From: Pseudomonas sp. Seg1
GTDB taxonomy: Bacteria > Pseudomonadota > Gammaproteobacteria > Pseudomonadales > Pseudomonadaceae
Reading direction: 5' to 3'
DNA: 64,000 nucleotides
NCBI RefSeq assembly: GCF_018326005.1
Contig: NZ_AP021903.1
Span: forward strand, 310,001 to 374,000
Shown here: in pieces, positions 1-64,000 of the stretch
Layout: every line of letters begins with the position of its first letter
Position numbering within the stretch: position 1 is the first letter of the stretch
Notes under the pieces: model-generated
The model's input: only the letters and a program-made list of their open reading frames with translations
What the model was told of the DNA's origin: nothing
The model's database searches: none
Made by a program: the position numbers and the translations under genes

Positions 1-940
1 AGTCCGGCAGAACCGCTTCGACCTTGCCTTGCTCCTTGAGGAACGCGGCGGTGTCGGTGATGGCTTTGGTGGTCGGTGCGCCAAGGTCGCTGACCTGATC
101 AGCTGCCAGTGGGTAGACGTTGCCTTGCAGCAGCAATGGAATGTCGCTGGCCTTGGCGCCGGAGAGTTTCACCAGTTTGTCGACGTTGGATTGATCGGCG
201 AGCCAGGCTTTCGGGTCTTTGCGGTAATCGGCGTAGGCATCGAGGGTAACTTTGGCGAACGCCCGGACGATTTCCGGGTGCTTCTCGGCGAAATCCTTGC
301 GCACGATCCAGGCATCGAAAGTCGGCGCGCCGAACTTGGCCAGCTCACCGGAGGTGATCAGCACTTTGCCGTTTTCCTTGGCTACTCCGAGGGCTGGGTC
401 CCACACGTAAGTGGCGTCGATATCACCGCGTTTCCACGCAGCGATGATTGCTGGCGGCGCGAGGTTGAGCACGGTGACTTTCGAGGGGTCGATGTTCCAG
501 TGCTTGAGTGCGGCGAGCAGGCTGTAGTGACCGGTCGATACGAACGGCACGGCGATTTTCTTGCCGACCAGATCCTGTGGCGTCTTGATCCCGGAGCCGT
601 CGCGGGCGACCAGCGCTTCGGCGGCGCCGATCTGGGTGGCGATGAGGAAGGTTTCCACCGGGACTTTGCGGGTGATCGCAGCGGTCAGCGGACTTGAACC
701 GAGGTAGCCGATCTGCACGTCGCCGGAAGCGATGGCGGTGATCACGTCGGCACCGTTATCGAATTTGCGCCAGCTGATGTCGGCCTTGGTGGCCTTCTCG
801 TAGGCGCCGTCGGCCTGGGCGACTTTCGCCGGGTCAACGGTGGTTTGATAAGCGACGGTGAGGTCGGCGGCCTGCGCCAGAAAGCTCGCGGCAGCCAGAG
901 AGGCCACGGCCAGCAGGCGAAGCGGGAAATGCAGTTTCAT
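1..940 (-). CDS. tauA: Taurine ABC transporter substrate-binding protein TauA (3' end cut by window)
   Basis: This is the periplasmic binding protein of the TauABC sulfonate importer, which supplies taurine as a sulfur source. The 313 codons seen start at the ATG at 940 and open with a signal peptide ending near 'FLAQA'. The mature part follows E. coli TauA almost block for block: 'VAYQTTVDPAKVAQAD', 'GDVQIGYLGSSPL', 'STGHYSLLAALKHW', 'PPAIIAAWKRGDID' and 'VRKDFAEKHPE'. The reading frame is still open at base 1; by comparison with E. coli TauA (about 320 residues) only some 10-15 residues are missing. The rest of the tau operon is expected beyond the left edge. Sulfate-starvation control is known for the family; no CysB or Cbl site could be assigned with confidence. 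Confidence 0.93.
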   Translation of the reverse strand, partial: MKLHFPLRLLAVASLAAASFLAQAADLTVAYQTTVDPAKVAQADGAYEKATKADISWRKFDNGADVITAIASGDVQIGYLGSSPLTAAITRKVPVETFLIATQIGAAEALVARDGSGIKTPQDLVGKKIAVPFVSTGHYSLLAALKHWNIDPSKVTVLNLAPPAIIAAWKRGDIDATYVWDPALGVAKENGKVLITSGELAKFGAPTFDAWIVRKDFAEKHPEIVRAFAKVTLDAYADYRKDPKAWLADQSNVDKLVKLSGAKASDIPLLLQGNVYPLAADQVSDLGAPTTKAITDTAAFLKEQGKVEAVLPD

Positions 941-993
941 GGGAGTGCTCCAGTTCAGGCGACCGAGGATCGGCGTGGAAAGGAGACTAAATG

Positions 994-1055
994 ATCTAAG
1001 AATCTAAAAATAAATAACTTTTTAGACTTAGCTTATGAGCGGAAAAATCTAAGAA
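994..1055 (-). promoter_or_regulatory. AT-rich tauA upstream region with repeated 9-mer
   Basis: The region upstream of tauA is sharply AT-rich. It holds two copies of ATCTAAGAA in the same orientation (994-1002 and 1047-1055), a related TCTAAAAAT and an inverted CTAAGTCTAA. This is the natural place for the tauA promoter and an activator site. Assignment to a specific regulator is not possible from sequence alone. Confidence 0.35.
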
Positions 1056-1080
1056 GGAGGGTAGAGAGAGCCTTTCGATA

Positions 1081-1177
1081 GTTCCCACGCTCTGCGTGGG
1101 AATTCAGCTTGTGACGCTCCGCGTCACTGGGACGCAGAGCGTCCTTTGAGGCATTCCCACGCAGAGCATGGGAACGA
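1081..1177. repeat. Dispersed palindromic element, 'TTCCCACGC' family, copy 1
   Basis: About 97 bases of imperfect dyad symmetry begin with TTCCCACGCTCTGCGTGGGAA and end with a second TTCCCACGC...GTGGGAACGATCA arm. Internal GACGCTCCGCGTC and GACGCAGAGCGTCC stems lie between them. A diverged copy with the same order of stems is at 24058-24157. It reads as a REP/REPIN-type mobile repeat rather than a gene. Confidence 0.75.
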
Positions 1178-1185
1178 TCATCACA

Positions 1186-1268
1186 CGGTATTTCAGGTCG
1201 GCGTACTTCGCATCAACACCGCAGTCAGTCCCCTCTCCCACTGGGAGAGGGTTAGGGTAAGGGGCTTT
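1186..1268. repeat. Partial copy of the 'CCCTCTCCC' repeat element
   Basis: The sequence TTTCAGGTCGGCGTA, then TCAGTCCCCTCTCCC and GGGAGAGGGTTAGGGTAAGGGG matches the right half of the larger elements at 8308-8484 and 31257-31427. Only one flank is present here, and it abuts the gshA stop codon. Confidence 0.65.
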
Positions 1269-2851
1269 TAATTACTGATCGCCAGAATACTCGCCTGATA
1301 CGACCCGACAAACACATCGAAATCGCCCACTTCGTTCTGCTCCAGCTCAGCCTGCGCCGCCAGCGAAGATCGCGCCAGTTCCTCGAACTTCGCCTGTTCA
1401 TCCGCCGCCAACGGCTCGCTGCGGAAGAACTCGGCATGCGCCTGGCTCTGACGCAGGGAGAACTGCGCAAAGCTTTCCTTGTGCTCAGCCATTGCCGCCA
1501 ACACCTGCGCCGAAGGCGTCAGCGACGGATCGCGGACCTTGGCCAGTTGCGCATCCAGCGCCTTGCTGTGCGCGTCGCCGCCATGGCTCTGATCCAGCAG
1601 CGCGGCGAGCGGGGCAATCTGTTCCAGCAGCTCGGTCGCCCAGGTCTTCATCTCGACCGGCTCACCGTCACGCTGCAATTGCAGGCCCGGGCGGCGACCT
1701 TCCTTGACCACGCTGAGGAAGTTCGAGGTGGCGTTGCCGCACGACGTGTTGGTCAGCAGCGGGCTGTCGTTCAGCGCGCAGTACAGCAGGAACGCGTCGA
1801 GGAAGCGCGACTCGGTCAGGTCGATGCCCATCGGCAGGAACGGGTTGATGTCCAGGCAACGCACTTCGACGTACTGAATGCCACGGGCCATCAAGGCCTG
1901 GATCGGCCGCTCACCGGTGTAGGTCACGCGTTTCGGGCGGATGTTGGAGTAGTACTCGTTTTCGATCTGCAGGATGTTGGTGTTGAGCTGCACCCACTCA
2001 CCATCCTTGTGCGTGCCGACCTCAACGTACGGCGCGTACGGCGTGGCCACGGCTTTGCGCAGGCTGTCGGTGTAGCTCGCCAGATCGTTGTAGCACGGCG
2101 TCAGGCCGGCCTGGGCGTTGCTTTGATAACCGAGGTCGCTCATGCGCAGGCTGGTGGCGTAGGGCAGATACAGGGTGTCCGGATCGAGCTGTTCCAGCTG
2201 ATGCGAACGACCGCGCAAGAAGCCTGCGTCCAGCGCCGGCGATGCACCGAACAGGTACATCAGCAGCCAGCTGTAGCGACGGAAATTACGGATCAACGCG
2301 ATGTAGGAAACCGACTGGAAATCGCGGTCAGTGCCGACAAAACCCTCGGCTTCGCGCAGCAGCGGCCAGAGCTTTTCCGGCAGGGAAAAGTTGTAGTGAA
2401 TCCCGGCGATGCACTGCATGGTCTTGCCGTAACGCAGGGCCAGGCCCTTGCGGTAGACGTACTTGAGCTGACCGATGTTGGAGGTGCCGTAATAGGCGAT
2501 CGGGATGTCTTCCTCGGCCGGCAACGGGCACGGCATCGATGGACTCCACAGGTACTCGTTGCCGAGCTTGCTGTAGGCAAAGCGATGAATCTTGTCCAGG
2601 CTCGCCAGCGTATCCGCCGGGTCGGGCAGGGCGGGCGTGATGAATTCCAGTAGCGACTCGGAATAGTCGGTGGTGATTTGTTCGTTGGTCAGCGCGGAAC
2701 CCAAGGCTTCCGGGTGCGGCGTTTGCGCCAGTCGACCTTCGCTGGTCACGCGCAGGCATTCACGTTCGATACCGTGAAGGCACTGTTCGAGCAGAGAGAG
2801 GTTGGCGCGCTCGCCGAGCAGAGCCAGGCGGCGGTTGAGAAGTTCGCTCAA
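1268..2851 (-). CDS. gshA: Glutamate-cysteine ligase
   Basis: GshA catalyses the ATP-dependent joining of glutamate and cysteine, the first and rate-limiting step of glutathione synthesis. The protein carries the family blocks '[12 protein letters not shown]', '[15 protein letters not shown]', 'YLWSPSMPC', '[19 protein letters not shown]', '[15 protein letters not shown]' and the C-terminal '[10 protein letters not shown]'. I place the start at the TTG at 2851, giving 527 residues beginning '[13 protein letters not shown]'. It has an AAGGA ribosome site 7-8 bases upstream and matches the length and N-terminus I recall for P. aeruginosa GshA; E. coli gshA also starts with TTG. A GTG 15 bases upstream lacks a ribosome site. 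The gene is last in a minus-strand run after tex and the thioesterase, separated by about 200 bases, so it may have its own promoter. Confidence 0.95.
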
Positions 2852-3064
2852 TTTGGATTCCTTCACGCGTCAGTCGCCCCAATATGGGGGTGGGCAGGAC
2901 GGTCTACAAGGGTGAAGTTGAAACTGGCGTTTTCGCCTGGTTTTTGAGCCACAACGGCCCGTGTCGATTGCCAACTTCACTCCTTGAATCTGGCTATTGC
3001 GCGCACGGAAAAGTTCGACGCCGCAGACGCAGCGCCGAAATTAACTCAAATTGATGACCAGTAG

Positions 3065-3448
3065 CTACAGGACAGCGAACGTGCCTTGCGCTTTTGCGAC
3101 CAGTTTGTCCCCTTGCATTACGTCGGCTTCGACCACCAGCGTACGCCGGCCCGGGTGGATCACCCGCGCCGTGCACAGCACCTCACCGTCGGAAACGGCA
3201 CGGATATAGTTGATCTTGCACTCGATGGTCGCGCTTTGCTGATCGAAGCCATGCACGCTGGAACAAGCCAGCCCCATGGCGATGTCGACCAGACTGAACA
3301 GCGCGCCTCCGTGCAATTTGCCACCGCGATTGCGCAGTTGCGGTTCCAGCACCAGGGCGACTTGCGCCACCCCGGTTTCCAGGCTGTGCAGGCGGCAGCC
3401 CAACAGCTTGAAAAACGCGCTCTCGACGAGCCCGGCCGGAATTTCCAT
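3065..3448 (-). CDS. PaaI-family hotdog thioesterase
   Basis: This 127-residue protein has the PaaI/YiaJ-type hotdog signature: 'RNRGGKLHGGALFSLVDIAMG' carries the conserved HGG..F.L.D motif, followed by beta strands and the block 'GRRTLVVEADV'. Family members hydrolyse acyl- or aryl-CoA thioesters; the substrate cannot be read here. The ATG overlaps the tex TGA (TGATG), so the two genes are translationally coupled. The same tex-thioesterase-gshA order is found in P. aeruginosa (PA5201-PA5203). No signal peptide is present, so it is cytoplasmic. Confidence 0.88.
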   Translation of the reverse strand: MEIPAGLVESAFFKLLGCRLHSLETGVAQVALVLEPQLRNRGGKLHGGALFSLVDIAMGLACSSVHGFDQQSATIECKINYIRAVSDGEVLCTARVIHPGRRTLVVEADVMQGDKLVAKAQGTFAVL

Positions 3449-5772
3449 CAGCGTTTCTTCAACTGCTTGGCGTTGGCGAACAGCGAGGCCATCGCGTTGT
3501 TCACCGACGCGGCGGTGACGGTTTCCTTGCGTGGCGCGTTGTTCGAAGGCTGGCGCTGCGCCGAGCCCGGACGCGAGCCACGGGCGCCGTCGATCTTCTC
3601 GCCCGGGGTGTCGCCCATGCGCATCGACAGGCCAACGCGTTTGCGCGGGATGTCGACTTCCATGACCTTCACTTTCACCACATCACCGGCCTTCACCGCT
3701 TCACGCGGATCCTTGATGAACTTCTCCGACAGCGCCGAAATGTGCACCAGACCATCCTGATGCACGCCGATGTCGACGAATGCACCGAACGCGGTCACGT
3801 TGGTGACAACACCTTCGAGGATCATCCCCAGTTGCAGGTCCTTGAGGTCTTCGACGCCTTCCTGGAACTCGGCAGTCTTGAATTCCGGACGCGGGTCACG
3901 GCCCGGTTTTTCCAGTTCTTGCAGGATGTCGGTCACGGTTGGCAGACCGAAGGTCTCGTCGGTGAATTTCTTCGGGTCCAGACGCTTGAGGAACGCGGCG
4001 TCGCCGATCAGCGAGCGAATATCGCGGTCGGTTTCAGCGGCAATGCGCTGCACCAGCGGATAGGCTTCCGGGTGAACTGCAGAGGAATCCAGCGGGTTGT
4101 CGCCGTTCATCACGCGCAAGAAGCCGGCGGCCTGTTCGAAGGTTTTCTCGCCCAGACGCGCGACTTTCTTCAGTGCTGCACGTGTTTTGAAGGCGCCGTG
4201 TTCATCGCGGTGAGCGACGATGTTTTGCGCCAGTGTCGCGTTGAGGCCGGAGATCCGCGCCAGCAGCGCTACCGAAGCGGTGTTCACGTCGACACCGACG
4301 GCGTTCACGCAGTCCTCGACCACAGCATCCAGGCCACGCGCCAGTTTCAGTTGCGAAACGTCATGCTGGTACTGGCCGACACCGATGGATTTCGGATCGA
4401 TTTTCACCAGCTCGGCCAGTGGATCCTGCAGGCGACGGGCGATGGACACTGCACCACGGATCGACACGTCCAGATCCGGGAATTCCTTGGCCGCCAGCTC
4501 CGACGCCGAGTACACCGATGCGCCGGCTTCCGAAACCATGACCTTGGTCATCTTCATGGCCGGGTATTTTTTGATCAGCTCGATCGCCAGTTTGTCGGTC
4601 TCACGGCTGGCGGTGCCGTTGCCGATGGCGATCAGGTCCACCGAGTGCTTGGCGCACAGGGCGGCCAGGATGGCGATGGTCTGGTCCCACTTGTTGTGCG
4701 GAACGTGCGGGTAAACCGTGGCGTGATCCAGCAGCTTGCCGGTCGAATCGACCACCGCGACCTTGCAACCGGTACGCAGGCCCGGGTCGAGGCCCAGGGT
4801 CGCGCGCGGGCCGGCCGGCGCGGCCAGCAGCAGGTCATGCAGGTTGTGGGCGAACACGTTGATCGCCTCGGTTTCGGCGCCGTCGCGCAGCTCGCCGAGC
4901 AGGTCGGTTTCCAGATGGGTGTAGAGCTTGACCTTCCAGGTCCAACGCACCACTTCGCCGAGCCATTTGTCGGCCGGACGGTTCTGGTTCTGGATATTGA
5001 ATTGCTGACCGATCATGCCTTCGCACGGGTGCATGGTGCCCGGCAGCTCGTCGCCGACCTTCAGCGCAGAGCTGAGGATGCCTTCGTTACGGCCACGGAA
5101 AATCGCCAGCGCGCGGTGCGACGGCATGCTTTTCAGCGGTTCGTCGTGTTCGAAGTAGTCTCGGAACTTGGCGCCTTCCTCTTCCTTGCCGGCGATGACG
5201 CGGGCACTGAGGGTCGCTTCCTGCTTGAGGTAATTGCGCAGCTTTTCCAGCAGGCTGGCGTCTTCGGCAAAGCGCTCCATCAGGATGTATTTGGCGCCTT
5301 CGAGCGCCGCCTTCACATCAGCCACGCCTTTTTCGGCGTCGACGAAACGTGTGGCTTCGGCTTCCGGGGTCAGGTTCGGGTCGTTGAACAGGCCGTCGGC
5401 CAGCTCGCCGAGGCCGGCTTCCAGGGCGATCTGGCCCTTGGTGCGGCGCTTCTGCTTGTACGGCAGGTACAAGTCTTCAAGGCGAGTCTTGGTGTCGGCG
5501 AGCTTGATGTCGCGTTCAAGCTGCGGAGTGAGTTTGCCTTGCTCTTCGATGCTGGCGAGGATGCTGATGCGCCGTTCGTCGAGTTCTCGCAGGTAGCGCA
5601 GGCGCTCTTCCAGATGACGCAACTGGGTGTCATCGAGGCTGCCGGTGACTTCTTTCCGGTAACGGGCGATGAAGGGAACGGTAGAGCCTTCATCGAGTAG
5701 CGCGACGGCCGCTTCGACCTGTTGTGGGCGTACGCCGAGTTCCTCGGCGATGCGGCTGTTGATGCTGTCCAT
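3448..5772 (-). CDS. tex: Tex-family transcription accessory / RNA-binding protein
   Basis: This 774-residue Tex protein has the normal family length and layout: an N-terminal helical domain ('[23 protein letters not shown]', '[10 protein letters not shown]'), the YqgF-like RNase H fold ('[17 protein letters not shown]'), helix-hairpin-helix segments near residues 480-560, and a C-terminal S1 domain near residues 650-725 ('[26 protein letters not shown]'). Tex binds nucleic acid and affects transcription and translation. The start chosen is the ATG at 5772, which has AGGTGG about 5 bases upstream; an in-frame ATG 15 bases earlier has no ribosome site. It is translationally coupled to the downstream thioesterase. 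Confidence 0.95.
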
Positions 5773-6131
5773 AAAACCACCTGACATATTGTGAAAGCAG
5801 GCTCGCAGGCACGGAAATAAATGCCCGGAGTCTGGTTGAGCGGCTTGAAGATTGCCGCTGCCTGGGTCAAAAGGCAGCCCATTGACCCGTGAAATCGAAC
5901 AATTACTGCGCCGGGCAGGAAAAAAAGGCCTGCCACCTGCGGTAACGATTCAGACGTTGCCTGGCACAAAACGCCGCGCATTATAACCAGCGTTCTGTCA
6001 TTCGGGGGCGTTGCAGTCTGTAGGCATAAACCCCGGTTTTCTGGCAGTGAAGGAAAAATCTGCTAACAATGCACACGGTGCGTATAACGGCAGCTACGCC
6101 ATAATGCGCGCCGAGCTAAAAGGAGCATCCA
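5773..6131. promoter_or_regulatory. Divergent tex / ompR intergenic region
   Basis: This 359-base divergent spacer holds no convincing gene. On the minus strand a perfect TATAAT lies at 5985-5980 and is the best -10 candidate for tex, although a good -35 at 17 bases is not evident. On the plus strand CATAAT at 6100-6105 could be the ompR -10. The ompR ribosome site AAAAGGAGC lies just before its ATG. Confidence 0.4.
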
Positions 6132-6872
6132 ATGAGCAGCACTGCACAAACTGCTGAAGGCGAAAAAATTCTCATCGTTGACGACGATCCGGGGCTGAGC
6201 AGCCTGCTGGAACGGTTTTTCGTCAGCAAGGGCTACCGCGCCCGTACCGTACCGAACACCGAGCAGATGGATCGTCTGCTGTCGCGTGAAGTTTTCAATC
6301 TGGTCGTACTCGACCTGATGCTGCCTGGCGAAGACGGTCTGACCGCCTGCCGCCGTTTGCGGGCGGCAAACAACCAGATTCCGATTATCATGCTCACCGC
6401 CAAGGGCGATGAGATGAGCCGCATCAAGGGCCTGGAACTGGGCGCCGACGATTATCTGGCCAAGCCGTTCAACCCGGACGAGCTGATGGCTCGGGTCAAA
6501 GCGGTGCTGCGTCGTCAGGCCGCACCGGTACCGGGCGCACCGGGCAGCGAAGACGAAAACGTCACTTTCGGTGATTACGTATTGTCGCTGGCCACTCGCG
6601 AACTGAAGCGCGGCGACGAAGTGCACATGCTCACCACCGGTGAGTTTGCGGTACTCAAGGCCTTGGTGATGAACGCGCGTCAGCCATTGACCCGCGACAA
6701 ACTGATGAACCTGGCCCGTGGCCGCGAGTGGGATGCTCTGGAGCGTTCCATCGACGTACAGATCTCCCGTCTGCGCCGGATGATCGAGCCTGATCCGTCG
6801 AAACCGCGCTATATCCAGACTGTCTGGGGCGTGGGCTACGTGTTCGTACCGGATGGCGCCGCCACCAAGTGA
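6132..6872 (+). CDS. ompR: OmpR-family response regulator (AmgR-like)
   Basis: This 246-residue response regulator is very close to E. coli OmpR over its whole length. The receiver domain is at residues 11-125 with acidic pocket DDD at 17-19 and phosphoacceptor D61 ('LDLMLPGEDG'). The winged-helix domain contains 'LTTGEFAVLKALV', 'PLTRDKLMNLARGRE' and 'SIDVQISRLRRMIE', ending 'VWGVGYVFVPDG'. It partners the kinase EnvZ 113 bases downstream. In P. aeruginosa the equivalent pair is AmgRS (PA5200/PA5199), which responds to envelope stress from aminoglycosides; equivalence is inferred from gene order and similarity. Confidence 0.95.
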   Translation: MSSTAQTAEGEKILIVDDDPGLSSLLERFFVSKGYRARTVPNTEQMDRLLSREVFNLVVLDLMLPGEDGLTACRRLRAANNQIPIIMLTAKGDEMSRIKGLELGADDYLAKPFNPDELMARVKAVLRRQAAPVPGAPGSEDENVTFGDYVLSLATRELKRGDEVHMLTTGEFAVLKALVMNARQPLTRDKLMNLARGREWDALERSIDVQISRLRRMIEPDPSKPRYIQTVWGVGYVFVPDGAATK

Positions 6873-6882
6873 TCGGCGATTT

Positions 6883-6965
6883 GTAGGAGCGGGTCTGCGG
6901 GGGCTGGTCGAACGGCCATGCCCGCAGACTCGCAATCCGCAATATGCGAGCATTGCTCGCTCCTG
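6883..6965. repeat. REP-type palindrome between ompR and envZ
   Basis: A GTAGGAGCGGGTCTGCGGG stem, its partner CCCGCAGACTCGC and a trailing GCGAGCATTGCTCGCTCCTGC form an imperfect inverted repeat. It lies inside the presumed ompR-envZ transcript, where it could affect message stability or the ratio of the two products. Confidence 0.7.
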
Positions 6966-6985
6966 CAAGTGTGTAGCGGTTATAG

Positions 6986-8299
6986 ATGAAAACCCCCGTC
7001 TGGTTCCCCCAAAGTTTTTTCTCCCGCACCCTCTGGCTGGTGCTCATCGTCGTGCTGTTTTCCAAGGCGCTGACCCTGGTTTATCTATTGATGAACGAGG
7101 ACGTGCTGGTGGATCGCCAATACAGCCACGGCGTCGCCCTGACGCTGCGCGCCTATTGGGCCGCTGACGAAGAAAATCGCGCGAAGATCGCTGACGCCGC
7201 CACCCTGATCCGGGTGGTGGGTGCCGGCGTGCCGGAAGGCGAACAGCACTGGCCCTACAGCGAAATCTACCAACGGCAAATGCAGGCGGAACTCGGTGCC
7301 GACACCGAAGTGCGATTGCGCATGCACTCGCCGCCGGCATTGTGGGTTCGCGCGCCGAGCCTGGGCGATGGCTGGTTGAAAGTCCCGTTGTATCCGCACC
7401 CGTTGCGTGGCCAGAAAATCTGGAACGTGCTCGGCTGGTTCCTGGCGATCGGTTTGCTGTCGACCGCCTCGGCGTGGATTTTCGTCAGCCAGCTCAACCA
7501 ACCCTTGAAGCGTCTGGTCTACGCTGCCCGGCAACTCGGTCAGGGTCGCAGCGTGCGCCTGCCGATCAGCGATACGCCAAGCGAAATGACCGAGGTGTAT
7601 CGCGCCTTCAACCAGATGGCCGAAGATGTCGAACAGGCCGGCCGTGAGCGTGAATTGATGTTGGCAGGGGTTTCCCACGACTTGCGTACACCGTTGACCC
7701 GATTACGGCTGTCGCTGGAGTTGATGGGCGACCGCAACGACCTGACTGACGACATGGTGCGCGATATCGAAGACATGGACGCGATTCTCGACCAGTTCCT
7801 AGCGTTCATCCGTGATGGTCGTGATGAGTCGGTGGAGGAGGTCGATCTCAGCGATCTGGTGCGTGAGGTGGCGGCACCGTACAACCAGAACGAAGAGAAA
7901 GTGCGCTTGCGCCTCGAGCCGATCCAGCCGTTTCCGCTACGTCGGGTGTCGATGAAACGCCTGTTGAACAACTTGATCGGCAACGCCTTGAATCATGCTG
8001 GCAGCAGTGTGGAAGTCGCCGCCTATGTGTCCGGTGATGTCAGCGCGCCGTATGTGGTGCTGAGCGTGATGGACCGCGGGGCGGGGATCGATCCTTCGGA
8101 ACTTGAAGCGATTTTCAACCCGTTTACCCGAGGAGATCGGGCGCGGGGCGGCAAGGGCACCGGGTTGGGGCTGGCGATCGTGAAGCGGATTGCTTCGATG
8201 CATGGGGGCAATGTTGAGTTGCGTAACCGGTCTGGGGGTGGGCTTGAAGCGCGGGTGCGGTTGCCGTTGGGGCTGATGTTGCCGCGGGATGCCGTTTAA
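6986..8299 (+). CDS. envZ: EnvZ-family sensor histidine kinase (AmgS-like)
   Basis: This 437-residue inner-membrane kinase partners the upstream OmpR. A first membrane segment is at about residues 15-36, a periplasmic loop follows to about 145, and a second membrane segment is near 147-168. Then come a HAMP region ('NQPLKRLVYAARQLGQG'), a HisKA helix with phospho-accepting H231 in 'GVSHDLRTPLTRLRLSLE', and a HATPase domain with N box 'LNNLIGNALNHA', G1 'VMDRGAGID' and G2 'GKGTGLGLAIVKRI'. Length and motif order match EnvZ. The Shine-Dalgarno is weak, and a REP palindrome separates it from ompR. Confidence 0.94.
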   Translation: MKTPVWFPQSFFSRTLWLVLIVVLFSKALTLVYLLMNEDVLVDRQYSHGVALTLRAYWAADEENRAKIADAATLIRVVGAGVPEGEQHWPYSEIYQRQMQAELGADTEVRLRMHSPPALWVRAPSLGDGWLKVPLYPHPLRGQKIWNVLGWFLAIGLLSTASAWIFVSQLNQPLKRLVYAARQLGQGRSVRLPISDTPSEMTEVYRAFNQMAEDVEQAGRERELMLAGVSHDLRTPLTRLRLSLELMGDRNDLTDDMVRDIEDMDAILDQFLAFIRDGRDESVEEVDLSDLVREVAAPYNQNEEKVRLRLEPIQPFPLRRVSMKRLLNNLIGNALNHAGSSVEVAAYVSGDVSAPYVVLSVMDRGAGIDPSELEAIFNPFTRGDRARGGKGTGLGLAIVKRIASMHGGNVELRNRSGGGLEARVRLPLGLMLPRDAV

Positions 8300-8307
8300 A
8301 ACATAAA

Positions 8308-8484
8308 CCCTCACCCCAGCCCTCTCCCAGAGGGAGAGGAGGCCGACCGAGGTGTCTGGCGTTGTACATCGACCTGAAAGACTGGCTCGATTGTGGATTC
8401 GGCACAGCAGGATCAGGTCGGCGTATCTCTTAAGCATCTCCCTATCAGTCCCCTCTCCCTATGGGAGAGGGTTAGGGTGAGGGG
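8308..8484. repeat. Long inverted-repeat element, 'CCCTCACCCC...GGGTGAGGGG' family
   Basis: The element starts CCCTCACCCCAGCCCTCTCCC and ends with the inverted arm GGGAGAGGGTTAGGGTGAGGGG. Between the arms lies about 130 bases containing TCAGGTCGGCGTATCT. A second complete copy is at 31257-31427 and a half copy at 1186-1268. Terminal inverted repeats plus dispersed copies suggest a non-autonomous mobile repeat. It sits between the convergent genes envZ and rimK. Confidence 0.7.
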
Positions 8485-8499
8485 CTCTTGCTCTTCGCT

Positions 8500-9405
8500 C
8501 TAGCCCTTACCCTTGGTGCGAGTCATATTCGGCCCGCCATTCTTCTCAAGGTGCTCGATGATGATCCCCGCCACATTCTTCCCTGTGGTGGTCTCGATCC
8601 CCTCCAGCCCCGGCGACGAGTTCACTTCCATCACCAGCGGCCCATGATTGGAACGCAGGATATCCACACCCGCCACCGCCAGGCCCATGACTTTGGCAGC
8701 ACGCAACGCGGTCATGCGTTCTTCCGGGGTGATCTTGATCAGGCTGGCGCTGCCGCCGCGATGCAGGTTGGAACGGAATTCACCCGGTTTGGCCTGACGC
8801 TTCATCGCCGCGATCACCTTGTCGCCGACTACAAAGCAGCGGATGTCCGCGCCGCCCGCTTCCTTGATGTATTCCTGAACCATGATGTTCTGCTTCAGGC
8901 CCATGAACGCCTCGATCACCGACTCCGCAGCGGTCGCGGTTTCGCACAACACCACCCCAATGCCCTGAGTGCCTTCCAGCACTTTGATCACCAGTGGCGC
9001 GCCGTTGACCATGTCGATCAGGTCGGGGATGTCATCCGGCGAGTGGGCAAACCCGGTCACCGGCAAACCGATGCCGCGCCGCGAAAGCAACTGCAGCGAG
9101 CGCAACTTGTCCCGCGAACGGGCAATCGCCACCGATTCGTTGAGCGGGAACACACCCATCATTTCAAACTGACGCAACACTGCGCAGCCATAGAACGTCA
9201 CCGACGCGCCGATCCGCGGGATCACCGCGTCGAAACCTTCCAGCGGTTTGCCGCGATAGTGGATCTGCGGCTTGTGGCTGGCGATGTTCATGTAGGCGCG
9301 CAAAGTGTCGATCACTACCATTTCATGCCCGCGTTCGGTGCCAGCTTCGACCAGACGACGGGTGGAATACAGACGCGGATTCCGCGACAGCACAGCGATC
9401 TTCAT
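8500..9405 (-). CDS. rimK: Ribosomal protein S6--L-glutamate ligase RimK
   Basis: RimK is the ATP-grasp enzyme that adds glutamates to the C-terminus of ribosomal protein S6. The 301 residues carry the family marks '[12 protein letters not shown]', '[13 protein letters not shown]', '[13 protein letters not shown]', '[15 protein letters not shown]' and the metal-binding end of the ATP-grasp fold '[25 protein letters not shown]'. Its ATG overlaps the rimB TGA (ATGA). In P. fluorescens SBW25 RimK activity is reported to be tuned by RimA, RimB and cyclic-di-GMP, remodelling the proteome for niche colonisation; this operon has the same three genes in the same order. Confidence 0.95.
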
Positions 9406-9881
9406 GCAACACCTGTGGAGGAGGTAGATACCGGGAACACCGGCTTGTCTTGTACATATTTGATGCCCGGATTGACCACCAGATGGCCGTCAATCAGGGC
9501 TTTGGAACCGAGCAACAGGCGATAGCGCATGGATTTGCGGCAGGCGAGGGTGAACTCGATCGGCCAGACCCGATCACCCAGGGCCAGGGTGGTGCTGATC
9601 ACATAGCGCTCCTGGGCATGGCCGTTGGAGCTTTTAATGGTTTTGCGCGTTACCAGCGGCGCTTCGCAACGGCGGTGACGCAACTGCACCACCGTGCCCA
9701 GGTGCGCGGTGAAGCGCACCCACTTCTCGCCGTCGCGCTCGAACGGCTCGATGTCGGTGGCATGCAGGCTGGAGGTGCTGGCACCGGTGTCGATTTTCGC
9801 CCGCAGGCCGGCGACTCCCAAATCCGGGAGCGCAACCCACTCGCGCAGACCGACAACGGTCAAATGGTCAAATGTCTTCAA
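9402..9881 (-). CDS. rimB: RimB retropepsin-like protease (ATP-dependent zinc protease family)
   Basis: This 159-residue protein belongs to the RimB/'ATP-dependent zinc protease' family. It contains a retropepsin-type active-site motif, D31-T-G-A in '[14 protein letters not shown]', and the second conserved block '[20 protein letters not shown]'. In the rim system RimB modulates RimK and S6 modification. The frame opens with a TTG at 9881, and no in-frame ATG fits the family N-terminus '[18 protein letters not shown]', so a TTG start is likely although its ribosome site is weak. It follows rimA by 16 bases and overlaps rimK by 4. Confidence 0.9.
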
Positions 9882-9897
9882 TGGATAAAACCAACGA

Positions 9898-10677
9898 TTA
9901 ACGCGTCCACGCCTCAGGTGAAACCTGGGCCAACGCTTTGAATGCAGGTTTGGCGAACCAGTACCCCTGCATCAGAAATATTCCACAGTCCGCCAGGAAA
10001 TCCCGTTCACCGGCGCTCTCGATGCCTTCGGCGATGACTGTAACGTCCAACTCCGCACAGATTGTGACAATCCCCCGGACGATAGCCTGACGAACGCGGT
10101 CTTGATCGACATCGCGGATCAGCGCCATGTCGAGTTTGATCAGGTCCGGTTGGAAATCAGCCAGCAGATTGAGCCCCGAATAACCGGCACCGAAATCGTC
10201 GATGGCGGTCTTGAAGCCGAATTCGCGGTATTCACGCAGAATATTGGTCAAATGGCGATAGTTATCTACGTGCTCGCTTTCCAGGGTTTCGAAAATCAGT
10301 CGGTCGATCGGGAAACTGTGTTTTTTGGCGGCCTCCAGGGTGCTGCGAATGCATAGCTCTGGACGATAGACGGCGTTGGGCATGAAGTTGATCGACAAGT
10401 GTGTCTGCATATTAAGGTTGGCCGCGCCTTCGATGGCGCGGGTCCGGCAGAGTTGGTCGAAGCGGTAGCGGTTGTCTTCTGTAACCTGATCTAACACCGT
10501 CAATGCGCCTTCACCAGCCAGACCACGGACCAGCGCCTCATGGGCGAAAATCGACTGGTCGCGCAGATCGACGATAGGTTGGTAGGCGAAGTCAAAATCA
10601 AAACCCAGCGGTTCGCTTTGCTGGCAGCCCTGGCAACCGGCCTGGGGCGAGGTCAATGAAGACGGAAATTTAGTCAC
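9898..10677 (-). CDS. rimA: RimA, EAL-domain cyclic-di-GMP phosphodiesterase
   Basis: This 259-residue protein is essentially a stand-alone EAL domain: the signature appears as 'FAHEALVRG', followed by 'LSINFMPNA', 'FETLESEHV', 'TAIDDFGAGYSGLNLL', 'DLIKLDMALI' and 'VIAEGIES'. These supply the metal- and c-di-GMP-binding residues of active phosphodiesterases. The GTG at 10677 is chosen as start because GGAG lies 7 bases upstream; a GTG 36 bases further upstream lacks this. It heads rimABK and is divergent from hslR across 116 bases. By comparison with SBW25, it links c-di-GMP level to RimK activity. Confidence 0.9.
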   Translation of the reverse strand: MTKFPSSLTSPQAGCQGCQQSEPLGFDFDFAYQPIVDLRDQSIFAHEALVRGLAGEGALTVLDQVTEDNRYRFDQLCRTRAIEGAANLNMQTHLSINFMPNAVYRPELCIRSTLEAAKKHSFPIDRLIFETLESEHVDNYRHLTNILREYREFGFKTAIDDFGAGYSGLNLLADFQPDLIKLDMALIRDVDQDRVRQAIVRGIVTICAELDVTVIAEGIESAGERDFLADCGIFLMQGYWFAKPAFKALAQVSPEAWTR

Positions 10678-10793
10678 TCGATCACTCCATGCCGCTGAAC
10701 CGGCGAAGATCACAGTCTATCTGGAGGGCCGAATTCTTGCGCCCGACAGAAACGGTAGTACAGTTCCGACTACTGGCAGAACGAGGAATTCAT

Positions 10794-11201
10794 ATGGCGC
10801 AAAAACAGGAAGAAGACGACAAGGTCCGTCTCGATAAATGGTTGTGGGCTGCGCGTTTTTATAAAACCCGGGCCTTGGCCAAAGCAGCGATCGAGAGTGG
10901 CAAAGTGCATTGTCGGGGCGAGCGCTGCAAACCAGGCAAAGAGCCACGCATCGGCGATGAATTCGAGATTCGTACTGGTTTCGAAGTGCGTACGGTGAAG
11001 GTCGAAGCCTTGTCGATTGTGCGTCGTGGCGCGCCTGAAGCGCAGACGTTGTATGCGGAAACCGAAGCGAGCGTGGCAAAACGCGAAGCGGCTGCGGCGA
11101 TGCGCAAGGCGGGTGCCTTGGGCGTGAGCACCGATGGCAAGCCGAGCAAGAAGCAGCGGCGGGATCTGTTTAAATTTCGTGGGAACAGTAACGACGAGTA
11201 G
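10794..11201 (+). CDS. hslR: Ribosome-associated heat shock protein Hsp15
   Basis: Hsp15 is an S4-domain RNA-binding protein that recognises stalled 50S subunits with nascent chains and helps recycle them. The 135 residues start at the ATG at 10794 with GAGG 5-9 bases upstream. They contain the S4 domain 'VRLDKWLWAARFYKTRALAKAAIESGKVH', then 'RCKPGKEPRIGDEFEIRTG', and a basic C-terminal tail ('GKPSKKQRRDLFKFRG') typical of the family. The gene runs divergently from rimABK and belongs to the conserved hslR/PAP2/hslO/pckA neighbourhood. Confidence 0.93.
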   Translation: MAQKQEEDDKVRLDKWLWAARFYKTRALAKAAIESGKVHCRGERCKPGKEPRIGDEFEIRTGFEVRTVKVEALSIVRRGAPEAQTLYAETEASVAKREAAAAMRKAGALGVSTDGKPSKKQRRDLFKFRGNSNDE

Positions 11202-11232
11202 AGCCGTAGTTGCTGTGTTGTCTGTGCTGACG

Positions 11233-11327
11233 TCATCGCGGGCAAGCCCGCTCCCACAGGTATTTCAGATGCTCACAAAATTTATGTTCACTGAATATCA
11301 CTGTGGGAGCGTGGCTTGCCCGCGATC
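11233..11327. repeat. Paired inverted REP sequences
   Basis: Two REP units in opposite orientation, TCATCGCGGGCAAGCCCGCTCCCACAGG (11233-11260) and CTGTGGGAGCGTGGCTTGCCCGCGA (11301-11327), form a REPIN-like doublet between the converging hslR and PAP2 genes. A single unit of the same type is at 22795-22820. Confidence 0.8.
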
Positions 11328-11360
11328 GAGTGCGCAGCGCTCGCCATGGACGACGCGGTA

Positions 11361-12161
11361 TCAGGCGCTACGCACCACACTCATCCGCGAAACCAGCGGC
11401 AACTTGCCCAGCAGACTGAAGATCGGCGAAGTCACCTTCAGCCAGAAATTCGCGGCGTGATAGGCAAACGGCGTGTAGTAACCCCAGCCCAACGCCCACA
11501 CCGCCAGCAACACGCCGCCGATGTAATCGTCCTGACCCCAATGTGCGCCGGCCACCAGCCGCGGCAGCATGAACAGCAGCGCCAGGCCCCAGATCACCAG
11601 GAACTGGCCGACCGTACGGCTGAACACGCCCATGAACAGCGCCCAGATCAACAGCACCGAAGCATGGTCACCGGGGAAGCTCTGGCTGGAGCGATCCTTC
11701 AGCTCCCAGGTCTTCTCCAGATGTGGGAAGTAGTCGCTGATGTGCACCGCGCCTTCAAGGACCATCGACGGGCTGCTGTGTTGCCAGTCCATGTGGTCGG
11801 CGAACTTGGAAAACAGCGTGCGGATCACCACCATCAACAGCAGGATCGAGAAAAATCCGAAAAAGGCGCGACGCACATCAATCGCCTTGAACACCCAGTC
11901 GCCCTTGATCAGCAGCGTCAGCAGAATCAGCCCGACCACAATGTCGAAAGGACGAAGACTTGCAATTGCCCAGATGTGGAGCCATATCGGGTTGCTGGCC
12001 AGCGGTGTGTTGAGTGAGCGGAACAGCCACTCGTCGAAAAACACACACAGCGCGTTGCCCGTAGGCCATAACCAGAAAGCCAGTAGCGCCAATGGCACCA
12101 CATTGCACAGAACCAGCCGGCCGAGGTTCCACCTTTGTTGGAACAAACCCGGATTGTTCAT
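11361..12161 (-). CDS. PAP2-family membrane phosphatase
   Basis: This integral membrane protein of 266 residues has about six hydrophobic segments and a PAP2 (type 2 phosphatidic acid phosphatase) active site: 'RSSQSFPGDHASV' corresponds to motif 2 and 'PRLVAGAHWGQDDYIGG' to motif 3 with its catalytic histidine and aspartate. Family members dephosphorylate lipid phosphates such as undecaprenyl pyrophosphate or transfer phosphate to lipid A; the substrate cannot be decided here. The ATG at 12161 has GGGAGG 7 bases upstream, so a longer in-frame reading from 12245 is not used. It lies between hslR and hslO as in P. aeruginosa. Confidence 0.85.
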   Translation of the reverse strand: MNNPGLFQQRWNLGRLVLCNVVPLALLAFWLWPTGNALCVFFDEWLFRSLNTPLASNPIWLHIWAIASLRPFDIVVGLILLTLLIKGDWVFKAIDVRRAFFGFFSILLLMVVIRTLFSKFADHMDWQHSSPSMVLEGAVHISDYFPHLEKTWELKDRSSQSFPGDHASVLLIWALFMGVFSRTVGQFLVIWGLALLFMLPRLVAGAHWGQDDYIGGVLLAVWALGWGYYTPFAYHAANFWLKVTSPIFSLLGKLPLVSRMSVVRSA

Positions 12162-12266
12162 AAAATGCCTCCCATGGCTAAGCAGTCGGCACCAAAAAAA
12201 GTGCCAAGAAGCGCAAATTTTCATTCTTTGTAACCATTTTGTCACCTCATTCAGATACCCAGACCT

Positions 12267-13169
12267 ATGACCGACCTACCGGATACCGATTACACCCAAC
12301 GCTTCATCTTTGATGACAGCGACACGCGCGGCGAACTGGTCGCGCTGGAGCGCAGCTACGCCGAAGTCCTCGCCAAGCACCCGTACCCGGAACCGGTCGC
12401 GCAATTGCTCGGCGAATTGATGGCGGCGGCCTCGTTGCTGGTGGGCACCTTGAAGTTCGACGGCTTGCTGATCCTGCAGGCGCGCTCCGAAGGCCCGATC
12501 CCGATGCTGATGATCGAGTGCTCCAGCGACCGTGAAATCCGTGGTTTGGCGCGTTACCACGCCGATCAGATCGCGGCGGATGCGACCCTCAGCGACTTGA
12601 TGCCGAACGGCGTCCTGGCTCTGACCGTCGACCCGACTGTCGGCCAGCGCTATCAGGGCATCGTCGACCTCGACGGCGAAACCCTGTCCGAGTGCTTCAC
12701 CAATTACTTCGTCATGTCGCAACAGGTCGGCACCCGCTTCCAGCTGTTCGCCGACGGTCGTCGTGCCCGTGGCCTGCTGCTGCAGCAACTGCCCGCCGAT
12801 CGCTTGAAAGACGAAGAAGACCGCGCCGCCAGCTGGCAGCACATCACCGCGCTGGCCAGCACGCTGACCGCCGATGAATTGTTGAGCCTGGACAATGAAA
12901 CCGTCCTGCACCGTCTCTACCATGAAGAGCAGGTGCGCCTGTTCGATGTGCAGAAACTGCGCTTCCATTGCAGCTGCTCGCGGGAGCGCTCGGGCAATGC
13001 ACTGGTCAGTCTGGGTCAGGAAGATGCACAGGCTCTGGTGGTGGAAAACGGCGGCAACATCGAGATCGATTGCCAGTTCTGCAACCAGCGCTACCTGTTT
13101 GATGCGACCGATGTAGCTCAATTGTTCGCTGGCGCAGGCGTCGACACGCCGTCAGATACCCGGCACTAA
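12267..13169 (+). CDS. hslO: Redox-regulated chaperone Hsp33
   Basis: Hsp33 is a cytoplasmic holdase activated by oxidation. The 300 residues include the N-terminal core ('[14 protein letters not shown]', '[18 protein letters not shown]') and the redox switch: four zinc-binding cysteines arranged as CxC in '[14 protein letters not shown]' and CxxC in '[12 protein letters not shown]' near the C-terminus. All four cysteines are present, so the switch should work. The ribosome site is weak. A short spacer separates it from pckA, with the same order as P. aeruginosa PA5193-PA5192. Confidence 0.94.
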
Positions 13170-13197
13170 AACGGTTCAGCGCAGGTAAATTCACTGC

Positions 13198-13221
13198 GTA
13201 ACGACGGAATATCGCCGTTAC
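13198..13221. other. Hairpin upstream of pckA
   Basis: GTAACGACG and CGCCGTTAC form a near-perfect stem around GAATAT. No T-run follows on either strand, so it is either a weak hslO terminator or part of the pckA control region. Confidence 0.4.
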
Positions 13222-13350
13222 GACGGGAGGACCCTACTCTTTTTGGGCTTTTCTGGCATAATCCGGCCCACTTTTTTCGCGGTAGTAGTGCACGACTTTC
13301 TACTACAAAACGTTTGGAGCACACTCGGCCACTGGCCGACGGGGAACCTC

Positions 13351-14892
13351 ATGACGCAAGCCAATAACGCCGTGTACACCGATCTGAGTGTTGATGATCT
13401 GGTAAAAGAAGCCCTGAACCGCGGTGAGGGCGAGCTTGCCGATACCGGCGCTCTGGTTGTTCGCACTGGTCACCGCACCGGTCGTTCGCCTGTTGACCGT
13501 TTCATCGTTGAAGAGCCTTCCACCCAGGCCGCTATCGCCTGGGGCCCGATCAACCGCAAGTTCCCGGCCGACAAGTTCGATGCCTTGTGGGCTCGCGTCG
13601 AGGCGTTCAACAACGCGCAAGAGCACTTTGTTTCCCACGTGCATGTAGGCGCGGCCGAAGATCACTACCTGGCCGTGAAAATGACCACCCAGACTGCCTG
13701 GCAGAACCTGTTCGGTCGTTGCCTGTTCATCAACCCGGCGCAGTACAACCCGGCTGGTCGTGAAGAGTGGCAGGTGCTCAACGTGGCCAACTTCGAGTGC
13801 GTGCCAGAGCGTGACGGCACCAACTCCGACGGTTGCGTGATCCTCAACTTCGCACAGAAGAAAGTGCTGATCGCCGGCATGCGTTACGCCGGTGAAATGA
13901 AGAAAGCCATGTTCTCCGTGCAGAACTTCCTGCTGCCGGCCGCTGACGTGCTGCCAATGCACTGCGCCGCCAACATCGGCGAAGAAGGCGACGTGACCCT
14001 GTTCTTCGGTCTGTCGGGCACCGGTAAAACCACGCTGTCGGCTGACGAAAGCCGTTACCTGATCGGTGACGACGAACACGGCTGGGGCGAAGGCGTTGTC
14101 TTCAACATCGAAGGCGGTTGCTACGCCAAGTGCATCGACTTGTCCGAGAAGAACGAGCCGGTCATCTGGAAAGCCATCAAGCACGGCGCCGTTCTGGAAA
14201 ACGTCGTCATCGACGACGCCAAGCACGCCGACTACGCCGATGTCAGCCTGACCCAGAACAGCCGCGCCGCGTACCCGCTGGAGCACGTTGCCAAGCGTTC
14301 CGAGCACAACCTGGGCGGCGAGCCAAACGCTGTGATCTTCCTGACCTGCGACCTGACCGGCGTGCTGCCGCCAGTGTCGATCCTCAACGAAGAACAAGCG
14401 GCCTACCATTTCCTGTCCGGCTACACCGCTCTGGTGGGCTCGACTGAAATGGGTTCGGGCAGCGGCATCAAGTCGACCTTCTCCACCTGCTTCGGCGCAC
14501 CGTTCTTCCCGCGTCCGGCCGGGGAATACGCAGAGCTGCTGATCAAGCGCATCCGCGGCTTCGGCTCCAAGGTCTACCTGGTCAACACCGGCTGGACCGG
14601 CGGTGGCTACGGCGTCGGCAAACGCTTCAACATCCCGACCACCCGCGCGGTGATCGCAGCAATCCAGAGCGGCGCGCTGATCGGTGCCGCCACCGAGCAC
14701 CTCGACACCATCAACCTCGACGTGCCACTGGCCGTACCGGGCGTTGAAACCAACCTGCTCAACCCACGCAACACCTGGGCTGACAAGGCTGCGTACGACG
14801 AGGCTGCCAAGGCACTGGCCGGTCTGTTCATCGAGAACTTCAAGAAGTTCGAAGTGAGCGACGCGATCAAGGCTGCTGGGCCGAAGTTGTAA
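13351..14892 (+). CDS. pckA: Phosphoenolpyruvate carboxykinase (ATP)
   Basis: PckA converts oxaloacetate and ATP to phosphoenolpyruvate, the entry step of gluconeogenesis. From the ATG at 13351 it has 513 residues, the length I recall for P. aeruginosa PckA. It carries the substrate-binding '[13 protein letters not shown]', the P-loop '[15 protein letters not shown]', the metal-binding 'LIGDDEHGW' and '[12 protein letters not shown]', and the adenine-binding block '[15 protein letters not shown]'. A strong terminator follows directly, so it is probably monocistronic. Confidence 0.97.
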
Positions 14893-14911
14893 GACTTAGT
14901 TCTGGTGAATG

Positions 14912-14942
14912 AAAAAGCCGCCTCTTGAGGGCGGCTTTTTTG
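14912..14942 (+). terminator. Rho-independent terminator of pckA
   Basis: AAAAAGCCGCC and GGCGGCTTTTT form a GC-rich stem around TCTTGAG, followed by a T-run. It lies 20 bases after the pckA stop. Confidence 0.9.
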
Positions 14943-15070
14943 TGGGTGATGGGTTGGGTGTCATTATCAGACCAACTGCCAATATTCCCGCAGCGTTCGC
15001 GTTAAACAGCCAGAATAATGCCACTTAAGTAGCCGCGAACTCTAAACGCCGTTCTTCTTCTCTTCAGCCT

Positions 15071-15346
15071 TCATAGCCATTGCCGCCTGGTATGCAGTAC
15101 TCGCAGCATCTCCACAGCATCAACTTTGATTGTGTAGATGATGTAGTAGTTTGGGGTGACAACCATTTCGCGGGTGCCTTGCGCGATACCTCTTTTGTAT
15201 AAAGCTGGCTGCTGGCGGACGCTTTCTCCCTTCGATTCGAAAAGCTCATCGAGCTTGATCGCTGCAGCGGGATTTTCCTGGCCGATACGCTCCATGATGT
15301 TTTCTCGATCATCCAGCGCCTCTTGGCGCCAGACCAACCTCATCAA
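15071..15346 (-). CDS. RelE/ParE-family toxin
   Basis: This 91-residue protein has the ParE/RelE fold pattern: N-terminal 'LVWRQEALDDRENIMERIGQENPAAAIKLDELFESK', then 'ALYKRGIAQGTREMVV', 'NYYIIYTI' and the C-terminal 'VEMLRVLHTRRQWL' with the basic residues usual at the end of this family. ParE toxins inhibit gyrase, RelE toxins cleave mRNA on ribosomes; sequence alone does not decide, although the terminal 'LHTRRQW' is common in ParE-like members. Its start overlaps the antitoxin stop by 4 bases, so the order is antitoxin first, toxin second. It is the last gene of the accessory block. Confidence 0.88.
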   Translation of the reverse strand: MMRLVWRQEALDDRENIMERIGQENPAAAIKLDELFESKGESVRQQPALYKRGIAQGTREMVVTPNYYIIYTIKVDAVEMLRVLHTRRQWL

Positions 15347-15846
15347 CGTACTCGCTGACGCAGAGCATCCCGCTTGGCGGCAAATATCCTGCGAGCGTCT
15401 TCATCGCTGACGCTGGGTCTTGGGTCATCAATGCTGATTTGTACCTGTTGCTTGACCCATTCTTCATATGCCGCAGCTTCATGCGCTTGTTTCATCGCTT
15501 CGGCGCGATCAGGTCGGGCATAGGTTTTTATCTGCAGAGGGTCATAGCTGGAGGCGTCCACATCGAAGTGATTGATACCTACTCCTTGCAGGTAGGTCAC
15601 CAGTGTTTCAAACCGCTTGAACAGTCGCACCTGACCACTGCGTTGTGCTGCCAGTGAATATTCTTTGTTTCCTTGCTGAATCTGAATTGACCAGCCACCG
15701 GGTTTGGCGACGATATGTGCGCTACTGATCGAACCATTCTCAAACAATCGCGCGAGAGTACTGTGATCAATGGTTTCAGTGGTCATGAAGGCAAGCCCTT
15801 GGTTGAACAATGGCTCCCATCGTACGCAATCAATAATAGTTTGCAA
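15343..15846 (-). CDS. Two-domain antitoxin partnering the ParE-like toxin
   Basis: The antitoxin lies directly upstream of the toxin. Its C-terminal third, 'EAAAYEEWVKQQVQISIDDPRP...', is the toxin-binding helix region of the short 'stability determinant' type antitoxins. The first 100 or so residues ('STLARLFENGSISSAHIVAKPG', 'QVRLFKRFETLVTYL') form an extra domain I cannot assign; it may be DNA- or partner-binding. The TTG at 15846 has AAGGAG 7 bases upstream and gives 167 residues; an ATG at 15786 (147 residues) has a weaker AAGGG. A second copy of the C-terminal module stands alone at 16565-16747. Confidence 0.78.
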   Translation of the reverse strand: MQTIIDCVRWEPLFNQGLAFMTTETIDHSTLARLFENGSISSAHIVAKPGGWSIQIQQGNKEYSLAAQRSGQVRLFKRFETLVTYLQGVGINHFDVDASSYDPLQIKTYARPDRAEAMKQAHEAAAYEEWVKQQVQISIDDPRPSVSDEDARRIFAAKRDALRQRVR

Positions 15847-15942
15847 AATGCAGCTCCTTAAGCTTTGCGCCGAAATCCCAGCGTCAGTGTTCGAGATAGA
15901 GGCAGGTAGTTCTAGCTGTGAACGCGCCTGCCGAGGAGTTCG

Positions 15943-16242
15943 TCAGGCTGGTGCTTTCCAATTGAGCATCTGCTGCTGTGCGACTTGCAGCAGGTCACAG
16001 CCATCCTGCGTCAGCAGATAGAGGGCGTGGGTGATGTGGGGGATGTCTTCGACGTCGGCTTGTTTGAAGCTGAGGCAATAGAGGGTTTTTAGCAGATCGC
16101 TTGAAGCGCGCAGGCGCTGGACGGCGCATTCGAGGATGTCTTGTGGATTGGCCGTTGTGTCGATGATCAGGGGCTTGGTGTCAGTGAGGTTGGATTCGAG
16201 TGGGCGGTAGCGATCGGTGGTGAATTGATTCCATGATTTCAT
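15943..16242 (-). CDS. Small DUF3077/DUF6124-like protein, paralogue B
   Basis: This 99-residue protein is clearly paralogous to the 95-residue protein at 18035-18322. Both share a variable start, an 'IDT.A...D.L..A.QRL.A.S.LL.TLYCL' helix, 'F.QADV.DIP.I..ALYLLTQDGC.LL.VA' and a short tail. The pattern resembles the DUF3077/DUF6124 proteins common in pseudomonads, whose function is unknown to me. There is no signal peptide or membrane segment. It is preceded by a long structured leader and followed by the antitoxin-toxin pair on the same strand. Confidence 0.75.
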   Translation of the reverse strand: MKSWNQFTTDRYRPLESNLTDTKPLIIDTTANPQDILECAVQRLRASSDLLKTLYCLSFKQADVEDIPHITHALYLLTQDGCDLLQVAQQQMLNWKAPA

Positions 16243-16564
16243 TATTTTTTGCCTCGTTATGCGTCATGAGAATCCGCACCCACCGTGACCAAGCGATAGG
16301 TGGCGGACTGCGTTCGGGTTGGTCAACCGATGAGGCATTCACAACCGGCACACCCGAAGGTGTCCCGAACACAGCCGCCATAAAGCGTGCTGACACAAAA
16401 AAGCGCCAGCAGCATACAACGACTGTGAATGCACATCTAATACGGGTGACCAAGCCCGAGCCGCTGATTTGGCAGCGACAGTCACGACTATAGAGACGAG
16501 CTACACGACGGCGATAGAAGACAAGGAGTCTGTCCTTGTAGGAACAGGACGTAGATTAAATAGG
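16243..16564 (-). other. Structured 5' leader region, candidate regulatory RNA
   Basis: The 322 bases between the orphan antitoxin gene and paralogue B contain no convincing gene. Read on the minus strand they hold a series of hairpins just before the gene: GGGACACC-TTCG-GGTGTGCC with a UUCG-type loop, GGTTG-ACC-CAACC-like, and CCACC...GGTGG close to the start codon. A short open frame across it reads as a chance translation. This looks like a structured transcript leader. Confidence 0.4.
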
Positions 16565-16747
16565 TCATTGCTGACAATCCTTCAGACGTCTTAAACGAGC
16601 GCGTTTATCTGCCATCAGTTTCCTGCTTACTTCATCGGAAATGCTTGGCCGAGGATCATCAATGCTGGCTTGGACCTGCCGGATGAACCATGCCTCGTAG
16701 GTTTCCTCGTCGCTAGCCTGTTCCGATTCACCGCTCGTACTGTTCAT
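16565..16747 (-). CDS. Orphan antitoxin-like protein
   Basis: This 60-residue protein repeats the C-terminal module of the antitoxin at 15343-15846. Both have the pattern E.Y/AYE.W...QVQ.SIDDPRPS.SDE..R...A.KR..LR. Here the module stands almost alone after 'MNSTSGESEQASDEE', without the N-terminal domain and without an adjacent toxin gene. It starts at the ATG at 16747 with a purine-rich GAAGGAAAT site upstream. It may neutralise the nearby toxin or be a remnant of a second module. Confidence 0.7.
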   Translation of the reverse strand: MNSTSGESEQASDEETYEAWFIRQVQASIDDPRPSISDEVSRKLMADKRARLRRLKDCQQ

Positions 16748-16794
16748 CGTTCTATTTCCTTCTTGGTTAAAAACCTATCGGTCGCCGCTCCGCC

Positions 16795-17937
16795 TCAACC
16801 AATAACCCGATACGCCGCCACATCCAGCACACTGGTCGTCAGCCCCGTCGCAGGGGTGTAGATCGAGCCTTTCACCGCCGAGAACGGTACGCCTTTGCTG
16901 CCTAAAGACACGTAGCGTTCGCCTTTATCCAGTTCGGTGAAGTAGGTGTAGGAGATGTTGTGCATCCGTTTGTACCGGGCTTCATCGCGGACGATGCCGT
17001 CGGTGAGGGTCTTCAGATCGGTCGCGGTCAGATTCAGGGTTTTGTTCAGTTGCACGCCCCAGCGCTTGAGGCAGGCTTCGGCGAAATGACGGACGACGCG
17101 GCCCGGTTCCACCAGGGTTTTCAGGTCACTGGCGCTGACAGGGACGCCGCCGTCGGCGGTGGCGTTGCCGGCCATGGTCGCGTGACGGCCGGCCATGGGA
17201 TAGATGCAGGTTTTGGTGCCGGTGGCGGTTTGCGGGATGACGCAGCTGAAGCCTTTGGAGCGTTCATCGCGGGCGTAGAAGGCGATGTATTCTTTGACGT
17301 TGCTGCCGAGTTTGACCCGATCTTCCTGGAAGTTACCGATTCCCGGAACGGGGTCCAGAGCAAAGATGTTCACCGGAATATTTTTAAGTTGAGTGTCTTT
17401 CAACATTGCATTGGCCAGCATATGGCAACTTACACCGCCTCGGCTCCAGCCCACCAGATTGACGCGGGTGGGAATAACACCGTCTTTGCGGAACGTCTTG
17501 ATAATGCCCTCCTGCAACTTCTGTTGGGTGATGCTGCGGTCGCCATAGTTGTACTTGCGCCAAAACCACGAGCCCTCGGCTTTGACATCTTCAATGGGAA
17601 TGCCGGCGGCTTTGAGGCGGTTGTATCCGGCTTCGGTCAGTTGTTCGCGTTGCCAGTCGCATTTTCCTTTGATGATATTCAGCGCGTGCTGTACGTTTTC
17701 TTCCCAGCCCTTGCCAAACAACGTGCCGCTGAGACCGTATTCCTTGGTTTTGGTAAACAGGTCATCCGCTTGCAGGTTGCCGCTGCCCGGCCCATCCACC
17801 ACGATCCATTCGGCAAACTCGCGACCGGAATGGTTTGCGGCCAAGGTGGAAATCAATTCGCCGTTCCAGAAGTTTTCATGGGTGGTGTCAAACTTGTTGG
17901 AACCCGTGCCGCAAAAAAAGATAGTTAAAACAGTCAT
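16795..17937 (-). CDS. Lipase-like alpha/beta hydrolase, possible secreted effector
   Basis: This 380-residue protein begins 'MTVLTIFFCGTGSNKFD', similar in style to the 'GTG(x)N' opening of DUF2235/Tle1-type phospholipases. It has a nucleophile elbow G-W-S165-R-G-G after a beta strand ('RVNLVGWSRGG'), an aspartate in 'FALDPVPG' (D195), and a candidate histidine H252 in 'PMAGRHATMAG', so a Ser-Asp-His triad is plausible. There is no signal peptide or membrane segment. Lipases with this layout include type VI effectors, but no VgrG, PAAR or Tli-type gene is nearby, so the effector role is inference. Small paralogue genes flank it on the same strand. Confidence 0.65.
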   Translation of the reverse strand: MTVLTIFFCGTGSNKFDTTHENFWNGELISTLAANHSGREFAEWIVVDGPGSGNLQADDLFTKTKEYGLSGTLFGKGWEENVQHALNIIKGKCDWQREQLTEAGYNRLKAAGIPIEDVKAEGSWFWRKYNYGDRSITQQKLQEGIIKTFRKDGVIPTRVNLVGWSRGGVSCHMLANAMLKDTQLKNIPVNIFALDPVPGIGNFQEDRVKLGSNVKEYIAFYARDERSKGFSCVIPQTATGTKTCIYPMAGRHATMAGNATADGGVPVSASDLKTLVEPGRVVRHFAEACLKRWGVQLNKTLNLTATDLKTLTDGIVRDEARYKRMHNISYTYFTELDKGERYVSLGSKGVPFSAVKGSIYTPATGLTTSVLDVAAYRVIG

Positions 17938-18034
17938 GTTTATTGCTCTTGTTTAATGAAAGAGCAGTCAACGTAGTATTGTTCTTTTAAAAGGCAAAGA
18001 AGTGGGTTGTTTCGAGATTTGTTGGTTGTTGGGT

Positions 18035-18322
18035 TTAATTGCGCTGGGCGATTTTAAGTTTTGCAACTTCCAGTAGTTCGCAACCGTCTTGAGTCAACAA
18101 GTAAAGCGCCTGAACAATGTTCGGGATGTCTTTGACGTCTGCTTGTTGGAAACACAAACAGTAAAGAGTTTCCAACAGATTGCTGGCAGCGCACAGACGT
18201 TGCTGTGCGGCATCCAGCAGGTCTTCATGGCAGGCGTCCGTGTCGATGACCAGCACCGGATTCTCGCTGTAACTGGTTTTCAAACGGCGGTAGCGGTTGA
18301 GGGGCGGGTGCAGTGAGTTCAT
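18035..18322 (-). CDS. Small DUF3077/DUF6124-like protein, paralogue A
   Basis: This 95-residue protein is the paralogue of 15943-16242 (shared 'LLETLYCLCFQQADVKDIPNI' and 'ALYLLTQDGCELLEVA' blocks). It lies about 97 bases upstream of the lipase-like gene on the same strand and may head the block. No function is known; the predicted all-helical, soluble character would suit a small binding or regulatory partner. Its upstream region does not share the leader of paralogue B. Confidence 0.75.
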   Translation of the reverse strand: MNSLHPPLNRYRRLKTSYSENPVLVIDTDACHEDLLDAAQQRLCAASNLLETLYCLCFQQADVKDIPNIVQALYLLTQDGCELLEVAKLKIAQRN

Positions 18323-18427
18323 GGATTAGGCTGTCCTTTGAGAAGTCGCTACGGTGCGATTCAGTCGCGTCGGCCACTATAGGAGGGCATCGGGCTGTGG
18401 GACAAGACGGCTGCAATGGACAGAGTT

Positions 18428-18465
18428 CGTAGGGGTTTTTCCGGTGTTCGGGTATTTGCCCTACG
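18428..18465. other. Inverted repeat in the 18.3-18.6 kb spacer
   Basis: CGTAGGG (18428-18434) and CCCTACG (18459-18465) are perfect inverse copies 24 bases apart, in the spacer between the divergent paralogue A and the exported protein gene. It may be a regulator site or an RNA hairpin. Confidence 0.3.
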
Positions 18466-18613
18466 TGTTTTCATGGGCTTTTCAAGGCAAAACCCTTAGC
18501 TCGGAATTTTCCTACGGGTTTGTCAGGCGCTTCTGAACAAACCTCTGTATGGTGCGCGCCAGAATCTGTGGGACGTTTCCAGACGTCCTATACGCGCATA
18601 AAGGGAATTAGGT

Positions 18614-19117
18614 ATGCAGTGGCTACGAATGGCCTTGATTGTGGTGCTGTGGGCCAGTGGTTGCCGTGTAGTAATGGCGGTTGACCTGGATAACGCGCTG
18701 GTGCTCGATCATCTGGATCGAACCGGTTGGCCGGAGGCGCTCACCAGCCCGGCGAACGTCGACACGGCCTCGCGCGCCGAAGTGCTGATGTTCGGCAAAG
18801 CTCTGCTCGCCAGCGAAGCGCTCGATGAGTCAGGTCTGAAACAACGGTTGGGTGTGCCGCAAGTGCAACTCAAGTCGATCCGGCAAGTGCGCGACGGTTT
18901 GTGGGATCACCTGCTGAGCACTTATCGCAACGCCAGTCAGGACTGTGGCGAACAACCCTTTTGCCCTCAGGTGCGCAGCGTCGCTGACCTGCGGCAGTTG
19001 GCGGCGGCGTTCACTGGCGACATCAGCCCGGCCCATGCACTTTGGGCAAGTAGAAGCCAGAGTGTGCATGAACAGGCATTGAACGAGCAGTTGCGAGTGG
19101 CCGTACTGCTGCCGTGA
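18614..19117 (+). CDS. Exported protein of unknown function
   Basis: This 167-residue protein starts at an ATG preceded by AAAGGGAATTAGGT. It has an N-terminal signal peptide ('MALIVVLWASGCRVVMAVD'), and the rest is helical and soluble. Two cysteines in 'SQDCGEQPFCPQV' are spaced to form a disulfide in the periplasm. I do not recognise a family. It is followed by a small lipoprotein gene on the opposite strand. Confidence 0.7.
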   Translation: MQWLRMALIVVLWASGCRVVMAVDLDNALVLDHLDRTGWPEALTSPANVDTASRAEVLMFGKALLASEALDESGLKQRLGVPQVQLKSIRQVRDGLWDHLLSTYRNASQDCGEQPFCPQVRSVADLRQLAAAFTGDISPAHALWASRSQSVHEQALNEQLRVAVLLP

Positions 19118-19134
19118 CCTCTGCTGATTGACGT

Positions 19135-19266
19135 CTAGGCCACAGCGGCTGCCTGCATCGTCGCACCGGCCGCGAGTTGGGGAAGTTCGTCTGGAAACCG
19201 CATGCATCCGCCTAGCAGCAGGGCGGAGAGGGTGAGGGCGAGTATTAGCTTCAATCTAGAGTGCAT
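19135..19266 (-). CDS. Small lipoprotein (43 residues)
   Basis: A short gene with a full lipoprotein signal: 'MHSRLKLILALTLSALLLGG' followed by the lipobox cysteine C21 (LLGGC), then 22 residues rich in alanine. The ATG at 19266 has AAAGGA 7 bases upstream. Residue +2 after the cysteine is Met, not Asp, so outer-membrane sorting would be expected. It converges with the exported protein gene. The size is like that of small entericidin-type lipoproteins, but there is no clear similarity beyond the signal. Confidence 0.65.
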   Translation of the reverse strand: MHSRLKLILALTLSALLLGGCMRFPDELPQLAAGATMQAAAVA

Positions 19267-19510
19267 GATCATTCCTTTGAGAATTTTTCACGCATCCGCC
19301 GTCCGGGCGTGATGCGGGCGAAACAGTGGGTGGGACTTTATCGCGATGCCGGAAAAGACCGCGATAAACAAATTGTGGCGTTTGTTTCAGCCTGTGACCC
19401 AGCGTCAGGGGCTGTATCATTCCGAATCGATTTGGCCCCGACCTTTTCTCGACTCGCTGCGATCGCCCGCTAGGCTGTTGGCATGGCAGCAGTCAAAGGA
19501 GTGACAGCGA

Positions 19511-21439
19511 ATGCACAACACCCTGGAACAGGTTTTTGGTTATCCACAGTTTCGCCCCGGACAAGAAACAGCGATCAGTGCGGTACTGGCCGGGCGTTCG
19601 GCAGCCGCGATTTTCCCCACCGGTTCCGGCAAGTCCCTCTGTTATCAATTGCCGGCGCTGATGCTGCCGAACCTGACGCTGGTGGTCTCGCCGCTGCTGG
19701 CGTTGATGCAGGATCAATTGGCATTTCTGCAACGCCACGGCATTTCGGCCGGCAGCATCGATTCGGCGCAGAGCCGCGAGGATGCCAATGACGTGATGGC
19801 CCGCGCCCGTTCGGGTGAATTGAAGATCCTGATGATCTCGGTGGAGCGTTTGAAGAACGAGCGCTTCCGCAATTTCTTGCAGCAGGTGCCGATCTCGTTG
19901 CTGGTGGTGGATGAGGCGCATTGCATCTCGGAGTGGGGACACAATTTCCGCCCCGACTACCTCAAGTTGCCGGACTATCAGCGTCAGTTCAACATCCCGC
20001 AGACCTTGCTGCTGACGGCCACGGCAACCCCGCAAGTCATCGCCGACATGCAGGCGAAATTCTCTATTGCCGCCGAGGATGTGGTGACGACCGGTTTCTA
20101 TCGGCCCAACCTCAATCTGCTGGTGGAGCCGGTGCGTGGCCAGGACAAGCGTCGGCGGCTGGTGGAGTGGATGGCCGAACGGCCGGGTCAGCCGAGCATT
20201 GTCTACGTGACCTTGCAAAAAACCGCTGAACACATCGCCGAACATCTGGAGCGCAACGGCATTCAGGCCGAGGCCTATCACGCCGGTCTGCCCCACGATA
20301 AGCGCGAGGCCATCCAGAAGCGCTTCATGGCCGGGCAGTCCAATTGCATCGTTGCGACCATCGCCTTCGGCATGGGCATCGACAAGAGCGACATCCGCAA
20401 TGTGGTGCACTTCGATCTGCCCAAATCCATCGAAAACTACAGCCAGGAAATCGGCCGTGCGGGGCGTGATGGAGAACCGTCGGACTGCCTCGTGCTGGCC
20501 AATCGTGACAGCCTCAACGTGCTGGAAAACTTTGTCTACGGTGACACGCCGGAGCGTGACGGCATTCGTTATGTGCTCGATGAGTTGAAGGCCTCGGCAC
20601 CGGAAGGGCAATGGGAGTTTCTGCTTGGTCCGCTGGCGGATCAGAGCAACATACGCGCGTTACCGCTGAAGACCTTGCTGGTGCAACTGGAGCTGCGTGG
20701 TCTGATCGCGCCGCGCTATGCGTATTACGCCGAATACCGCTTCAAGTATTTGCTCGAACCCGAGGCATTGCTCGAGCGTTTCGAGGGTGAGCGCCGGGAC
20801 TTCGTTGCGGCGATCATCCAGACGTCGAGCCGTGCGCGTACCTGGGCCACGGTCAGTTTCGAGGCGATGTACACGCAATATTCGGCTGAGCGCAATCGGG
20901 TGGTGAAGGCGCTGGATTACTTTCAGGAGAAGGGCTGGGTCGAGCTTGAGAGCAAGCAGATGACCGAGGTCTACAGCTTGCTGCACAGCGACTTTGACAG
21001 TGATGTGTTGAGTGGCGAGCTGCACGATTACTTCACTCGCCACGAACAGACCGAAGTCGCGCGGATTCACGCGATGCTTGACGTGTTCGCCACTGAACGC
21101 TGCCTGGGTTATCGACTGGCGGAGTATTTCGGCGATCACGATGCCCCCGAGCGTTGTGGGCATTGCTCGGTGTGTCACGGACAGATTGCTCGTTTACCAG
21201 CACCTCCGGAACTACCGGCGCTTGTGGATAAAAACTTCGCAGCACTGTGCGGTGAATTTATCCACAGGCATGAGCAGCACACGGGCAGTGTGCCGACAGC
21301 GGAGCGATTGACGCGGTTTCTGTGCGGCATCAGTGTGCCGCTGTTCACCAAGCTCAAGGCGCGGGCGATTTCCGGGTATGCGACGTTGGAGGAGTATCCG
21401 TATGCCGAGGTGCGTGGGTGGGCCCAGGAACACCTTTGA
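19511..21439 (+). CDS. RecQ-family ATP-dependent DNA helicase
   Basis: This 642-residue superfamily 2 helicase has the RecQ motifs: 'YPQFRPGQETAI' (motif 0), Walker A 'TGSGKS' at 37-42, 'DEAH' at 134-137 in 'VVDEAHCISEWGHNFRPDY', 'LTATAT', 'YHAGL', 'ATIAFGMGIDKSDIRNVVHFD' and 'YSQEIGRAGRDG'. Zinc-binding cysteines follow in 'CLGYRLAEYFGDH...CGHCSVC'. The C-terminal region after the winged helix does not look like a canonical HRDC domain, so this is probably a second RecQ-like enzyme rather than the housekeeping RecQ. Such helicases unwind 3'-5' in repair and recombination. Confidence 0.9.
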   Translation: MHNTLEQVFGYPQFRPGQETAISAVLAGRSAAAIFPTGSGKSLCYQLPALMLPNLTLVVSPLLALMQDQLAFLQRHGISAGSIDSAQSREDANDVMARARSGELKILMISVERLKNERFRNFLQQVPISLLVVDEAHCISEWGHNFRPDYLKLPDYQRQFNIPQTLLLTATATPQVIADMQAKFSIAAEDVVTTGFYRPNLNLLVEPVRGQDKRRRLVEWMAERPGQPSIVYVTLQKTAEHIAEHLERNGIQAEAYHAGLPHDKREAIQKRFMAGQSNCIVATIAFGMGIDKSDIRNVVHFDLPKSIENYSQEIGRAGRDGEPSDCLVLANRDSLNVLENFVYGDTPERDGIRYVLDELKASAPEGQWEFLLGPLADQSNIRALPLKTLLVQLELRGLIAPRYAYYAEYRFKYLLEPEALLERFEGERRDFVAAIIQTSSRARTWATVSFEAMYTQYSAERNRVVKALDYFQEKGWVELESKQMTEVYSLLHSDFDSDVLSGELHDYFTRHEQTEVARIHAMLDVFATERCLGYRLAEYFGDHDAPERCGHCSVCHGQIARLPAPPELPALVDKNFAALCGEFIHRHEQHTGSVPTAERLTRFLCGISVPLFTKLKARAISGYATLEEYPYAEVRGWAQEHL

Positions 21440-21546
21440 GGTTGCATCCATCCGCTGAATGTCGATCATCACGGTAATAAACTTCAAAAACCGTCGATGG
21501 CTGACTATGGTGAGACCAGTCTTTGGATCGCCAACAAGAGAACAAC

Positions 21547-22770
21547 ATGAGCCAGACATTCGATATTCAGCAGGCGGCGGTAATCGGTGCAGGCACCATG
21601 GGCCGGGGCATTGTCATGTGCCTGGCCAATGCCGGCGTGACGGTGCAATGGGTGGATAACAATCCACAGATGCTGGCGCAGGCGCTCGCGACCGTGGCCG
21701 ATACATACGCACACAACGTACGTCAGGGTCGTATTGATCAGGCCGAAGCCGATGCGCGTCTCGCCCGGATCAGCGCAGCGCCGGATTACGTGGCGATCCG
21801 TAATGTCGATCTGGTGATCGAGGCGGTGTACGAAAACCTTGAGCTCAAACAGAAAATCTTCCGTGAACTGGATGGCGTGCTCAAGCCTGAAGCGGTGTTG
21901 GCGAGCAACACCTCAGCGCTGGATATTGATGCGATCGCGGCGGCTACCCAGCGTCCCGAGCAAGTGCTGGGTCTGCATTTCTTCAGCCCGGCGCACATCA
22001 TGAAACTGCTCGAAATCGTTCGTGGCGCGCGAACTTCGCCTGCGGTATTACAAGCGGCTTTGGCGCTTGGCAAGCGCATGGGCAAGGTCAGTGTGGTGTC
22101 GGGCAACTGCCACGGCTTTATCGGCAACCGCATGCTGCATCCGTATGTACTGGAGGCGCGCAAGATGCTGCTCGAAGGCGCTTATCCACAGCAGGTGGAT
22201 GCGGCGTTGCAGGGTTTCGGTTTTGCGATGGGGCCGTTTCGCATGTACGACGTGGTCGGCATTGATCTGGAGTGGCGTGCGCGTGAGCTGGCTGGCAAGG
22301 GCCAGGATGCACCGGAGGTCCAAGTGGATAACCGCTTGTGCGAGATGGGCCGGTTTGGTCAGAAATCGGGCAATGGTTATTACCACTACGAGCCGGGCAG
22401 TCGTCAGGCAGAGCATGATCCTGAAGTGGATGCACTGGTGTTGCAGATCAGCGAGGGGCTGGGTTTTCAGCGTCGTGAGATCGGCCCGGAAGAGATTCTT
22501 GAGCGTTGCCTCCTGGCGCTGGTTAACGAAGGCGCGAAGATTCTGCAGGAAGGCATCGCCGAGTCGGCCCATGACATTGATCTGGTGTATCTGAACGGTT
22601 ATGGCTTCCCGGCGGACAAGGGCGGACCGATGGCGTGGGCGGATCAGCAGGGGCTGGCGGATATTCATCAGCGTTTGCTGGCGCTGGAGACGCGGCAGGG
22701 CGAACACTGGACGCCGGCGCGGTTGATTGCTGAGTTGGCGGCGCAAGGCAAGGGGTTTGCTGACCGTTGA
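21547..22770 (+). CDS. 3-hydroxyacyl-CoA dehydrogenase
   Basis: This 407-residue NAD-dependent dehydrogenase has an N-terminal Rossmann fold '[21 protein letters not shown]', the block '[17 protein letters not shown]', the catalytic segment '[19 protein letters not shown]' with the family histidine, and 'CHGFIGNRM', followed by two C-terminal dimerisation domains. It lacks a crotonase domain, so it is the dehydrogenase half only. It should oxidise L-3-hydroxyacyl-CoA in fatty acid or related beta-oxidation. It starts at the ATG at 21547 after AAGAGAACAAC. A thioesterase follows 105 bases later and may act on the same CoA pool. Confidence 0.9.
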
Positions 22771-22794
22771 ATGAAGTGGCGCCTGTATCAGCGC

Positions 22795-22820
22795 CTTCGC
22801 GGGCAAGCCCGCTCCCACAG
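22795..22820. repeat. Single REP unit
   Basis: CTTCGCGGGCAAGCCCGCTCCCACAG matches the REP units at 11233-11327. It lies between the dehydrogenase and the thioesterase genes. Confidence 0.7.
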
Positions 22821-22874
22821 GTAAAGTGGTCGTTCTCACGGTCAGCGTCAGAACGATCAATACGAGAACTACGC

Positions 22875-23294
22875 ATGAACCAACGCACTGACTATCCGCA
22901 CTTCCAGCCCATCACCACACGCTGGCACGACAACGACGCCTACGGCCACATTAACAACGTCACTTATTACAGTTTCTTCGACACCGCCGTGAACACCTAC
23001 CTGATTCAGGTTGGCGGGCTGGATATTCATGATGGCGAGGTGGTCGGTTTTGTGGTCAGTTCGGCGTGCGATTACTTTGCCTCGATCGCTTTTCCGGATC
23101 TGATCGAGATCGGCCTACGGGTCGGCAAGCTGGGCAATAGTTCGGTGCAATACGAACTGGCGGTGTTCAAGGTTGGCGAAAGCGAGGCTTGTGCGGCCGG
23201 GCGTTTCGTCCATGTGTTTGTTGATCGTGCGAGCAATCAACCGGTGCCGATTCCTGCCGGGTTACGCGCAGCGCTGGAACGATTGGTGGTGTGA
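22875..23294 (+). CDS. YbgC/4HBT-type acyl-CoA thioesterase
   Basis: This 139-residue hotdog-fold thioesterase carries the 4-hydroxybenzoyl-CoA thioesterase signature '[22 protein letters not shown]', in which the aspartate is catalytic, and '[21 protein letters not shown]'. The ATG at 22875 is chosen because the motif then begins about 15 residues in, as in the family. It lies downstream of a 3-hydroxyacyl-CoA dehydrogenase, so a role in releasing acids from CoA intermediates is plausible. A strong terminator follows. Confidence 0.87.
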
Positions 23295-23304
23295 AAAAGG
23301 CAAA

Positions 23305-23335
23305 AAAAATCGCAGCCCGAGGGCTGCGATTTTTG
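23305..23335. terminator. Bidirectional terminator
   Basis: AAAAATCGCAGCCC-GA-GGGCTGCGATTTTT forms a nearly perfect hairpin with A and T runs at both sides. It serves the converging thioesterase and glycine-zipper genes. Confidence 0.92.
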
Positions 23336-23349
23336 TTCAAGCATTCGCC

Positions 23350-23832
23350 TTAACGGTGGCGATAGTACTTGTGATGCTTGCGATGGCCATAGGCATGGCC
23401 GCGACCACGGTGGTCGTCGCGATAATAGCGACGGTCGTCACGGCCGCGATCATAGCGACGATCGTCGTCATCGCTCTTGTTGCCCATGTAGTTGCCCAGC
23501 GCGCCACCGGCACCGCCACCTGCTGCGGAGCCGATCAGGCTGCCGGTGGTGCCGCCCATGCTGCGGCCGACTACGTTACCGCCGGCCGCGCCCAACGCAC
23601 CGCCAATGGCGGCTTCGCCACGGCTGCGTTTGTCTGCGCCGACCGCACTACCACCCGCGCCGCCCAGGGCTGCGCCGATGGTGGAACCTGTATTGCCGCC
23701 TAAAGACTGACCGACGACCGAGCCAAGAACCCCGCCCAATGCGCCGCCCACACCTGCTTCGGTGGTGCCTCCGGCAGAAGCGAAGCCACTGACCAGGCCA
23801 AGGGACAACAAGAGAATCGAGGAGAACTTCAT
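23350..23832 (-). CDS. Exported glycine-zipper protein
   Basis: This 160-residue protein has a cleavable signal peptide ('ILLLSLGLVSGFASA'), then a glycine-zipper region of about 90 residues with repeated GxxxG runs ('GGVLGSVVGQSLGG', 'GSTIGAALGGAGGSAVG', 'GSLIGSAAGGGAGGALG'). The tail is strongly charged, rich in Asp, Arg, His and Tyr ('DDDDRRYDRGRDDRRYYRDD'). Glycine zippers pack in membranes; the family includes outer-membrane and stress-linked proteins of unclear role. It is probably monocistronic, with a shared terminator downstream. Confidence 0.82.
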   Translation of the reverse strand: MKFSSILLLSLGLVSGFASAGGTTEAGVGGALGGVLGSVVGQSLGGNTGSTIGAALGGAGGSAVGADKRSRGEAAIGGALGAAGGNVVGRSMGGTTGSLIGSAAGGGAGGALGNYMGNKSDDDDRRYDRGRDDRRYYRDDHRGRGHAYGHRKHHKYYRHR

Positions 23833-23914
23833 AGATGAGCCTCAAAGGGATGACGGCGCCGATCCTGAGGCTGTGGAACAAGGCTGACAATCAAAATCCG
23901 ACGAATAACACGAC

Positions 23915-24021
23915 TTGTATACAATTGTGCAAGTTACTGTTTTTTATGCGGAACTTAACCGATTTTCGCCGGTCTTTAGCTACTTCGGACAGGCCGCTTT
24001 TGTGAAAAAGCGGCCTTTTTT
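23915..24021 (+). other. Isolated palindrome plus terminator, candidate small transcript
   Basis: A perfect 10-base palindrome TTGTATACAA is at 23915-23924. About 67 bases later a strong hairpin AGGCCGCTTTT/AAAAGCGGCCT (23991-24016) is followed by six T. No coding sequence fits between them, and no plus-strand gene lies upstream within 600 bases to use the terminator. TTGTATACAA resembles GntR-type operators, but no such gene is near. The unit may be a small RNA gene. Confidence 0.4.
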
Positions 24022-24057
24022 GTGGGCGATGGAAACGCAAAAACAAGAGCTGATCGT

Positions 24058-24157
24058 AACCACGCTCTGCGTGGTTATGCATCTTTGGACGCTCAGCGTC
24101 TGCTATTGGGGAGCGGAGCGTCCTGGTCTGCGTTCCCACGCGGAGCGTGGGAACGAT
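24058..24157. repeat. Dispersed palindromic element, 'TTCCCACGC' family, copy 2
   Basis: ACCACGCTCTGCGTGGT, GACGCTCAGCGTC, GGAGCGTCC and TTCCCACGCGGAGCGTGGGAACGATCA repeat the stem order of the element at 1081-1177. A further REP-like GGGAGCAAGCTCCCTCGCCACAG follows at about 24188-24210. Together with the unit at 23915-24021 this fills the 388-base spacer, in which no gene is seen. Confidence 0.72.
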
Positions 24158-24220
24158 CAACAAACGGGAGTCCTTCGGCCTCCAGCGGGAGCAAGCTCCC
24201 TCGCCACAGTGGTCTGTGTG

Positions 24221-26569
24221 TCAGGCCGACTTGGCCATGATCAACCCAGTCTCACTCGCCGCTTCCAAGCGGATCGCAATGAACTTCGACGTCGGTGTAT
24301 GGCTGCCATCCCCGGTGCTTTCCAGCGGCACCAGCGGGTTCACTTCCGGGTAGTACGCAGCGGCCTGCCCTGCAGGGATATCAAACGCCAACAACGTGAA
24401 ACCCTTCACCCGACGCTCACGACCATCATCCCAGATCGACACGATGTCAGCTTTCTGCCCCGGCCGGAAGCCCAGGCGAATGATGTCGGCCTCGTTGGCG
24501 AACAGCACGTCGCGCTGGCCTTTGACCCCGCGATAACGATCGTCGAGGCCATAAATCGTGGTGTTGTACTGATCGTGGGAGCGCATCGATTGCAGGATCA
24601 AGTCCGGCAGTTGCCCGGTGGCGCGGGTGCGTTCGTGGACAAGATCTTTCGGCAGCAGGTTCGCACGGAAATTGGCGCGGCCTGACGGCGTATTCCACTT
24701 GCGTGCGCCGGCGCTGTTGCCGAGGTAGAAGCCGCCCGGGTTCTTGATCTTCTCGTTGAACTCCTTGAAGTTCGGGATGGTGTCGGCAATCAGCTCGCGG
24801 ATACGCCCGTAATCGGCCACCAGCCAGTTCCAGTCCACCGGTTTGCTGCCCAGGGTAGCGGCGGCGATGCCGGCGATGATCGACGGTTCCGAGCGCATCT
24901 GGTTCGACAGTGGCTGCAACTGACCGTTGGAGGCGTGGACCATGCTGAACGAGTCTTCCACGGTGACCGCTTGCGGGCCTTCGGTCTGAATGTCGATGTC
25001 GGTACGCCCGAGGCACGGCAGGATCAGCGCGTCTTTGCCGTGAGCCAGGTGGCTGCGGTTGAGTTTGGTGCTGATCTGCACGGTCAGGTCGCAATTGCTC
25101 AGTGCCGCGAACGTGCGTGGGCTGTCCGGCGTGGCTTGGGCGAAGTTGCCGCCCAGACCGATAAAGACTTTGGCGCGGCCCTCGGCCATCGCATGGATCG
25201 CCTCGACCACGTTGTGGCCGTTGTGACGCGGCACCTTGAACTGGAAGCGCCGTTCCAGCGAATCAAGGAACGCCACGGGCGGACGTTCGTTGATGCCCAT
25301 CGTGCGGTCGCCCTGCACGTTGCTGTGGCCGCGCACCGGGCACAGGCCCGCGCCTGGTTTGCCGATGTTGCCGCGCAGCAGCATCAGGTTGGCGATTTCC
25401 TGAATGGTCGGCACCGAATGGCGGTGCTGGGTGATGCCCATCGCCCAGCACATGATCACGTTTTTGCCTTTGGCGTACATGCGTGCGGCTTGTTCGATCT
25501 CCACGAGGGTCAGGCCGGACTGCGTGACGATCTGCTCCCACGGCGTATCGTCGACGACGCCGAGGTACTCCAGCACGTTGGCGCTGTGGGCGTTGAGGAA
25601 GTCATGGTCGAACACCGCCGGGGTGCCGGCCTTCTGCGCATCACGCTCCCACTGCAGGAGGAATTTGGCCATGCCGCGCAGCACGGCCATGTCGCCGCCC
25701 AGTGCCGGGCGGAAGTAGGCGGTGTTGGTCGGCTTGTCGCCGTTGGTGAGCATTTCGATCGGGTGTTGCGGGTGCTGGAAACGTTCCAGGCCGCGCTCTT
25801 TCAGCGGATTGATGCAGACCACCTGAGCGCCGCGTTTCACCGCTTCACGCAGCGGTTCAAGCATGCGTGGGTGGTTGGTGCCGGGGTTCTGGCCCCAGAC
25901 GAAAATCGCGTCAGCGTGTTCGAAGTCGTCGAAGGTCACGGTGCCTTTGCCGACGCCGACACTTTGCGCCAGTGCAACACCGCTGGCCTCGTGGCACATG
26001 TTCGAGCAGTCAGGGAAGTTGTTGGTGCCGTAGGCGCGCACGAACAGTTGATAGAGGTACGCCGCTTCGTTGCTGGCGCGGCCCGAGGTGTAGAACTCGG
26101 CCTGATCCGGGCTCGACAAGCCTTGCAGGTGTTTGCCGATCAGCGCGTAGGCGTCGTCCCAAGCGATCGGCTTATAGCGATCAGTCTCGGCGTCGTAAAC
26201 CATCGGCTCGGTCAGGCGACCCTGATACTCCAGCCAGTAATCGCTCTGTTCCAGCAGCGAAGTGACGCTGTGCTTGGCGAAGAATTTGGCATCGACGCGG
26301 CGCTTGGTCGCTTCCCAGTTCACCGCTTTGGCGCCGTTCTCGCAGAACTTGACCATACCGCTTTCCGGCGAATCGCCCCACGCGCAACCCGGGCAGTCGA
26401 AGCCGCCGTTCTGGTTGGTCTTGAGCATCATGCGCAGGTTTTTCAGCGCGTTGTCGCTGGTCAACCAGGCCTGAGCCACGCTGATCAGCGCGCCCCAGCC
26501 GCCGGCTGCGCCTTTGTAGGGCTTGTAGCGCGGGACAGGTTTATGGTCGGCTTGATGATGTTGGCTCAC
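24221..26569 (-). CDS. FdhF/YdeP-family molybdopterin oxidoreductase
   Basis: This 782-residue molybdenum enzyme is of the YdeP branch of formate dehydrogenase-like proteins. N-terminal cysteines 'DCPGCAWGD' and 'FCENGAK' fit an Fe-S cluster or its remnant. 'FYTSGRASNEAAYLYQLF', 'CSNMCHEASGVAL', 'VWGQNPGTNHPRM' and 'GHSNVQGDRTMG' are family blocks that bind the bis-MGD cofactor. The usual Sec/Cys active-site context of true formate dehydrogenases is replaced by 'NMCHEASG', so formate need not be the substrate. E. coli YdeP is linked to acid resistance. It starts with a GTG overlapping the fdhD stop (GTGA), so cofactor sulfuration and enzyme are coupled. No Tat signal is seen. Confidence 0.9.
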   Translation of the reverse strand: MSQHHQADHKPVPRYKPYKGAAGGWGALISVAQAWLTSDNALKNLRMMLKTNQNGGFDCPGCAWGDSPESGMVKFCENGAKAVNWEATKRRVDAKFFAKHSVTSLLEQSDYWLEYQGRLTEPMVYDAETDRYKPIAWDDAYALIGKHLQGLSSPDQAEFYTSGRASNEAAYLYQLFVRAYGTNNFPDCSNMCHEASGVALAQSVGVGKGTVTFDDFEHADAIFVWGQNPGTNHPRMLEPLREAVKRGAQVVCINPLKERGLERFQHPQHPIEMLTNGDKPTNTAYFRPALGGDMAVLRGMAKFLLQWERDAQKAGTPAVFDHDFLNAHSANVLEYLGVVDDTPWEQIVTQSGLTLVEIEQAARMYAKGKNVIMCWAMGITQHRHSVPTIQEIANLMLLRGNIGKPGAGLCPVRGHSNVQGDRTMGINERPPVAFLDSLERRFQFKVPRHNGHNVVEAIHAMAEGRAKVFIGLGGNFAQATPDSPRTFAALSNCDLTVQISTKLNRSHLAHGKDALILPCLGRTDIDIQTEGPQAVTVEDSFSMVHASNGQLQPLSNQMRSEPSIIAGIAAATLGSKPVDWNWLVADYGRIRELIADTIPNFKEFNEKIKNPGGFYLGNSAGARKWNTPSGRANFRANLLPKDLVHERTRATGQLPDLILQSMRSHDQYNTTIYGLDDRYRGVKGQRDVLFANEADIIRLGFRPGQKADIVSIWDDGRERRVKGFTLLAFDIPAGQAAAYYPEVNPLVPLESTGDGSHTPTSKFIAIRLEAASETGLIMAKSA

Positions 26570-27405
26570 GCTTGATTCTCCATCGCGGGGCTATACACCC
26601 GCGGCGCACTTTTCTGCGGCAGGTGGATGAGATTGAGGTTGTGTCGCCGGGCCCATTGCACGGCAAGGCCGGTCGGCGCGGACAGGCTGACCAGGGTCTG
26701 GATGCCGGCGCGCAAGACTTTCTGGATCAATTCGAGGCTGCAACGGCTGGTGACAATCGCCAGGCCGCCGTCTGTGGATATCTTCTGGCGGATCAGCCCG
26801 CCGATCAGTTTGTCGAGGGCGTTGTGCCGGCCAATGTCTTCTCGGCCCATCAGCAATTCGCCGCTGGCGTCCATGAACACCGCTGCATGTACCGCGCCGC
26901 AATGCTGTCCGAGCGGCTGGAAGGCGCCGATGCGCTGGCGCAGACCGTCAAGCCAGGCAATCGGTGGCAACGGCGCACCGGGCAATACCTTAAGGTCGGG
27001 CAACGCCTGTTCCACGGCTTCGACGCCGCACAGGCCGCAACCGCTGGTGCCGGCCAGTTGCCGACGCTGGGTCTTGAGATTCCAGAAGGCGCGGTTGGCA
27101 ATCGTCACTTGCGCGTATTGCGCTGAGCCTGCGCCGGTCAATTGCAGGTCATAAATGTCGCTGGCGTCCTCGATGATGCCGCTGCCGAGGCTGAAACCGA
27201 CGATGAAGTCCTCAAGGTCGGTCGGCGTTACCAGCATCACGGCCTGACTGATGCCGTTGTAAGCGATCGCCAGCGCGACTTCCTCGGCCAGCGCGGTGCT
27301 GGCCGATTCCACAAGGGGTAAATCGCTGTAACTGTAGGTCTGGCTGGCGGCGGGCGCGGGCGTTTCGAGTGCTGGCGCCGCGCAGGCTGGGCGCTTGGCG
27401 TTCAT
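26566..27405 (-). CDS. fdhD: FdhD, sulfurtransferase for molybdoenzyme maturation
   Basis: FdhD passes sulfur from IscS to the molybdenum cofactor of formate dehydrogenase-type enzymes. The 279 residues include the catalytic cysteine loop 'TSGCGLCGVEA', and 'MGREDIGRHNALDKLIGGL', 'TSRCSLELIQKVLRAGI' and 'LVSLSAPTGLAV', all typical of the family. A 25-residue Ala/Pro-rich N-terminal stretch precedes the domain. The stop overlaps the GTG of the molybdoenzyme gene. The neighbouring LysR-type gene upstream on the same strand is a likely regulator. Confidence 0.94.
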   Translation of the reverse strand: MNAKRPACAAPALETPAPAASQTYSYSDLPLVESASTALAEEVALAIAYNGISQAVMLVTPTDLEDFIVGFSLGSGIIEDASDIYDLQLTGAGSAQYAQVTIANRAFWNLKTQRRQLAGTSGCGLCGVEAVEQALPDLKVLPGAPLPPIAWLDGLRQRIGAFQPLGQHCGAVHAAVFMDASGELLMGREDIGRHNALDKLIGGLIRQKISTDGGLAIVTSRCSLELIQKVLRAGIQTLVSLSAPTGLAVQWARRHNLNLIHLPQKSAPRVYSPAMENQA

Positions 27406-27422
27406 GGCATCACCGACGGTTT

Positions 27423-27478
27423 GATCAACGTTAAGACTAGGCGCGGCAAGATGTCGCGTCTAATCGCTAATGTTGATC
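27423..27478. promoter_or_regulatory. Imperfect inverted repeat upstream of fdhD
   Basis: GATCAACGTTA (27423-27433) and TAATGTTGATC (27468-27478) are inverse copies matching at 10 of 11 positions, in the 92-base spacer between the LysR gene and fdhD. This is a reasonable operator for the LysR regulator or another factor. Confidence 0.4.
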
Positions 27479-27497
27479 TACCGATAGATGCCGTCGA

Positions 27498-28385
27498 TCA
27501 AGAGTCGCCTGGCGATTTTTGATACAGGGCGAAACAGGCCTCGGCCAGCGCTGAACGCGGCGCGCCCCGGCGCATGATCAGCCCCAATGGCGCAAGGGTT
27601 TGCGCGTTTTCGATGGGCTGCAGGCGCAGGTGATCGGTGAGTTTTTCGAGGCCGCCGTCCAGTGGCATGATCGCGCAGCAAAAGCCTCCATGCACGGCTT
27701 GTAACAATTGATGGACAGCATCGGTTTGCAGCAATGGCTGCGGGGTCAGACCCCGGCTGTGGAAGTTGTGGTCGATGGACTGGCGAAAGTGCATGCCACT
27801 GGTGAGCATGCCCAGCGGCAGTTCGATCAGCGATTGCCAACTCAACGGCGCCTCGCCGAAGGTGAAAGAGCGCTGATCGTAGAGCAGACCCATGCGCGTT
27901 TCGCTGAAGGCCAATGATTCGAAGCGCTCGTTGTCGAGACGATCGAGATAGGAAACGCCCAAGTCGATGCGGTTGTTCGCCAGGTGTTCGAGGATCTGCT
28001 CGGAGCTCAACGCCGACATTTCAAAGCGCAGGTTCGGATGCGCGGCATACAGGCGTTGCATCAGCGGTAACGGATCGAAACTCGACAGCGGCACCACCCC
28101 AAGCCGCAGTGTGCCGATGAGGTTGCCGCGACACGCCGCCGCCTCGGCGTGCAACCCGTCATAAGCCGCCATCACCGACCGCGCCCACGCCAGCACACGC
28201 TCGCCCGGTGCGGTGAAGCCTTCGAAACGCTGGCCACGGTTGACCAGTGGCAGGTCGAGTTCTTCTTCGAGGCTGCGCAAGCGCATCGATAACGTTGGCT
28301 GGGTGATGTGACACCGCGCGGCGGCCTGGCCAAAGTGGCGGGTTTCGTCGAGGGCGATGAGGAATTTCAGCTGCTTGATGTCCAT
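27498..28385 (-). CDS. LysR-family transcriptional regulator
   Basis: This 295-residue regulator has the N-terminal LysR helix-turn-helix 'LKFLIALDETRHFGQAAARCHITQPTLSMRLRSLEEEL' and a C-terminal periplasmic-binding-protein-like effector domain beginning 'GTLRLGVVPLSS'. It lies directly upstream of fdhD and the YdeP-type oxidoreductase on the same strand, and the arrangement suggests it controls them. The effector cannot be read from sequence. Confidence 0.9.
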   Translation of the reverse strand: MDIKQLKFLIALDETRHFGQAAARCHITQPTLSMRLRSLEEELDLPLVNRGQRFEGFTAPGERVLAWARSVMAAYDGLHAEAAACRGNLIGTLRLGVVPLSSFDPLPLMQRLYAAHPNLRFEMSALSSEQILEHLANNRIDLGVSYLDRLDNERFESLAFSETRMGLLYDQRSFTFGEAPLSWQSLIELPLGMLTSGMHFRQSIDHNFHSRGLTPQPLLQTDAVHQLLQAVHGGFCCAIMPLDGGLEKLTDHLRLQPIENAQTLAPLGLIMRRGAPRSALAEACFALYQKSPGDS

Positions 28386-28522
28386 CTTCGCTCCGGAGGG
28401 TGTTGGCGGGGTAGGCGATTCTACCGCTTGGGGGTGGCAGGGTCATTGGTCGGCTTGGAACCGGGTTTGTCTGGCGTGGTCTAGGCTTGGACGTCTGGAA
28501 CCCAAATCAAGGAGTGTGCGCT

Positions 28523-28963
28523 ATGAGTCTTTTGAGTTTTGTGAAAGAAGCCGGTGAAAAGCTGATCGATCTGCTGACCCCGGGCAATGCCAATGCCAGC
28601 GAGCAGTTGAAGGAACACATCAGCAAGGTCGGACTGGGCAATCCGAATGTTCAGGCGACAGTGGACGGCGACAAGGTGACGGTCACCGGTGAGGTGGCGA
28701 GCCAGGAAGAGAAAGAGAAGATTCTGCTGGCGGTGGGCAACATTGCCGGGGTTGGCAGTGTTGATGACCAGATCACCGTGAGCGGGCCGGTTGTGACTGC
28801 CGCACAATTTGTTGTGGTCAAATCGGGCGATACCCTCAGCGCGATTTCGCTGCGTGTGTACGGTGATGCCAACAAGTATCAAAAGATCTTCGATGCCAAC
28901 AAGCCAATGCTCAAGGATGTGAACAAGATCTATCCGGGGCAGACGCTGCGTATTCCTGAGTAA
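28523..28963 (+). CDS. kbp: Potassium-binding protein Kbp (YgaU; BON + LysM)
   Basis: This 146-residue cytoplasmic protein has an N-terminal helix '[17 protein letters not shown]', a BON domain at about 20-85 ('[25 protein letters not shown]', '[12 protein letters not shown]') and a C-terminal LysM domain at about 93-145 ('[26 protein letters not shown]', '[11 protein letters not shown]'). It aligns closely with E. coli YgaU/Kbp, which binds K+ and senses its level. Start is the ATG at 28523 with GGAG upstream. It is divergent from the LysR gene. Confidence 0.9.
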
Positions 28964-28975
28964 CCCGCAAGATCC

Positions 28976-29070
28976 TGTGGCGAGGGGATTTATCCCCGAT
29001 GGGCTGCGTCGCGGCCCCTGTTTTTTTTCGACTGCTGTGCAGCCGATCGGGGATAAATCCCCTCGCCACA
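28976..29070. repeat. REP-type element with perfect 25-base inverted arms
   Basis: The arms TGTGGCGAGGGGATTTATCC(CCGAT) at 28976-29000 and their exact inverse at 29046-29070 flank about 45 bases. The element separates the converging kbp and yrfG genes and could also act as a terminator. Confidence 0.85.
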
Positions 29071-29078
29071 ATGGATTT

Positions 29079-29741
29079 TCATAGGTTGCAGATGAGGTCG
29101 CGGTAATCCTCGACCGCGGAAAATTCGGCCGTGTCTTTCGGGCCTTTGCGGCTGTCCGGTTCTTTGACCGCGAGCAAATGCGCCACACCGAAATCCCGCG
29201 CAATGCGCAAGATCGGCAGAGTGTCGTCGATAAACAGGCTGCGTGCCGGATCAAAGCGGATATCCGCTTGCAGGGCATCCCAGAATTGCGGGTTCTCCTT
29301 CGGGAAGCCGTAATCGTGAGAGCTGATCAAACGCTCGAAATAGGGCGCCAGTTCAATCCGCTCCAGCTTCAACGACAACGAATCACGGTGCGCGTTGGTG
29401 ATCATGATCACCCGTTTGCCGGCTCGTTTGAGTGCCTCCAGAAACGTATCCGCATCCGGGCGCAAGGCGATCAGGTGCGCGGTTTCCTGCTTCAGTTCGC
29501 GCACCGACAGCTTCAACTCCGTGGTCCAGAAGTCCAGGCAGTACCACTGCAATTGCCCGGCATGGCGCTCGAACAGCGGCTGCAACTCCATTTCCGCCAT
29601 TGCCCGGCTTACCCCGTGCAGCTCGGCGTAGCGCTGGGGCAGGTGTTCCAGCCAGAAATGGTTGTCGAAGTGCAGATCCAGCAGCGTGCCGTCCATGTCC
29701 AGCAGAACGGTATCGATGTCGGACCAAGGTAATGAAGGCAT
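29079..29741 (-). CDS. yrfG: GMP/IMP nucleotidase YrfG (HAD family)
   Basis: This 220-residue HAD phosphatase has motif I 'DTVLLDMDGTLLDLHFDN', motif II 'MITNAHRDSL', a conserved Lys in 'DYGFPKENPQFW' and motif IV 'SLFIDDTLPIL'. E. coli YrfG is a purine nucleotidase acting on GMP and IMP, and adjacency to nudE is the same in E. coli and other gamma-proteobacteria. The gene is divergent from nudE across 88 bases. Confidence 0.9.
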   Translation of the reverse strand: MPSLPWSDIDTVLLDMDGTLLDLHFDNHFWLEHLPQRYAELHGVSRAMAEMELQPLFERHAGQLQWYCLDFWTTELKLSVRELKQETAHLIALRPDADTFLEALKRAGKRVIMITNAHRDSLSLKLERIELAPYFERLISSHDYGFPKENPQFWDALQADIRFDPARSLFIDDTLPILRIARDFGVAHLLAVKEPDSRKGPKDTAEFSAVEDYRDLICNL

Positions 29742-29829
29742 GGCAACGTCTCGAACGGTAGAAAGATATCCGACATAAACAATCGGGAAAGCCGCGTTAT
29801 AGTAGCGCGTTCACGCCAAGGAGCTTTGC

Positions 29830-30399
29830 ATGCGCCAGAAACCCACCGTACTCGCCCGCGAGATCGTCGCCACCAGTCGCCTGTTTTGCGTCGAAGAACT
29901 GAAGCTGCGTTTTTCCAATGGCGTCGAGCGCACCTACGAGCGTCTGGTCGGTAAAGGTGCGGGCTACGGCGCGGTGATGATCGTGGCGATGCTCGATGCC
30001 GAGCATGCAGTGTTGGTCGAGGAGTACTGCGGCGGCACTGACGAATACGAAATGTCCTTGCCCAAAGGCCTGATCGAGCCGGGTGAGGATGTGCTGGCGG
30101 CGGCCGAGCGTGAGCTCAAGGAAGAAGCCGGTTTCGGCGCGCGGCAACTGGAGCATCTGACCGAGCTGTCGTTGTCACCCGGCTACATGAGCCAGAAGAT
30201 TCAAGTGGTACTGGCCACTGATCTTTATGAGGAACGTCTGGAGGGCGACGAGCCCGAGCCGATGCGCGTCGACAAGGTCAGTCTGCGCGAGTTGTCGGCG
30301 CTGGCGCAGAATCCGCAGTTTTCCGAAGGTCGCGCATTGGCGGCCCTTTATTTGACCCGTGATCTGCTGAGTCAGCGCGGTGTTTTCAGTTATGAGTGA
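29830..30399 (+). CDS. nudE: ADP compounds hydrolase NudE
   Basis: NudE hydrolyses ADP-ribose, NADH and Ap3A-type compounds. The 189 residues hold a complete Nudix box, 'GLIEPGEDVLAAAERELKEEAG', and the preceding family block 'YEMSLPKG'. The ATG follows AAGGAGCTTTGC. It is the first gene of a two-gene unit with cysQ, the stop lying 8 bases before the chosen cysQ start. Confidence 0.93.
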   Translation: MRQKPTVLAREIVATSRLFCVEELKLRFSNGVERTYERLVGKGAGYGAVMIVAMLDAEHAVLVEEYCGGTDEYEMSLPKGLIEPGEDVLAAAERELKEEAGFGARQLEHLTELSLSPGYMSQKIQVVLATDLYEERLEGDEPEPMRVDKVSLRELSALAQNPQFSEGRALAALYLTRDLLSQRGVFSYE

Positions 30400-30406
30400 G
30401 CACTTG

Positions 30407-31234
30407 ATGAATTTCCCCAACCCGTTGATGGCCCCGGTAGTTGAGCTGGCATTGCGCGCGGGCGAAGCGATTTTGCCGTTCTGGCGCTCAGGCGTTGAAG
30501 TCACGGCCAAGTCCGATGACTCGCCGGTGACCGCCGCCGATCTGGCGGCGCACCACCTGATCGTCGCCGGACTGACAGCGCTCGATCCGAGCATTCCGAT
30601 CCTGTCCGAAGAGGACGCCAATATCCCGCAAGGCGTGCGGGCCGGTTGGCAGCGCTGGTGGCTGGTGGATCCGCTGGATGGCACCAAGGAGTTCATCAGC
30701 GGCAGCGAAGAATTCACCGTCAATATCGCGCTGATCGAACACGGTCGGGTGGTGTTTGGCGTGGTGTCGATGCCGACTAATGGTCGCTTCTATGTCGGTG
30801 GTAGCGGGCTCGGTGCCTGGCGTTGCGATAAGGGTGGCACGCCGGTTTCGATTCAAGTGCGTGACGTGCCTGGGCCAGGTGAAGCGTTCACTGTGGTCGC
30901 CAGCCGTCGACATTCCAGTCCCGAGCAGGAACGCCTGCTGGCCGGATTGAGTGCGAATCTGGGTGAGCTGCAATTGGCGAATATCGGCAGTTCGTTGAAG
31001 TTTTGTCTGGTGGCTGAGGGCGCGGCGGATTGCTATCCGCGACTGGCGCCGACGTCGCAGTGGGACACGGCGGCGGCGCAGGGTGTGCTGGAAGGCGCGG
31101 GCGGTGAAGTGTTGGATTTGCGCGGTAATGCGTTCTGTTATCCGGCGCGGGAATCACTGCGCAACGAGTTCTTTCTGGCGCTGCCGGCGAAGGCTGCGTG
31201 GCGGGCGAGATTGTTGGAGTTGGCCCGGGGGTAA
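30407..31234 (+). CDS. cysQ: 3'(2'),5'-bisphosphate nucleotidase CysQ
   Basis: CysQ removes the 3'-phosphate of PAP (and PAPS), a by-product of sulfate assimilation. The 275-residue protein has the inositol monophosphatase-fold metal sites 'SEEDANIP' and 'WWLVDPLDGTKEF', and the later 'DCYPRLAPTSQWDTAAAQGVLEGAGG'. The ATG at 30407 is preferred because the N-terminus 'MNFPNPLMAPVVEL' then matches the family length; a GTG at 30380 and an ATG at 30392 are in frame and overlap nudE. It is co-transcribed with nudE. Confidence 0.92.
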   Translation: MNFPNPLMAPVVELALRAGEAILPFWRSGVEVTAKSDDSPVTAADLAAHHLIVAGLTALDPSIPILSEEDANIPQGVRAGWQRWWLVDPLDGTKEFISGSEEFTVNIALIEHGRVVFGVVSMPTNGRFYVGGSGLGAWRCDKGGTPVSIQVRDVPGPGEAFTVVASRRHSSPEQERLLAGLSANLGELQLANIGSSLKFCLVAEGAADCYPRLAPTSQWDTAAAQGVLEGAGGEVLDLRGNAFCYPARESLRNEFFLALPAKAAWRARLLELARG

Positions 31235-31256
31235 GTGGCCTGATCCTGACGCCAGA

Positions 31257-31427
31257 CCCTCACCCCAGCCCTCTCCCGGAGGGAGAGGGGGCCGATTGGG
31301 GGATATTGGAGGGATACACCGACTTGAGCGAGCTGTGCTGAATCCATAACCGCCGCCGATCTTTCAGGTCGATGTCTGCCGCAAGACCCTTCGGTCAGTC
31401 CCCTCTCCCCCCGGAGAGGGGCTCTTG
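31257..31427. repeat. Long inverted-repeat element, 'CCCTCACCCC' family, second copy
   Basis: The element starts CCCTCACCCCAGCCCTCTCCC and ends TCAGTCCCCTCTCC...GGAGAGGGGCTCTTG, with TTTCAGGTCGATGTCT inside. It matches the element at 8308-8484, though the right arm has lost the GGTTAGGGTGA part. It lies between the converging cysQ and thioesterase genes. Confidence 0.7.
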
Positions 31428-31431
31428 GGCT

Positions 31432-31887
31432 TTACCGATGCAGCACGTACTGCCCGCTGAACCTCACCGCATCCTCATCACTGCGCGCATTAACAATCCG
31501 CGTATTCAGTGTCAGCCGCGCCCGCCCATATCGCCGATACATCGCCAGAAACTTCTGCCACATCGCTGCATCCGGCGCCGGGCAAATCGCCGTGGCATCC
31601 CCCGTCACCGGCAGCGGATAGCTGATCTGCCCCTCCTGAATGACGATGTGCCCGTCCTCGATCCCTTCTTCCTTCAAGCGCAAATGCAACCAGCCCCAAC
31701 CGGCCAGCACCGCGCCGCAGTAGAGGCTGCCGCCGAACATGGTGCTCTTGTGATTGACGTTGGGATCCAGCGGCAGGTGCAGACTCAACTGCTGCTCACG
31801 CCAGTCGAGCACTTTCAGGCCCATGTCCCGGGTCAACGGGATGTCGTGATGGAGAACGGACTCCAGATATTGTCTGTGATCGGTCAT
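31432..31887 (-). CDS. YiiD_C-type thioesterase domain protein
   Basis: This 151-residue protein has the hotdog fold of the YiiD C-terminal family: 'ESVLHHDIPLTRDMGLKVLDW', 'PNVNHKSTMFGGSLYCGAVLAGWGW' (the N.H.T.FGGS motif) and 'GQISYPLPVTGDATAIC'. These proteins are predicted acyl-thioesterases. The start is the ATG at 31887, which overlaps the TGA of the DctD-like gene (ATGA). Longer in-frame readings run into that gene. It is thus the third gene of a dctB-dctD-thioesterase unit. Confidence 0.83.
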   Translation of the reverse strand: MTDHRQYLESVLHHDIPLTRDMGLKVLDWREQQLSLHLPLDPNVNHKSTMFGGSLYCGAVLAGWGWLHLRLKEEGIEDGHIVIQEGQISYPLPVTGDATAICPAPDAAMWQKFLAMYRRYGRARLTLNTRIVNARSDEDAVRFSGQYVLHR

Positions 31888-33263
31888 TCGTTCTCTTCCC
31901 CATGGCTGCTGTCGCCGAAGTTGAGACCATGCTTGCGCAGTTTGTCGTGCAAGGTCTTGCGCGGAATGCCCAGGGCTTCGGCGAGGCTGCGCACGGAGCT
32001 GTGCGAGCGCGCCAGTTCGGCGGCAATCAACGACTTCTCGAAGTTTTCCACTTGCTCGCTGAGCCCGCCGCCGATGACTTCCACGGTAGCGACGCCGTCG
32101 GATCCACTGTTGTCCAGCGCCAGTTCCAGGCCGAGGGCGAAACGCTCGGCGGCGTTTTGCAATTCGCGGACGTTGCCCGGCCATGTGTGGCGCAGGAGCA
32201 AAGCGCGTTGTGCCGGTTGCAACTCGTGGGGCGGCAAACCGTGACGGGCGCTGGCTTCATCGGCGTAGTGCTGGAACAGCACCAGCGCATCTTCGCCACG
32301 CTCGCGCAGCGGTGGAATGCGCAGCGGTGCGACATTGAGACGGTAATACAGGTCGGCGCGGAAACGGCCCTGATCGGCGGCTTGACGCAAATCTTCCTTG
32401 GTCGCGGCGATCACGCGGATGTCCAGCGGGATCAGTTGATTGCCGCCCAGGCGTTCGACGACGCGCTCCTGAAGCATGCGCAGCAACTTCACTTGCACGT
32501 CCATGCTCATGCTTTCGATTTCATCAAGGAACAGCGTGCCGCCATTGGCGAATTCAAACTTGCCGATCCGGCGTTTTTGCGCACCGGTGAATGCGCCCGG
32601 CTCATGCCCGAACAGCTCGCTTTCCACCACCGATTCGGCCAGCGCGCCGGCGTTGATCGCCACGAACGGACCGTTACGGCGGCTCGACAAATCATGCAGT
32701 GCGCGGGCGACCACTTCTTTGCCGGCGCCGGTTTCGCCAAGGATCAGCACGTCAGCCTTGGTCGCTGCCAGTGCGCCGATCTGCTCGCGCAAGCGCAGCA
32801 TCGGCGTCGAATGGCCGACCAATCGCGCGCTCAATTCGTTGCGATCACTGAGGGCCAGACGCAGGCTGCGGTTGTCCAGCACCAGGCGGCGCAGGGCCAA
32901 GGCGCGGCGCACGCTGTCGAGCAGGGCGTCGCTGGCGAAGGGTTTTTCGAGGAAGTCGTAGGCACCAGCGCGCATCGCCTGCACGGCCAGCGGCACATCG
33001 CCGTGGCCGGTGATCAGCAGCACTGGCAGTTCAGGGTCCTGAGCGTGCAATTCGCTCAACAATTCCAGACCGTCCATGCCCGGCATGCGAATGTCACTGA
33101 CCACCACGCCGGGCCAGTCACGCTCCAGTTGCGCGGCGAGGCCTCTGGCTTCGGACAACTGAAGAATTTTCAGGCCGGCCAGATCCAGGGTCTGGCCGAG
33201 GGCCTGACGCAGGTGCGGATCGTCGTCGATCAACACTACCTGAATGCGATTGTCGATGGTCAT
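31884..33263 (-). CDS. dctD: DctD-like sigma-54-dependent response regulator
   Basis: This 459-residue NtrC-family activator has a receiver domain with phosphoacceptor D57 ('VVSDIRMPGMDG'), an AAA+ domain with Walker A 'GETGAGKE' at 176-183 and the sigma-54 contact loop GAFTGA at 223-228. A Fis-type helix-turn-helix follows at the end ('SVRSLAEALGIPRKTLHDKLRKHGL'). It is translationally coupled to the kinase upstream. In P. aeruginosa DctB/DctD control C4-dicarboxylate uptake and lie near rml genes, as here; no dct transporter gene is in the window. Confidence 0.93.
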   Translation of the reverse strand: MTIDNRIQVVLIDDDPHLRQALGQTLDLAGLKILQLSEARGLAAQLERDWPGVVVSDIRMPGMDGLELLSELHAQDPELPVLLITGHGDVPLAVQAMRAGAYDFLEKPFASDALLDSVRRALALRRLVLDNRSLRLALSDRNELSARLVGHSTPMLRLREQIGALAATKADVLILGETGAGKEVVARALHDLSSRRNGPFVAINAGALAESVVESELFGHEPGAFTGAQKRRIGKFEFANGGTLFLDEIESMSMDVQVKLLRMLQERVVERLGGNQLIPLDIRVIAATKEDLRQAADQGRFRADLYYRLNVAPLRIPPLRERGEDALVLFQHYADEASARHGLPPHELQPAQRALLLRHTWPGNVRELQNAAERFALGLELALDNSGSDGVATVEVIGGGLSEQVENFEKSLIAAELARSHSSVRSLAEALGIPRKTLHDKLRKHGLNFGDSSHGEENE

Positions 33264-35068
33264 GCACTTCGATCCTCGGACGGTTGCAGGCTGACCCCGG
33301 GCGCACCGGCGCGCAGCCGCAGGGTAATCAAGGCGCCGCCCTGTTTGTGGTTGGCGAACGACAGTTCACCACCGAAGGCGCGCATCAGCGTTTCACAAAT
33401 GGCCAGCCCTAGACCAAGGCCCTGCGTGCGGGTCTTGGTGGTGTAGAAAGGTTCGCTGGCGCGGCCAAGAGCTTCCATGCAGAATCCCGGGCCATTGTCG
33501 CGAATGTACAGATTGACGCCCTCGGCGGTGGATTCGGCACTCAGCCACAATTTACGCGGCGGGCCTTTTTCGGTGAGGGCGTCGAGGGCGTTGGCCAGCA
33601 GGTTGCCGAGCACCTGGCGCAAACGGGTTTCGCCGGCCTCGACCCACAGGGTGGCGGCGGGCAGATCACGGATCAGTTCGACCTCCATGCTGCGGCGACG
33701 TTTCGCCAGCAGTGCCAGCGCATCGTCCAGCGCCGGTTGCAGGGCGACGCTTTCCGGGGCGTGGCGATCGCGGCGGGCGAAGGCGCGCAGATGCGCAATG
33801 ATCGAGGCCATGCGCCCGGTCAGTTCGCTGATCAGTTTGAGGTTGCCGCGCGCGTCATCGGTGCGCTGATGATCGAGCAGCACTTCGGCGTTTTCCGCAT
33901 AGCTGCGGATCGCTGCCAGTGGCTGATTGAGTTCGTGGCTGATACTCGCCGACATCGTGCCCAGTGCTGAAAGTTTGCCGGCCTGCACCAGATCATCCTG
34001 GGCGCGTACCAGTTCCTGTTGGGCTTGTTCGCGCTCCAGCACTTCCTGTTTCAAGCGGCGGTTGAGGCCTTCGAGGTCGCTGGTGCGTTCGGCGACCCGA
34101 CCTTCCAGCTCCCGTCGCGCCTTGGCTTCGAAGGCGATGCGTTCCAGATAGTGACGGCGGCGCTGCATCATCAGACCGAGCAACAGCATCACCACCAACA
34201 GCGTGGCGCCGCCGATGGCTACGACGGTGCGCACCGGCCGGTCGATCAGCGTGCGCGGGGCAAGGATGCTGACGCTCCAGCCGGTTTCGGCGATGTCGTG
34301 GGTCTGGGTGAGCCAGGCATCGGGGCTGAGATTGAGTGGGCGTGGTTCGCGGGTCGGGTAAGGCTGGATCGCAGTGATCGCCGCTCGCTCGGCGTCACTC
34401 AAGACACGCGTCGAGCGGAAGCGCCATTCCGGACGCGAGGTGAGGATGACCACGCCGTTATGGTCGGTCACCAGCAGTTGTTCCGGGGTTTTGCCCCAGA
34501 GGCTTTCGGTGTGGTCGAGATCGACCTTGATCACCAGCACGCCAATGATCTTTTCGCCATTGCGCACGGCGGCGGCGAAGAAATAACCACGCTTGGCAGA
34601 CGTTGTGCCAAGACCGAAGAATCGTCCGAGGCGTCCGGCCATGGCTTCGCTGAAATACGGCCGGAACGAGAAATTGCGGCCGACGAAACTGTCGTGTTTG
34701 TCCCAGTTCGACGCCGCCAGCGTTTGGCCGTTGGTGTCCATCAGGTACATCACTTCAGCGCCGGTCTGCGCACTGATGTTTTTCAGCAGGCGATTGGCAT
34801 TGCCTTGGGTGACACCATCGTCCGGTGCCCCCAGTACCGCGCGCAGGGCTGGCAGGTCGCCGAGGATTTGCGGCAGTACTTCATAGCGGTGCAGGGTGCC
34901 CAGCAGGTTGGCGACATACAAGTCGAGCGTCTGGCGGTTCTGACCGGCCAGTTCGCTGCGGTAATAGCGCTCGGCCAGATGTTCCAGCGGCCACAGTAGC
35001 GGCGCCAGACACAGGGCCAGCAGGGCGAGGCTGCGCCAGCGAGGTCTGCGGGGGAGAGATGGTTTCAT
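33260..35068 (-). CDS. dctB: DctB-like C4-dicarboxylate sensor kinase
   Basis: This 602-residue sensor kinase has a first membrane segment at about 12-30 and a large periplasmic sensing region (PDC/dCache type, about 35-275). A second membrane segment is at 281-301, followed by a coiled region to about 360. The kinase core then has H378 in 'SASISHELNQPLAAIRSYAENAE' and HATPase motifs 'LLANALDAL', 'IRDNGPGF' and 'TQGLGLGLAICETLM'. Layout and length match DctB. Its stop overlaps dctD by 4 bases. Confidence 0.92.
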   Translation of the reverse strand: MKPSLPRRPRWRSLALLALCLAPLLWPLEHLAERYYRSELAGQNRQTLDLYVANLLGTLHRYEVLPQILGDLPALRAVLGAPDDGVTQGNANRLLKNISAQTGAEVMYLMDTNGQTLAASNWDKHDSFVGRNFSFRPYFSEAMAGRLGRFFGLGTTSAKRGYFFAAAVRNGEKIIGVLVIKVDLDHTESLWGKTPEQLLVTDHNGVVILTSRPEWRFRSTRVLSDAERAAITAIQPYPTREPRPLNLSPDAWLTQTHDIAETGWSVSILAPRTLIDRPVRTVVAIGGATLLVVMLLLGLMMQRRRHYLERIAFEAKARRELEGRVAERTSDLEGLNRRLKQEVLEREQAQQELVRAQDDLVQAGKLSALGTMSASISHELNQPLAAIRSYAENAEVLLDHQRTDDARGNLKLISELTGRMASIIAHLRAFARRDRHAPESVALQPALDDALALLAKRRRSMEVELIRDLPAATLWVEAGETRLRQVLGNLLANALDALTEKGPPRKLWLSAESTAEGVNLYIRDNGPGFCMEALGRASEPFYTTKTRTQGLGLGLAICETLMRAFGGELSFANHKQGGALITLRLRAGAPGVSLQPSEDRSA

Positions 35069-35144
35069 GAGCGTGCGCCTGTGGGGACAGGCGCATTATG
35101 CCCTTGCTCCCTACGAACTGCCTGCGCGTCGATCATGCCGCGTT

Positions 35145-35202
35145 AAAAACAGGCTCGTAATGCTCGTTTAGGCCCCTGAACTCCGCTTATTCGCCTGTTT
35201 TT
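35145..35202. terminator. Long-loop hairpin between rmlC and dctB
   Basis: AAAAACAGG (35145-35153) and CCTGTTTTT (35194-35202) are exact inverse copies around a 40-base loop. The position after the rmlC stop fits a terminator, but the long loop is unusual; it may instead be part of a small RNA. Confidence 0.5.
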
Positions 35203-35230
35203 GCCTTGCCAGATCGCCGCTCGGCTGGGC

Positions 35231-35776
35231 TCAGGCGAAGACTTCAGCGTCCTTGAGCAGGGCTGCTGCCTGATCCTTGGCCGACAGCGTCGGCGCTTCG
35301 TCCAACTGCCAGTCGATACCCAGAGCAGGGTCGTCCCAGCGAATACTGCGCTCGGACGAAGGGTCGTAGTAGTTGGTGGTCTTGTAGAGGAATTCAGCGA
35401 ACTCGCTCAGTACCACAAAACCATGGGCAAAACCTTCCGGGATCCACAGCTGACGATGGTTGTCAGCTGACAGGCGCACTGCTACCCACTTACCGAAGTG
35501 CGGCGAGCTGCGGCGGATGTCCACGGCCACATCCAACACTTCACCGGCGGTCACGCGGACCAGTTTGCCTTGGGTGTTTTCAAGCTGGTAATGCAGACCA
35601 CGCAACACACCTTTTTGCGAACGCGAATGGTTGTCCTGGACGAACTGTGTATCCAGACCGGTCGCTTGCTGGAACCCCTTGGCGTTGAAACTCTCGTAGA
35701 AGAAACCGCGCTCGTCACCAAACACCTTGGGTTCGATGATCAGAACACCGGGCAGATCGGTGGTGATTACATTCAT
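35231..35776 (-). CDS. rmlC: dTDP-4-dehydrorhamnose 3,5-epimerase
   Basis: RmlC epimerises dTDP-4-keto-6-deoxyglucose at C3 and C5 on the way to dTDP-L-rhamnose for lipopolysaccharide. The 181 residues show the cupin core of the family: 'PKVFGDERGFFYESFN', 'FVQDNHSRSQKGVLRGLHYQ', the catalytic histidine region 'GEVLDVAVDIRRSSPHFGKW', and 'LWIPEGFAHGFVVLSE'. The rmlA, rmlB and rmlD genes are not in the window, so rmlC stands apart from the usual rmlBDAC operon. An uncertain remnant lies upstream. Confidence 0.94.
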   Translation of the reverse strand: MNVITTDLPGVLIIEPKVFGDERGFFYESFNAKGFQQATGLDTQFVQDNHSRSQKGVLRGLHYQLENTQGKLVRVTAGEVLDVAVDIRRSSPHFGKWVAVRLSADNHRQLWIPEGFAHGFVVLSEFAEFLYKTTNYYDPSSERSIRWDDPALGIDWQLDEAPTLSAKDQAAALLKDAEVFA

Positions 35777-35860
35777 GAGGATTGTCCAGTGTTAGGTGTG
35801 GATTGCTGACATTCTTGCGCAAAGTATTGGTTAGTGCGAGTGAGAACCGCGACGGGATAC

Positions 35861-36196
35861 TCATTCGACTTCACCCCAATACCAACGTTGTTCTTCATAG
35901 GTCTGGCCTTCTTGATATTCAACATGGTAGCGCAGGCCTCTCTCTGCCACGTCCTGCGGCAAGACGAGTCTCCACTCTTTACCAGCCTTTTTAGCGGTTT
36001 TGATGTATCTGTCACATGGAAACCATGTCAGGGCAGGCAGAGGGGGTCGTCGTTCGACAATCGATAGCCTGTTCCGTTCGGGACATACGCAGGCGAAGCG
36101 CTGCGGGACATTTCGGTAATGGTTTCTAGTCGATAATGGTTTCTGGCTGATGACATTCAAGCGTCTCAGGTTGAACAGTGAAGCCTTCAAACACAA
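35861..36196 (-). pseudogene. Possible gene remnant upstream of rmlC
   Basis: In the 565-base spacer 35777-36341 one minus-strand frame ends in a protein-like stretch 'YIKTAKKAGKEWRLVLPQDV...RYHVEYQEGQ...QRWYWGEVE' with no convincing start; the first half of the frame (before about 36040) does not look coding. A tandem near-repeat of 17 bases (36114-36130 and 36131-36147, core TAATGGTTTCT) lies in the same spacer. The stretch may be the end of a decayed gene. No family is recognised. The rest of the spacer carries the promoter of the next gene. Confidence 0.25.
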
Positions 36197-36341
36197 TCTG
36201 AAAATGTTGTGGGAAAAGTTACCCGGAGTGCTCTCGGTGCAGCGTTGCGCCCTTGATTAGATCGATAGTCGGTACAAGGGGTTGCGTCTCGCCGGAAGCA
36301 ATGGCGATATAGGCGCCTAATAAAATTTCAGGGGTCGTTTC

Positions 36342-39254
36342 ATGCCGCTCGCCACGTTGATTCATCGCGCCAGTTTGCCCAGTCCGCAAATTTGTGAAGA
36401 GCAGGCGCTGCAATGGCTGGCGGAGCATTACGGGCTCAGTGGCACGTTGCAGGCCCTTGGCAGTCAGCAGGATCTGAATTTTCGTGTCGACAGTGCGCGC
36501 GGGCGCTTTGTGCTGAAGATCTGCCGTGGCGATTACGCCCTCGTTGAGTTGCAGGCCCAGCACGCCGGGCTGAAATATCTTGCCGAACATTCTAACGTCA
36601 ATGTGCCACGGGTGATTGCGGCCAATAACGGCGAGGACCTGCTGTCACTGGAGGTCGGTGGCGAAACGGTGCATGTGCGGCTGCTGGATTACATCGAAGG
36701 CCAGTCGCTGACCCACCTCGATCATTTGGGCAATACCGTGGTGGCCGGGTTTGGTCGGCTCTGTGGCGAGATGGATCTGGCGCTGGCCGGGTTTGACCAT
36801 CCGGGCCTTGAGCGCACGTTGCAGTGGGACGCACGCCATGCCAGTGCATTGATCAGCCATTTGCTGCCGGTGATCAAGGATGAACGGCAACGCGCGCTGA
36901 TTGCCGATGCCGCCCAGCAGGCCGAAAGCCGCTTGCGACCCTTGCTCGACAAACTGCCGGTGCAGGCCATCCACATGGACATCACCGATGACAACGTGGT
37001 CTGGCAGCGCGACGCCCAGCGCCACTGGCAATTGCAGGGCGTCATCGATTTTGGCGATCTGATACGCACGTGGCGGATCACCGATCTGTCAGTGACTTGC
37101 GCGGCATTGCTGCATCACGCCGGCGGTGATCCTTGGGTGATTTTGCCGGCGGTGCAGGCTTATCACTCGGTCAATCCGCTGCAACGCGAAGAACTCCAAG
37201 CGCTGTGGCCATTGATCGTCGCGCGTGCGGCGGTGTTGGTGCTCAGTGGCGAGCAGCAGGTCAGCATTGACCCGGGCAACGCCTATAGCCGCGACAATCT
37301 CACCCACGAATGGGAAATCTTCCGCGTCGCGACATCGGTGCCGCTGGCGCTGATGGAGGCGGCGATCCTGACGGCGGTGGGGCAGAGCTTGCCGGCGATC
37401 AACGGCGAAGGTTTTGCACCGTTACTCCCGAGTCTGGTCGGGCGCGAGTTTGCGCTGATCGACCTTGGCGTGCTGAGCCCGCATTTCGAGGCCGGCAATT
37501 GGGAGCAGGCAGGCATCGATCAGCGCCTGCTGACGGAAGCGGCGGCGGCCCATGGCCTGGCGGCGAGCCGTTATGGTCAGTACCGTTTGTCGCGCACCCG
37601 GCCCGACAGCGCCGAGCAACCGGACACCTTCCCGCTGCACGTTGAATTGCGCGTACCCGATGGCACAGCGGTCGAAGCGCCGTTTGCCGGTGTGTTGCAT
37701 CAAACGGCGGACGGCGTGCTGCAACTCGATGGCCCGCAACTCAGTGTGCGGCTGTGGGGCGTGACGCCTTCACTGCACAGCGGCGCGGCGCTGGTCAAAG
37801 GTCAGGTGCTGGGCGCGGTCAGCGGGCCGTTGATCGTGCAGTTGAGCCGAGGTGCGCAACTGAACGCGCCGCTGTTCTGCACGCCTTCCCATGCCCCGGC
37901 CTGGCAAGCACTGTGCCCATCGCCCGCCGCGTTGCTGGGACTGGCCTGCGATGCCGAACCGGAGCTGGACGCGAAAACCCTGCTTGAACGCCGCGATGCC
38001 AGTTTTGCCCGCACGCAGAAACACTACTACGTCGACCCGCCGCGCATCGAACGTGGCTGGCGCAATCACCTGATCGACATGCAGGGCCGCTCCTATCTCG
38101 ACATGCTCAACAACGTCGCGGTGCTCGGTCACGGCCACCCGCGCATGGCAGCGGTCGCGGCCCGTCAGTGGTCGCTGCTCAACACCAACTCGCGGTTCAA
38201 CTATGCGGCGGTCGCCGAGTTTTCCGAGCGCTTGCTGAAGCTTGCGCCGCAAGGCATGGACCGGGTGTTTCTGGTCAACAGCGGCAGCGAGGCCAATGAC
38301 CTGGCGATCCGTCTGGCGTGGGCCTACAGCGGCGGGCGCGACATGATCAGTGTGCTGGAGGCCTATCACGGCTGGACAGTTGGCGCCGATGCGGTGTCGA
38401 CGTCGATTGCCGACAACCCCAAAGCCCTCGAAAGCCGCCCGGACTGGGTACATCCGGTGACCGCGCCGAATATCTATCGCGGGGAATTCCGGGGTCTCGA
38501 TTCGGCGCCGGAATATGTGCGCAGCGTCGAGCATCATCTGGCGAAAATCGCCGAGCAGAAACGCCAACTGGCCGGGTTTATATGCGAACCGGTGTACGGC
38601 AATGCCGGTGGTATCTCGCTGCCGCCGGGTTACCTGCAAGCGGTGTATGCGAAGGTCCGCGCGCTGGGCGGCGTCTGTATTGCCGATGAAGTGCAGGTCG
38701 GTTACGGGCGCATGGGCCATTTCTTCTGGGGTTTCGAAGAGCAGGGCGTGGTCCCGGACATCATCACCATGGCCAAAGGCATGGGCAACGGTCAGCCATT
38801 GGGTGCGGTCATCACCCGTCGGGACATCGCCGAAGCGCTGGAGGCGGAAGGCTACTTCTTCTCGTCGGCGGGCGGCAGTCCGGTGAGCTGCCAGATCGGC
38901 ATGGCGGTATTGGACGTCATGGAAGAAGAAAAACTCTGGGAAAACGCGCAGGTGGTCGGTGGCCATTTCAAGGCACGGCTCGAGGCGCTGATCGATAAAC
39001 ATCCGCTGGTGGGGGCGGTGCACGGCTCAGGGTTCTATCTCGGGCTTGAGTTGATCCGCAATCGCCAGACGCTGGAGCCGGCGACCGAGGAGACGGCGTT
39101 GCTGTGCGATCGCCTGCGCGAGCTGGGGATCTTCATGCAGCCGACCGGTGATGATCTGAACATTCTCAAGATCAAACCGCCGATGGTGACGTCGCGCCAG
39201 AGTGTGGATTTCTTTGTCGACATGCTTGATCGCGTTCTAACCGAGGGTCTGTAA
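36342..39254 (+). CDS. Kinase / M23-like / class III aminotransferase fusion
   Basis: This 970-residue protein joins three parts. Residues 1-330 are an APH/HipA-like small-molecule kinase ('FVLKICRGDYALVELQAQHAGL', catalytic 'AIHMDITDDNVVW', 'VIDFGDLIRTW'). Residues about 430-540 look like an M23/biotinyl-type beta domain ('VPDGTAVEAPFAGVLHQTADG'). Residues about 560-970 are a class III PLP enzyme with 'VNSGSEANDLAIRLAW', 'ADEVQVGYGRMGHFFWGFE' and PLP lysine K812 in 'TMAKGMGNGQPLG'. Kinase plus AGXT2L-type phospho-lyase fusions are known from bacteria and act on hydroxylysine- or ethanolamine-type amino alcohols by phosphorylation then elimination. That role fits here but is inferred. It lies upstream of aguBA. 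Confidence 0.85.
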   Translation: MPLATLIHRASLPSPQICEEQALQWLAEHYGLSGTLQALGSQQDLNFRVDSARGRFVLKICRGDYALVELQAQHAGLKYLAEHSNVNVPRVIAANNGEDLLSLEVGGETVHVRLLDYIEGQSLTHLDHLGNTVVAGFGRLCGEMDLALAGFDHPGLERTLQWDARHASALISHLLPVIKDERQRALIADAAQQAESRLRPLLDKLPVQAIHMDITDDNVVWQRDAQRHWQLQGVIDFGDLIRTWRITDLSVTCAALLHHAGGDPWVILPAVQAYHSVNPLQREELQALWPLIVARAAVLVLSGEQQVSIDPGNAYSRDNLTHEWEIFRVATSVPLALMEAAILTAVGQSLPAINGEGFAPLLPSLVGREFALIDLGVLSPHFEAGNWEQAGIDQRLLTEAAAAHGLAASRYGQYRLSRTRPDSAEQPDTFPLHVELRVPDGTAVEAPFAGVLHQTADGVLQLDGPQLSVRLWGVTPSLHSGAALVKGQVLGAVSGPLIVQLSRGAQLNAPLFCTPSHAPAWQALCPSPAALLGLACDAEPELDAKTLLERRDASFARTQKHYYVDPPRIERGWRNHLIDMQGRSYLDMLNNVAVLGHGHPRMAAVAARQWSLLNTNSRFNYAAVAEFSERLLKLAPQGMDRVFLVNSGSEANDLAIRLAWAYSGGRDMISVLEAYHGWTVGADAVSTSIADNPKALESRPDWVHPVTAPNIYRGEFRGLDSAPEYVRSVEHHLAKIAEQKRQLAGFICEPVYGNAGGISLPPGYLQAVYAKVRALGGVCIADEVQVGYGRMGHFFWGFEEQGVVPDIITMAKGMGNGQPLGAVITRRDIAEALEAEGYFFSSAGGSPVSCQIGMAVLDVMEEEKLWENAQVVGGHFKARLEALIDKHPLVGAVHGSGFYLGLELIRNRQTLEPATEETALLCDRLRELGIFMQPTGDDLNILKIKPPMVTSRQSVDFFVDMLDRVLTEGL

Positions 39255-39269
39255 ACCCTGCAAATCCCC

Positions 39270-39359
39270 TGTGGGAGCGAGCCTGCTCGCGAATGCGGTA
39301 TGTCAGTCACTGATTAGGTTGACTGACGCGCCGCCTACGCGAGCAGGCTCGCTCCCACA
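39270..39359. repeat. REP-type element with perfect 22-base arms
   Basis: TGTGGGAGCGAGCCTGCTCGCG (bases 39270-39291) and its exact inverse (39338-39359) enclose TATGTCAGTCACTGATTAGG and TTGACTGACGCGCC. The same family is at 42080-42169. It likely also terminates the upstream gene. Confidence 0.85.
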
Positions 39360-39384
39360 TTTTTTTGGGTTGTTAGTTAGATTT

Positions 39385-39454
39385 ATATCGGTATTTATTC
39401 GGATTATTTAGACGTAAGGCATTTTACACGCTTCTAAAGCCGATATTTATCGGC
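39385..39454 (+). promoter_or_regulatory. AT-rich aguB promoter region with palindromic sites
   Basis: Before aguB, the 304-base spacer is AT-rich. GCCGATA-TT-TATCGGC (39439-39454) is a perfect dyad, and ATATCGGTATTTATTCGGAT (39385-39404) holds two related half-sites. These could be the operator of an agmatine-responsive regulator such as AguR, whose gene is not in the window. Confidence 0.45.
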
Positions 39455-39558
39455 TATAAAGTCGCCATTGCTCCGGCATGGCGATGGCTGTCCGGTGCGC
39501 GCGTTTTTTCTTTTCGGTCGAATCCTCGGCCGTCAAAGCACTTGCCCGGAGATGATTC

Positions 39559-40437
39559 ATGAGCCGTATCGTTACCGTCGCCGCCACTCAGATGGCCTGT
39601 TCCTGGGATCTGGAAGCCAACCTCGAAATCGCTGAAAGGCTGGTGCGTGAAGCTGCCGCCAAAGGCGCGCAGATCATCCTGATTCAGGAGCTGTTCGAGG
39701 CGCCGTACTTCTGCCAGAAGCCGAACCCGGACTATCTGCAACTGGCGACGACGGTGGAAGAAAACGTCGCGATCAAGCATTTCCAGAAAATCGCCAAAGA
39801 GCTGCAAGTGGTGCTGCCGATCAGCTTCTACGAACTGGCCGGGCGTGCGCGTTTCAACAGCATCGCAATCATCGATGCCGACGGCAGCAACCTCGGGATT
39901 TATCGTAAAAGCCACATCCCGGACGGCCCGGGCTATCACGAGAAGTACTACTTCAACCCAGGCGACACCGGTTTCAAGGTGTGGAACACCCGTTACGCGA
40001 AGATCGGCGTGGGCATCTGCTGGGATCAGTGGTTCCCGGAAGCAGCGCGGGCGATGGCGTTGCAAGGTGCGGAAATCCTGTTCTATCCAACAGCCATCGG
40101 CAGCGAGCCGCACGACAAGACCATCTCCTCACGCGATCACTGGCAGCGCGTGCAGCAGGGCCACGCCGGCGCCAACCTGATGCCGTTGATCGCCAGCAAC
40201 CGCATCGGCAACGAAGAACAGGACGGCTACGACATCACGTTCTACGGCTCGTCGTTCATCGCCAACCAGTTCGGTGAAAAAGTGCAGGAGCTGAATAAAA
40301 CCGAAGAAGGTATTCTTGTGCACACTTTCAACCTCGACGAGCTGGAACATATTCGCAGCGCGTGGGGTTCATTCCGTGACCGCCGGCCAAACCTGTACGG
40401 CGCGTTGAAAACCCTCGACGGTTCCCTGGAGTCCTGA
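39559..40437 (+). CDS. aguB: N-carbamoylputrescine amidohydrolase
   Basis: AguB hydrolyses N-carbamoylputrescine to putrescine, ammonia and CO2, the second step of agmatine use. The 292-residue nitrilase-family enzyme has the complete Glu-Lys-Cys triad: E44 ('[11 protein letters not shown]'), K117 ('[12 protein letters not shown]') and C154 ('[12 protein letters not shown]'). A GGAGATGATTC site precedes the ATG. aguA follows after 5 bases, so both genes are co-transcribed in the order aguB-aguA, as in P. aeruginosa. Confidence 0.96.
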
Positions 40438-40442
40438 TCCCG

Positions 40443-41549
40443 ATGACCACATTGAAAAGTACCCCACGTGCCGACGGCTTCTACATGCCGGCCGAGTGGG
40501 CTCCCCAAACTCAGACTTGGATGATCTGGCCCGAGCGCCCGGACAACTGGCGTCTTGGCGGCAAACCGGCGCAAGCCGCCCACGCGGCGGTGGCCAAGGC
40601 CATCGCCCGTTTCGAACCGGTGACCGTGGCCGTGTCCGCCGGGCAATACGAAAACGCCCGCGCTCGTCTCGACGTGCCGAATATCCGCGTGGTCGAGATG
40701 TCCAGCGATGACGCCTGGGTGCGCGACAGCGGCCCGACGTTCGTCATCAACAACAGCGGCGAAGTACGCGGTGTGAACTGGGATTTCAATGCCTGGGGCG
40801 GCTTCGATGGCGGTCTGTACTCGCCGTGGAATCGTGATTCGCAGGTCGGCGGCAAGATCCTCGAGATCGAGCGCAGCCCGCGTTATCGCACCGAAGGTTT
40901 TGTGCTCGAGGGCGGCTCGATTCACGTCGACGGCGAAGGCACGCTGATCACCACCGAAGAATGCCTGCTGAACCGCAATCGCAACCCGCACCTGGGCCGC
41001 GAAGAAATCGAAGCGGTGCTCAGCGCCAATCTGGCTGTGGATAAAATCATCTGGCTGCCGGACGGTTTGTTCAACGATGAAACCGACGGCCATGTGGATA
41101 ACTTCTGCTGCTACGTGCGTCCGGGCGAAGTGTTGCTGGCATGGACCGATGATCCACAGGATCCGAACTACCCACGCTGCCAGGCCGCGATGAAAGTGCT
41201 GGAAAGCAGCACCGACGCCAAGGGTCGCCCATTCACGGTGCACAAGATGCCGATTCCGGGGCCGCTGTTCGCCACCGAAGAAGAGTGCGCCGGTGTTGAT
41301 CCGGTGGACGGTACGCAGGAGCGTAATCCGTCCGTGCGCCTGGCCGGTTCTTACGTGAACTTCCTGATCGTCAACGGCGGCATCATCGCGCCGAGCTTCG
41401 ACGATCCGATGGATGCACCGGCTCGGGAAATTTTGCAGAACCTGTTCCCGCAACACGAAGTGGTGATGGTGCCGGGTCGTGAACTGTTACTGGGTGGCGG
41501 CAACATTCACTGCCTTACCCAACAGCAGCCAGCACCGCACAAAGAGTGA
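40443..41549 (+). CDS. aguA: Agmatine deiminase
   Basis: AguA converts agmatine to N-carbamoylputrescine and ammonia. The 368-residue protein shows the pentein-fold marks of the family: '[22 protein letters not shown]', 'VRDSGPTFV', '[27 protein letters not shown]', '[10 protein letters not shown]' and the active-site cysteine C357 in '[15 protein letters not shown]'. It completes the agmatine-to-putrescine route with aguB. A terminator-like hairpin follows. Confidence 0.96.
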
Positions 41550-41621
41550 GTTGAGTCGTAACAGCTTGAGTTGATTAACAAATCAACCGGGCAATGTTTA
41601 GCTCGCTATGCATCAACTGAG

Positions 41622-41653
41622 GCCCGCAGCCCGAAAGGACGGCGGGCTTCTTT
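41622..41653 (+). terminator. Terminator downstream of aguA
   Basis: GCCCGC and GCGGGC form the stem around an AG-CCCGAAAGGAC loop, followed by TTCTTTG. It lies about 75 bases after aguA. Confidence 0.7.
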
Positions 41654-41795
41654 GTATCCGCTTGTCGACAAATCGCAAACCTTGGCATAGCTCTTGTATC
41701 GGTCCAGGCGCACTAGGGAGGGGGAAAGAACTTCAACAGTTCTGTCATAAACCTTGGATAACGTAGCCGCTCACGAACGGGGAGAGAGCGCTGAA

Positions 41796-42008
41796 ATGAA
41801 CGCCGAAGTGAACGCAGTCAGCGAGCGGACGTTGCATCCCATGGCCGTAAACGGCGAATCGCTCCAGATTGTCGCGCACTTTTTGAAGTCCAATGGAACG
41901 CGTCAGATCAGGGAAGCTGATCCGCGCCGGATGATGATCGAGCGCTACCCCGCTGGCCTGTTCAGCGAGGCCGAACTGGAAGCGTTGTGGGCTGTGATGG
42001 AAGGATAA
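41796..42008 (+). CDS. Small conserved-looking protein of unknown function
   Basis: From the ATG at 41796 (GAGAGCG upstream) this 70-residue soluble protein reads 'MNAEVNAVSERTLHPMAVNG', then 'IVAHFLKSNGTRQIREADPRRMM' and ends 'FSEAELEALWAVMEG'. It has mixed charge and predicted helices, without signal or membrane segment. I recall similar short proteins in other pseudomonads but no function. It has its own terminator directly downstream, so it is a single-gene unit. Confidence 0.7.
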   Translation: MNAEVNAVSERTLHPMAVNGESLQIVAHFLKSNGTRQIREADPRRMMIERYPAGLFSEAELEALWAVMEG

Positions 42009-42030
42009 GAAAAACAACAGGGATTACTGA

Positions 42031-42061
42031 AAGCGCTGCCGGGATGGCGGCGCTTTTTTAT
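42031..42061 (+). terminator. Terminator of the small gene 41796-42008
   Basis: AAAGCGCTGCC, loop GGGAT, GGCGGCGCTTTTTT: a GC-rich stem followed by a T-run, 22 bases after the stop. Confidence 0.88.
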
Positions 42062-42079
42062 GCACGACACATAACCCTT

Positions 42080-42169
42080 TGTAGGAGTGAACCTGCTCGC
42101 GATTGCTATCTGTCAGTCGCCATAAATATCAACTGACACACCGCTATCGCGAGCAGGCTCACTCCTACA
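42080..42169. repeat. REP-type element, same family as 39270-39359
   Basis: TGTAGGAGTGAACCTGCTCGCGAT and ATCGCGAGCAGGCTCACTCCTACA are inverse arms with one mismatched pair, enclosing TGTCAGTCGCC and TCAACTGACACACC. It separates the small gene from the end of the receptor gene. Confidence 0.85.
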
Positions 42170-42183
42170 GGTATTGGGTTGAA

Positions 42184-44295
42184 TCAGAAGGAATAGGTAC
42201 CGGTCATCACCACGCTACGTGGCGCGCCCGGCATTATCTGCGCGGCGCTGGTTGCCGACGCGTAGTACTCGCGATCGGTGATGTTGTTCAAAGCCGTGCG
42301 CAAATCCCAGTCCTTGAAGCGATAACCGACCAAGGCATCCCAGCGGCCATAACCCGGCAGCACCGTGGTATTGGCGTTATCGGCATAACGCTGGCCGACC
42401 AGCGTCAGGCCGGTTTCGCCATACCAGCCCATCTCCGGTTTCCAGGTCAGGAACAGGCTGCCGTTGTGCTTGGCGACGTTGTTGATGCGTTTGCCTTCGA
42501 GGCCGTTGTTGTCCTTTTCAATTTTCGCGTCCTGCATGCCGATGCCACCGCGCATGTACCAGTTACCGACGATGTTGCCGGTGGCGGTCAGCTCGATCCC
42601 GCGTGAACGTTGCAGGCCGGACATCACCGTCAGGGTCGGATCATTCGGATCGGTGGTGCGGCGGTTGTAGAGTTCCAGGTCATAGATCGCCAGCGTCGTG
42701 CTCAAACGATCATCGAGCCAGTCACTCTTCACGCCGATTTCTTTCTGCTTGGTCAACTCGGGGCTGAGGTCGTTGGTGTTGCCGGCCGCACCGGGAGTTA
42801 TGCCAATCAGGCCACCGCCCACTGGCGAAAAGGTCTTCGACCACGAGGCGTAGAACGAGTGATTCTGCAACGGCGTCCAGACCAGGCCCACACGCGGGCT
42901 GGTGCTGTGGCTGTCGCGGTCTTCGGAAATGTTCTTGAGCTTGTTGGTCGATTCGATATCGAAAGTGTCGTAACGCAAACCGCCGAGCAATTGCCATTGA
43001 TCGTTCAGGCGCAGTTGATCCTGCACGTACACCGCACGGCTTTCGACTTCGGTGTGGCTGTCGCTGAAGGTCTGCATGCTGCCGGTGTGGCGCAGGTCGC
43101 GATTGGGGTTGAACAGGTCCAGCGACGGCACGGCTTGCGCGCCAGGTGTCCTGCCGGTGGCGGCGTTGTACAACTTCGGATCGCGACGCTGGCTGCCGAT
43201 TTCGATACCGGTCAGCAGGCGATGCTCAAGGCCGAAGGTATCGAAACCGCCTTCCAGTTCAAGGTTGTTAGTGACGTTGCGGGTGGTCAGATCCTGTTGC
43301 CAGTGCTGGCGCGTAACCTTGTTGGTCGCCGGGGTGTAACCGGTCAGGTAGGTGTTGTCGAAATCACTGTCGAGCTTGAACACGCCGAGGGTCTGGCGCA
43401 GTTGCCAGTTGTCGTTGATCTCGTAAGTGAGTTTCGAGCGCAGCGATTGCGCCTTGTCGTCGATGAAATCGTGATCGTTGCCATAGGTCGTGTCGCGGCC
43501 GACATCGGCTGGCCGCCCGTTTACACCTGGAATGCCGCGATCCGGCGTGCGGTTGTAGCGGCTGTATTCGTACTGCACCAGCCAGTTCAGGTCGGGTGTC
43601 AGCTGCCAGCTCATCGACGGTGCGAACAGTTGGCGGTTGCCGCTGACGCCGTCGCGGAAACTGTTTTCGTCCATGTTGCCCATGTTCAGGCGCAGGCTGA
43701 TGTTCTCGCTCGGATCGGTGCTGAGGTCGGCGTACAGGCTGCGCAAGTCTTCACTGCCGCCCTGGGCTTCGATGGTCGAGCGACGGCCAGCCTCAGGCGC
43801 CTTGCTGACGCGGTTGACGATCCCGCCCTGACTGCCGCGACCGTACAACACGGCGGCCGGGCCTTTGAGCACTTCAACGCGTTCGATGTTGTGCAGGTCG
43901 CGTTTGTATTGGCTGTCGTCACGGATGCCGTCCAGGTAGAAGTCGTTGCTGGCGTCGAAGCCGCGAATGCGCAGGCTGTCGAAACGGGTGTCGGCGCTGC
44001 TGCTGACGTTGGGCATGCCGCTCAGGGCATCGCCGATGTCGTTGGTGCCGTAGTTGGCAACGTTCGATGTCTTGATCGAATCAATGGCCTGCGGCACATA
44101 ACGCACCGGGGTCGAGGTACGGGTGGCGGTGTTGCTGACCTTTACGCGCGGGTCATCGGCTTCCTCTTGCGCTTGAGCGCGGATGGCGGTGGCGGGCAAT
44201 TCAGTCGCCGAGTAGGCAAAACCGCTGGACAGAAAGGCAGAAAGCCCAAGAGTGACGGGCGTAAGACGGAACGGGGCAGGCATTGAAAAGCGCAT
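42184..44295 (-). CDS. TonB-dependent siderophore receptor
   Basis: This 703-residue outer-membrane receptor has a signal peptide ending near 'GFAYSATE'. The plug domain follows with 'VPQAIDSIKTSNVANYGTND', 'RFDSLRIRGFDASNDFYLDG' and 'RVEVLKGPAAVLYGRGSQGGIVNRVSK', then a 22-strand barrel ending in an aromatic residue ('VVMTGTYSF'). Length and motifs fit the TonB-dependent siderophore receptor (FhuE/Fiu-like) group; the siderophore cannot be fixed. An N-terminal signalling domain is absent, so it is not a FecA-type transducer. A candidate Fur box precedes it, in line with iron control. Confidence 0.92.
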   Translation of the reverse strand: MRFSMPAPFRLTPVTLGLSAFLSSGFAYSATELPATAIRAQAQEEADDPRVKVSNTATRTSTPVRYVPQAIDSIKTSNVANYGTNDIGDALSGMPNVSSSADTRFDSLRIRGFDASNDFYLDGIRDDSQYKRDLHNIERVEVLKGPAAVLYGRGSQGGIVNRVSKAPEAGRRSTIEAQGGSEDLRSLYADLSTDPSENISLRLNMGNMDENSFRDGVSGNRQLFAPSMSWQLTPDLNWLVQYEYSRYNRTPDRGIPGVNGRPADVGRDTTYGNDHDFIDDKAQSLRSKLTYEINDNWQLRQTLGVFKLDSDFDNTYLTGYTPATNKVTRQHWQQDLTTRNVTNNLELEGGFDTFGLEHRLLTGIEIGSQRRDPKLYNAATGRTPGAQAVPSLDLFNPNRDLRHTGSMQTFSDSHTEVESRAVYVQDQLRLNDQWQLLGGLRYDTFDIESTNKLKNISEDRDSHSTSPRVGLVWTPLQNHSFYASWSKTFSPVGGGLIGITPGAAGNTNDLSPELTKQKEIGVKSDWLDDRLSTTLAIYDLELYNRRTTDPNDPTLTVMSGLQRSRGIELTATGNIVGNWYMRGGIGMQDAKIEKDNNGLEGKRINNVAKHNGSLFLTWKPEMGWYGETGLTLVGQRYADNANTTVLPGYGRWDALVGYRFKDWDLRTALNNITDREYYASATSAAQIMPGAPRSVVMTGTYSF

Positions 44296-44327
44296 CCGAA
44301 AGGGTGGAAGAATTCGAGTGCGCGAAT

Positions 44328-44346
44328 GGTAATGCTTTGCATTTAC
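44328..44346 (-). promoter_or_regulatory. Candidate Fur box
   Basis: GGTAATGCTTTGCATTTAC matches the 19-base Fur consensus GATAATGATAATCATTATC at about 12 positions and lies 33 bases upstream of the receptor start. This is a visual match only. Confidence 0.45.
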
Positions 44347-44539
44347 TTCCGTTAATTATTCCCTATAAGTTCCTTTGTCAGATTGTTTCTATTTGTGTCG
44401 ATGTCGATACAACTTGAACGATCGGACAATTCGTCCGATTCGCGAAACAGACTGAAAGCCAATCTGGCGTTTTTCCGCAACTAGTCGAGGGCTAGTCTGC
44501 CGGCATCGATTTTCCCCACTTTTCTGCCGGAGTTTTCTG

Positions 44540-45154
44540 ATGGTCCTTCACTACATTTACGACCCGCTGTGCGGCTGGTGCTACGGCGCCAAACCATTGG
44601 TGCAGGCGGCGCAGGCAGTGCTGCCAGTGATCGCTTATGCCGGCGGGATGATGAGCGGCGCCAATCGCCAGCGTGTTTCGTCGCAACTGCGCAACTACGT
44701 CATGCCTCATGATCGGCGGATTGCCGAATACACCGCGCAACCATTCGGCGAAGCCTATTTCGAAGGTTTATTGCGCGATGACACGGCTGTTTTCGATTCG
44801 ACGCCCCCGATCGCCGCCGTCATGGCAGCAGAGGCCGTTGATGGTCGTGGTCTTGAGCTGCTCGGGCGTTTGCAGACGGCGCATTACGTGGAAGGGCGCC
44901 GGATTGCCGATGAGTCTGTATTGCTCGAACTCGCCCGTCATATGGGCTATGCCGGTGAAGCGTTTCTCGCGGCGTTCCAATCCGTGGATACCGAACAACA
45001 TATAAAGGACAGCCGCGCACTGCTGGCTCAGCTTGGCGCCCAGGGATTTCCGACGTTTGCGCTAGAGCGGGACGGCCAGTTCACGCTGGTCGATATCAGC
45101 CCTTGGTTGGGCAAGCCACAAGCCTTCGCTGCTTGGTTGGGACAGTCCGTTTAA
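44540..45154 (+). CDS. DsbA-family cytoplasmic oxidoreductase
   Basis: This 204-residue thioredoxin-fold protein of the DsbA/FrnE family has the active site C-G-W-C ('YDPLCGWCYGAKP') near residue 11 and the cis-proline region 'GAQGFPTFAL' near 165. No signal peptide is seen, so unlike classical DsbA it acts in the cytoplasm, as do FrnE-like proteins and 2-hydroxychromene isomerase relatives. It stands alone between the siderophore receptor and the porin gene. Confidence 0.85.
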   Translation: MVLHYIYDPLCGWCYGAKPLVQAAQAVLPVIAYAGGMMSGANRQRVSSQLRNYVMPHDRRIAEYTAQPFGEAYFEGLLRDDTAVFDSTPPIAAVMAAEAVDGRGLELLGRLQTAHYVEGRRIADESVLLELARHMGYAGEAFLAAFQSVDTEQHIKDSRALLAQLGAQGFPTFALERDGQFTLVDISPWLGKPQAFAAWLGQSV

Positions 45155-45309
45155 GTGAATGCGGCAGGTGAATCGCCAGCGCTCTGTGGTCTTGATGGTT
45201 GTGCGTGATACGCCTTGATTCACTGGCTGGCGGCATTTCCCAGCAAGGAGTCAGCGCAAAATTTACGATTCTTAGACGATTTTTGCCTATTTAAAGACGA
45301 TTCTTGAAA

Positions 45310-45422
45310 TTGACACATTGTTCAGGGCGCGGCTACGATTCGGCCCAACGCCTGTGGCCAACCGCCATGACTCAAAATAAGGAGCAGGCCCGCCATGACA
45401 TTGTCTTGGGCGGGTCTTTTTG
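45310..45422 (+). ncRNA. Candidate short transcript or attenuated leader before the porin gene
   Basis: A good sigma-70 promoter, TTGACA (45310-45315) and TACGAT (45334-45339) with 18 bases between, is followed about 50 bases later by a hairpin GCCCGCC/GGCGGGT (45388-45415) and TCTTTTTG. Start and stop signals are only about 80 bases apart, so a short RNA or an attenuator for the porin gene 85 bases downstream is expected. Two tiny frames with ribosome sites (ATG at 45368 and 45394) overlap the hairpin and could be leader peptides. Confidence 0.45.
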
Positions 45423-45505
45423 TTTCGGGGTGAATAAAAGAGTGCAATAAGCGCCGTTTCAGCCGTTCGACACAGCGCGTTTCAACCCGTAATAAGGAAA
45501 ACAAA

Positions 45506-46828
45506 ATGTTGAACAAGCGAATCAGTCTGATCGCATTGGGGATGTTGAGCGCCACTTCGGCCATGGCTAACGACCAGGCCGAGTCCAAGGGTTTTCAAGA
45601 AGACAGCAGCCTGAAAGTGTTGCTGCGCAATGCCTACATCAATCGTGACTACAAAGACGGTAACAAGGACAAAGCCGAATGGGGCCAAGCGGCCATCGGT
45701 ACGTTCTCGTCCGGCTTCACCCAAGGCACCATCGGTGTCGGTGTTGACGCTTTCGGTTTGTACGCACTGCGCCTCGACGGCGGCAAGGGCCGCAGCGGCG
45801 CCGGTGGGATCGACTTCTTCAAGCAAGACAACAGCTATGAAGAAGGCCACAACGGTAGCGCGGCCAACGACCTGGCCAAGGCTGGCGCGGCGGTCAAATT
45901 CCGCTTCTCCAACACCGTGCTGACCTACGGTGACCAGATGCCGGCTCTGCCGGTGCTGAACTACGACAACTCCCGCCTGCTGCCGGAAAGCTACACCGGT
46001 ACTTTGATCACTTCCAAAGAGATCAAAGGCCTGGAGCTGAACGCCGGTCGTTTCACCGCTGAATCGCGCAAGAGCGATGAAGGTCGAGACAGCGGTGGCC
46101 TGAAGTCGATCAACGTGTTGGGCGGTAGCTATCAGTTCACTGAGCGCTTCAAAGGTGCGCTGTACGCTTCCGACGTTGAAGACGTATTGAAGAAACAATA
46201 CGTGAACGCCAACTACGTGTTGCCGTTCAACAAGGATCAGTCCCTGACCCTGGACTTCAACGGCTATCGCACCAAGCTCGACAGCTCGTACGTTCGCGAA
46301 AACACCGTGCCGGGCAAAAGCATCGTGACCGGTCAGGACAACAAGATCTGGAGCCTGGCAGCCACCTTCGCCACTGGCCCGCACTCGTTCACCGTGGCGC
46401 ACCAGCGCTCCACCGGCGACAGCAACCTGGGCTACGCCTACGGCGGCTATCAGAAAGATCAACAGCGTGTTGGCGACGGTGGCAACACCATCTACCTGGC
46501 CAACTCCTACTGGTCTGACTTCAACGCTGAAGACGAACGCAGCTGGCAGCTCGGCTACGGCCTGGACTTCGGCGCATTCGGCGTTCCGGGTCTGAGCTAC
46601 AACTTCGCTTACGTGCGTGGCGACAACATCACCACGTCCACCAGCGAAGGCGGCACAGAGCGCGAAATCTTCAACCAGTTCAAGTACGTCGTGCAAAGTG
46701 GCCCGGCCAAAGACCTGAGCGTGAAACTGCGCAGCTCGATCCTGCGTGTTTCGCAGAAGTCCAGCGAGTACAACGTCGGCGGCAACGAGCTGCGAGTATT
46801 CGTGGATTACCCGATCAACATCTTCTGA
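45506..46828 (+). CDS. OprD-family outer-membrane porin
   Basis: This 440-residue porin of the OprD family (substrate-specific channels of pseudomonads for amino acids, sugars or organic acids) has a signal peptide ('ISLIALGMLSATSAMAND'). The family opening 'FQEDSSLKVLLRNAYINRDYKD' and 'GFTQGTIGVGVDAFGLYALRLDGG' follow, then many barrel strands, with C-terminal 'NELRVFVDYPINIF' ending in an aromatic residue. AAGGA lies 8-10 bases before the ATG. Which of the OccD/OccK types it is cannot be fixed. A strong terminator follows. Confidence 0.92.
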   Translation: MLNKRISLIALGMLSATSAMANDQAESKGFQEDSSLKVLLRNAYINRDYKDGNKDKAEWGQAAIGTFSSGFTQGTIGVGVDAFGLYALRLDGGKGRSGAGGIDFFKQDNSYEEGHNGSAANDLAKAGAAVKFRFSNTVLTYGDQMPALPVLNYDNSRLLPESYTGTLITSKEIKGLELNAGRFTAESRKSDEGRDSGGLKSINVLGGSYQFTERFKGALYASDVEDVLKKQYVNANYVLPFNKDQSLTLDFNGYRTKLDSSYVRENTVPGKSIVTGQDNKIWSLAATFATGPHSFTVAHQRSTGDSNLGYAYGGYQKDQQRVGDGGNTIYLANSYWSDFNAEDERSWQLGYGLDFGAFGVPGLSYNFAYVRGDNITTSTSEGGTEREIFNQFKYVVQSGPAKDLSVKLRSSILRVSQKSSEYNVGGNELRVFVDYPINIF

Positions 46829-46855
46829 TGCGCGATCAGGTCTAATCGATGTGAG

Positions 46856-46885
46856 AAAAACCCCGACTGGCTCGGGGTTTTTTTT
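46856..46885 (+). terminator. Terminator of the OprD-type gene
   Basis: AAAAACCCCGA, loop CTGGC, TCGGGGTTTTTTTT: 11-base stem with a T-run, 28 bases after the stop. Confidence 0.93.
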
Positions 46886-47009
46886 CGACGGTTTTTTGAT
46901 GAAAACCAGAAAAAACCCGAGTTTTTGTCATGTAAAAGTTGTTTTTCAGACGCTGCAAACGCCGTTTCAAACAGGGCTTTAAATGCCTGAAATTCTTTCT
47001 CATGGACGC

Positions 47010-47056
47010 AAATTCTCCACCTAATAGATTAGGCCGCTCAACGCAGCGGAGAATTT
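47010..47056 (+). promoter_or_regulatory. Possible RBS-sequestering RNA hairpin before the dioxygenase
   Basis: AAATTCTCC (47010-47018) is the exact inverse of GGAGAATTT (47048-47056), which contains the only Shine-Dalgarno (GGAG) of the next gene. The loop holds CCTAAT-AG-ATTAGG (47020-47033) and, as an alternative, CCGCT...AGCGG (47034-47049), which would compete for part of the same GGAG. Mutually exclusive stems around a ribosome site suggest translational control. Confidence 0.45.
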
Positions 47057-47060
47057 GGTA

Positions 47061-47807
47061 ATGATCGTTTTGAACAGAGAAGTGGGCGAATCGCTACGGC
47101 GCGACAAATATGTCAACGTCCAGGGTGGTGACTTCAATCTCTACGGTCATTTTGCCGACTTCGTCAGACTGACCAAAAGTTGGGAAAACATGGAGCCTGA
47201 CAGCTACTACGGTCAGGCCGAAGCCGGCATGCGTTACCGTCGTTACAGCGACTTTGAGTACAACCCCAAGACACGTGAACTGAAACAACTCGAGCATCGC
47301 GCGTACGTGCAGTCCAAGGAACACAATGCCTATGTGGGCGGCCTGGTGCGGCACTTTCAGGACTTCTCCGATGAAGTGATTACTTCGCCGGTGATGCGCA
47401 GCCTGATCGACACCGATTTTGAAGTGTACAAAAGCGTCTTGCCGGAAGAGCTGCACGATGAAATCTGGCAATGCCAGATCCACCAGATCCGCATCGAAAT
47501 CAAACCCGGCAAACAACTTGAAATCACCCCGGAAGGGATTCACTGCGACGGCTATCCGTTCAGCGGCGTGCACTTCTGGGGGCGCAACAATGTCGAGGGT
47601 GCCGAGAGTCGTCTGTACGACATCCATGAGCATCAACTGGCGTCGACCACCTACCAGGAAATTCTCGACACCACGTACTTTCTCGACCGCGACATGCGCC
47701 ACTACGTGACCCCGGCGCGCAACACGCATACCCATGCCATGGCGTACCGGCAGATTCTGGCGATTTCCTTCTCGCGGCCCGGGACCGCTTTCGACATTGT
47801 TCGCTAA
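47061..47807 (+). CDS. 2OG-Fe(II) dioxygenase (isoleucine dioxygenase-like family)
   Basis: This 248-residue protein belongs to the 2OG-Fe dioxygenase family that includes free amino acid hydroxylases such as the Bacillus isoleucine 4-dioxygenase. Conserved features are 'MRYRRYSDFEYNP', the metal-binding H161-x-D163 ('GIHCDGYPFSGVHFWGRNN'), and a C-terminal stretch 'VTPARNTHTHAMAYRQILAISF' that could give the distal histidine and the 2-oxoglutarate arginine. The ATG at 47061 is used; a TTG two codons earlier is possible. The following genes encode a GNAT enzyme and AzlCD-type amino acid export, suggesting an amino acid substrate. Confidence 0.85.
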   Translation: MIVLNREVGESLRRDKYVNVQGGDFNLYGHFADFVRLTKSWENMEPDSYYGQAEAGMRYRRYSDFEYNPKTRELKQLEHRAYVQSKEHNAYVGGLVRHFQDFSDEVITSPVMRSLIDTDFEVYKSVLPEELHDEIWQCQIHQIRIEIKPGKQLEITPEGIHCDGYPFSGVHFWGRNNVEGAESRLYDIHEHQLASTTYQEILDTTYFLDRDMRHYVTPARNTHTHAMAYRQILAISFSRPGTAFDIVR

Positions 47808-48264
47808 TCAGATCACCCCAATCGACGGCGTCGAGTGCTCGACGCCGGTGGTGCTGCGCCGCGCCACGGCCAAGGATGCGCAGCGCATGGAGCGCTTCTT
47901 CCGCCAGTTCGACGAAGTGTCGTTCTGCGAGTGGCAGGACGCCAAATGCCTGCGCGGCGTGTTGATCCAGAAAACCACCACCGCCTATCTGGCGTTCGAC
48001 GTGGCCGGCGAAATCGTCGGCGCGGTACTGGGCGGCATGCTCGGCAGCCGCGGCACGATTAATCATCTGGCCGTCAGCCCGCGCTATCGCAGCCAAGGCG
48101 TCGGTCAACGCCTGGTTGAAGCAGCGTCGTCGGACATGAAGCGGGTGGGTGTGTTGCGGATGTTTCTGTTCGTCGACGATGCTAACCTCGCGGGCAAACG
48201 ATTCTGGGCGGCCCAGGGTTTTTGCGAGCCTCATGGCGAACGGACATTTGAGAGGGATCTATGA
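47797..48264 (+). CDS. GNAT-family N-acetyltransferase
   Basis: This protein of about 155 residues has the GNAT core 'VVLRRATAKDAQRMERFF', 'EIVGAVLGGMLGSRGTINHLAVSPRYRSQGVGQRLVEAA' (the acetyl-CoA binding R/Q-x-x-G-x-G/A motif is 'RSQGVG') and 'FVDDANLAGKRFWAAQGF'. The start is uncertain: TTG at 47797 slightly overlaps the dioxygenase stop, while an ATG at 47734 would overlap more deeply. The stop overlaps the azlC start (ATGA). It may acetylate an amino acid or a hydroxylated product. Confidence 0.82.
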   Translation: MFANQITPIDGVECSTPVVLRRATAKDAQRMERFFRQFDEVSFCEWQDAKCLRGVLIQKTTTAYLAFDVAGEIVGAVLGGMLGSRGTINHLAVSPRYRSQGVGQRLVEAASSDMKRVGVLRMFLFVDDANLAGKRFWAAQGFCEPHGERTFERDL

Positions 48265-48977
48265 ATGAAACGTCCGGCAGTGCGCCGCTGATGGTCAACC
48301 ATCAGCCATCGCGCACGTTTGCCGAAGCCAGCCCGGTGGTGGCCGGGTATTTCACCGTGTCATTTGTATTCGGGTTGATGGCCGTCAACGCCGGGCTGCC
48401 GATGTGGTTACCCGTGGCGATGTGTTTGTTCGTCTACGCCGGCGCTTCGCAATTCGCCGCGCTGGCGCTGATCTCCAGCGGTGCGTCGCTGACCACCATC
48501 GTGCTGACCACGTTCCTGATCAATGCGCGGCACATGCTGATGTCGGTTTACATGGCCAAAGCCCTGCGCGCCTTGGGGCTCAGTCGCATGGAGCGCTGGT
48601 GTTACGCCGGCGGCCTGACCGACGAATCCTTCGCTTTCCACAGCGTAAAACTCGGCACTGGCGCACCGGTCAACGTGCGCTATCTGATTGGCTTCAACCT
48701 GTTTTGCCACACCTCATGGGTGCTTGGCGGTCTGCTCGGCGCTGTGTGCGCGCAGTACGCCGCGCACTTGATCAAATACCAGCTCGACTACGCACTGACG
48801 GCGATGATGCTCTATGTGCTGGTGTCGCTGTGCAATACCCGCAACAAACTGATCGCAGCCGCTGCGGCAGTGATTTGCATGGGCGCGCTGAGCCTGGTCG
48901 GCAGTTCGCCGTTTAATGTGTTTATCGCCACGTTTGTGGGCTGCGGAGTGGGTGTATGCCTGACCAAACGTTCCTGA
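48261..48977 (+). CDS. azlC: AzlC-family branched-chain amino acid exporter, large subunit
   Basis: This 238-residue membrane protein has the AzlC pattern: 'ASPVVAGYFTVSFVFGLMAV', 'CLFVYAGASQFAALALI', 'TTFLINARHMLMSVYMA' and further hydrophobic helices. AzlC with AzlD forms an efflux system for branched-chain amino acids such as valine or leucine (YgaZH in E. coli). AGAGGGATCT precedes the ATG. The gene overlaps both neighbours and is part of the dioxygenase-GNAT-azlC-azlD unit. Confidence 0.92.
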   Translation: MNETSGSAPLMVNHQPSRTFAEASPVVAGYFTVSFVFGLMAVNAGLPMWLPVAMCLFVYAGASQFAALALISSGASLTTIVLTTFLINARHMLMSVYMAKALRALGLSRMERWCYAGGLTDESFAFHSVKLGTGAPVNVRYLIGFNLFCHTSWVLGGLLGAVCAQYAAHLIKYQLDYALTAMMLYVLVSLCNTRNKLIAAAAAVICMGALSLVGSSPFNVFIATFVGCGVGVCLTKRS

Positions 48978-49273
48978 TTCTGGTGGTCGCGCTGATGATG
49001 GCCGTGACCTTCCTGCCACGCGCCTTGCCCCTGCAAGTGAATACCGAGCACTGGCCGCCGTTTATCGCGCGGGCGCTGGAGTACTTGCCGGTGGCGATCG
49101 TCGCTGCGATCAGCCTGACACCCTTGTTGATCAAGGATCAGCACATACAGCTCGATCGCCCGGAATTTTATGCAGCGATTCCGACGTTGTTATGTGCGTA
49201 CTTCAGCAAAAACCTCTTTCTCAGTGTGGCGGTTGGGACGGCTGCGTACATTGCGCTCGGCTCGTTCATGTAA
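48956..49273 (+). CDS. azlD: AzlD-family branched-chain amino acid exporter, small subunit
   Basis: This 105-residue membrane protein with about four hydrophobic segments matches the small partner of AzlC ('MMAVTFLPRALPL', 'ARALEYLPVAIVAAISLTPLL', 'FFSK/YFSKNLFLSVAVG'-type end). Its start overlaps azlC by 22 bases, so the two are coupled. The last 84 bases overlap the 3' end of the LysR gene on the other strand. Confidence 0.9.
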   Translation: MPDQTFLILVVALMMAVTFLPRALPLQVNTEHWPPFIARALEYLPVAIVAAISLTPLLIKDQHIQLDRPEFYAAIPTLLCAYFSKNLFLSVAVGTAAYIALGSFM

Positions 49274-50116
49274 CGGCAGATCGACGACGTCGCTCAGTGC
49301 CTGATTCGACAGATCAGGATTGTTCACCGCCAGGCGCACTTCGAGGAAATCCTCGAAACCGGGGAAAATCGTCAGGCCATTCTTTTGCGCGGCCTCGCGA
49401 GAAACCATGCCGACCGCATCCATCTGGGTGATCAGCGACAGCGTCAGGGTTTCGCTGCACGAGTAAACCATGCGCTGGCCATTCTCGTGATTGCCCAACC
49501 CGGCGTCGAGAAAACGCAAAAAGCTGTGGGAATACGGACAATCTTCCGCAGGACGCACCTGAAACTTGTTGCCCAGCAACGTCAGCGGATCGTTTTCCTG
49601 GCCGCAATGCGCGCCGACCACCTGCACCTGCACATCCGGCAGCACGATACTCGGCAGCCCCGGCCGCTGCGGGCCGATCAGCACTGCCAGGTCAAAGTCC
49701 TCATTCTTCAGTTTGCTGAGATTTTCCATCGACTCGGCGTAGCTGAATTCCATCTGATAATCGGGGAAAACCTCGATCAGGCGTCCGATCATTCGCCGAT
49801 TGAAGTCGGGCGACAACGTGTTGTTCAACGCCACTTTCAACGTGCGCTGCCCCGGCACTTTCAATGCCTCGACTTTTTCTTCCATCTGTCGTGTGGCAAT
49901 CAACACTCGGTCCATATACGGCGTGAGCTCGGTGCCTTGCGGCGTCAGCGTCAAGCCTTTGTTGGAACGGCGAAACAAGCGGAAACCGAACTGCTCTTCG
50001 ACCTTGTTCAACTGCGCGGCCAACGCCTGCACGGTCAGGCACGAATGCTCGGCTGCGGCCGACAACGAGCCGGTCTGCACGATGCGCATGAGGTTGCGTA
50101 AGGTTCTGCTATCCAT
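49190..50116 (-). CDS. LysR-family transcriptional regulator
   Basis: This 308-residue regulator has the N-terminal helix-turn-helix 'LRNLMRIVQTGSLSAAAEHSCLTVQALAAQLNKVEEQFG' and an effector domain starting 'RTLKVALNNTLSP'. Its reading frame extends 84 bases into azlD on the opposite strand. It converges with the dioxygenase-azlCD unit, so any control of it would act in trans on the upstream promoter. The C-terminal tail rich in Arg/Glu ('RAERNVRSRPNRHTEKEV') lies in the overlap and may be an acquired extension. Confidence 0.88.
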   Translation of the reverse strand: MDSRTLRNLMRIVQTGSLSAAAEHSCLTVQALAAQLNKVEEQFGFRLFRRSNKGLTLTPQGTELTPYMDRVLIATRQMEEKVEALKVPGQRTLKVALNNTLSPDFNRRMIGRLIEVFPDYQMEFSYAESMENLSKLKNEDFDLAVLIGPQRPGLPSIVLPDVQVQVVGAHCGQENDPLTLLGNKFQVRPAEDCPYSHSFLRFLDAGLGNHENGQRMVYSCSETLTLSLITQMDAVGMVSREAAQKNGLTIFPGFEDFLEVRLAVNNPDLSNQALSDVVDLPLHERAERNVRSRPNRHTEKEVFAEVRT

Positions 50117-50449
50117 GGGTAATGCCCTCTGAAGTGGGCTGGGTATTGTTGTTTACGAGACTGCCGATCCGGCGTCATATGCCGGCTATATTCCTGCACC
50201 TGAGCATAGTTGTCGCGGGTTTAGTAGCGAATTGATGTCCCCGCCGATGGCTGGAGGCTGACAAAGGATCGGGGTTTTTGGTGACGTGGGGGTGATTGGG
50301 GTCAAAAAATACGCACGGGAAATAACAATTTTCGGTGTTTTTAACATTCTTGTTCGGGTAACGATCCGGTTCGCTAGCGGATTAAAACAAAACAAATATC
50401 CGTATCTGTACTAGGCTTGAAACCATGTCACTCAGCAATGGAGGCGGCC
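50117..50449. other. Divergent spacer between LysR and the Xre antitoxin gene
   Basis: This 333-base spacer contains no convincing gene. It is AT-rich near 50310-50400, where the promoter of the toxin-antitoxin pair is expected. No clear operator repeat stood out. Confidence 0.4.
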
Positions 50450-50860
50450 GTGCCTACCTCATCCCCAGCCCTCACCCCGCATGAACAACTCGACGTTCCG
50501 GAAGCCGGGCGCGTTGCGTTGAAATTCTTCTTCAACCTCATGGAACGTTGGGGCTGCAACGCCGAGCAGCAACGCACATTGCTCGGTGGAGTCGGCAACA
50601 CCACGTTCTACAAGTACAAACACCTGCCGCCGAACATACGTCTACCGCATGACACGCTGGAGCGCATCTCGTATCTGATGGGCATTCACAAGGCATTGAG
50701 CATCATCTTCAGCAACAGTCGCGAGCGCGTTTATACGTGGGTCAGCAGCCCTAACACTGCCGCGCCATTCAATGGGCGGACGGCGCTGGATTACATGCTG
50801 GCGGGGAGGGTGGTCGACATCGCTGACGTGCGCCGCTACCTCGACGGGGTGCGCGGTTGA
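50450..50860 (+). CDS. Xre/MbcA/ParS-type antitoxin of a RES module
   Basis: This 136-residue protein is the antitoxin of the Xre-RES type. An N-terminal helical DNA-binding region ('RVALKFFFNLMERWGCNAEQQRTLLGG', 'TTFYKYKH', 'RLPHDTLERISYLMGIHKALSIIF') is followed by the MbcA/ParS toxin-binding domain ('VYTWVSSPNTAAPFNGRTALDYML', 'DIADVRRYLDG'). The GTG at 50450 is chosen because GGAGG lies 5 bases upstream; an ATG at 50438 would place that site inside the gene. Its stop overlaps the toxin start. Confidence 0.87.
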   Translation: MPTSSPALTPHEQLDVPEAGRVALKFFFNLMERWGCNAEQQRTLLGGVGNTTFYKYKHLPPNIRLPHDTLERISYLMGIHKALSIIFSNSRERVYTWVSSPNTAAPFNGRTALDYMLAGRVVDIADVRRYLDGVRG

Positions 50861-51537
50861 AGGCCCCGCCGCTGGCCGAGCCGCAATGGCCCAAGGCCTA
50901 CCGGATCGTCAATAGCAGCTTCCCGCCGATTGCGCTGTTTGAAGATGTGCTCGACCCCGAAGACCTGGAAATCGCCTACGCGCTGGAAGCGCTGACCAAT
51001 GACCGCTTGATCGAACAGGCCGGCGTGCTCGCCCGCGTGCGCCCCGAAGACCGACTCTCCGGCCCCGGTTCGACGCCGGTGATGGCGGCATTTACCCACA
51101 TTGGCAAAAGCAGCCGTTTCACCGATGGCACTTTCGGCGTCTACTACGCCGCCAGCAGCCAGGCTGCCGCCATCGCTGAAACCTGCTATCACCAGGAGCG
51201 TTTCCTCGCGGCCACCAACGAGGCGGATCTTGAATTGACCATGCGGACCTACGTCAATCGCGTGGTTAAACCGCTGCATGATGTTCGTCACGACTTCCCC
51301 GACTTACATCAACCCGATCCAGACGCCTATGGCCCATCCCAGTCGTTTGCCCGACAACTGCGCGAATCTGAATCCTGGGGACTGCTCTACAACAGCGTCC
51401 GCCTGCCGGGCCACGAATGTGTCGCCGCGTTCCGTCCGCCTGCAGTCTCGATTCCGAAGCAGGGCAAGCATCTGCGTTATGTGTGGAGTGCGAGCCAGCG
51501 CAGGATTTCCTTTGTGTTCGAGATCAGTCAGGTCTGA
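50857..51537 (+). CDS. RES-domain toxin (NAD+-degrading)
   Basis: This 226-residue protein belongs to the RES family, whose members (e.g. P. putida Res, M. tuberculosis MbcT) degrade NAD+. The conserved R, E and S are carried by the block 'AYRIVNSSFPP', 'GVYYAASSQAAAIAETCYHQERF' (Glu) and 'LLYNSVRLPGHECVAAF' (Ser). The start is a TTG forming a TTGA overlap with the antitoxin stop, which should keep toxin yield low. It sits beside a large helicase gene in a tRNA-linked accessory segment. Confidence 0.9.
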   Translation: MKAPPLAEPQWPKAYRIVNSSFPPIALFEDVLDPEDLEIAYALEALTNDRLIEQAGVLARVRPEDRLSGPGSTPVMAAFTHIGKSSRFTDGTFGVYYAASSQAAAIAETCYHQERFLAATNEADLELTMRTYVNRVVKPLHDVRHDFPDLHQPDPDAYGPSQSFARQLRESESWGLLYNSVRLPGHECVAAFRPPAVSIPKQGKHLRYVWSASQRRISFVFEISQV

Positions 51538-51686
51538 AACGCAGAGTTTTTGCGCAGGAAGGTACATTGCGCTGCATCCGGGTCTTTCGCGCCGCCGGAT
51601 AATGCTGGTTGTGACCGGCAAACCCTGCACGTTGTCGGTGTGCAGAGGGCCGGTCCGTGGAGTCCACATACCTGAAGCTTCTCGCA

Positions 51687-54600
51687 TTACAGCGAGGGCG
51701 TTTTTCTGCCTGTTTTGTCGGGTTTCATCTTTTGTGCAATAACGGCAAAGTCTGCGCGCTTCCAACGCGGCAGGGTAGTGTCACCCCGGGATGCCTCCTT
51801 GAAGTAGGGCAAAGTTCCCCAGAGATCCACATCGCCTACCAGGTACACGCGATGCTGGGCACGCGTCAGCGCCACATTGATCAGGTTTGGTTTTGACGAA
51901 GCCCACTGGGCTCCTCCGGCGTTTTCGGAGTCGGTCCCCAACACCATAAACACAGTTTTTTCTTCCTTGCCTTGAAACGTATGGACGGTGCCGATGCTGC
52001 GCTTGATCCAGTGTTTCAACTCATCTCGCTTTGGCACTGAAGGTTGCCACTCGACTTGCATGATCTGTTCACGCAGGGCCTGACGAATAGCCTTGAACGG
52101 CGAGATCACATAAAGCTCGGGCAGTACGCGGTCACGTTGGAAGAGCGACACAATGACCTTGATCATGAACTCGATCTGTTCTGGCACCGATTGCTTGCGT
52201 TCAACGGCGCCCCGAATGTCGACCCATCCACTTGCAAGATCAATCAAAGGTGCAGCCATGGGCACGCGGGTTCGCAGGCCGTAGACCATTTTGTTGTCGT
52301 AGGCGATGCGATTGGCGAGCGAGAACATCGGTTCATGACAACGACGGTGTACGCGCAGGGGGCTTCCGATCCAGATGTTCTCGTCCATGAAAGAGGCATA
52401 GGCGCCGAACCGATTAGCCTGGTCGGCCAGGCGCTGCACGGAAACACAATGGGGGGCGTAAGCATTGTCGGCTGTTACTGGATGGAGCTTTCCCAGCGCA
52501 TCAATAAGGGGGGTTGGCAGGGTAAATACCGGTTCAATTTGCAACGGATCCCCCACCACGACGCACCGCTTGGCGCGCCAAAGTGCGCCGACCGCTGCTT
52601 GTGGGACAGCCTGTCCGGCCTCATCGATAAATACCCAGCCCAGCGAGCCTGGGCCTAAGCCGCGAAACTGATTGGCGAAAGACGCGAACGTACTGGAAAC
52701 GACGGGCACGACCATGAACAGGTTTTGCCAGATTTGCAGCGTATGCTTCGGATCTTCCGGCACTTGATTGGAAAGCACTTTGTTTACAGCAACCAGGTTG
52801 GCTCCCAGCGCACCACCCTTTTGTGCGGTCTCATGTACCCACGCTTGCTGAAGCTGCAACGCAGCGGCGAACAGTGCTGAGCGCAGCTGCGCCAGCTCTT
52901 CGTCGTGCCATAGCCCTTCGATCTGCAATTGCTCATCACTGACCAGGTCCAGCGCTCGAGTGGGCAAGCGAGGTACACGTAACCGAGTACGGAGTTGGTC
53001 ATGTTCCGAGCACCAATTGCGCCATTGCTGCGTCAACAAGCTCAGTTTCTGTTTCTCGTTCTCTAGATCACGGGTTGCTTCGTTTAATTCGTCGGTATGT
53101 TTCGTCACCTTGCCCTGTAGCGCCGTGATCCCTTGATGAGTGCTGAGCTGATTCAGAGCGTTGGATTTGCGTTGTTGAACGTACGCCTTCGCTTCCTGAG
53201 TGCGGAGCAGGCGCGCCCAGAAACCGGGAGATGAGCGATCAATCAACTGCTGCTCCAGAATCAGCTGTTGTAGTGTCTGCTGCAGGGTACGCACTTCGTG
53301 CTGTTTAATGGTCAGCGCAGCAGAGATGACATCGACGTGTGCTTTCGCCTCTTGAATAAGGGCGACCGATGAAGCGAGATAATCGGCTTCAGTGCCTTGG
53401 CCAACGATGTCGAGCAATTCGGCCAGTCGCTCACGTTCGGTCAAGGCGGCCTCGACGGCTTTATCGGCCTGGTGAAAGAGCTCGCGAGCGTCGCTGAAGC
53501 TCACCGGGTTAGGTTCTTTGAGCCAATCCCAGAACCGTTTTGGTTGCTCACTGCTCTTGGTCTTAAGCGAGAACATGCTGAAGCGCTCATTAAAGAGACG
53601 TCGATTACGGGAGTTGCCCAGTGCACAACTGATCAACCCCCAGGGCATCTGATCTCCCTGAGGAGAAGTTGCGCCGCCCTTGCCTTCTTTCGCCGCAATA
53701 TTGTGTGCCACGGGTTGCAGATAACCGCAGTGACGCCAGTGTTCACCCAATGCTTTGCGCTTGACCAAGTCGACGGAGATATTTTCGACCGCAGCATTGT
53801 TTGTCGACGCTACCACCATTTCGAACCCGGTCAGTGCGTCAATCAGTGGACGCAATGTGACCGTGTTCGAGTTTCCTTTGAACCGAACCCGGCTGGAGTT
53901 TTTGACAAACGCATCATCCGCTTTCGCCAGCCCCGCCAGTATCCGAGCGCGCTGGACGATGTTGTCGGCAAACAGATCGCGCAACAGTGTCGTCTTGCCT
54001 GTGCCTGGCGGGCCGTTGACGGCAAAGAGGCCGTCGTTTTGGGTTTCTTGGCGAATCTGGTTGAGCGCAAACTGTTGCATCAGGCTCATCGATTGATCAG
54101 CTTCCGCCAACCAGTGTCCACGGTTGAGAAAACGTGGACGCAGTGCATTCAGGATCGCCGTGCAGCCGCCTTCGCTGTACAGGTCTATTCGATTGATCGC
54201 GGGCAGTGCACTCAGGAACTGCGCCAGCGTTGGTGGAATGGTGCCGCTGCTGACGCCTTCAATGGCGCGTTCGATATCGCGGATATAAAAGCTGTTGAGG
54301 ATATCCAGTTCCTCAAGCACATCTTCTTCGTCATCCTTTTCTGACTCGTCCGGGACGATCTTTTCAGAAGATGAGCCGTTGAGGGGTTTTACTTTCGCGG
54401 TTAGCACTGCAATGGGTTGCGCGTCGTCAGGGGTGAAGCCGGCCCAATCGCAGAGCAGAGTCTGAAGCTTCACCACCTCGTGGGCTTGCATGCTTTGGCC
54501 CGCGAAAGTGCCACGACTGCTCATGAAGTTACGCAGTCTTTGTATGAGGTCCTCTCGTGCCGAATTGAACGCGTCATGGCTCAGGGACTGGAGTCCGCTG

Positions 54601-55034
54601 GACAGCGTTTGACCAAGCGCCCAGGGCGTTGTGGAAATGGAAATTGCGTCGATGACCGGGTTGCCTGCTCTATCCAGAGGCAACTTGGCGAAGCAGGTCA
54701 TGCCCTCAAGCTCTGTCCGCTCTTCATTTTCAAAGCCGCCTTCATCGGTCGAAGCCGTTTGTGGAGGAGGCAATACGCTTTCACAGATACGACTGATTTG
54801 CGATTTGTCGAAGATGCCAAGAAAAAGGTTATAGCCGGTAACAGTTTTTTCTTCGGCTACGTCGATGCTGAGCCAGTCAGCATCAGTTTGTTCAAGGTTG
54901 TTACGCCGAAGGGTCGTGGATTGCCATTCTTCAAGATCATCAAGATATTGCTCCAATCCGTAGGGGATGAAGAATTCGACCTTATGCCAGTAATCCAGAA
55001 TTGCGAGGGTTGTTGCTTGAGCGAGGGGGGTCAC
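51687..55034 (-). CDS. Large SF1 (UPF1/DNA2-like) helicase, possible defence protein
   Basis: This protein of 1115 residues (GTG start at 55034) has an uncharacterised N-terminal third beginning 'TPLAQATTLAILDYWHKVEFFIPYG'. Walker A is 'GPPGTGKTT' near residue 340, followed by an insertion of about 450 residues with coiled-coil character. Walker B is 'VFIDEAGQA' near 800, with the later motifs 'VVGDPLQIEP', 'SPFKAIRQAL', 'TVHTFQGKEEKTVFMVLG' near 1018 and 'VALTRAQHRVYLVGD'. These are the marks of AAA_11/AAA_12 SF1B helicases. Many defence systems use such helicases, but no nuclease partner is adjacent. Base composition appears lower in GC than neighbours. It is convergent with the RES toxin and directly downstream of tRNA-Thr. 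Confidence 0.82.
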   Translation of the reverse strand: MTPLAQATTLAILDYWHKVEFFIPYGLEQYLDDLEEWQSTTLRRNNLEQTDADWLSIDVAEEKTVTGYNLFLGIFDKSQISRICESVLPPPQTASTDEGGFENEERTELEGMTCFAKLPLDRAGNPVIDAISISTTPWALGQTLSSGLQSLSHDAFNSAREDLIQRLRNFMSSRGTFAGQSMQAHEVVKLQTLLCDWAGFTPDDAQPIAVLTAKVKPLNGSSSEKIVPDESEKDDEEDVLEELDILNSFYIRDIERAIEGVSSGTIPPTLAQFLSALPAINRIDLYSEGGCTAILNALRPRFLNRGHWLAEADQSMSLMQQFALNQIRQETQNDGLFAVNGPPGTGKTTLLRDLFADNIVQRARILAGLAKADDAFVKNSSRVRFKGNSNTVTLRPLIDALTGFEMVVASTNNAAVENISVDLVKRKALGEHWRHCGYLQPVAHNIAAKEGKGGATSPQGDQMPWGLISCALGNSRNRRLFNERFSMFSLKTKSSEQPKRFWDWLKEPNPVSFSDARELFHQADKAVEAALTERERLAELLDIVGQGTEADYLASSVALIQEAKAHVDVISAALTIKQHEVRTLQQTLQQLILEQQLIDRSSPGFWARLLRTQEAKAYVQQRKSNALNQLSTHQGITALQGKVTKHTDELNEATRDLENEKQKLSLLTQQWRNWCSEHDQLRTRLRVPRLPTRALDLVSDEQLQIEGLWHDEELAQLRSALFAAALQLQQAWVHETAQKGGALGANLVAVNKVLSNQVPEDPKHTLQIWQNLFMVVPVVSSTFASFANQFRGLGPGSLGWVFIDEAGQAVPQAAVGALWRAKRCVVVGDPLQIEPVFTLPTPLIDALGKLHPVTADNAYAPHCVSVQRLADQANRFGAYASFMDENIWIGSPLRVHRRCHEPMFSLANRIAYDNKMVYGLRTRVPMAAPLIDLASGWVDIRGAVERKQSVPEQIEFMIKVIVSLFQRDRVLPELYVISPFKAIRQALREQIMQVEWQPSVPKRDELKHWIKRSIGTVHTFQGKEEKTVFMVLGTDSENAGGAQWASSKPNLINVALTRAQHRVYLVGDVDLWGTLPYFKEASRGDTTLPRWKRADFAVIAQKMKPDKTGRKTPSL

Positions 55035-55122
55035 GTACTTATTCCCGAAAGTCCTTGTTCGAGCGCGCAGTTTACAACGGATGCTTTGACCGCAGTCAGC
55101 ACGCTTAATGTGGACGTTCCAG

Positions 55123-55156
55123 AAACAACAAAGCCCCTGCATTTCTGCAGGGGCTT
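55123..55156 (-). terminator. Terminator of tRNA-Thr
   Basis: On the minus strand AGCCCCTGCA, loop GAAA and TGCAGGGGCT form a perfect stem followed by TTGTTGTTT, directly after the tRNA. A long in-frame reading of the helicase gene would start inside this hairpin, which is why a later start was chosen. Confidence 0.85.
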
Positions 55157-55165
55157 CGTTTTGTA

Positions 55166-55241
<76 letters not shown>

Positions 55242-55659
55242 GTGTGGGCGACGATTATAGCGATTGGGTTGGTTCTGTAAACCCCTGAATTCAGACTATT
55301 TTTATGCAGGTGCTGGATCAGGTTCGGTGAAGAGGCTGTCTCTGCGTTTTGGCCCTTGAAAACAGGAGCTTCAACGGTCTGGCGCCTAAGGGAAGAGGGT
55401 GCGTTTTTCTTGAGCAAATCTGTCGTGCATAAGCGGTTTATGTCCTTTTGATTGGGAGCTTATGCACAACGGATCGACTGGATTGCTAGCGTTGGCATGA
55501 ATTTGCGGAGCGGTTCTCATTTTGTTCGCAAATCCCTGTTTTTCAGGTTTTTTATCTATATGAACAAAAAATGACCAGCTGTGCTAAAGCCTCGAAACAG
55601 GCGCGGATATTGGATCCACTGAAATTCCATCAACAGAGTTATCCACAGGCTGTGCGAAT
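55242..55659. other. 418-base spacer with DnaA-box-like sites
   Basis: No gene is seen. The spacer holds TTATGCACA (55460-55468) and TTATCCACA (55639-55647), both matching the DnaA consensus TTATNCACA, plus a near match CGTGCATAA (55424-55432). GTGCATAAGC (55425-55434) and GCTTATGCAC (55458-55467) are perfect inverse arms with a 23-base loop. The stretch at 55500-55600 is AT-rich. Confidence 0.35.
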
Positions 55660-56895
55660 TTAAACGCGCTCGGCCAACAACATGAAATTACGCGGAGTCA
55701 GCGGCGTATCGCAGAAGGTGCCAAGGCGTACGACGTATCCCAGCTCGACGAGGAAAAGTGCGCGGTCCAGATTCAGCCAAAGCTCCAGCGGTCGTCGGAA
55801 TAATCCTCGCAATAACTCCAGGTTGCGAACTTCGGCCAACCGCAGCCATCCGGCTGCTTCCAGCGCTGGCCAATCTTGCGAGCCAACTGTGGATAACTCT
55901 TTGAGCGCTGCCAGATCGCGACAGTAATCAGCGAATGGTTTGTCCAGCCAGGCGCTGGGTAGCGATGGCGTCGGCAAGTATTCGTCGACACCGCGCAGCT
56001 GTCGTTGCAGCAGATCGAAAGCCAAACGACGGGCCATCGAGGTATCGCGCTGCCGACGGACCCGTGCACCGGCGGTGACGGTTTCGCTCATTGGCAGGGC
56101 CAGATCTTCCACCGAGAGGTGTAGGAACGATCTCGATCCGACCGAGGACACTGGCTGATATTCGCTGCGGCTGATGCGGTTGTAGCAGCAAGGCGCGATT
56201 GCCATTTGTTGGCAACCGGCCGCGCTGGCCAGTTGCATCAGGCGCACATGCAGATCGCCGCAGGCGTGGAGGGCGACGGGCGTGTGGGCTGCGTTCAATA
56301 CACCTGAAGCATTCGCTGCCAACACATCCTGCTCGGCATGCAGCGCATGTAAATGATGGCGCTGACTCAACGCCTGACCGCTGGCGACCAATGCCGGATC
56401 GTATTCAACGCAGGTCAGCTGTTGGCCATCACTCAACAACCGCCGGCCCAGGTGGCCCTTGCCTGAACACCAGTCCAGCCAGTGCGTCGGTTGTGAGGCA
56501 AAAGCCAAACGGCTGGCAAATGCCTCGATCTGCTGCCACTTGCGTCCCGGCACATCGACATTCAAGCGATGTCCCGCAGCTTCCAGTGCATGCCCCGGCA
56601 ACTCACCAACAGCACTCAGCTCAGCCGACAACGCCGCCAACGAAGCAAACGGCTCCGGCACATCCACAAGATCAGCAGGTTGGTTGTGAGCGTTTTCTGC
56701 GTCTTCCAGAGTGCGCCCGCGTAGCCACAAGGCCAACTCCGGGTAGGACGCTTCCCAGGCAAGAGAACGATGAGTGAACGGACGAGGTTTCCACAGCGCC
56801 TGATGCTCAATCAAAAAAGTGTCCAGCGCGGTGAAGCGGGCGAGTAAGTCCTCGCCCGTCAGCACGCAGGAGGAGTCAACGCCCTTGGCAGGCAT
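55660..56895 (-). CDS. SAM-dependent methyltransferase
   Basis: This protein of about 411 residues contains a methyltransferase core: 'HWLDWCSGKGHLGRRLL' (SAM-binding motif I), 'LTCVEYDPALVASGQAL', 'VALHACGDLHVRLMQLA' and 'AIAPCCYNRI'. The pair 'HACGDL' and 'PCC' matches a family of methyltransferases of unknown target also found fused to other domains (METTL25/RRNAD1-type). The start is unclear: the ATG at 56895 overlaps the permease gene by 20 bases without a clear ribosome site. It is the last gene of the ABC importer run. Confidence 0.8.
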   Translation of the reverse strand: MPAKGVDSSCVLTGEDLLARFTALDTFLIEHQALWKPRPFTHRSLAWEASYPELALWLRGRTLEDAENAHNQPADLVDVPEPFASLAALSAELSAVGELPGHALEAAGHRLNVDVPGRKWQQIEAFASRLAFASQPTHWLDWCSGKGHLGRRLLSDGQQLTCVEYDPALVASGQALSQRHHLHALHAEQDVLAANASGVLNAAHTPVALHACGDLHVRLMQLASAAGCQQMAIAPCCYNRISRSEYQPVSSVGSRSFLHLSVEDLALPMSETVTAGARVRRQRDTSMARRLAFDLLQRQLRGVDEYLPTPSLPSAWLDKPFADYCRDLAALKELSTVGSQDWPALEAAGWLRLAEVRNLELLRGLFRRPLELWLNLDRALFLVELGYVVRLGTFCDTPLTPRNFMLLAERV

Positions 56896-57565
56896 CGACG
56901 CGCAACCATCGCTCCAGCTGTTTGAATGCCTGAACGAGAACAAACGACATCAGCAGGTAAATGACGCCTGCGGTGAAGAACATATCCACGGTGAGGTAGT
57001 TGCGGGCAATGATCGTGCGGGTAATGCCGGTGAGTTCGAGCAAGGTCACCGTGCTCGCCAGAGAACTGGCCTTCAGCATCAGGATGACTTCGTTGCTGTA
57101 GGCCGGCAGGCCGATGCGCGCGGCGCGCGGCAGGACGATATAGAACAATGCCTTGGCCTTGGACATGCCCAGTGCACGTGCAGCTTCGATCTCGCCCGGC
57201 GGGATCGCTTGAATGGCGCCACGCAGGATTTCGGCGATATAGGCAGCAGTATGCAGGGTCATCGTGGCGACGGCGCACCAGAACGGTTCTCGCAAATACG
57301 GCCACATGAAACTGTCGCGTACGGCGTCGAACTGAGCCAGGCCGTAGTAGACCAGAAACAGTTGCACGAGCAACGGAGTGCCACGAAAGAAAAAGATGTA
57401 AGCGTAAGGAAATGCGCGAACAAACCAGAGTTTGGAGGAGCGCGCGATGCCCAGAGGGATCGCCAGCAACAACCCGAGAATAACGGCGATGCCCACCAGT
57501 TCGAGTGTCAGGACGGCGCCCTGAAAGAACTTCGGCAGCCACTTATAGATGACTTCCCATTCCAT
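56876..57565 (-). CDS. Basic amino acid ABC transporter permease, HisM type
   Basis: This 229-residue inner-membrane permease has about five membrane segments and the ABC permease signature near 'EAARALGMSKAKALFYIVLPRAARIGLP'. The family block 'FFFRGTPLLVQLFLVYYGL' is typical of polar amino acid permeases (HisM/ArtM group). The ATG overlaps the preceding permease stop (TAATG). It forms the heterodimeric channel with the gene upstream. Confidence 0.9.
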   Translation of the reverse strand: MEWEVIYKWLPKFFQGAVLTLELVGIAVILGLLLAIPLGIARSSKLWFVRAFPYAYIFFFRGTPLLVQLFLVYYGLAQFDAVRDSFMWPYLREPFWCAVATMTLHTAAYIAEILRGAIQAIPPGEIEAARALGMSKAKALFYIVLPRAARIGLPAYSNEVILMLKASSLASTVTLLELTGITRTIIARNYLTVDMFFTAGVIYLLMSFVLVQAFKQLERWLRVDACQGR

Positions 57566-58257
57566 TACGTCGTCCTCACGAAGCCACGGGCGGCGCGTTT
57601 TTCCATGAAGTGCATGGTGGCCATCGCCAGTATGGTCAGGCCCAGATACATGACGGCTGCGACCAGATAGAAGGTGAATGGATGCTTGGCGAAGGTCACG
57701 GCGTTCTGCGCATTGCGCATGATTTCTTCCAGGCCGATGACCGACACCAGAGCGGTGTCTTTCATCAGGATCATGAACAGGTTGCCAAGGCCTGGCAGGG
57801 CGATCCGCCACATCTGCGGCATGATCAACCGGGTGAAGATCCGCCATTTCGACAGGCCCAGGGCCTGACCGGCCTCACGGTGTCCTTTCGGAATGGCCAG
57901 GATGGCGCCACGAAATACCTCCGTGGCATAGGCGCCGAAGCACAGCCCGAGTGCGGTTACGCCCGCCACAAAGGGGCTTAGCGCCAGGTCTGGATTGCCA
58001 AAGTATTCGCCAATGGCATTCATCGTCTTGACGGTGCCGAGGTAGATCAGCAGAACCCAAAGCAGTTCCGGCACACCACGTACGATGGTCGAGTAGGTTT
58101 CGCCAAGCCATTGCAGCGGCTTGTACGGGGAAGTCTTGGCCAAGGCGCCGAGCAGGCCGAGCACCAGTCCCAGGCACAGGGCCGTGAGAGCCAGTTGCAC
58201 GGTCATCAGCGCGCCGGCAGCGAGGGCCGGGCCGAATCCGTAGAGGTCGATAATCAT
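57565..58257 (-). CDS. Basic amino acid ABC transporter permease, HisQ type
   Basis: This 230-residue permease with about five membrane segments has 'YSTIVRGVPELLWVLLIYLG' and the EAA-loop 'EAGQALGLSKWRIFTRLIMPQMWRIALPGLG'. It pairs with the HisM-type subunit encoded 1 base downstream. The ATG at 58257 is used ('MIIDLYGFGPALAAGALMT'). Confidence 0.9.
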   Translation of the reverse strand: MIIDLYGFGPALAAGALMTVQLALTALCLGLVLGLLGALAKTSPYKPLQWLGETYSTIVRGVPELLWVLLIYLGTVKTMNAIGEYFGNPDLALSPFVAGVTALGLCFGAYATEVFRGAILAIPKGHREAGQALGLSKWRIFTRLIMPQMWRIALPGLGNLFMILMKDTALVSVIGLEEIMRNAQNAVTFAKHPFTFYLVAAVMYLGLTILAMATMHFMEKRAARGFVRTT

Positions 58258-58332
58258 GGATTTCTGTTCAAATTGCGGCAGGCAAAGTCGGGAGCCGGCG
58301 CCATCGCATGGCGCCAGTCCCACAGGTCAGGA

Positions 58333-59082
58333 TCAGTAGATGCTGAACGGGAAGTACTTGTCGTTGATCTTCTTGTAGGTACCGTCGGCGACGATTTCCT
58401 TCAGGGCGGCGTTCAGCTTCTCACGCAGAGGGTCACCCTTGCGCACAGCGATGCCGATCTTGTCGCTTTCCACGACCGGGTCGCCTTTGAACTCGTAGTT
58501 CTTGCCAGCGTCGCTTTTCAGCCAGTCGTAGTTGGCGTACTTGTCGGCGAGGATCGCGTCGACACGACCGGAAGTCAGGTCGAGGTAGGCGTTTTCCTGA
58601 GTGTCGTAGAGTTTGACGTTGACATCGCTACCGTAGGTGTCATCAAGCCAGGTGCCCGCCAGCGTGGCGCGCTGCGTACCGATGGCCTTGCCTTTGAGCG
58701 AGTCCTTGTCGGTTTTGAAGTCGACGTTTTTCGGGGCGATGAATTGCAGCTTGTTCGAGTAGTACGGGTCGGTGAAGTCCACCGCGCCTTTGCGCTCGTC
58801 GGTGATCGACAGCGAGGAGATCAGGAAGTCGAATTTCTTCGCGTTCAGGGCCGGGATGATGCCGTCCCAGTCGGAGGTGACCACGGTGCACTCGACTTTC
58901 ATCTTGGCGCACAGGGCGTCGCCGATGTCTTTGTCAAAGCCGACAACCTGGCCGCTGGCATCTTTGTTGTTGAACGGCGGGTAAGCCGCTTCGATGCCCA
59001 TCTTCAGGGTTTCGGCCATGGCACCGGCGCTGAACGCCAGGGTGACGGCCGCAGCCAGGAAGACCTTTTTATAGTTCTGCAT
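58333..59082 (-). CDS. Periplasmic lysine/arginine/ornithine/histidine-binding protein
   Basis: This 249-residue type II periplasmic binding protein has a signal peptide ('VFLAAAVTLAFSAGAMAE') and the family blocks 'KMGIEAAYPPFNNKD', 'GFDKDIGDALCAKMKVECTVV', 'DWDGIIPALNAKKFDFLISSLSIT' and 'VGIAVRKGDPL'-like 'KIGIAVRKGDPLREKLN'. It resembles HisJ/ArgT and the P. aeruginosa PA5153 protein. Two cysteines in 'CAKMKVEC' match the disulfide of HisJ. It lies between the ATPase and the permeases. Confidence 0.93.
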   Translation of the reverse strand: MQNYKKVFLAAAVTLAFSAGAMAETLKMGIEAAYPPFNNKDASGQVVGFDKDIGDALCAKMKVECTVVTSDWDGIIPALNAKKFDFLISSLSITDERKGAVDFTDPYYSNKLQFIAPKNVDFKTDKDSLKGKAIGTQRATLAGTWLDDTYGSDVNVKLYDTQENAYLDLTSGRVDAILADKYANYDWLKSDAGKNYEFKGDPVVESDKIGIAVRKGDPLREKLNAALKEIVADGTYKKINDKYFPFSIY

Positions 59083-59095
59083 GCATGTTGCTCCG

Positions 59096-59869
59096 TTAGC
59101 GGTTGCTGGACATGAATTGTTTGCAGCGCGCCGAAAGCGGGTTTTCGAACACCTGCTGTGGCGATCCTTGCTCTTCTATAAGGCCCTGATGAAGGAACAC
59201 CACTTCGCTGGAGACCTGACGGGCGAAACCCATTTCGTGGGTCACAAGCAGCATGGTGCGGCCTTCTTCGGCCAATGCGCGGATGACACTAAGTACTTCC
59301 TGAACCATTTCCGGGTCAAGCGCGGAGGTGGGTTCGTCGAACAGGATCACCTTCGGTTGCATGGCCAGCGTGCGGGCAATCGCTGCGCGTTGTTGCTGGC
59401 CACCGGACAATTGCGCCGGGTAGGCGTGGCGCTTGTCGGCGATACCGACCTTGGCCAGCAGCGCTTCGGCGACTTCGATGGCCTCAGCCTTGCTCTGGCC
59501 GAGCACACGGCGCGGTGCCTCGATGATGTTGTCGAGGATGCTCATGTGCGGCCACAGATTAAAGTTTTGAAACACAAAACCAATTTCGGAACGCAGGCGG
59601 TTGATCTGTTTGCCGTCGGCGGCAACCAGTTCGCCATTTTTGGCGGCCTTGAGCTTGAGTTCTTCACCGGCCACCAGAATCTGGCCCTGATGCGGGTTTT
59701 CCAGCAGGTTGATGCAACGCAGGAACGTGGACTTGCCGGAACCGGAGGAACCCAGGATCGAGATCACATCGCCGTCACGGGCGGTCAGCGAAATGCCTTT
59801 GAGCACCTCAAGCTTTCCGTAGCGTTTGTGCAAGTTGCGGATTTCAAGCGCGGGCGTGGCCTCAGCCAT
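59096..59869 (-). CDS. Basic amino acid ABC transporter ATP-binding protein
   Basis: This 257-residue ATPase of HisP type has Walker A 'ILGSSGSGKSTFLR', Q-loop 'FVFQNFNLWPHMS', signature 'AQLSGGQQQRAAIARTLAM', Walker B 'VILFDEPTSALD' and H-loop 'MLLVTHEMGF'. It heads the operon ATPase - binding protein - two permeases - methyltransferase on the minus strand, a gene order like P. aeruginosa PA5152-PA5155. Confidence 0.95.
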   Translation of the reverse strand: MAEATPALEIRNLHKRYGKLEVLKGISLTARDGDVISILGSSGSGKSTFLRCINLLENPHQGQILVAGEELKLKAAKNGELVAADGKQINRLRSEIGFVFQNFNLWPHMSILDNIIEAPRRVLGQSKAEAIEVAEALLAKVGIADKRHAYPAQLSGGQQQRAAIARTLAMQPKVILFDEPTSALDPEMVQEVLSVIRALAEEGRTMLLVTHEMGFARQVSSEVVFLHQGLIEEQGSPQQVFENPLSARCKQFMSSNR

Positions 59870-60421
59870 GTGCGTTCCTCATATATGTTGCGCTCCAGCT
59901 GTTGGGTGGCCTTCCTGGCGAGGCGGCCACGCTAGCATAGCGTTTCAATGGCAGCCAACAGCGCTACGAGCGGTAAACGGATGGCATGTGGCAGGTTGTC
60001 GCATCAGCACAGCTGACTGTCGCCCCATCAACAACCGAACGGGTGTTTGATCGTGCAATCCCGTGGGTGTCGCGTAAAAAAAGGCGCGATGTTGCCAGCT
60101 TTGGCGGGGTGTTGGAAGCGCTATCCGGCCGAACGTTCCTGAATCGCCCTTTTATTGTGCATCCCACACTTTTTCAGTGTGTTTCTGGTGCGCCCGATCG
60201 TTTGAAAAGTGAGTCGCAGGGTAACGCTCTGGCGTAATGCCATTAAATCCAAGGACTTGCGATGACTGTCCGGTCGCGCCGGAAACCGCAGGCCAGAAGA
60301 GTTTGAAACATTTTGGCGCAATTATTGCGTGCAGAATCTGGAACGCCCCGTTGGTTTCTTTTTACGAGAAGGAAAACCAGACAGGACGGACGCAATCGCT
60401 TTCCTCGCAAAGGTAGTTCCG
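59870..60421. other. Divergent spacer between the ABC importer and the permease
   Basis: This 552-base spacer contains no convincing gene. It carries a small hairpin CACACT/AGTGTG (60165-60181) and, near the permease, a sigma-54-type promoter listed separately. Confidence 0.4.
60313..60329 (+). promoter_or_regulatory. Sigma-54-type promoter for the permease
   Basis: TTGGCGCAATTATTGCG has the GG (60315-60316) and GC (60327-60328) exactly 10 bases apart, close to the consensus TGGCAC-N5-TTGC. It lies about 93 bases before the gabP ATG. Confidence 0.6.
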
Positions 60422-61813
60422 ATGAGCAGTACCCCAAGCTCCAATGGCCTTGAACAAGGGCTCAAACCGCGTCATGTGACCATGCTGTCGATCGCCGGTG
60501 TTATCGGCGCAGGTCTGTTCGTTGGCTCCGGCCACGCCATCGCTGCCGCCGGCCCTGCCGTGCTGCTGGCCTACGCCGCTGCCGGTACCCTGGTGGTGCT
60601 GGTGATGCGCATGCTCGGCGAAATGGCGGTTGCTTCGCCGGACACCGGTTCGTTCTCGACTTATGCCGACCGTGCCATCGGGCACTGGGCCGGTTTCACC
60701 ATCGGCTGGTTGTATTGGTGGTTCTGGGTATTGGTGATTCCATTGGAAGCCAACGCCGCCGCGACCATCCTGCACGCGTGGTTCCCCGATGTGGGTATCT
60801 GGGCTTTCGCTCTGATCATCACCATGTTGCTGACTGTGACCAACCTGTTCAGCGTGAAGAATTACGGCGAGTTCGAATTCTGGTTTGCCCTGATCAAAGT
60901 GTTGGCGATCATTGGCTTCATCATCCTCGGTCTGGCAGCGATCTTCGGCTTCCTGCCGAACAGCCAGGTCAGCGGTGTTTCGCACCTGTTCGACACGCAA
61001 GGCTTCCTGCCAAACGGCATGGGCGCGGTGTTGGGCGCGATCCTGACCACCATGTTCTCGTTCATGGGTACCGAAATCGTGACCATCGCGGCCGCGGAAT
61101 CGAAAAACCCGGGCAAGCAAATCTCCAAGGCCACCAACTCGGTGATCTGGCGGATCGGCTTGTTCTACCTTGTATCGATCTTCATCGTTGTGGCGCTGGT
61201 GCCGTGGAACGATCCTACGCTGGCCAACCTTGGTTCCTACCAGACCGTGCTTGAGCGCATGGGCATCCCTAACGCCAAGATGATCGTTGATATCGTGGTG
61301 CTGGTCGCTGTAACCAGCTGCCTGAACTCGGCGCTCTACACCTCGTCGCGCATGCTGTTCTCCCTGGGCAAACGCGGTGATGCACCGGGCATGGCGACTC
61401 GCGTGAACAAAAGCGGTACGCCTTACTGGGCGGTGATGCTGTCTACTGGTGCAGCGTTCCTGTGCACATTCGCCAACTACGTGGCTCCGGCCGCCGTGTT
61501 CGAATTCCTGCTGGCCAGCTCCGGCGCCATCGCGCTGCTGGTGTACCTGGTGATCGCCTTCTCGCAACTGCGTATGCGCAAACAGCGCGTGGCTCGCGGC
61601 GAGAAAATCGTCTTCAGCATGTGGCTCTTTCCGGGCCTGACCTACGCGGTGATCATCTTCATCATCGCGGCCCTGACCATCATGCTGTTCCAGGAAGCCC
61701 ACCGCGTGGAAATCCTCGCGACCGGCATGCTGAGTCTGCTGGTCGTCGCAGCCGGTCTGCTGGTGGCGCGCCGCCGCAAGCTGGAAAAAAGTGGTGCGGT
61801 GGTGCTGAACTGA
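60422..61813 (+). CDS. gabP: GABA-permease-like amino acid transporter
   Basis: This 463-residue APC-superfamily transporter has about 12 membrane segments and the amino acid permease opening 'GLKPRHVTMLSIAGVIGAGLFVGSGHAIAAAGPAVLLAY', 'MLGEMAVASPDTGSFSTYADRAIGHWAGFTIGWLYWW' and 'GTEIVTIAAAESKNP'. It is closest in my memory to GabP, the 4-aminobutyrate importer, although other GABA-like substrates are possible. Start is the ATG at 60422. A sigma-54-type promoter upstream fits nitrogen control. It ends in a strong terminator. Confidence 0.85.
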   Translation: MSSTPSSNGLEQGLKPRHVTMLSIAGVIGAGLFVGSGHAIAAAGPAVLLAYAAAGTLVVLVMRMLGEMAVASPDTGSFSTYADRAIGHWAGFTIGWLYWWFWVLVIPLEANAAATILHAWFPDVGIWAFALIITMLLTVTNLFSVKNYGEFEFWFALIKVLAIIGFIILGLAAIFGFLPNSQVSGVSHLFDTQGFLPNGMGAVLGAILTTMFSFMGTEIVTIAAAESKNPGKQISKATNSVIWRIGLFYLVSIFIVVALVPWNDPTLANLGSYQTVLERMGIPNAKMIVDIVVLVAVTSCLNSALYTSSRMLFSLGKRGDAPGMATRVNKSGTPYWAVMLSTGAAFLCTFANYVAPAAVFEFLLASSGAIALLVYLVIAFSQLRMRKQRVARGEKIVFSMWLFPGLTYAVIIFIIAALTIMLFQEAHRVEILATGMLSLLVVAAGLLVARRRKLEKSGAVVLN

Positions 61814-61830
61814 TCCGTAACACGTAATGC

Positions 61831-61878
61831 AAAACGGCCGCTGTCAGTGATGACGAGCGGCCGTTTTTGTTTGAGAGC
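61831..61878. terminator. gabP terminator / left 48-base direct repeat
   Basis: AAAACGGCCGCT and AGCGGCCGTTTTTG form a strong stem around a 13-base loop, with a T-run, 17 bases after gabP. The 48 bases 61831-61878 recur at 62633-62680 in the same orientation with only two differences (G/T at loop position 25 and A/T near the end). Confidence 0.93.
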
Positions 61879-61883
61879 TTTGC

Positions 61884-62291
61884 TCAGACGGGATGAACCC
61901 AATCCTCAATACGCAATCCGGAAACACGTTCAAATTCCCGCACATTGTTCGTGACTACGATAAGTCCAAGCGACCGTGCGTGGCCTGCGATCATTTGGTC
62001 GTACGGTCCAATGGGTGTTCCCGCTTTCGCAAGTTCAGATCGAATCATCCCGGTCTGTGCTGCTGCGTCATTATCGAAAGGCAAGATTTCCAATCGCGCA
62101 ACGAATCCTTCGACAACCGCTAGATTCTTTTCTGGGGCCGCGGACTTTTCAGCACCGTAAATAAGCTCCATGAGCGTGATAGCGCTGATGCACAACTGCC
62201 CGGAATGTCGATTGAAAGCTTCCCGGACAATTTGTGGTTTGTTCTTGATGGTGAAGATGCAGATGTTGGTATCCAGCATGTATTTGATCAT
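61884..62291 (-). CDS. vapC: VapC-type PIN-domain toxin
   Basis: This 135-residue PIN-domain ribonuclease has the acidic residues D7 ('YMLDTNICIF'), E42 ('ITLMELIYGAEKS') and D98 ('IGPYDQMIAGHARS') expected for Mg2+-dependent RNA cleavage, and 'VTNNVREFERVSGLRIEDW' at the end. Many VapC toxins cut the initiator tRNA. Its ATG overlaps the vapB stop by one base (TGATG). The module is bounded by two 48-base direct repeats. Confidence 0.94.
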   Translation of the reverse strand: MIKYMLDTNICIFTIKNKPQIVREAFNRHSGQLCISAITLMELIYGAEKSAAPEKNLAVVEGFVARLEILPFDNDAAAQTGMIRSELAKAGTPIGPYDQMIAGHARSLGLIVVTNNVREFERVSGLRIEDWVHPV

Positions 62292-62521
62292 CAGAACGAC
62301 TCGCGCTCCTGATCAGCGGGTTGCTCACGGTCAGCCATGAAATCAGGGGTGACGCTGTCGCCATCAAACCAGCTATCCCAGCTTTCTCCAGCAGGCGTAA
62401 TGACGCGTGTTCTGCCAATCGCGATGATTTCCACTCGTTTAACGTCGCCGGGCATCGCAACTGCCTTTGGCAGTCGAACTGCCTGACTTCTATTGCTCAT
62501 GAAAATTGTGGTCTGTTCCAT
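62291..62521 (-). CDS. vapB: VapB-type AbrB-fold antitoxin
   Basis: This 76-residue protein opens with the swapped-hairpin AbrB fold seen in VapB proteins ('TTIFMSNRSQAVRLPKAVAMPGDVKRVEIIAIG') and continues into an acidic, probably flexible tail ('WDSWFDGDSVTPDF', 'ADREQPADQERESF') that would bind VapC. It precedes vapC and, as is normal, the pair would autoregulate from the spacer at 62522-62632, where GGAGGTC precedes the ATG. Confidence 0.93.
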   Translation of the reverse strand: MEQTTIFMSNRSQAVRLPKAVAMPGDVKRVEIIAIGRTRVITPAGESWDSWFDGDSVTPDFMADREQPADQERESF

Positions 62522-62632
62522 ATTTGACCTCCAAGGTCTGCTCCTGCGATGAGCTCAGGATAGGTTGAGCTTGGGATATGTCAATGGGATATACATTGTC
62601 ATCGGACAAAGGGTAACCAAGCCATCCAAACT

Positions 62633-62680
62633 AAAACGGCCGCTGTCAGTGATGACTAGCGGCCGTTTTTGTTTGTGAGC
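62633..62680. repeat. Right 48-base direct repeat (terminator copy)
   Basis: A copy of 61831-61878 with 46 of 48 bases identical, including the full terminator stem. It now lies directly downstream of the minus-strand gene 62686-63138, for which it acts as terminator, and upstream of vapBC. Confidence 0.93.
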
Positions 62681-62685
62681 GTGGT

Positions 62686-63138
62686 TTATTCGCTCTTTTC
62701 TTCCGATGCTTCCTGCGACTTGCCGTAAGTATCCAGCGCAACCCCGAAATCGGTGATGAACTGTGGCTCGCTCAGCCAGGCCTGGGCGGTTTCGATGTCC
62801 ATGCCGTCGGCCCACATGCGGTAGTCGATCAGCATGTCGGCGGCCAAGTGGGTGGCGGCCATGCCTTCGTTGTCGGCGTTTTCCATGTCCAGCAGCTCTG
62901 GATGATCAACGATGATGAACGCCAGTTCGCGCAGCAGCGTCAACAGCATCTCGTTGCGGCTGATGGCTTCGGCGTCGCGCATTTTGCTGAACATCGCCAG
63001 GGTGTAATCCGGGATCGGCTCGGCGAGGTGACCGAGGTCTTCGTCCTGATCCAGCGGCTTACGCCCGACCATACGGATTTGCTTGGCTTTGGCCTTGGCG
63101 CGTTTGGCGCGTTTCTGTTGCTTGTTCAGGGATGCCAT
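62686..63138 (-). CDS. Tandem paralogue 1, protein of unknown function
   Basis: This 150-residue protein starts 'MASLNKQQKRAKRAKAKAKQIR', a strongly basic segment that could bind nucleic acid, followed by an acidic helical domain ('YTLAMFSKMRDAEAISRNEMLLTLLREL', 'DMLIDYRMWADGMDIETAQAWLSEPQFITDF'). It is paralogous to the gene directly upstream (63145-63558), sharing the basic start, 'F.KM.DAE.IS', 'IDYR.W' and 'A.AW...P.F..D'. The two genes are 6 bases apart and so co-transcribed. No known function. Confidence 0.8.
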   Translation of the reverse strand: MASLNKQQKRAKRAKAKAKQIRMVGRKPLDQDEDLGHLAEPIPDYTLAMFSKMRDAEAISRNEMLLTLLRELAFIIVDHPELLDMENADNEGMAATHLAADMLIDYRMWADGMDIETAQAWLSEPQFITDFGVALDTYGKSQEASEEKSE

Positions 63139-63144
63139 GGGAAC

Positions 63145-63558
63145 TCAGTTCTTCTGTTGGGTTTGTGCGGCGATCGCGTCGGACGCTGCCACATAGTCGG
63201 CCTGGAAGGCCGGGGATTCGATCCACGCCAATGCGCCGGCTTCGTCGGTTTCCTGGGACCACTGGCGATACTCGATCAGCGCCGCGAGGATGAAGTCCAT
63301 CGCGCCTTCTTCGCCTTCCTGCTCATAGACCAGTTCCAGCAACGGGTCTTCGAGGAACGCGGTGCACAGGGCTTGCTGGCTGATCTTCTCGGCGTCGATC
63401 ATTTTCTTGAACAGCTCGGTCAGATCCACCGACTCGAAGTCGATGCGGTCGTCGTTCGGGTCCAGCTCGACCGGCGCTTCGGCGCGTTTGCTGCGGTTCT
63501 GTTTGGCCTTGGTCTTGGCCCGTGCGGCGCGTTTTTGCTGCTTGTTGGCGGAGGCCAT
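63145..63558 (-). CDS. Tandem paralogue 2, protein of unknown function
   Basis: This 137-residue protein has the same layout as the next gene: basic start 'MASANKQQKRAARAKTKAKQNR', an acidic linker ('VELDPNDDRIDFESVDLTEL'), 'LFKKMIDAEKISQQALCTAFL' and 'LAALIEYRQWSQETDEAGALAWIESPAFQADYV'. The pair arose by tandem duplication. It follows the alpha/beta hydrolase gene on the same strand by 29 bases. Confidence 0.8.
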   Translation of the reverse strand: MASANKQQKRAARAKTKAKQNRSKRAEAPVELDPNDDRIDFESVDLTELFKKMIDAEKISQQALCTAFLEDPLLELVYEQEGEEGAMDFILAALIEYRQWSQETDEAGALAWIESPAFQADYVAASDAIAAQTQQKN

Positions 63559-63587
63559 GGTGTTGTTCCGTGGTGCGTTGGTTGGGC

Positions 63588-64000
63588 TCAGCTGCGCGGA
63601 ATTTGCCGCCCGGGTGTGTCGGGGGCCAATTCACCGGTTTGCAGCCAGGTCAGAGCGATGGGCCATAGTGTGGCTTGGTATGCGCTGCGAAAAAAGGCGA
63701 AATGTCCGACTTGTTGCTCGCCGATGTCCTGCGGTTCGATGCGCAGGTGGGTTTTCGAGGCGTTAGTGAAGTAGGCGAGCAGGCGTTCGATGGCCGAAAC
63801 AGTGCCGTAGGGATCGTCGCTGATGCTGATCGCCAGGGTTTGAGCACGGACATTGTCGAAGGGCAGAGCGCCGCGTTTTTCCATGAGGGCGCGACCGCTT
63901 GGGCGCCGTTCGAAACGCGGGGCAGGCGTGCTCCAGTCGCGCACAACGCCGGTTGGCGTATCCTCCAGCCAGCCAAGGCGTTTGCCGGGGAAGTAGCCGC
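63588..64000 (-). CDS. Alpha/beta hydrolase, COG4757-like (5' end cut by window)
   Basis: The frame is open at the right edge, so only the last 136 residues are seen, beginning 'GYFPGKRLGWLEDTPTGVVRDW' and ending 'TPGRQIPRS'. 'AISISDDPYGTVSAIERLLAYF' and 'GHFAFFRSAYQATLWPIALTWL' contain the likely Asp (D in 'SDDPYG') and His (GH.AFFR) of a hydrolase triad, with the serine elbow lying beyond the edge. It resembles the predicted alpha/beta hydrolases of the COG4757 group. An internal GTG at 63944 is not the start. The two tandem paralogues follow on the same strand. Confidence 0.75.
   Translation of the reverse strand, partial: GYFPGKRLGWLEDTPTGVVRDWSTPAPRFERRPSGRALMEKRGALPFDNVRAQTLAISISDDPYGTVSAIERLLAYFTNASKTHLRIEPQDIGEQQVGHFAFFRSAYQATLWPIALTWLQTGELAPDTPGRQIPRS

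Follow-up and report, generated by a model that had tools for sequence, protein, structure and literature searches.

How chromosomal toxin-antitoxin pairs spread and are lost without mobility genes is a long-standing question, which is raised by a vapBC pair of Pseudomonas sp. Seg1. In the window (the whole stretch of 64,000 nucleotides that was analyzed), the gene order is gabP (+), T1, vapC and vapB (both -), T2, and hyp (-), where T1 and T2 are two copies of one sequence, T (Table 1). An earlier note, made from the letters of the window, had described T1 and T2 as 48-base direct repeats that each contain a complete terminator hairpin, with just vapBC between them, and had proposed that vapBC entered at the terminator and duplicated it. 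The repeats were confirmed by a repeat search and by folding: they are 46/48 identical (96%) and lie 802 bp apart. The 754 bases between them (61879 to 62632) indeed hold only vapC, vapB, and the upstream region. The question is whether this terminator is a site at which such cassettes are gained, exchanged, and lost, or a bystander that happens to border one.

Table 1. Features of the gabP-hyp locus in the window
Feature	Coordinates	Strand	Evidence
abc, presumably an ABC transporter ATP-binding gene; outer landmark	59096..59869	-	reading frame; name assumed from its sequence
gabP, GABA permease; left conserved flank	60422..61813	+	TIGR01773, 740.8 bits (cut-off 678.1)
T1, putative left bidirectional terminator copy, common to gabP (+) and vapBC (-)	61831..61878	.	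folds at -26.6 / -25.5 kcal/mol; 46/48 identical to T2
vapC, predicted tRNA(fMet)-specific endonuclease toxin; 3' end 5 nt from T1	61884..62291	-	NF010285, 234.1 bits (cut-off 143); PF01850 PIN; PDB 6ifc, E 4.4e-63
vapB, predicted antitoxin	62291..62521	-	NF040493, 116.5 bits (cut-off 60)
GGGATATGTCAATGGGATATAC, candidate VapB operator (putative role)	62573..62594	.	read in sequence; similar upstream of vapB in L158, L159, L160, and L162
T2, putative right terminator copy, ending hyp (-) ahead of the vapBC promoter region	62633..62680	.	repeat match and folding
hyp, hypothetical gene; right conserved flank	62686..63138	-	no Pfam/NCBIfam match; adjoins T in relatives
hyp2, tandem paralogue of hyp	63145..63558	-	direct repeats with hyp; no Pfam match

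Judged by its profile scores, the pair is a tRNA(fMet)-type toxin-antitoxin system with predicted toxin and antitoxin activities. VapC falls within the tRNA(fMet) endonuclease subfamily of PIN-domain toxins, and vapB lies directly upstream of vapC, overlapping it at 62291 in one operon, as in type II VapBC systems. Residues 1 to 131 of PDB entry 6ifc align with VapC, with MLDTN, MELIYGAEK, and GPYDQMIAGHA in common, and PDB matches of the same type include 3tnd and 9h6a. The toxin and antitoxin families are those of these known systems, and only the genomic setting is unusual. A GGGATATGTCAATGGGATATAC-like sequence precedes vapB at most other loci read. On the other side of T2, hyp and hyp2 (62686 to 63558) are conserved across the group and have no Pfam match.

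The hairpins of T1 and T2, which have an unpaired base, fold at -25.5 to -27.3 kcal/mol on either strand (z scores of -5.1 to -7.6 against shuffles). Because the hairpins are strong and T-runs flank them on both strands, the T copies look like bidirectional terminators: T1 could end both gabP and vapBC, and T2 could end hyp before the vapBC promoter region. The T1/T2 repeat is no chance match. In the host genome (6,625,535 bp), a 43-mer of T has two matches only, T1 and T2, when up to 3 mismatches are allowed, and its reversed control has none. A survey of 864,000 bases of this genome (the window plus 40 slightly overlapping 20-kb stretches) returned 29 direct repeats of at least 30 bp that lie 250 to 4000 bp apart, and T1/T2 is the only one of them both no longer than 130 bp and endowed with a stem of at least 12.

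In 73 of 298 Pseudomonas genomes, a 35-base T was found with up to 3 mismatches, each listed match lying at the hyp locus (positions compared by eye). Among at least 119 T-bearing stretches in a species genome collection, all 119 listed have gabP and/or hyp beside T, and the 80 for which organism names are listed are all Pseudomonas. Close T matches are therefore confined to the gabP-hyp locus among the matches listed, which rules out a generic terminator repeated at many unrelated loci, a finding that the earlier note had named as fatal to its proposal. Weaker T-like hairpins were seen elsewhere in G023, G026, G037, G050, and G070 (82 to 90% over about 40 to 57 query bases); the one in G037 may belong to the gabP-hyp locus.

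Occupied and empty versions of the site were compared across the genus. A search for hyp in 298 genus genomes gave a long match in 95 besides the window; 80 gabP-hyp regions, 15 further hyp regions, the window, and the 119 stretches found through T made up 215 regions, which collapsed by identical hyp to 176 distinct loci (L numbers), the collections holding one genome per species. Empty sites, with gabP, a gap of less than 130 bases, and one T, account for 83/176 loci, and no short gap has another number of T. Near full-length vapBC is present at 42/176 loci. At 7 of these, the stretch lacks gabP; of the 35 that do have it, 33 have two or three T copies (27 with two T, 5 with a further small gene, M, beside vapBC and two T, and 1 with three T), and the other two, L255 and L266, each have one recognizable T. 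Because T itself served to find the 119 stretches, the genus draw (the window and the 80 first regions) is the better measure of the association: two or three T copies accompany vapBC at 17/17 loci that also have gabP, and a single T is present in 38/38 short gaps. The 17 include L080 (G058), where gabP is present only in pieces beside the occupied site (2857 to 3248).

When vapBC is absent from a relative, there is almost always one T, not the two copies that would have told against the proposal of the earlier note. The exceptions are L073, in which a REP-like, repeat-rich insert separates two T copies, and L264, in which a vapB remnant does. A flanking repeat surrounds vapBC in 33/40 entries at the gabP-hyp locus (four of the 40 being second records of one genome) versus 1/28 vapBC at other loci; that single repeat is unrelated to T, and the other 27 have no flanking repeats longer than 17 bases. 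The locus entries without one are L093, L216, L238 (stretch cut), L147, L151, L154, and L149 (no vapB). In L093 (G297, near 7245 to 8509), gabP is missing and a gabP-leader-like sequence recognized by eye adjoins the 3' end of vapC, whereas hyp still has a T next to it; this looks like a deletion of gabP and T1.

The reading that we prefer, with a probability of about 0.7, is that the gabP-hyp terminator is a recurrent docking site for small cassettes, mainly vapBC, carrying two copies of T when occupied and one when empty. It is supported directly by the association with copy number and the restriction of T to one locus among the matches listed, and also by fast turnover, one gain, one transferred tract, one probable loss, and the presence of other cargo, all described below. 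The step that would duplicate T, and the enzymes that would be involved, we infer.

Turnover was judged on a locus tree of 143 tips, 37 of them with vapBC, in which presence changed 32 times versus a shuffle mean of 33.1 (369 of 1000 shuffles as low). This count drops four stretches that end before hyp, three of which show vapBC sequence; the full tree of 147 tips gave 33 changes (shuffle mean 33.0, minimum 27), and rescoring two of those tips gave 33 versus 34.7 in shuffles. Because presence is scattered on the tree no better than shuffled labels, turnover of vapBC is fast. Identity of vapBC broadly tracks that of gabP (rho 0.62, 561 pairs), so that much of it was presumably inherited or moved with its flanks, and across the whole set of pairs vapBC accumulates differences faster than gabP does (slope 1.5). 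The vapBC of the gabP-hyp locus, including those of a clade without gabP, form one group (support 0.924) versus 28 vapBC from elsewhere and hence appear to have long been tied to this neighborhood. In the gabP-less clade, related vapBC occupy the same abc-hyp neighborhood with neither gabP nor T; T is not strictly required for vapBC to live there. Several loci hold vapB remnants, which point to decay at the locus as well. Three members of the gabP-less clade (L147, L151, and L154) have a small gene on the + strand between vapBC and hyp, with an N terminus that is hydrophobic by eye.

This long association could also mean that vapBC with two terminators is ancestral and that its scattered absence reflects loss alone, through T1/T2 recombination, with no special mode of entry. 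The single vapBC group, its correlation with gabP, the vapB remnants, and the T1/T2 differences that L072 and L075 have in common all agree with such a history. However, it requires 57 losses on the locus tree versus 32 unrestricted changes, and L212 and the pair L043/L249 show apparent recent gain or transfer. We consider it unlikely.

L212 (P. mandelii 6A1) looks like a recent gain of vapBC with duplication of its target. A perfect 96-bp repeat, made up of the M 3' end, T, and the hyp 3' end, with the hairpin center at position 46 of 96, flanks a 720-bp vapBC block that lacks the last codons and the stop of vapC, which is the pattern expected from entry of a vapBC fragment. Compared with L094, which belongs to another species, the vapBC block is identical at 716/720 positions (99.4%), versus 92.0% for gabP, 94.1% for M, and 94.7% for hyp. 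L212 is a single case on a draft contig. The suggestion that its background is nearer to L088 than to L094 was dropped, as abc, gabP, and hyp are slightly nearer to L094, whereas M and hyp2 are nearer to L088. Entry at the terminator with duplication, as the earlier note had it, was thus seen once. One insertion event by itself does not fit a vapBC that is old and broadly tracks gabP, has been repeatedly lost and exchanged, and has relatives in a clade without gabP and T.

Divergence of gabP, of the cassette from T1 to T2, and of hyp (given below in this order) was compared in 17 chosen pairs. In L043/L249, it is 64/600 (10.7%), 15/767 (2.0%), and 27/450 (6.0%), with P values of 6.5e-12 and 2.8e-4, and it changes at the terminators, with differences inside the T copies. 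This single case shows what we read as a transferred tract with edges at both T copies; a vapBC pair that evolves slowly could give the same picture, and hyp of L043/L249 is also less divergent than gabP. The window and L268 present a milder version (10.2, 4.3, and 8.2%). In these 2/17 pairs the cassette lies below both flanks at P < 0.01, and in the other 15 not clearly so. The dip is weaker in window/L043 (10.2, 6.1, and 7.8%), window/L249 (11.0, 5.7, and 8.2%), and L249/L268 (12.0, 7.2, and 10.7%) and is missing from window/L052 (11.2, 9.6, and 10.4%) and L043/L268 (8.2, 7.6, and 8.2%). Eight close pairs look vertical, namely, L046/L052 (5.3, 4.7, and 3.3%), L187/L274 (3.2, 4.6, and 2.2%), L067/L181 (6.8, 9.2, and 4.7%), L166/L254 (4.5, 5.8, and 2.2%), L099/L226 (5.5, 7.6, and 5.3%), L072/L075 (4.2, 4.6, and 9.6%), L078/L230 (5.3, 13.6, and 6.0%), and L081/L089 (11.8, 12.1, and 6.0%).

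Two further pairs, L221/L226 (14.8, 7.2, and 8.0%) and L099/L221 (14.7, 9.4, and 8.2%), seem to fit exchange through a flank: low divergence continues into hyp, the cassette being less divergent than gabP and not than hyp. They bear on a second alternative, in which ordinary homologous recombination through gabP and hyp swaps occupied and empty sites and the terminators are bystanders kept by selection, the whole being a minimal mobile element. Conserved flanks with variable cargo also agree with this view, as does the low-divergence tract of L151/L154 in the T-less clade, which extends about 400 bp beyond vapB. T itself is conserved everywhere (43 distinct sequences among 193 copies), so the similarity of its copies may reflect constraint. 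On the other hand, the L043/L249 tract has its edges at T, flank exchange alone would not be expected to leave the 96-bp duplication of L212, and in the clade of the window the shared block reaches past the hairpin as far as TGAGC. Exchange through the flanks alone deserves to be taken seriously, but it strikes us as somewhat unlikely.

A probable precise loss of vapBC was found at L049. This empty site lies among vapBC carriers on the locus tree (support 0.673 for L049 with L046), its T is the variant that its relatives L046 and L052 carry in T1 and T2 alike, and its outer flanks are nearly identical to those of the occupied sister L046. Within a genome, T1 and T2 differ by 1.18 positions on average, versus 2.04 between genomes (34 genomes, P = 5e-5), and they are identical in 15/34 genomes. 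With the nearest vapBC-carrying relative as the control (32 genomes), the within-genome value of 1.22 is weakly better than the cross comparison (1.48, P = 0.047) and not better than the same-side comparison (1.36, P = 0.37). As the effect shrinks against the nearest carrier, copying between T1 and T2 is possible, not proven.

The slot also takes other cargo. Gene M, for which no Pfam match exceeded the cut-off, occupies the gabP-hyp interval of 17 stretches, which represent 15 distinct loci, alone or beside vapBC. The order is gabP-M-T-vapBC-T-hyp in L090, L094, L187, L212, and L274 and gabP-T-vapBC-T-M-T-hyp in L069 and its second record, L173. The terminator that precedes M on the left is built like T but has altered bases in both arms of its stem; it may therefore be an old T copy. 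Classing the 176 loci and clustering the cargo ORFs of the genus draw gave the layout of a minimal mobile element, with conserved flanks and variable small cargo.

A carrier and a mobility enzyme were then sought. No phage matched the region, viral contigs contained 0 T, and plasmid matches came from 1284 records, 1282 of them at 60 to 80% identity, with two short near matches within vapBC; a phage or plasmid carrier was rejected on these grounds. An integron was likewise rejected, as the integrase profile TIGR02249 gave six partial matches in the host genome, none over the cut-off. The 754-bp insert has no transposase, as a transposon or insertion sequence would, and the only inverted pair at its ends is the T palindromes themselves. 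Nor is it a group IIC intron, since it contains neither an intron RNA match nor a reverse transcriptase reading frame, its genes being vapC and vapB; positions 59500 to 64000 gave no Rfam match at the gathering threshold. The defense library had no match for the four proteins compared. A site-specific recombinase (integron-like, Xer/dif-like, or a transposase acting in trans) could in principle use T as its site, since the hairpin of T includes an unpaired base and the cassettes share T in the manner of attC or dif modules. The host genome without an integrase over the cut-off and an insert of vapBC only argue against it, and the presence of T at one locus only, among the matches listed, is hardly expected of the site of a mobile system; we regard such a recombinase as highly improbable.

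A docking site could work as follows. Homologous recombination or replication slippage between T copies would remove the cassette and leave one intact terminator. A T-bounded cassette on incoming DNA could pass between species if crossovers took place within T or close beside it. Now and then a vapBC fragment would enter anew and duplicate the terminator, perhaps when a staggered break that spans the palindrome is repaired by end joining; Ku is present in the host genome, which makes end joining possible. Retention would be favored if each T copy keeps read-through transcription out of gabP, vapBC, and hyp. A bolder version, which we entertain tentatively and rate below even odds, is that the bidirectional terminator itself serves as an attachment site that needs no recombinase, with duplicating entry, interspecies moves that end at T, varied order, and precise exit, the neighbors keeping their terminators throughout. 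A terminator duplicated together with its cargo would explain how a cassette can sit between two genes with neither disturbed, and a stop signal may thus serve as a docking site for mobile cassettes without any mobility enzyme in sight.

Several known systems resemble parts of this layout. Integron gene cassettes are bounded by attC sites, which are imperfect palindromes, and occur in differing order. The gabP-hyp cassettes share palindromic borders and varied order, whereas the host genome has no integrase over the cut-off and the site looks like a bidirectional terminator. The minimal mobile elements of Neisseria are said to consist of two conserved genes that hold differing small cargo by strain, with no mobility genes. 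For these elements, the accessible part of PMC1538595 refers to Saunders and Snyder 2002. The conserved gene pair, the variable small cargo, and the lack of mobility genes are alike; here, however, the same terminator lies on both sides of almost every occupied site, and one tract ends at T rather than in the flanking genes. The dif (pdif) modules of Acinetobacter plasmids, which include a 768-bp toxin-antitoxin module according to the accessible part of PMC6449649, are likewise small modules, with toxin-antitoxin or other content, bounded by short repeated sites. In contrast, T is a hairpin of the terminator type that is tied to a single place on the chromosome; the likeness noted here is one of layout. 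Class C group II introns also target intrinsic terminators (PMC4424553, accessible part), but they have an intron RNA and a reverse transcriptase, of which no match was found in the insert, and the same part of that source does not describe terminator duplication for introns. Among open-licence publications (titles and abstract beginnings), nothing was found on this locus, on toxin-antitoxin pairs at terminators, or linking vapBC and gabP in Pseudomonas. Because the locus occurs naturally in both occupied and empty states at one chromosomal site, it lends itself to direct tests of how a toxin-antitoxin pair is gained, transferred, and precisely lost.

Some loci are filled in other ways. In L048, L053, L059, L165, L200, L248, and L263, an insert of ~260 bp separates hyp from a single T; in the first three, its ORF resembles the C-terminal end of VapB by eye and is perhaps what is left of a decayed toxin-antitoxin pair. 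In L100 (G129), the intergenic region from 483 to 1511 contains, between T and hyp, a transposase-like ORF, which we take to be of the IS110/IS1111 type.
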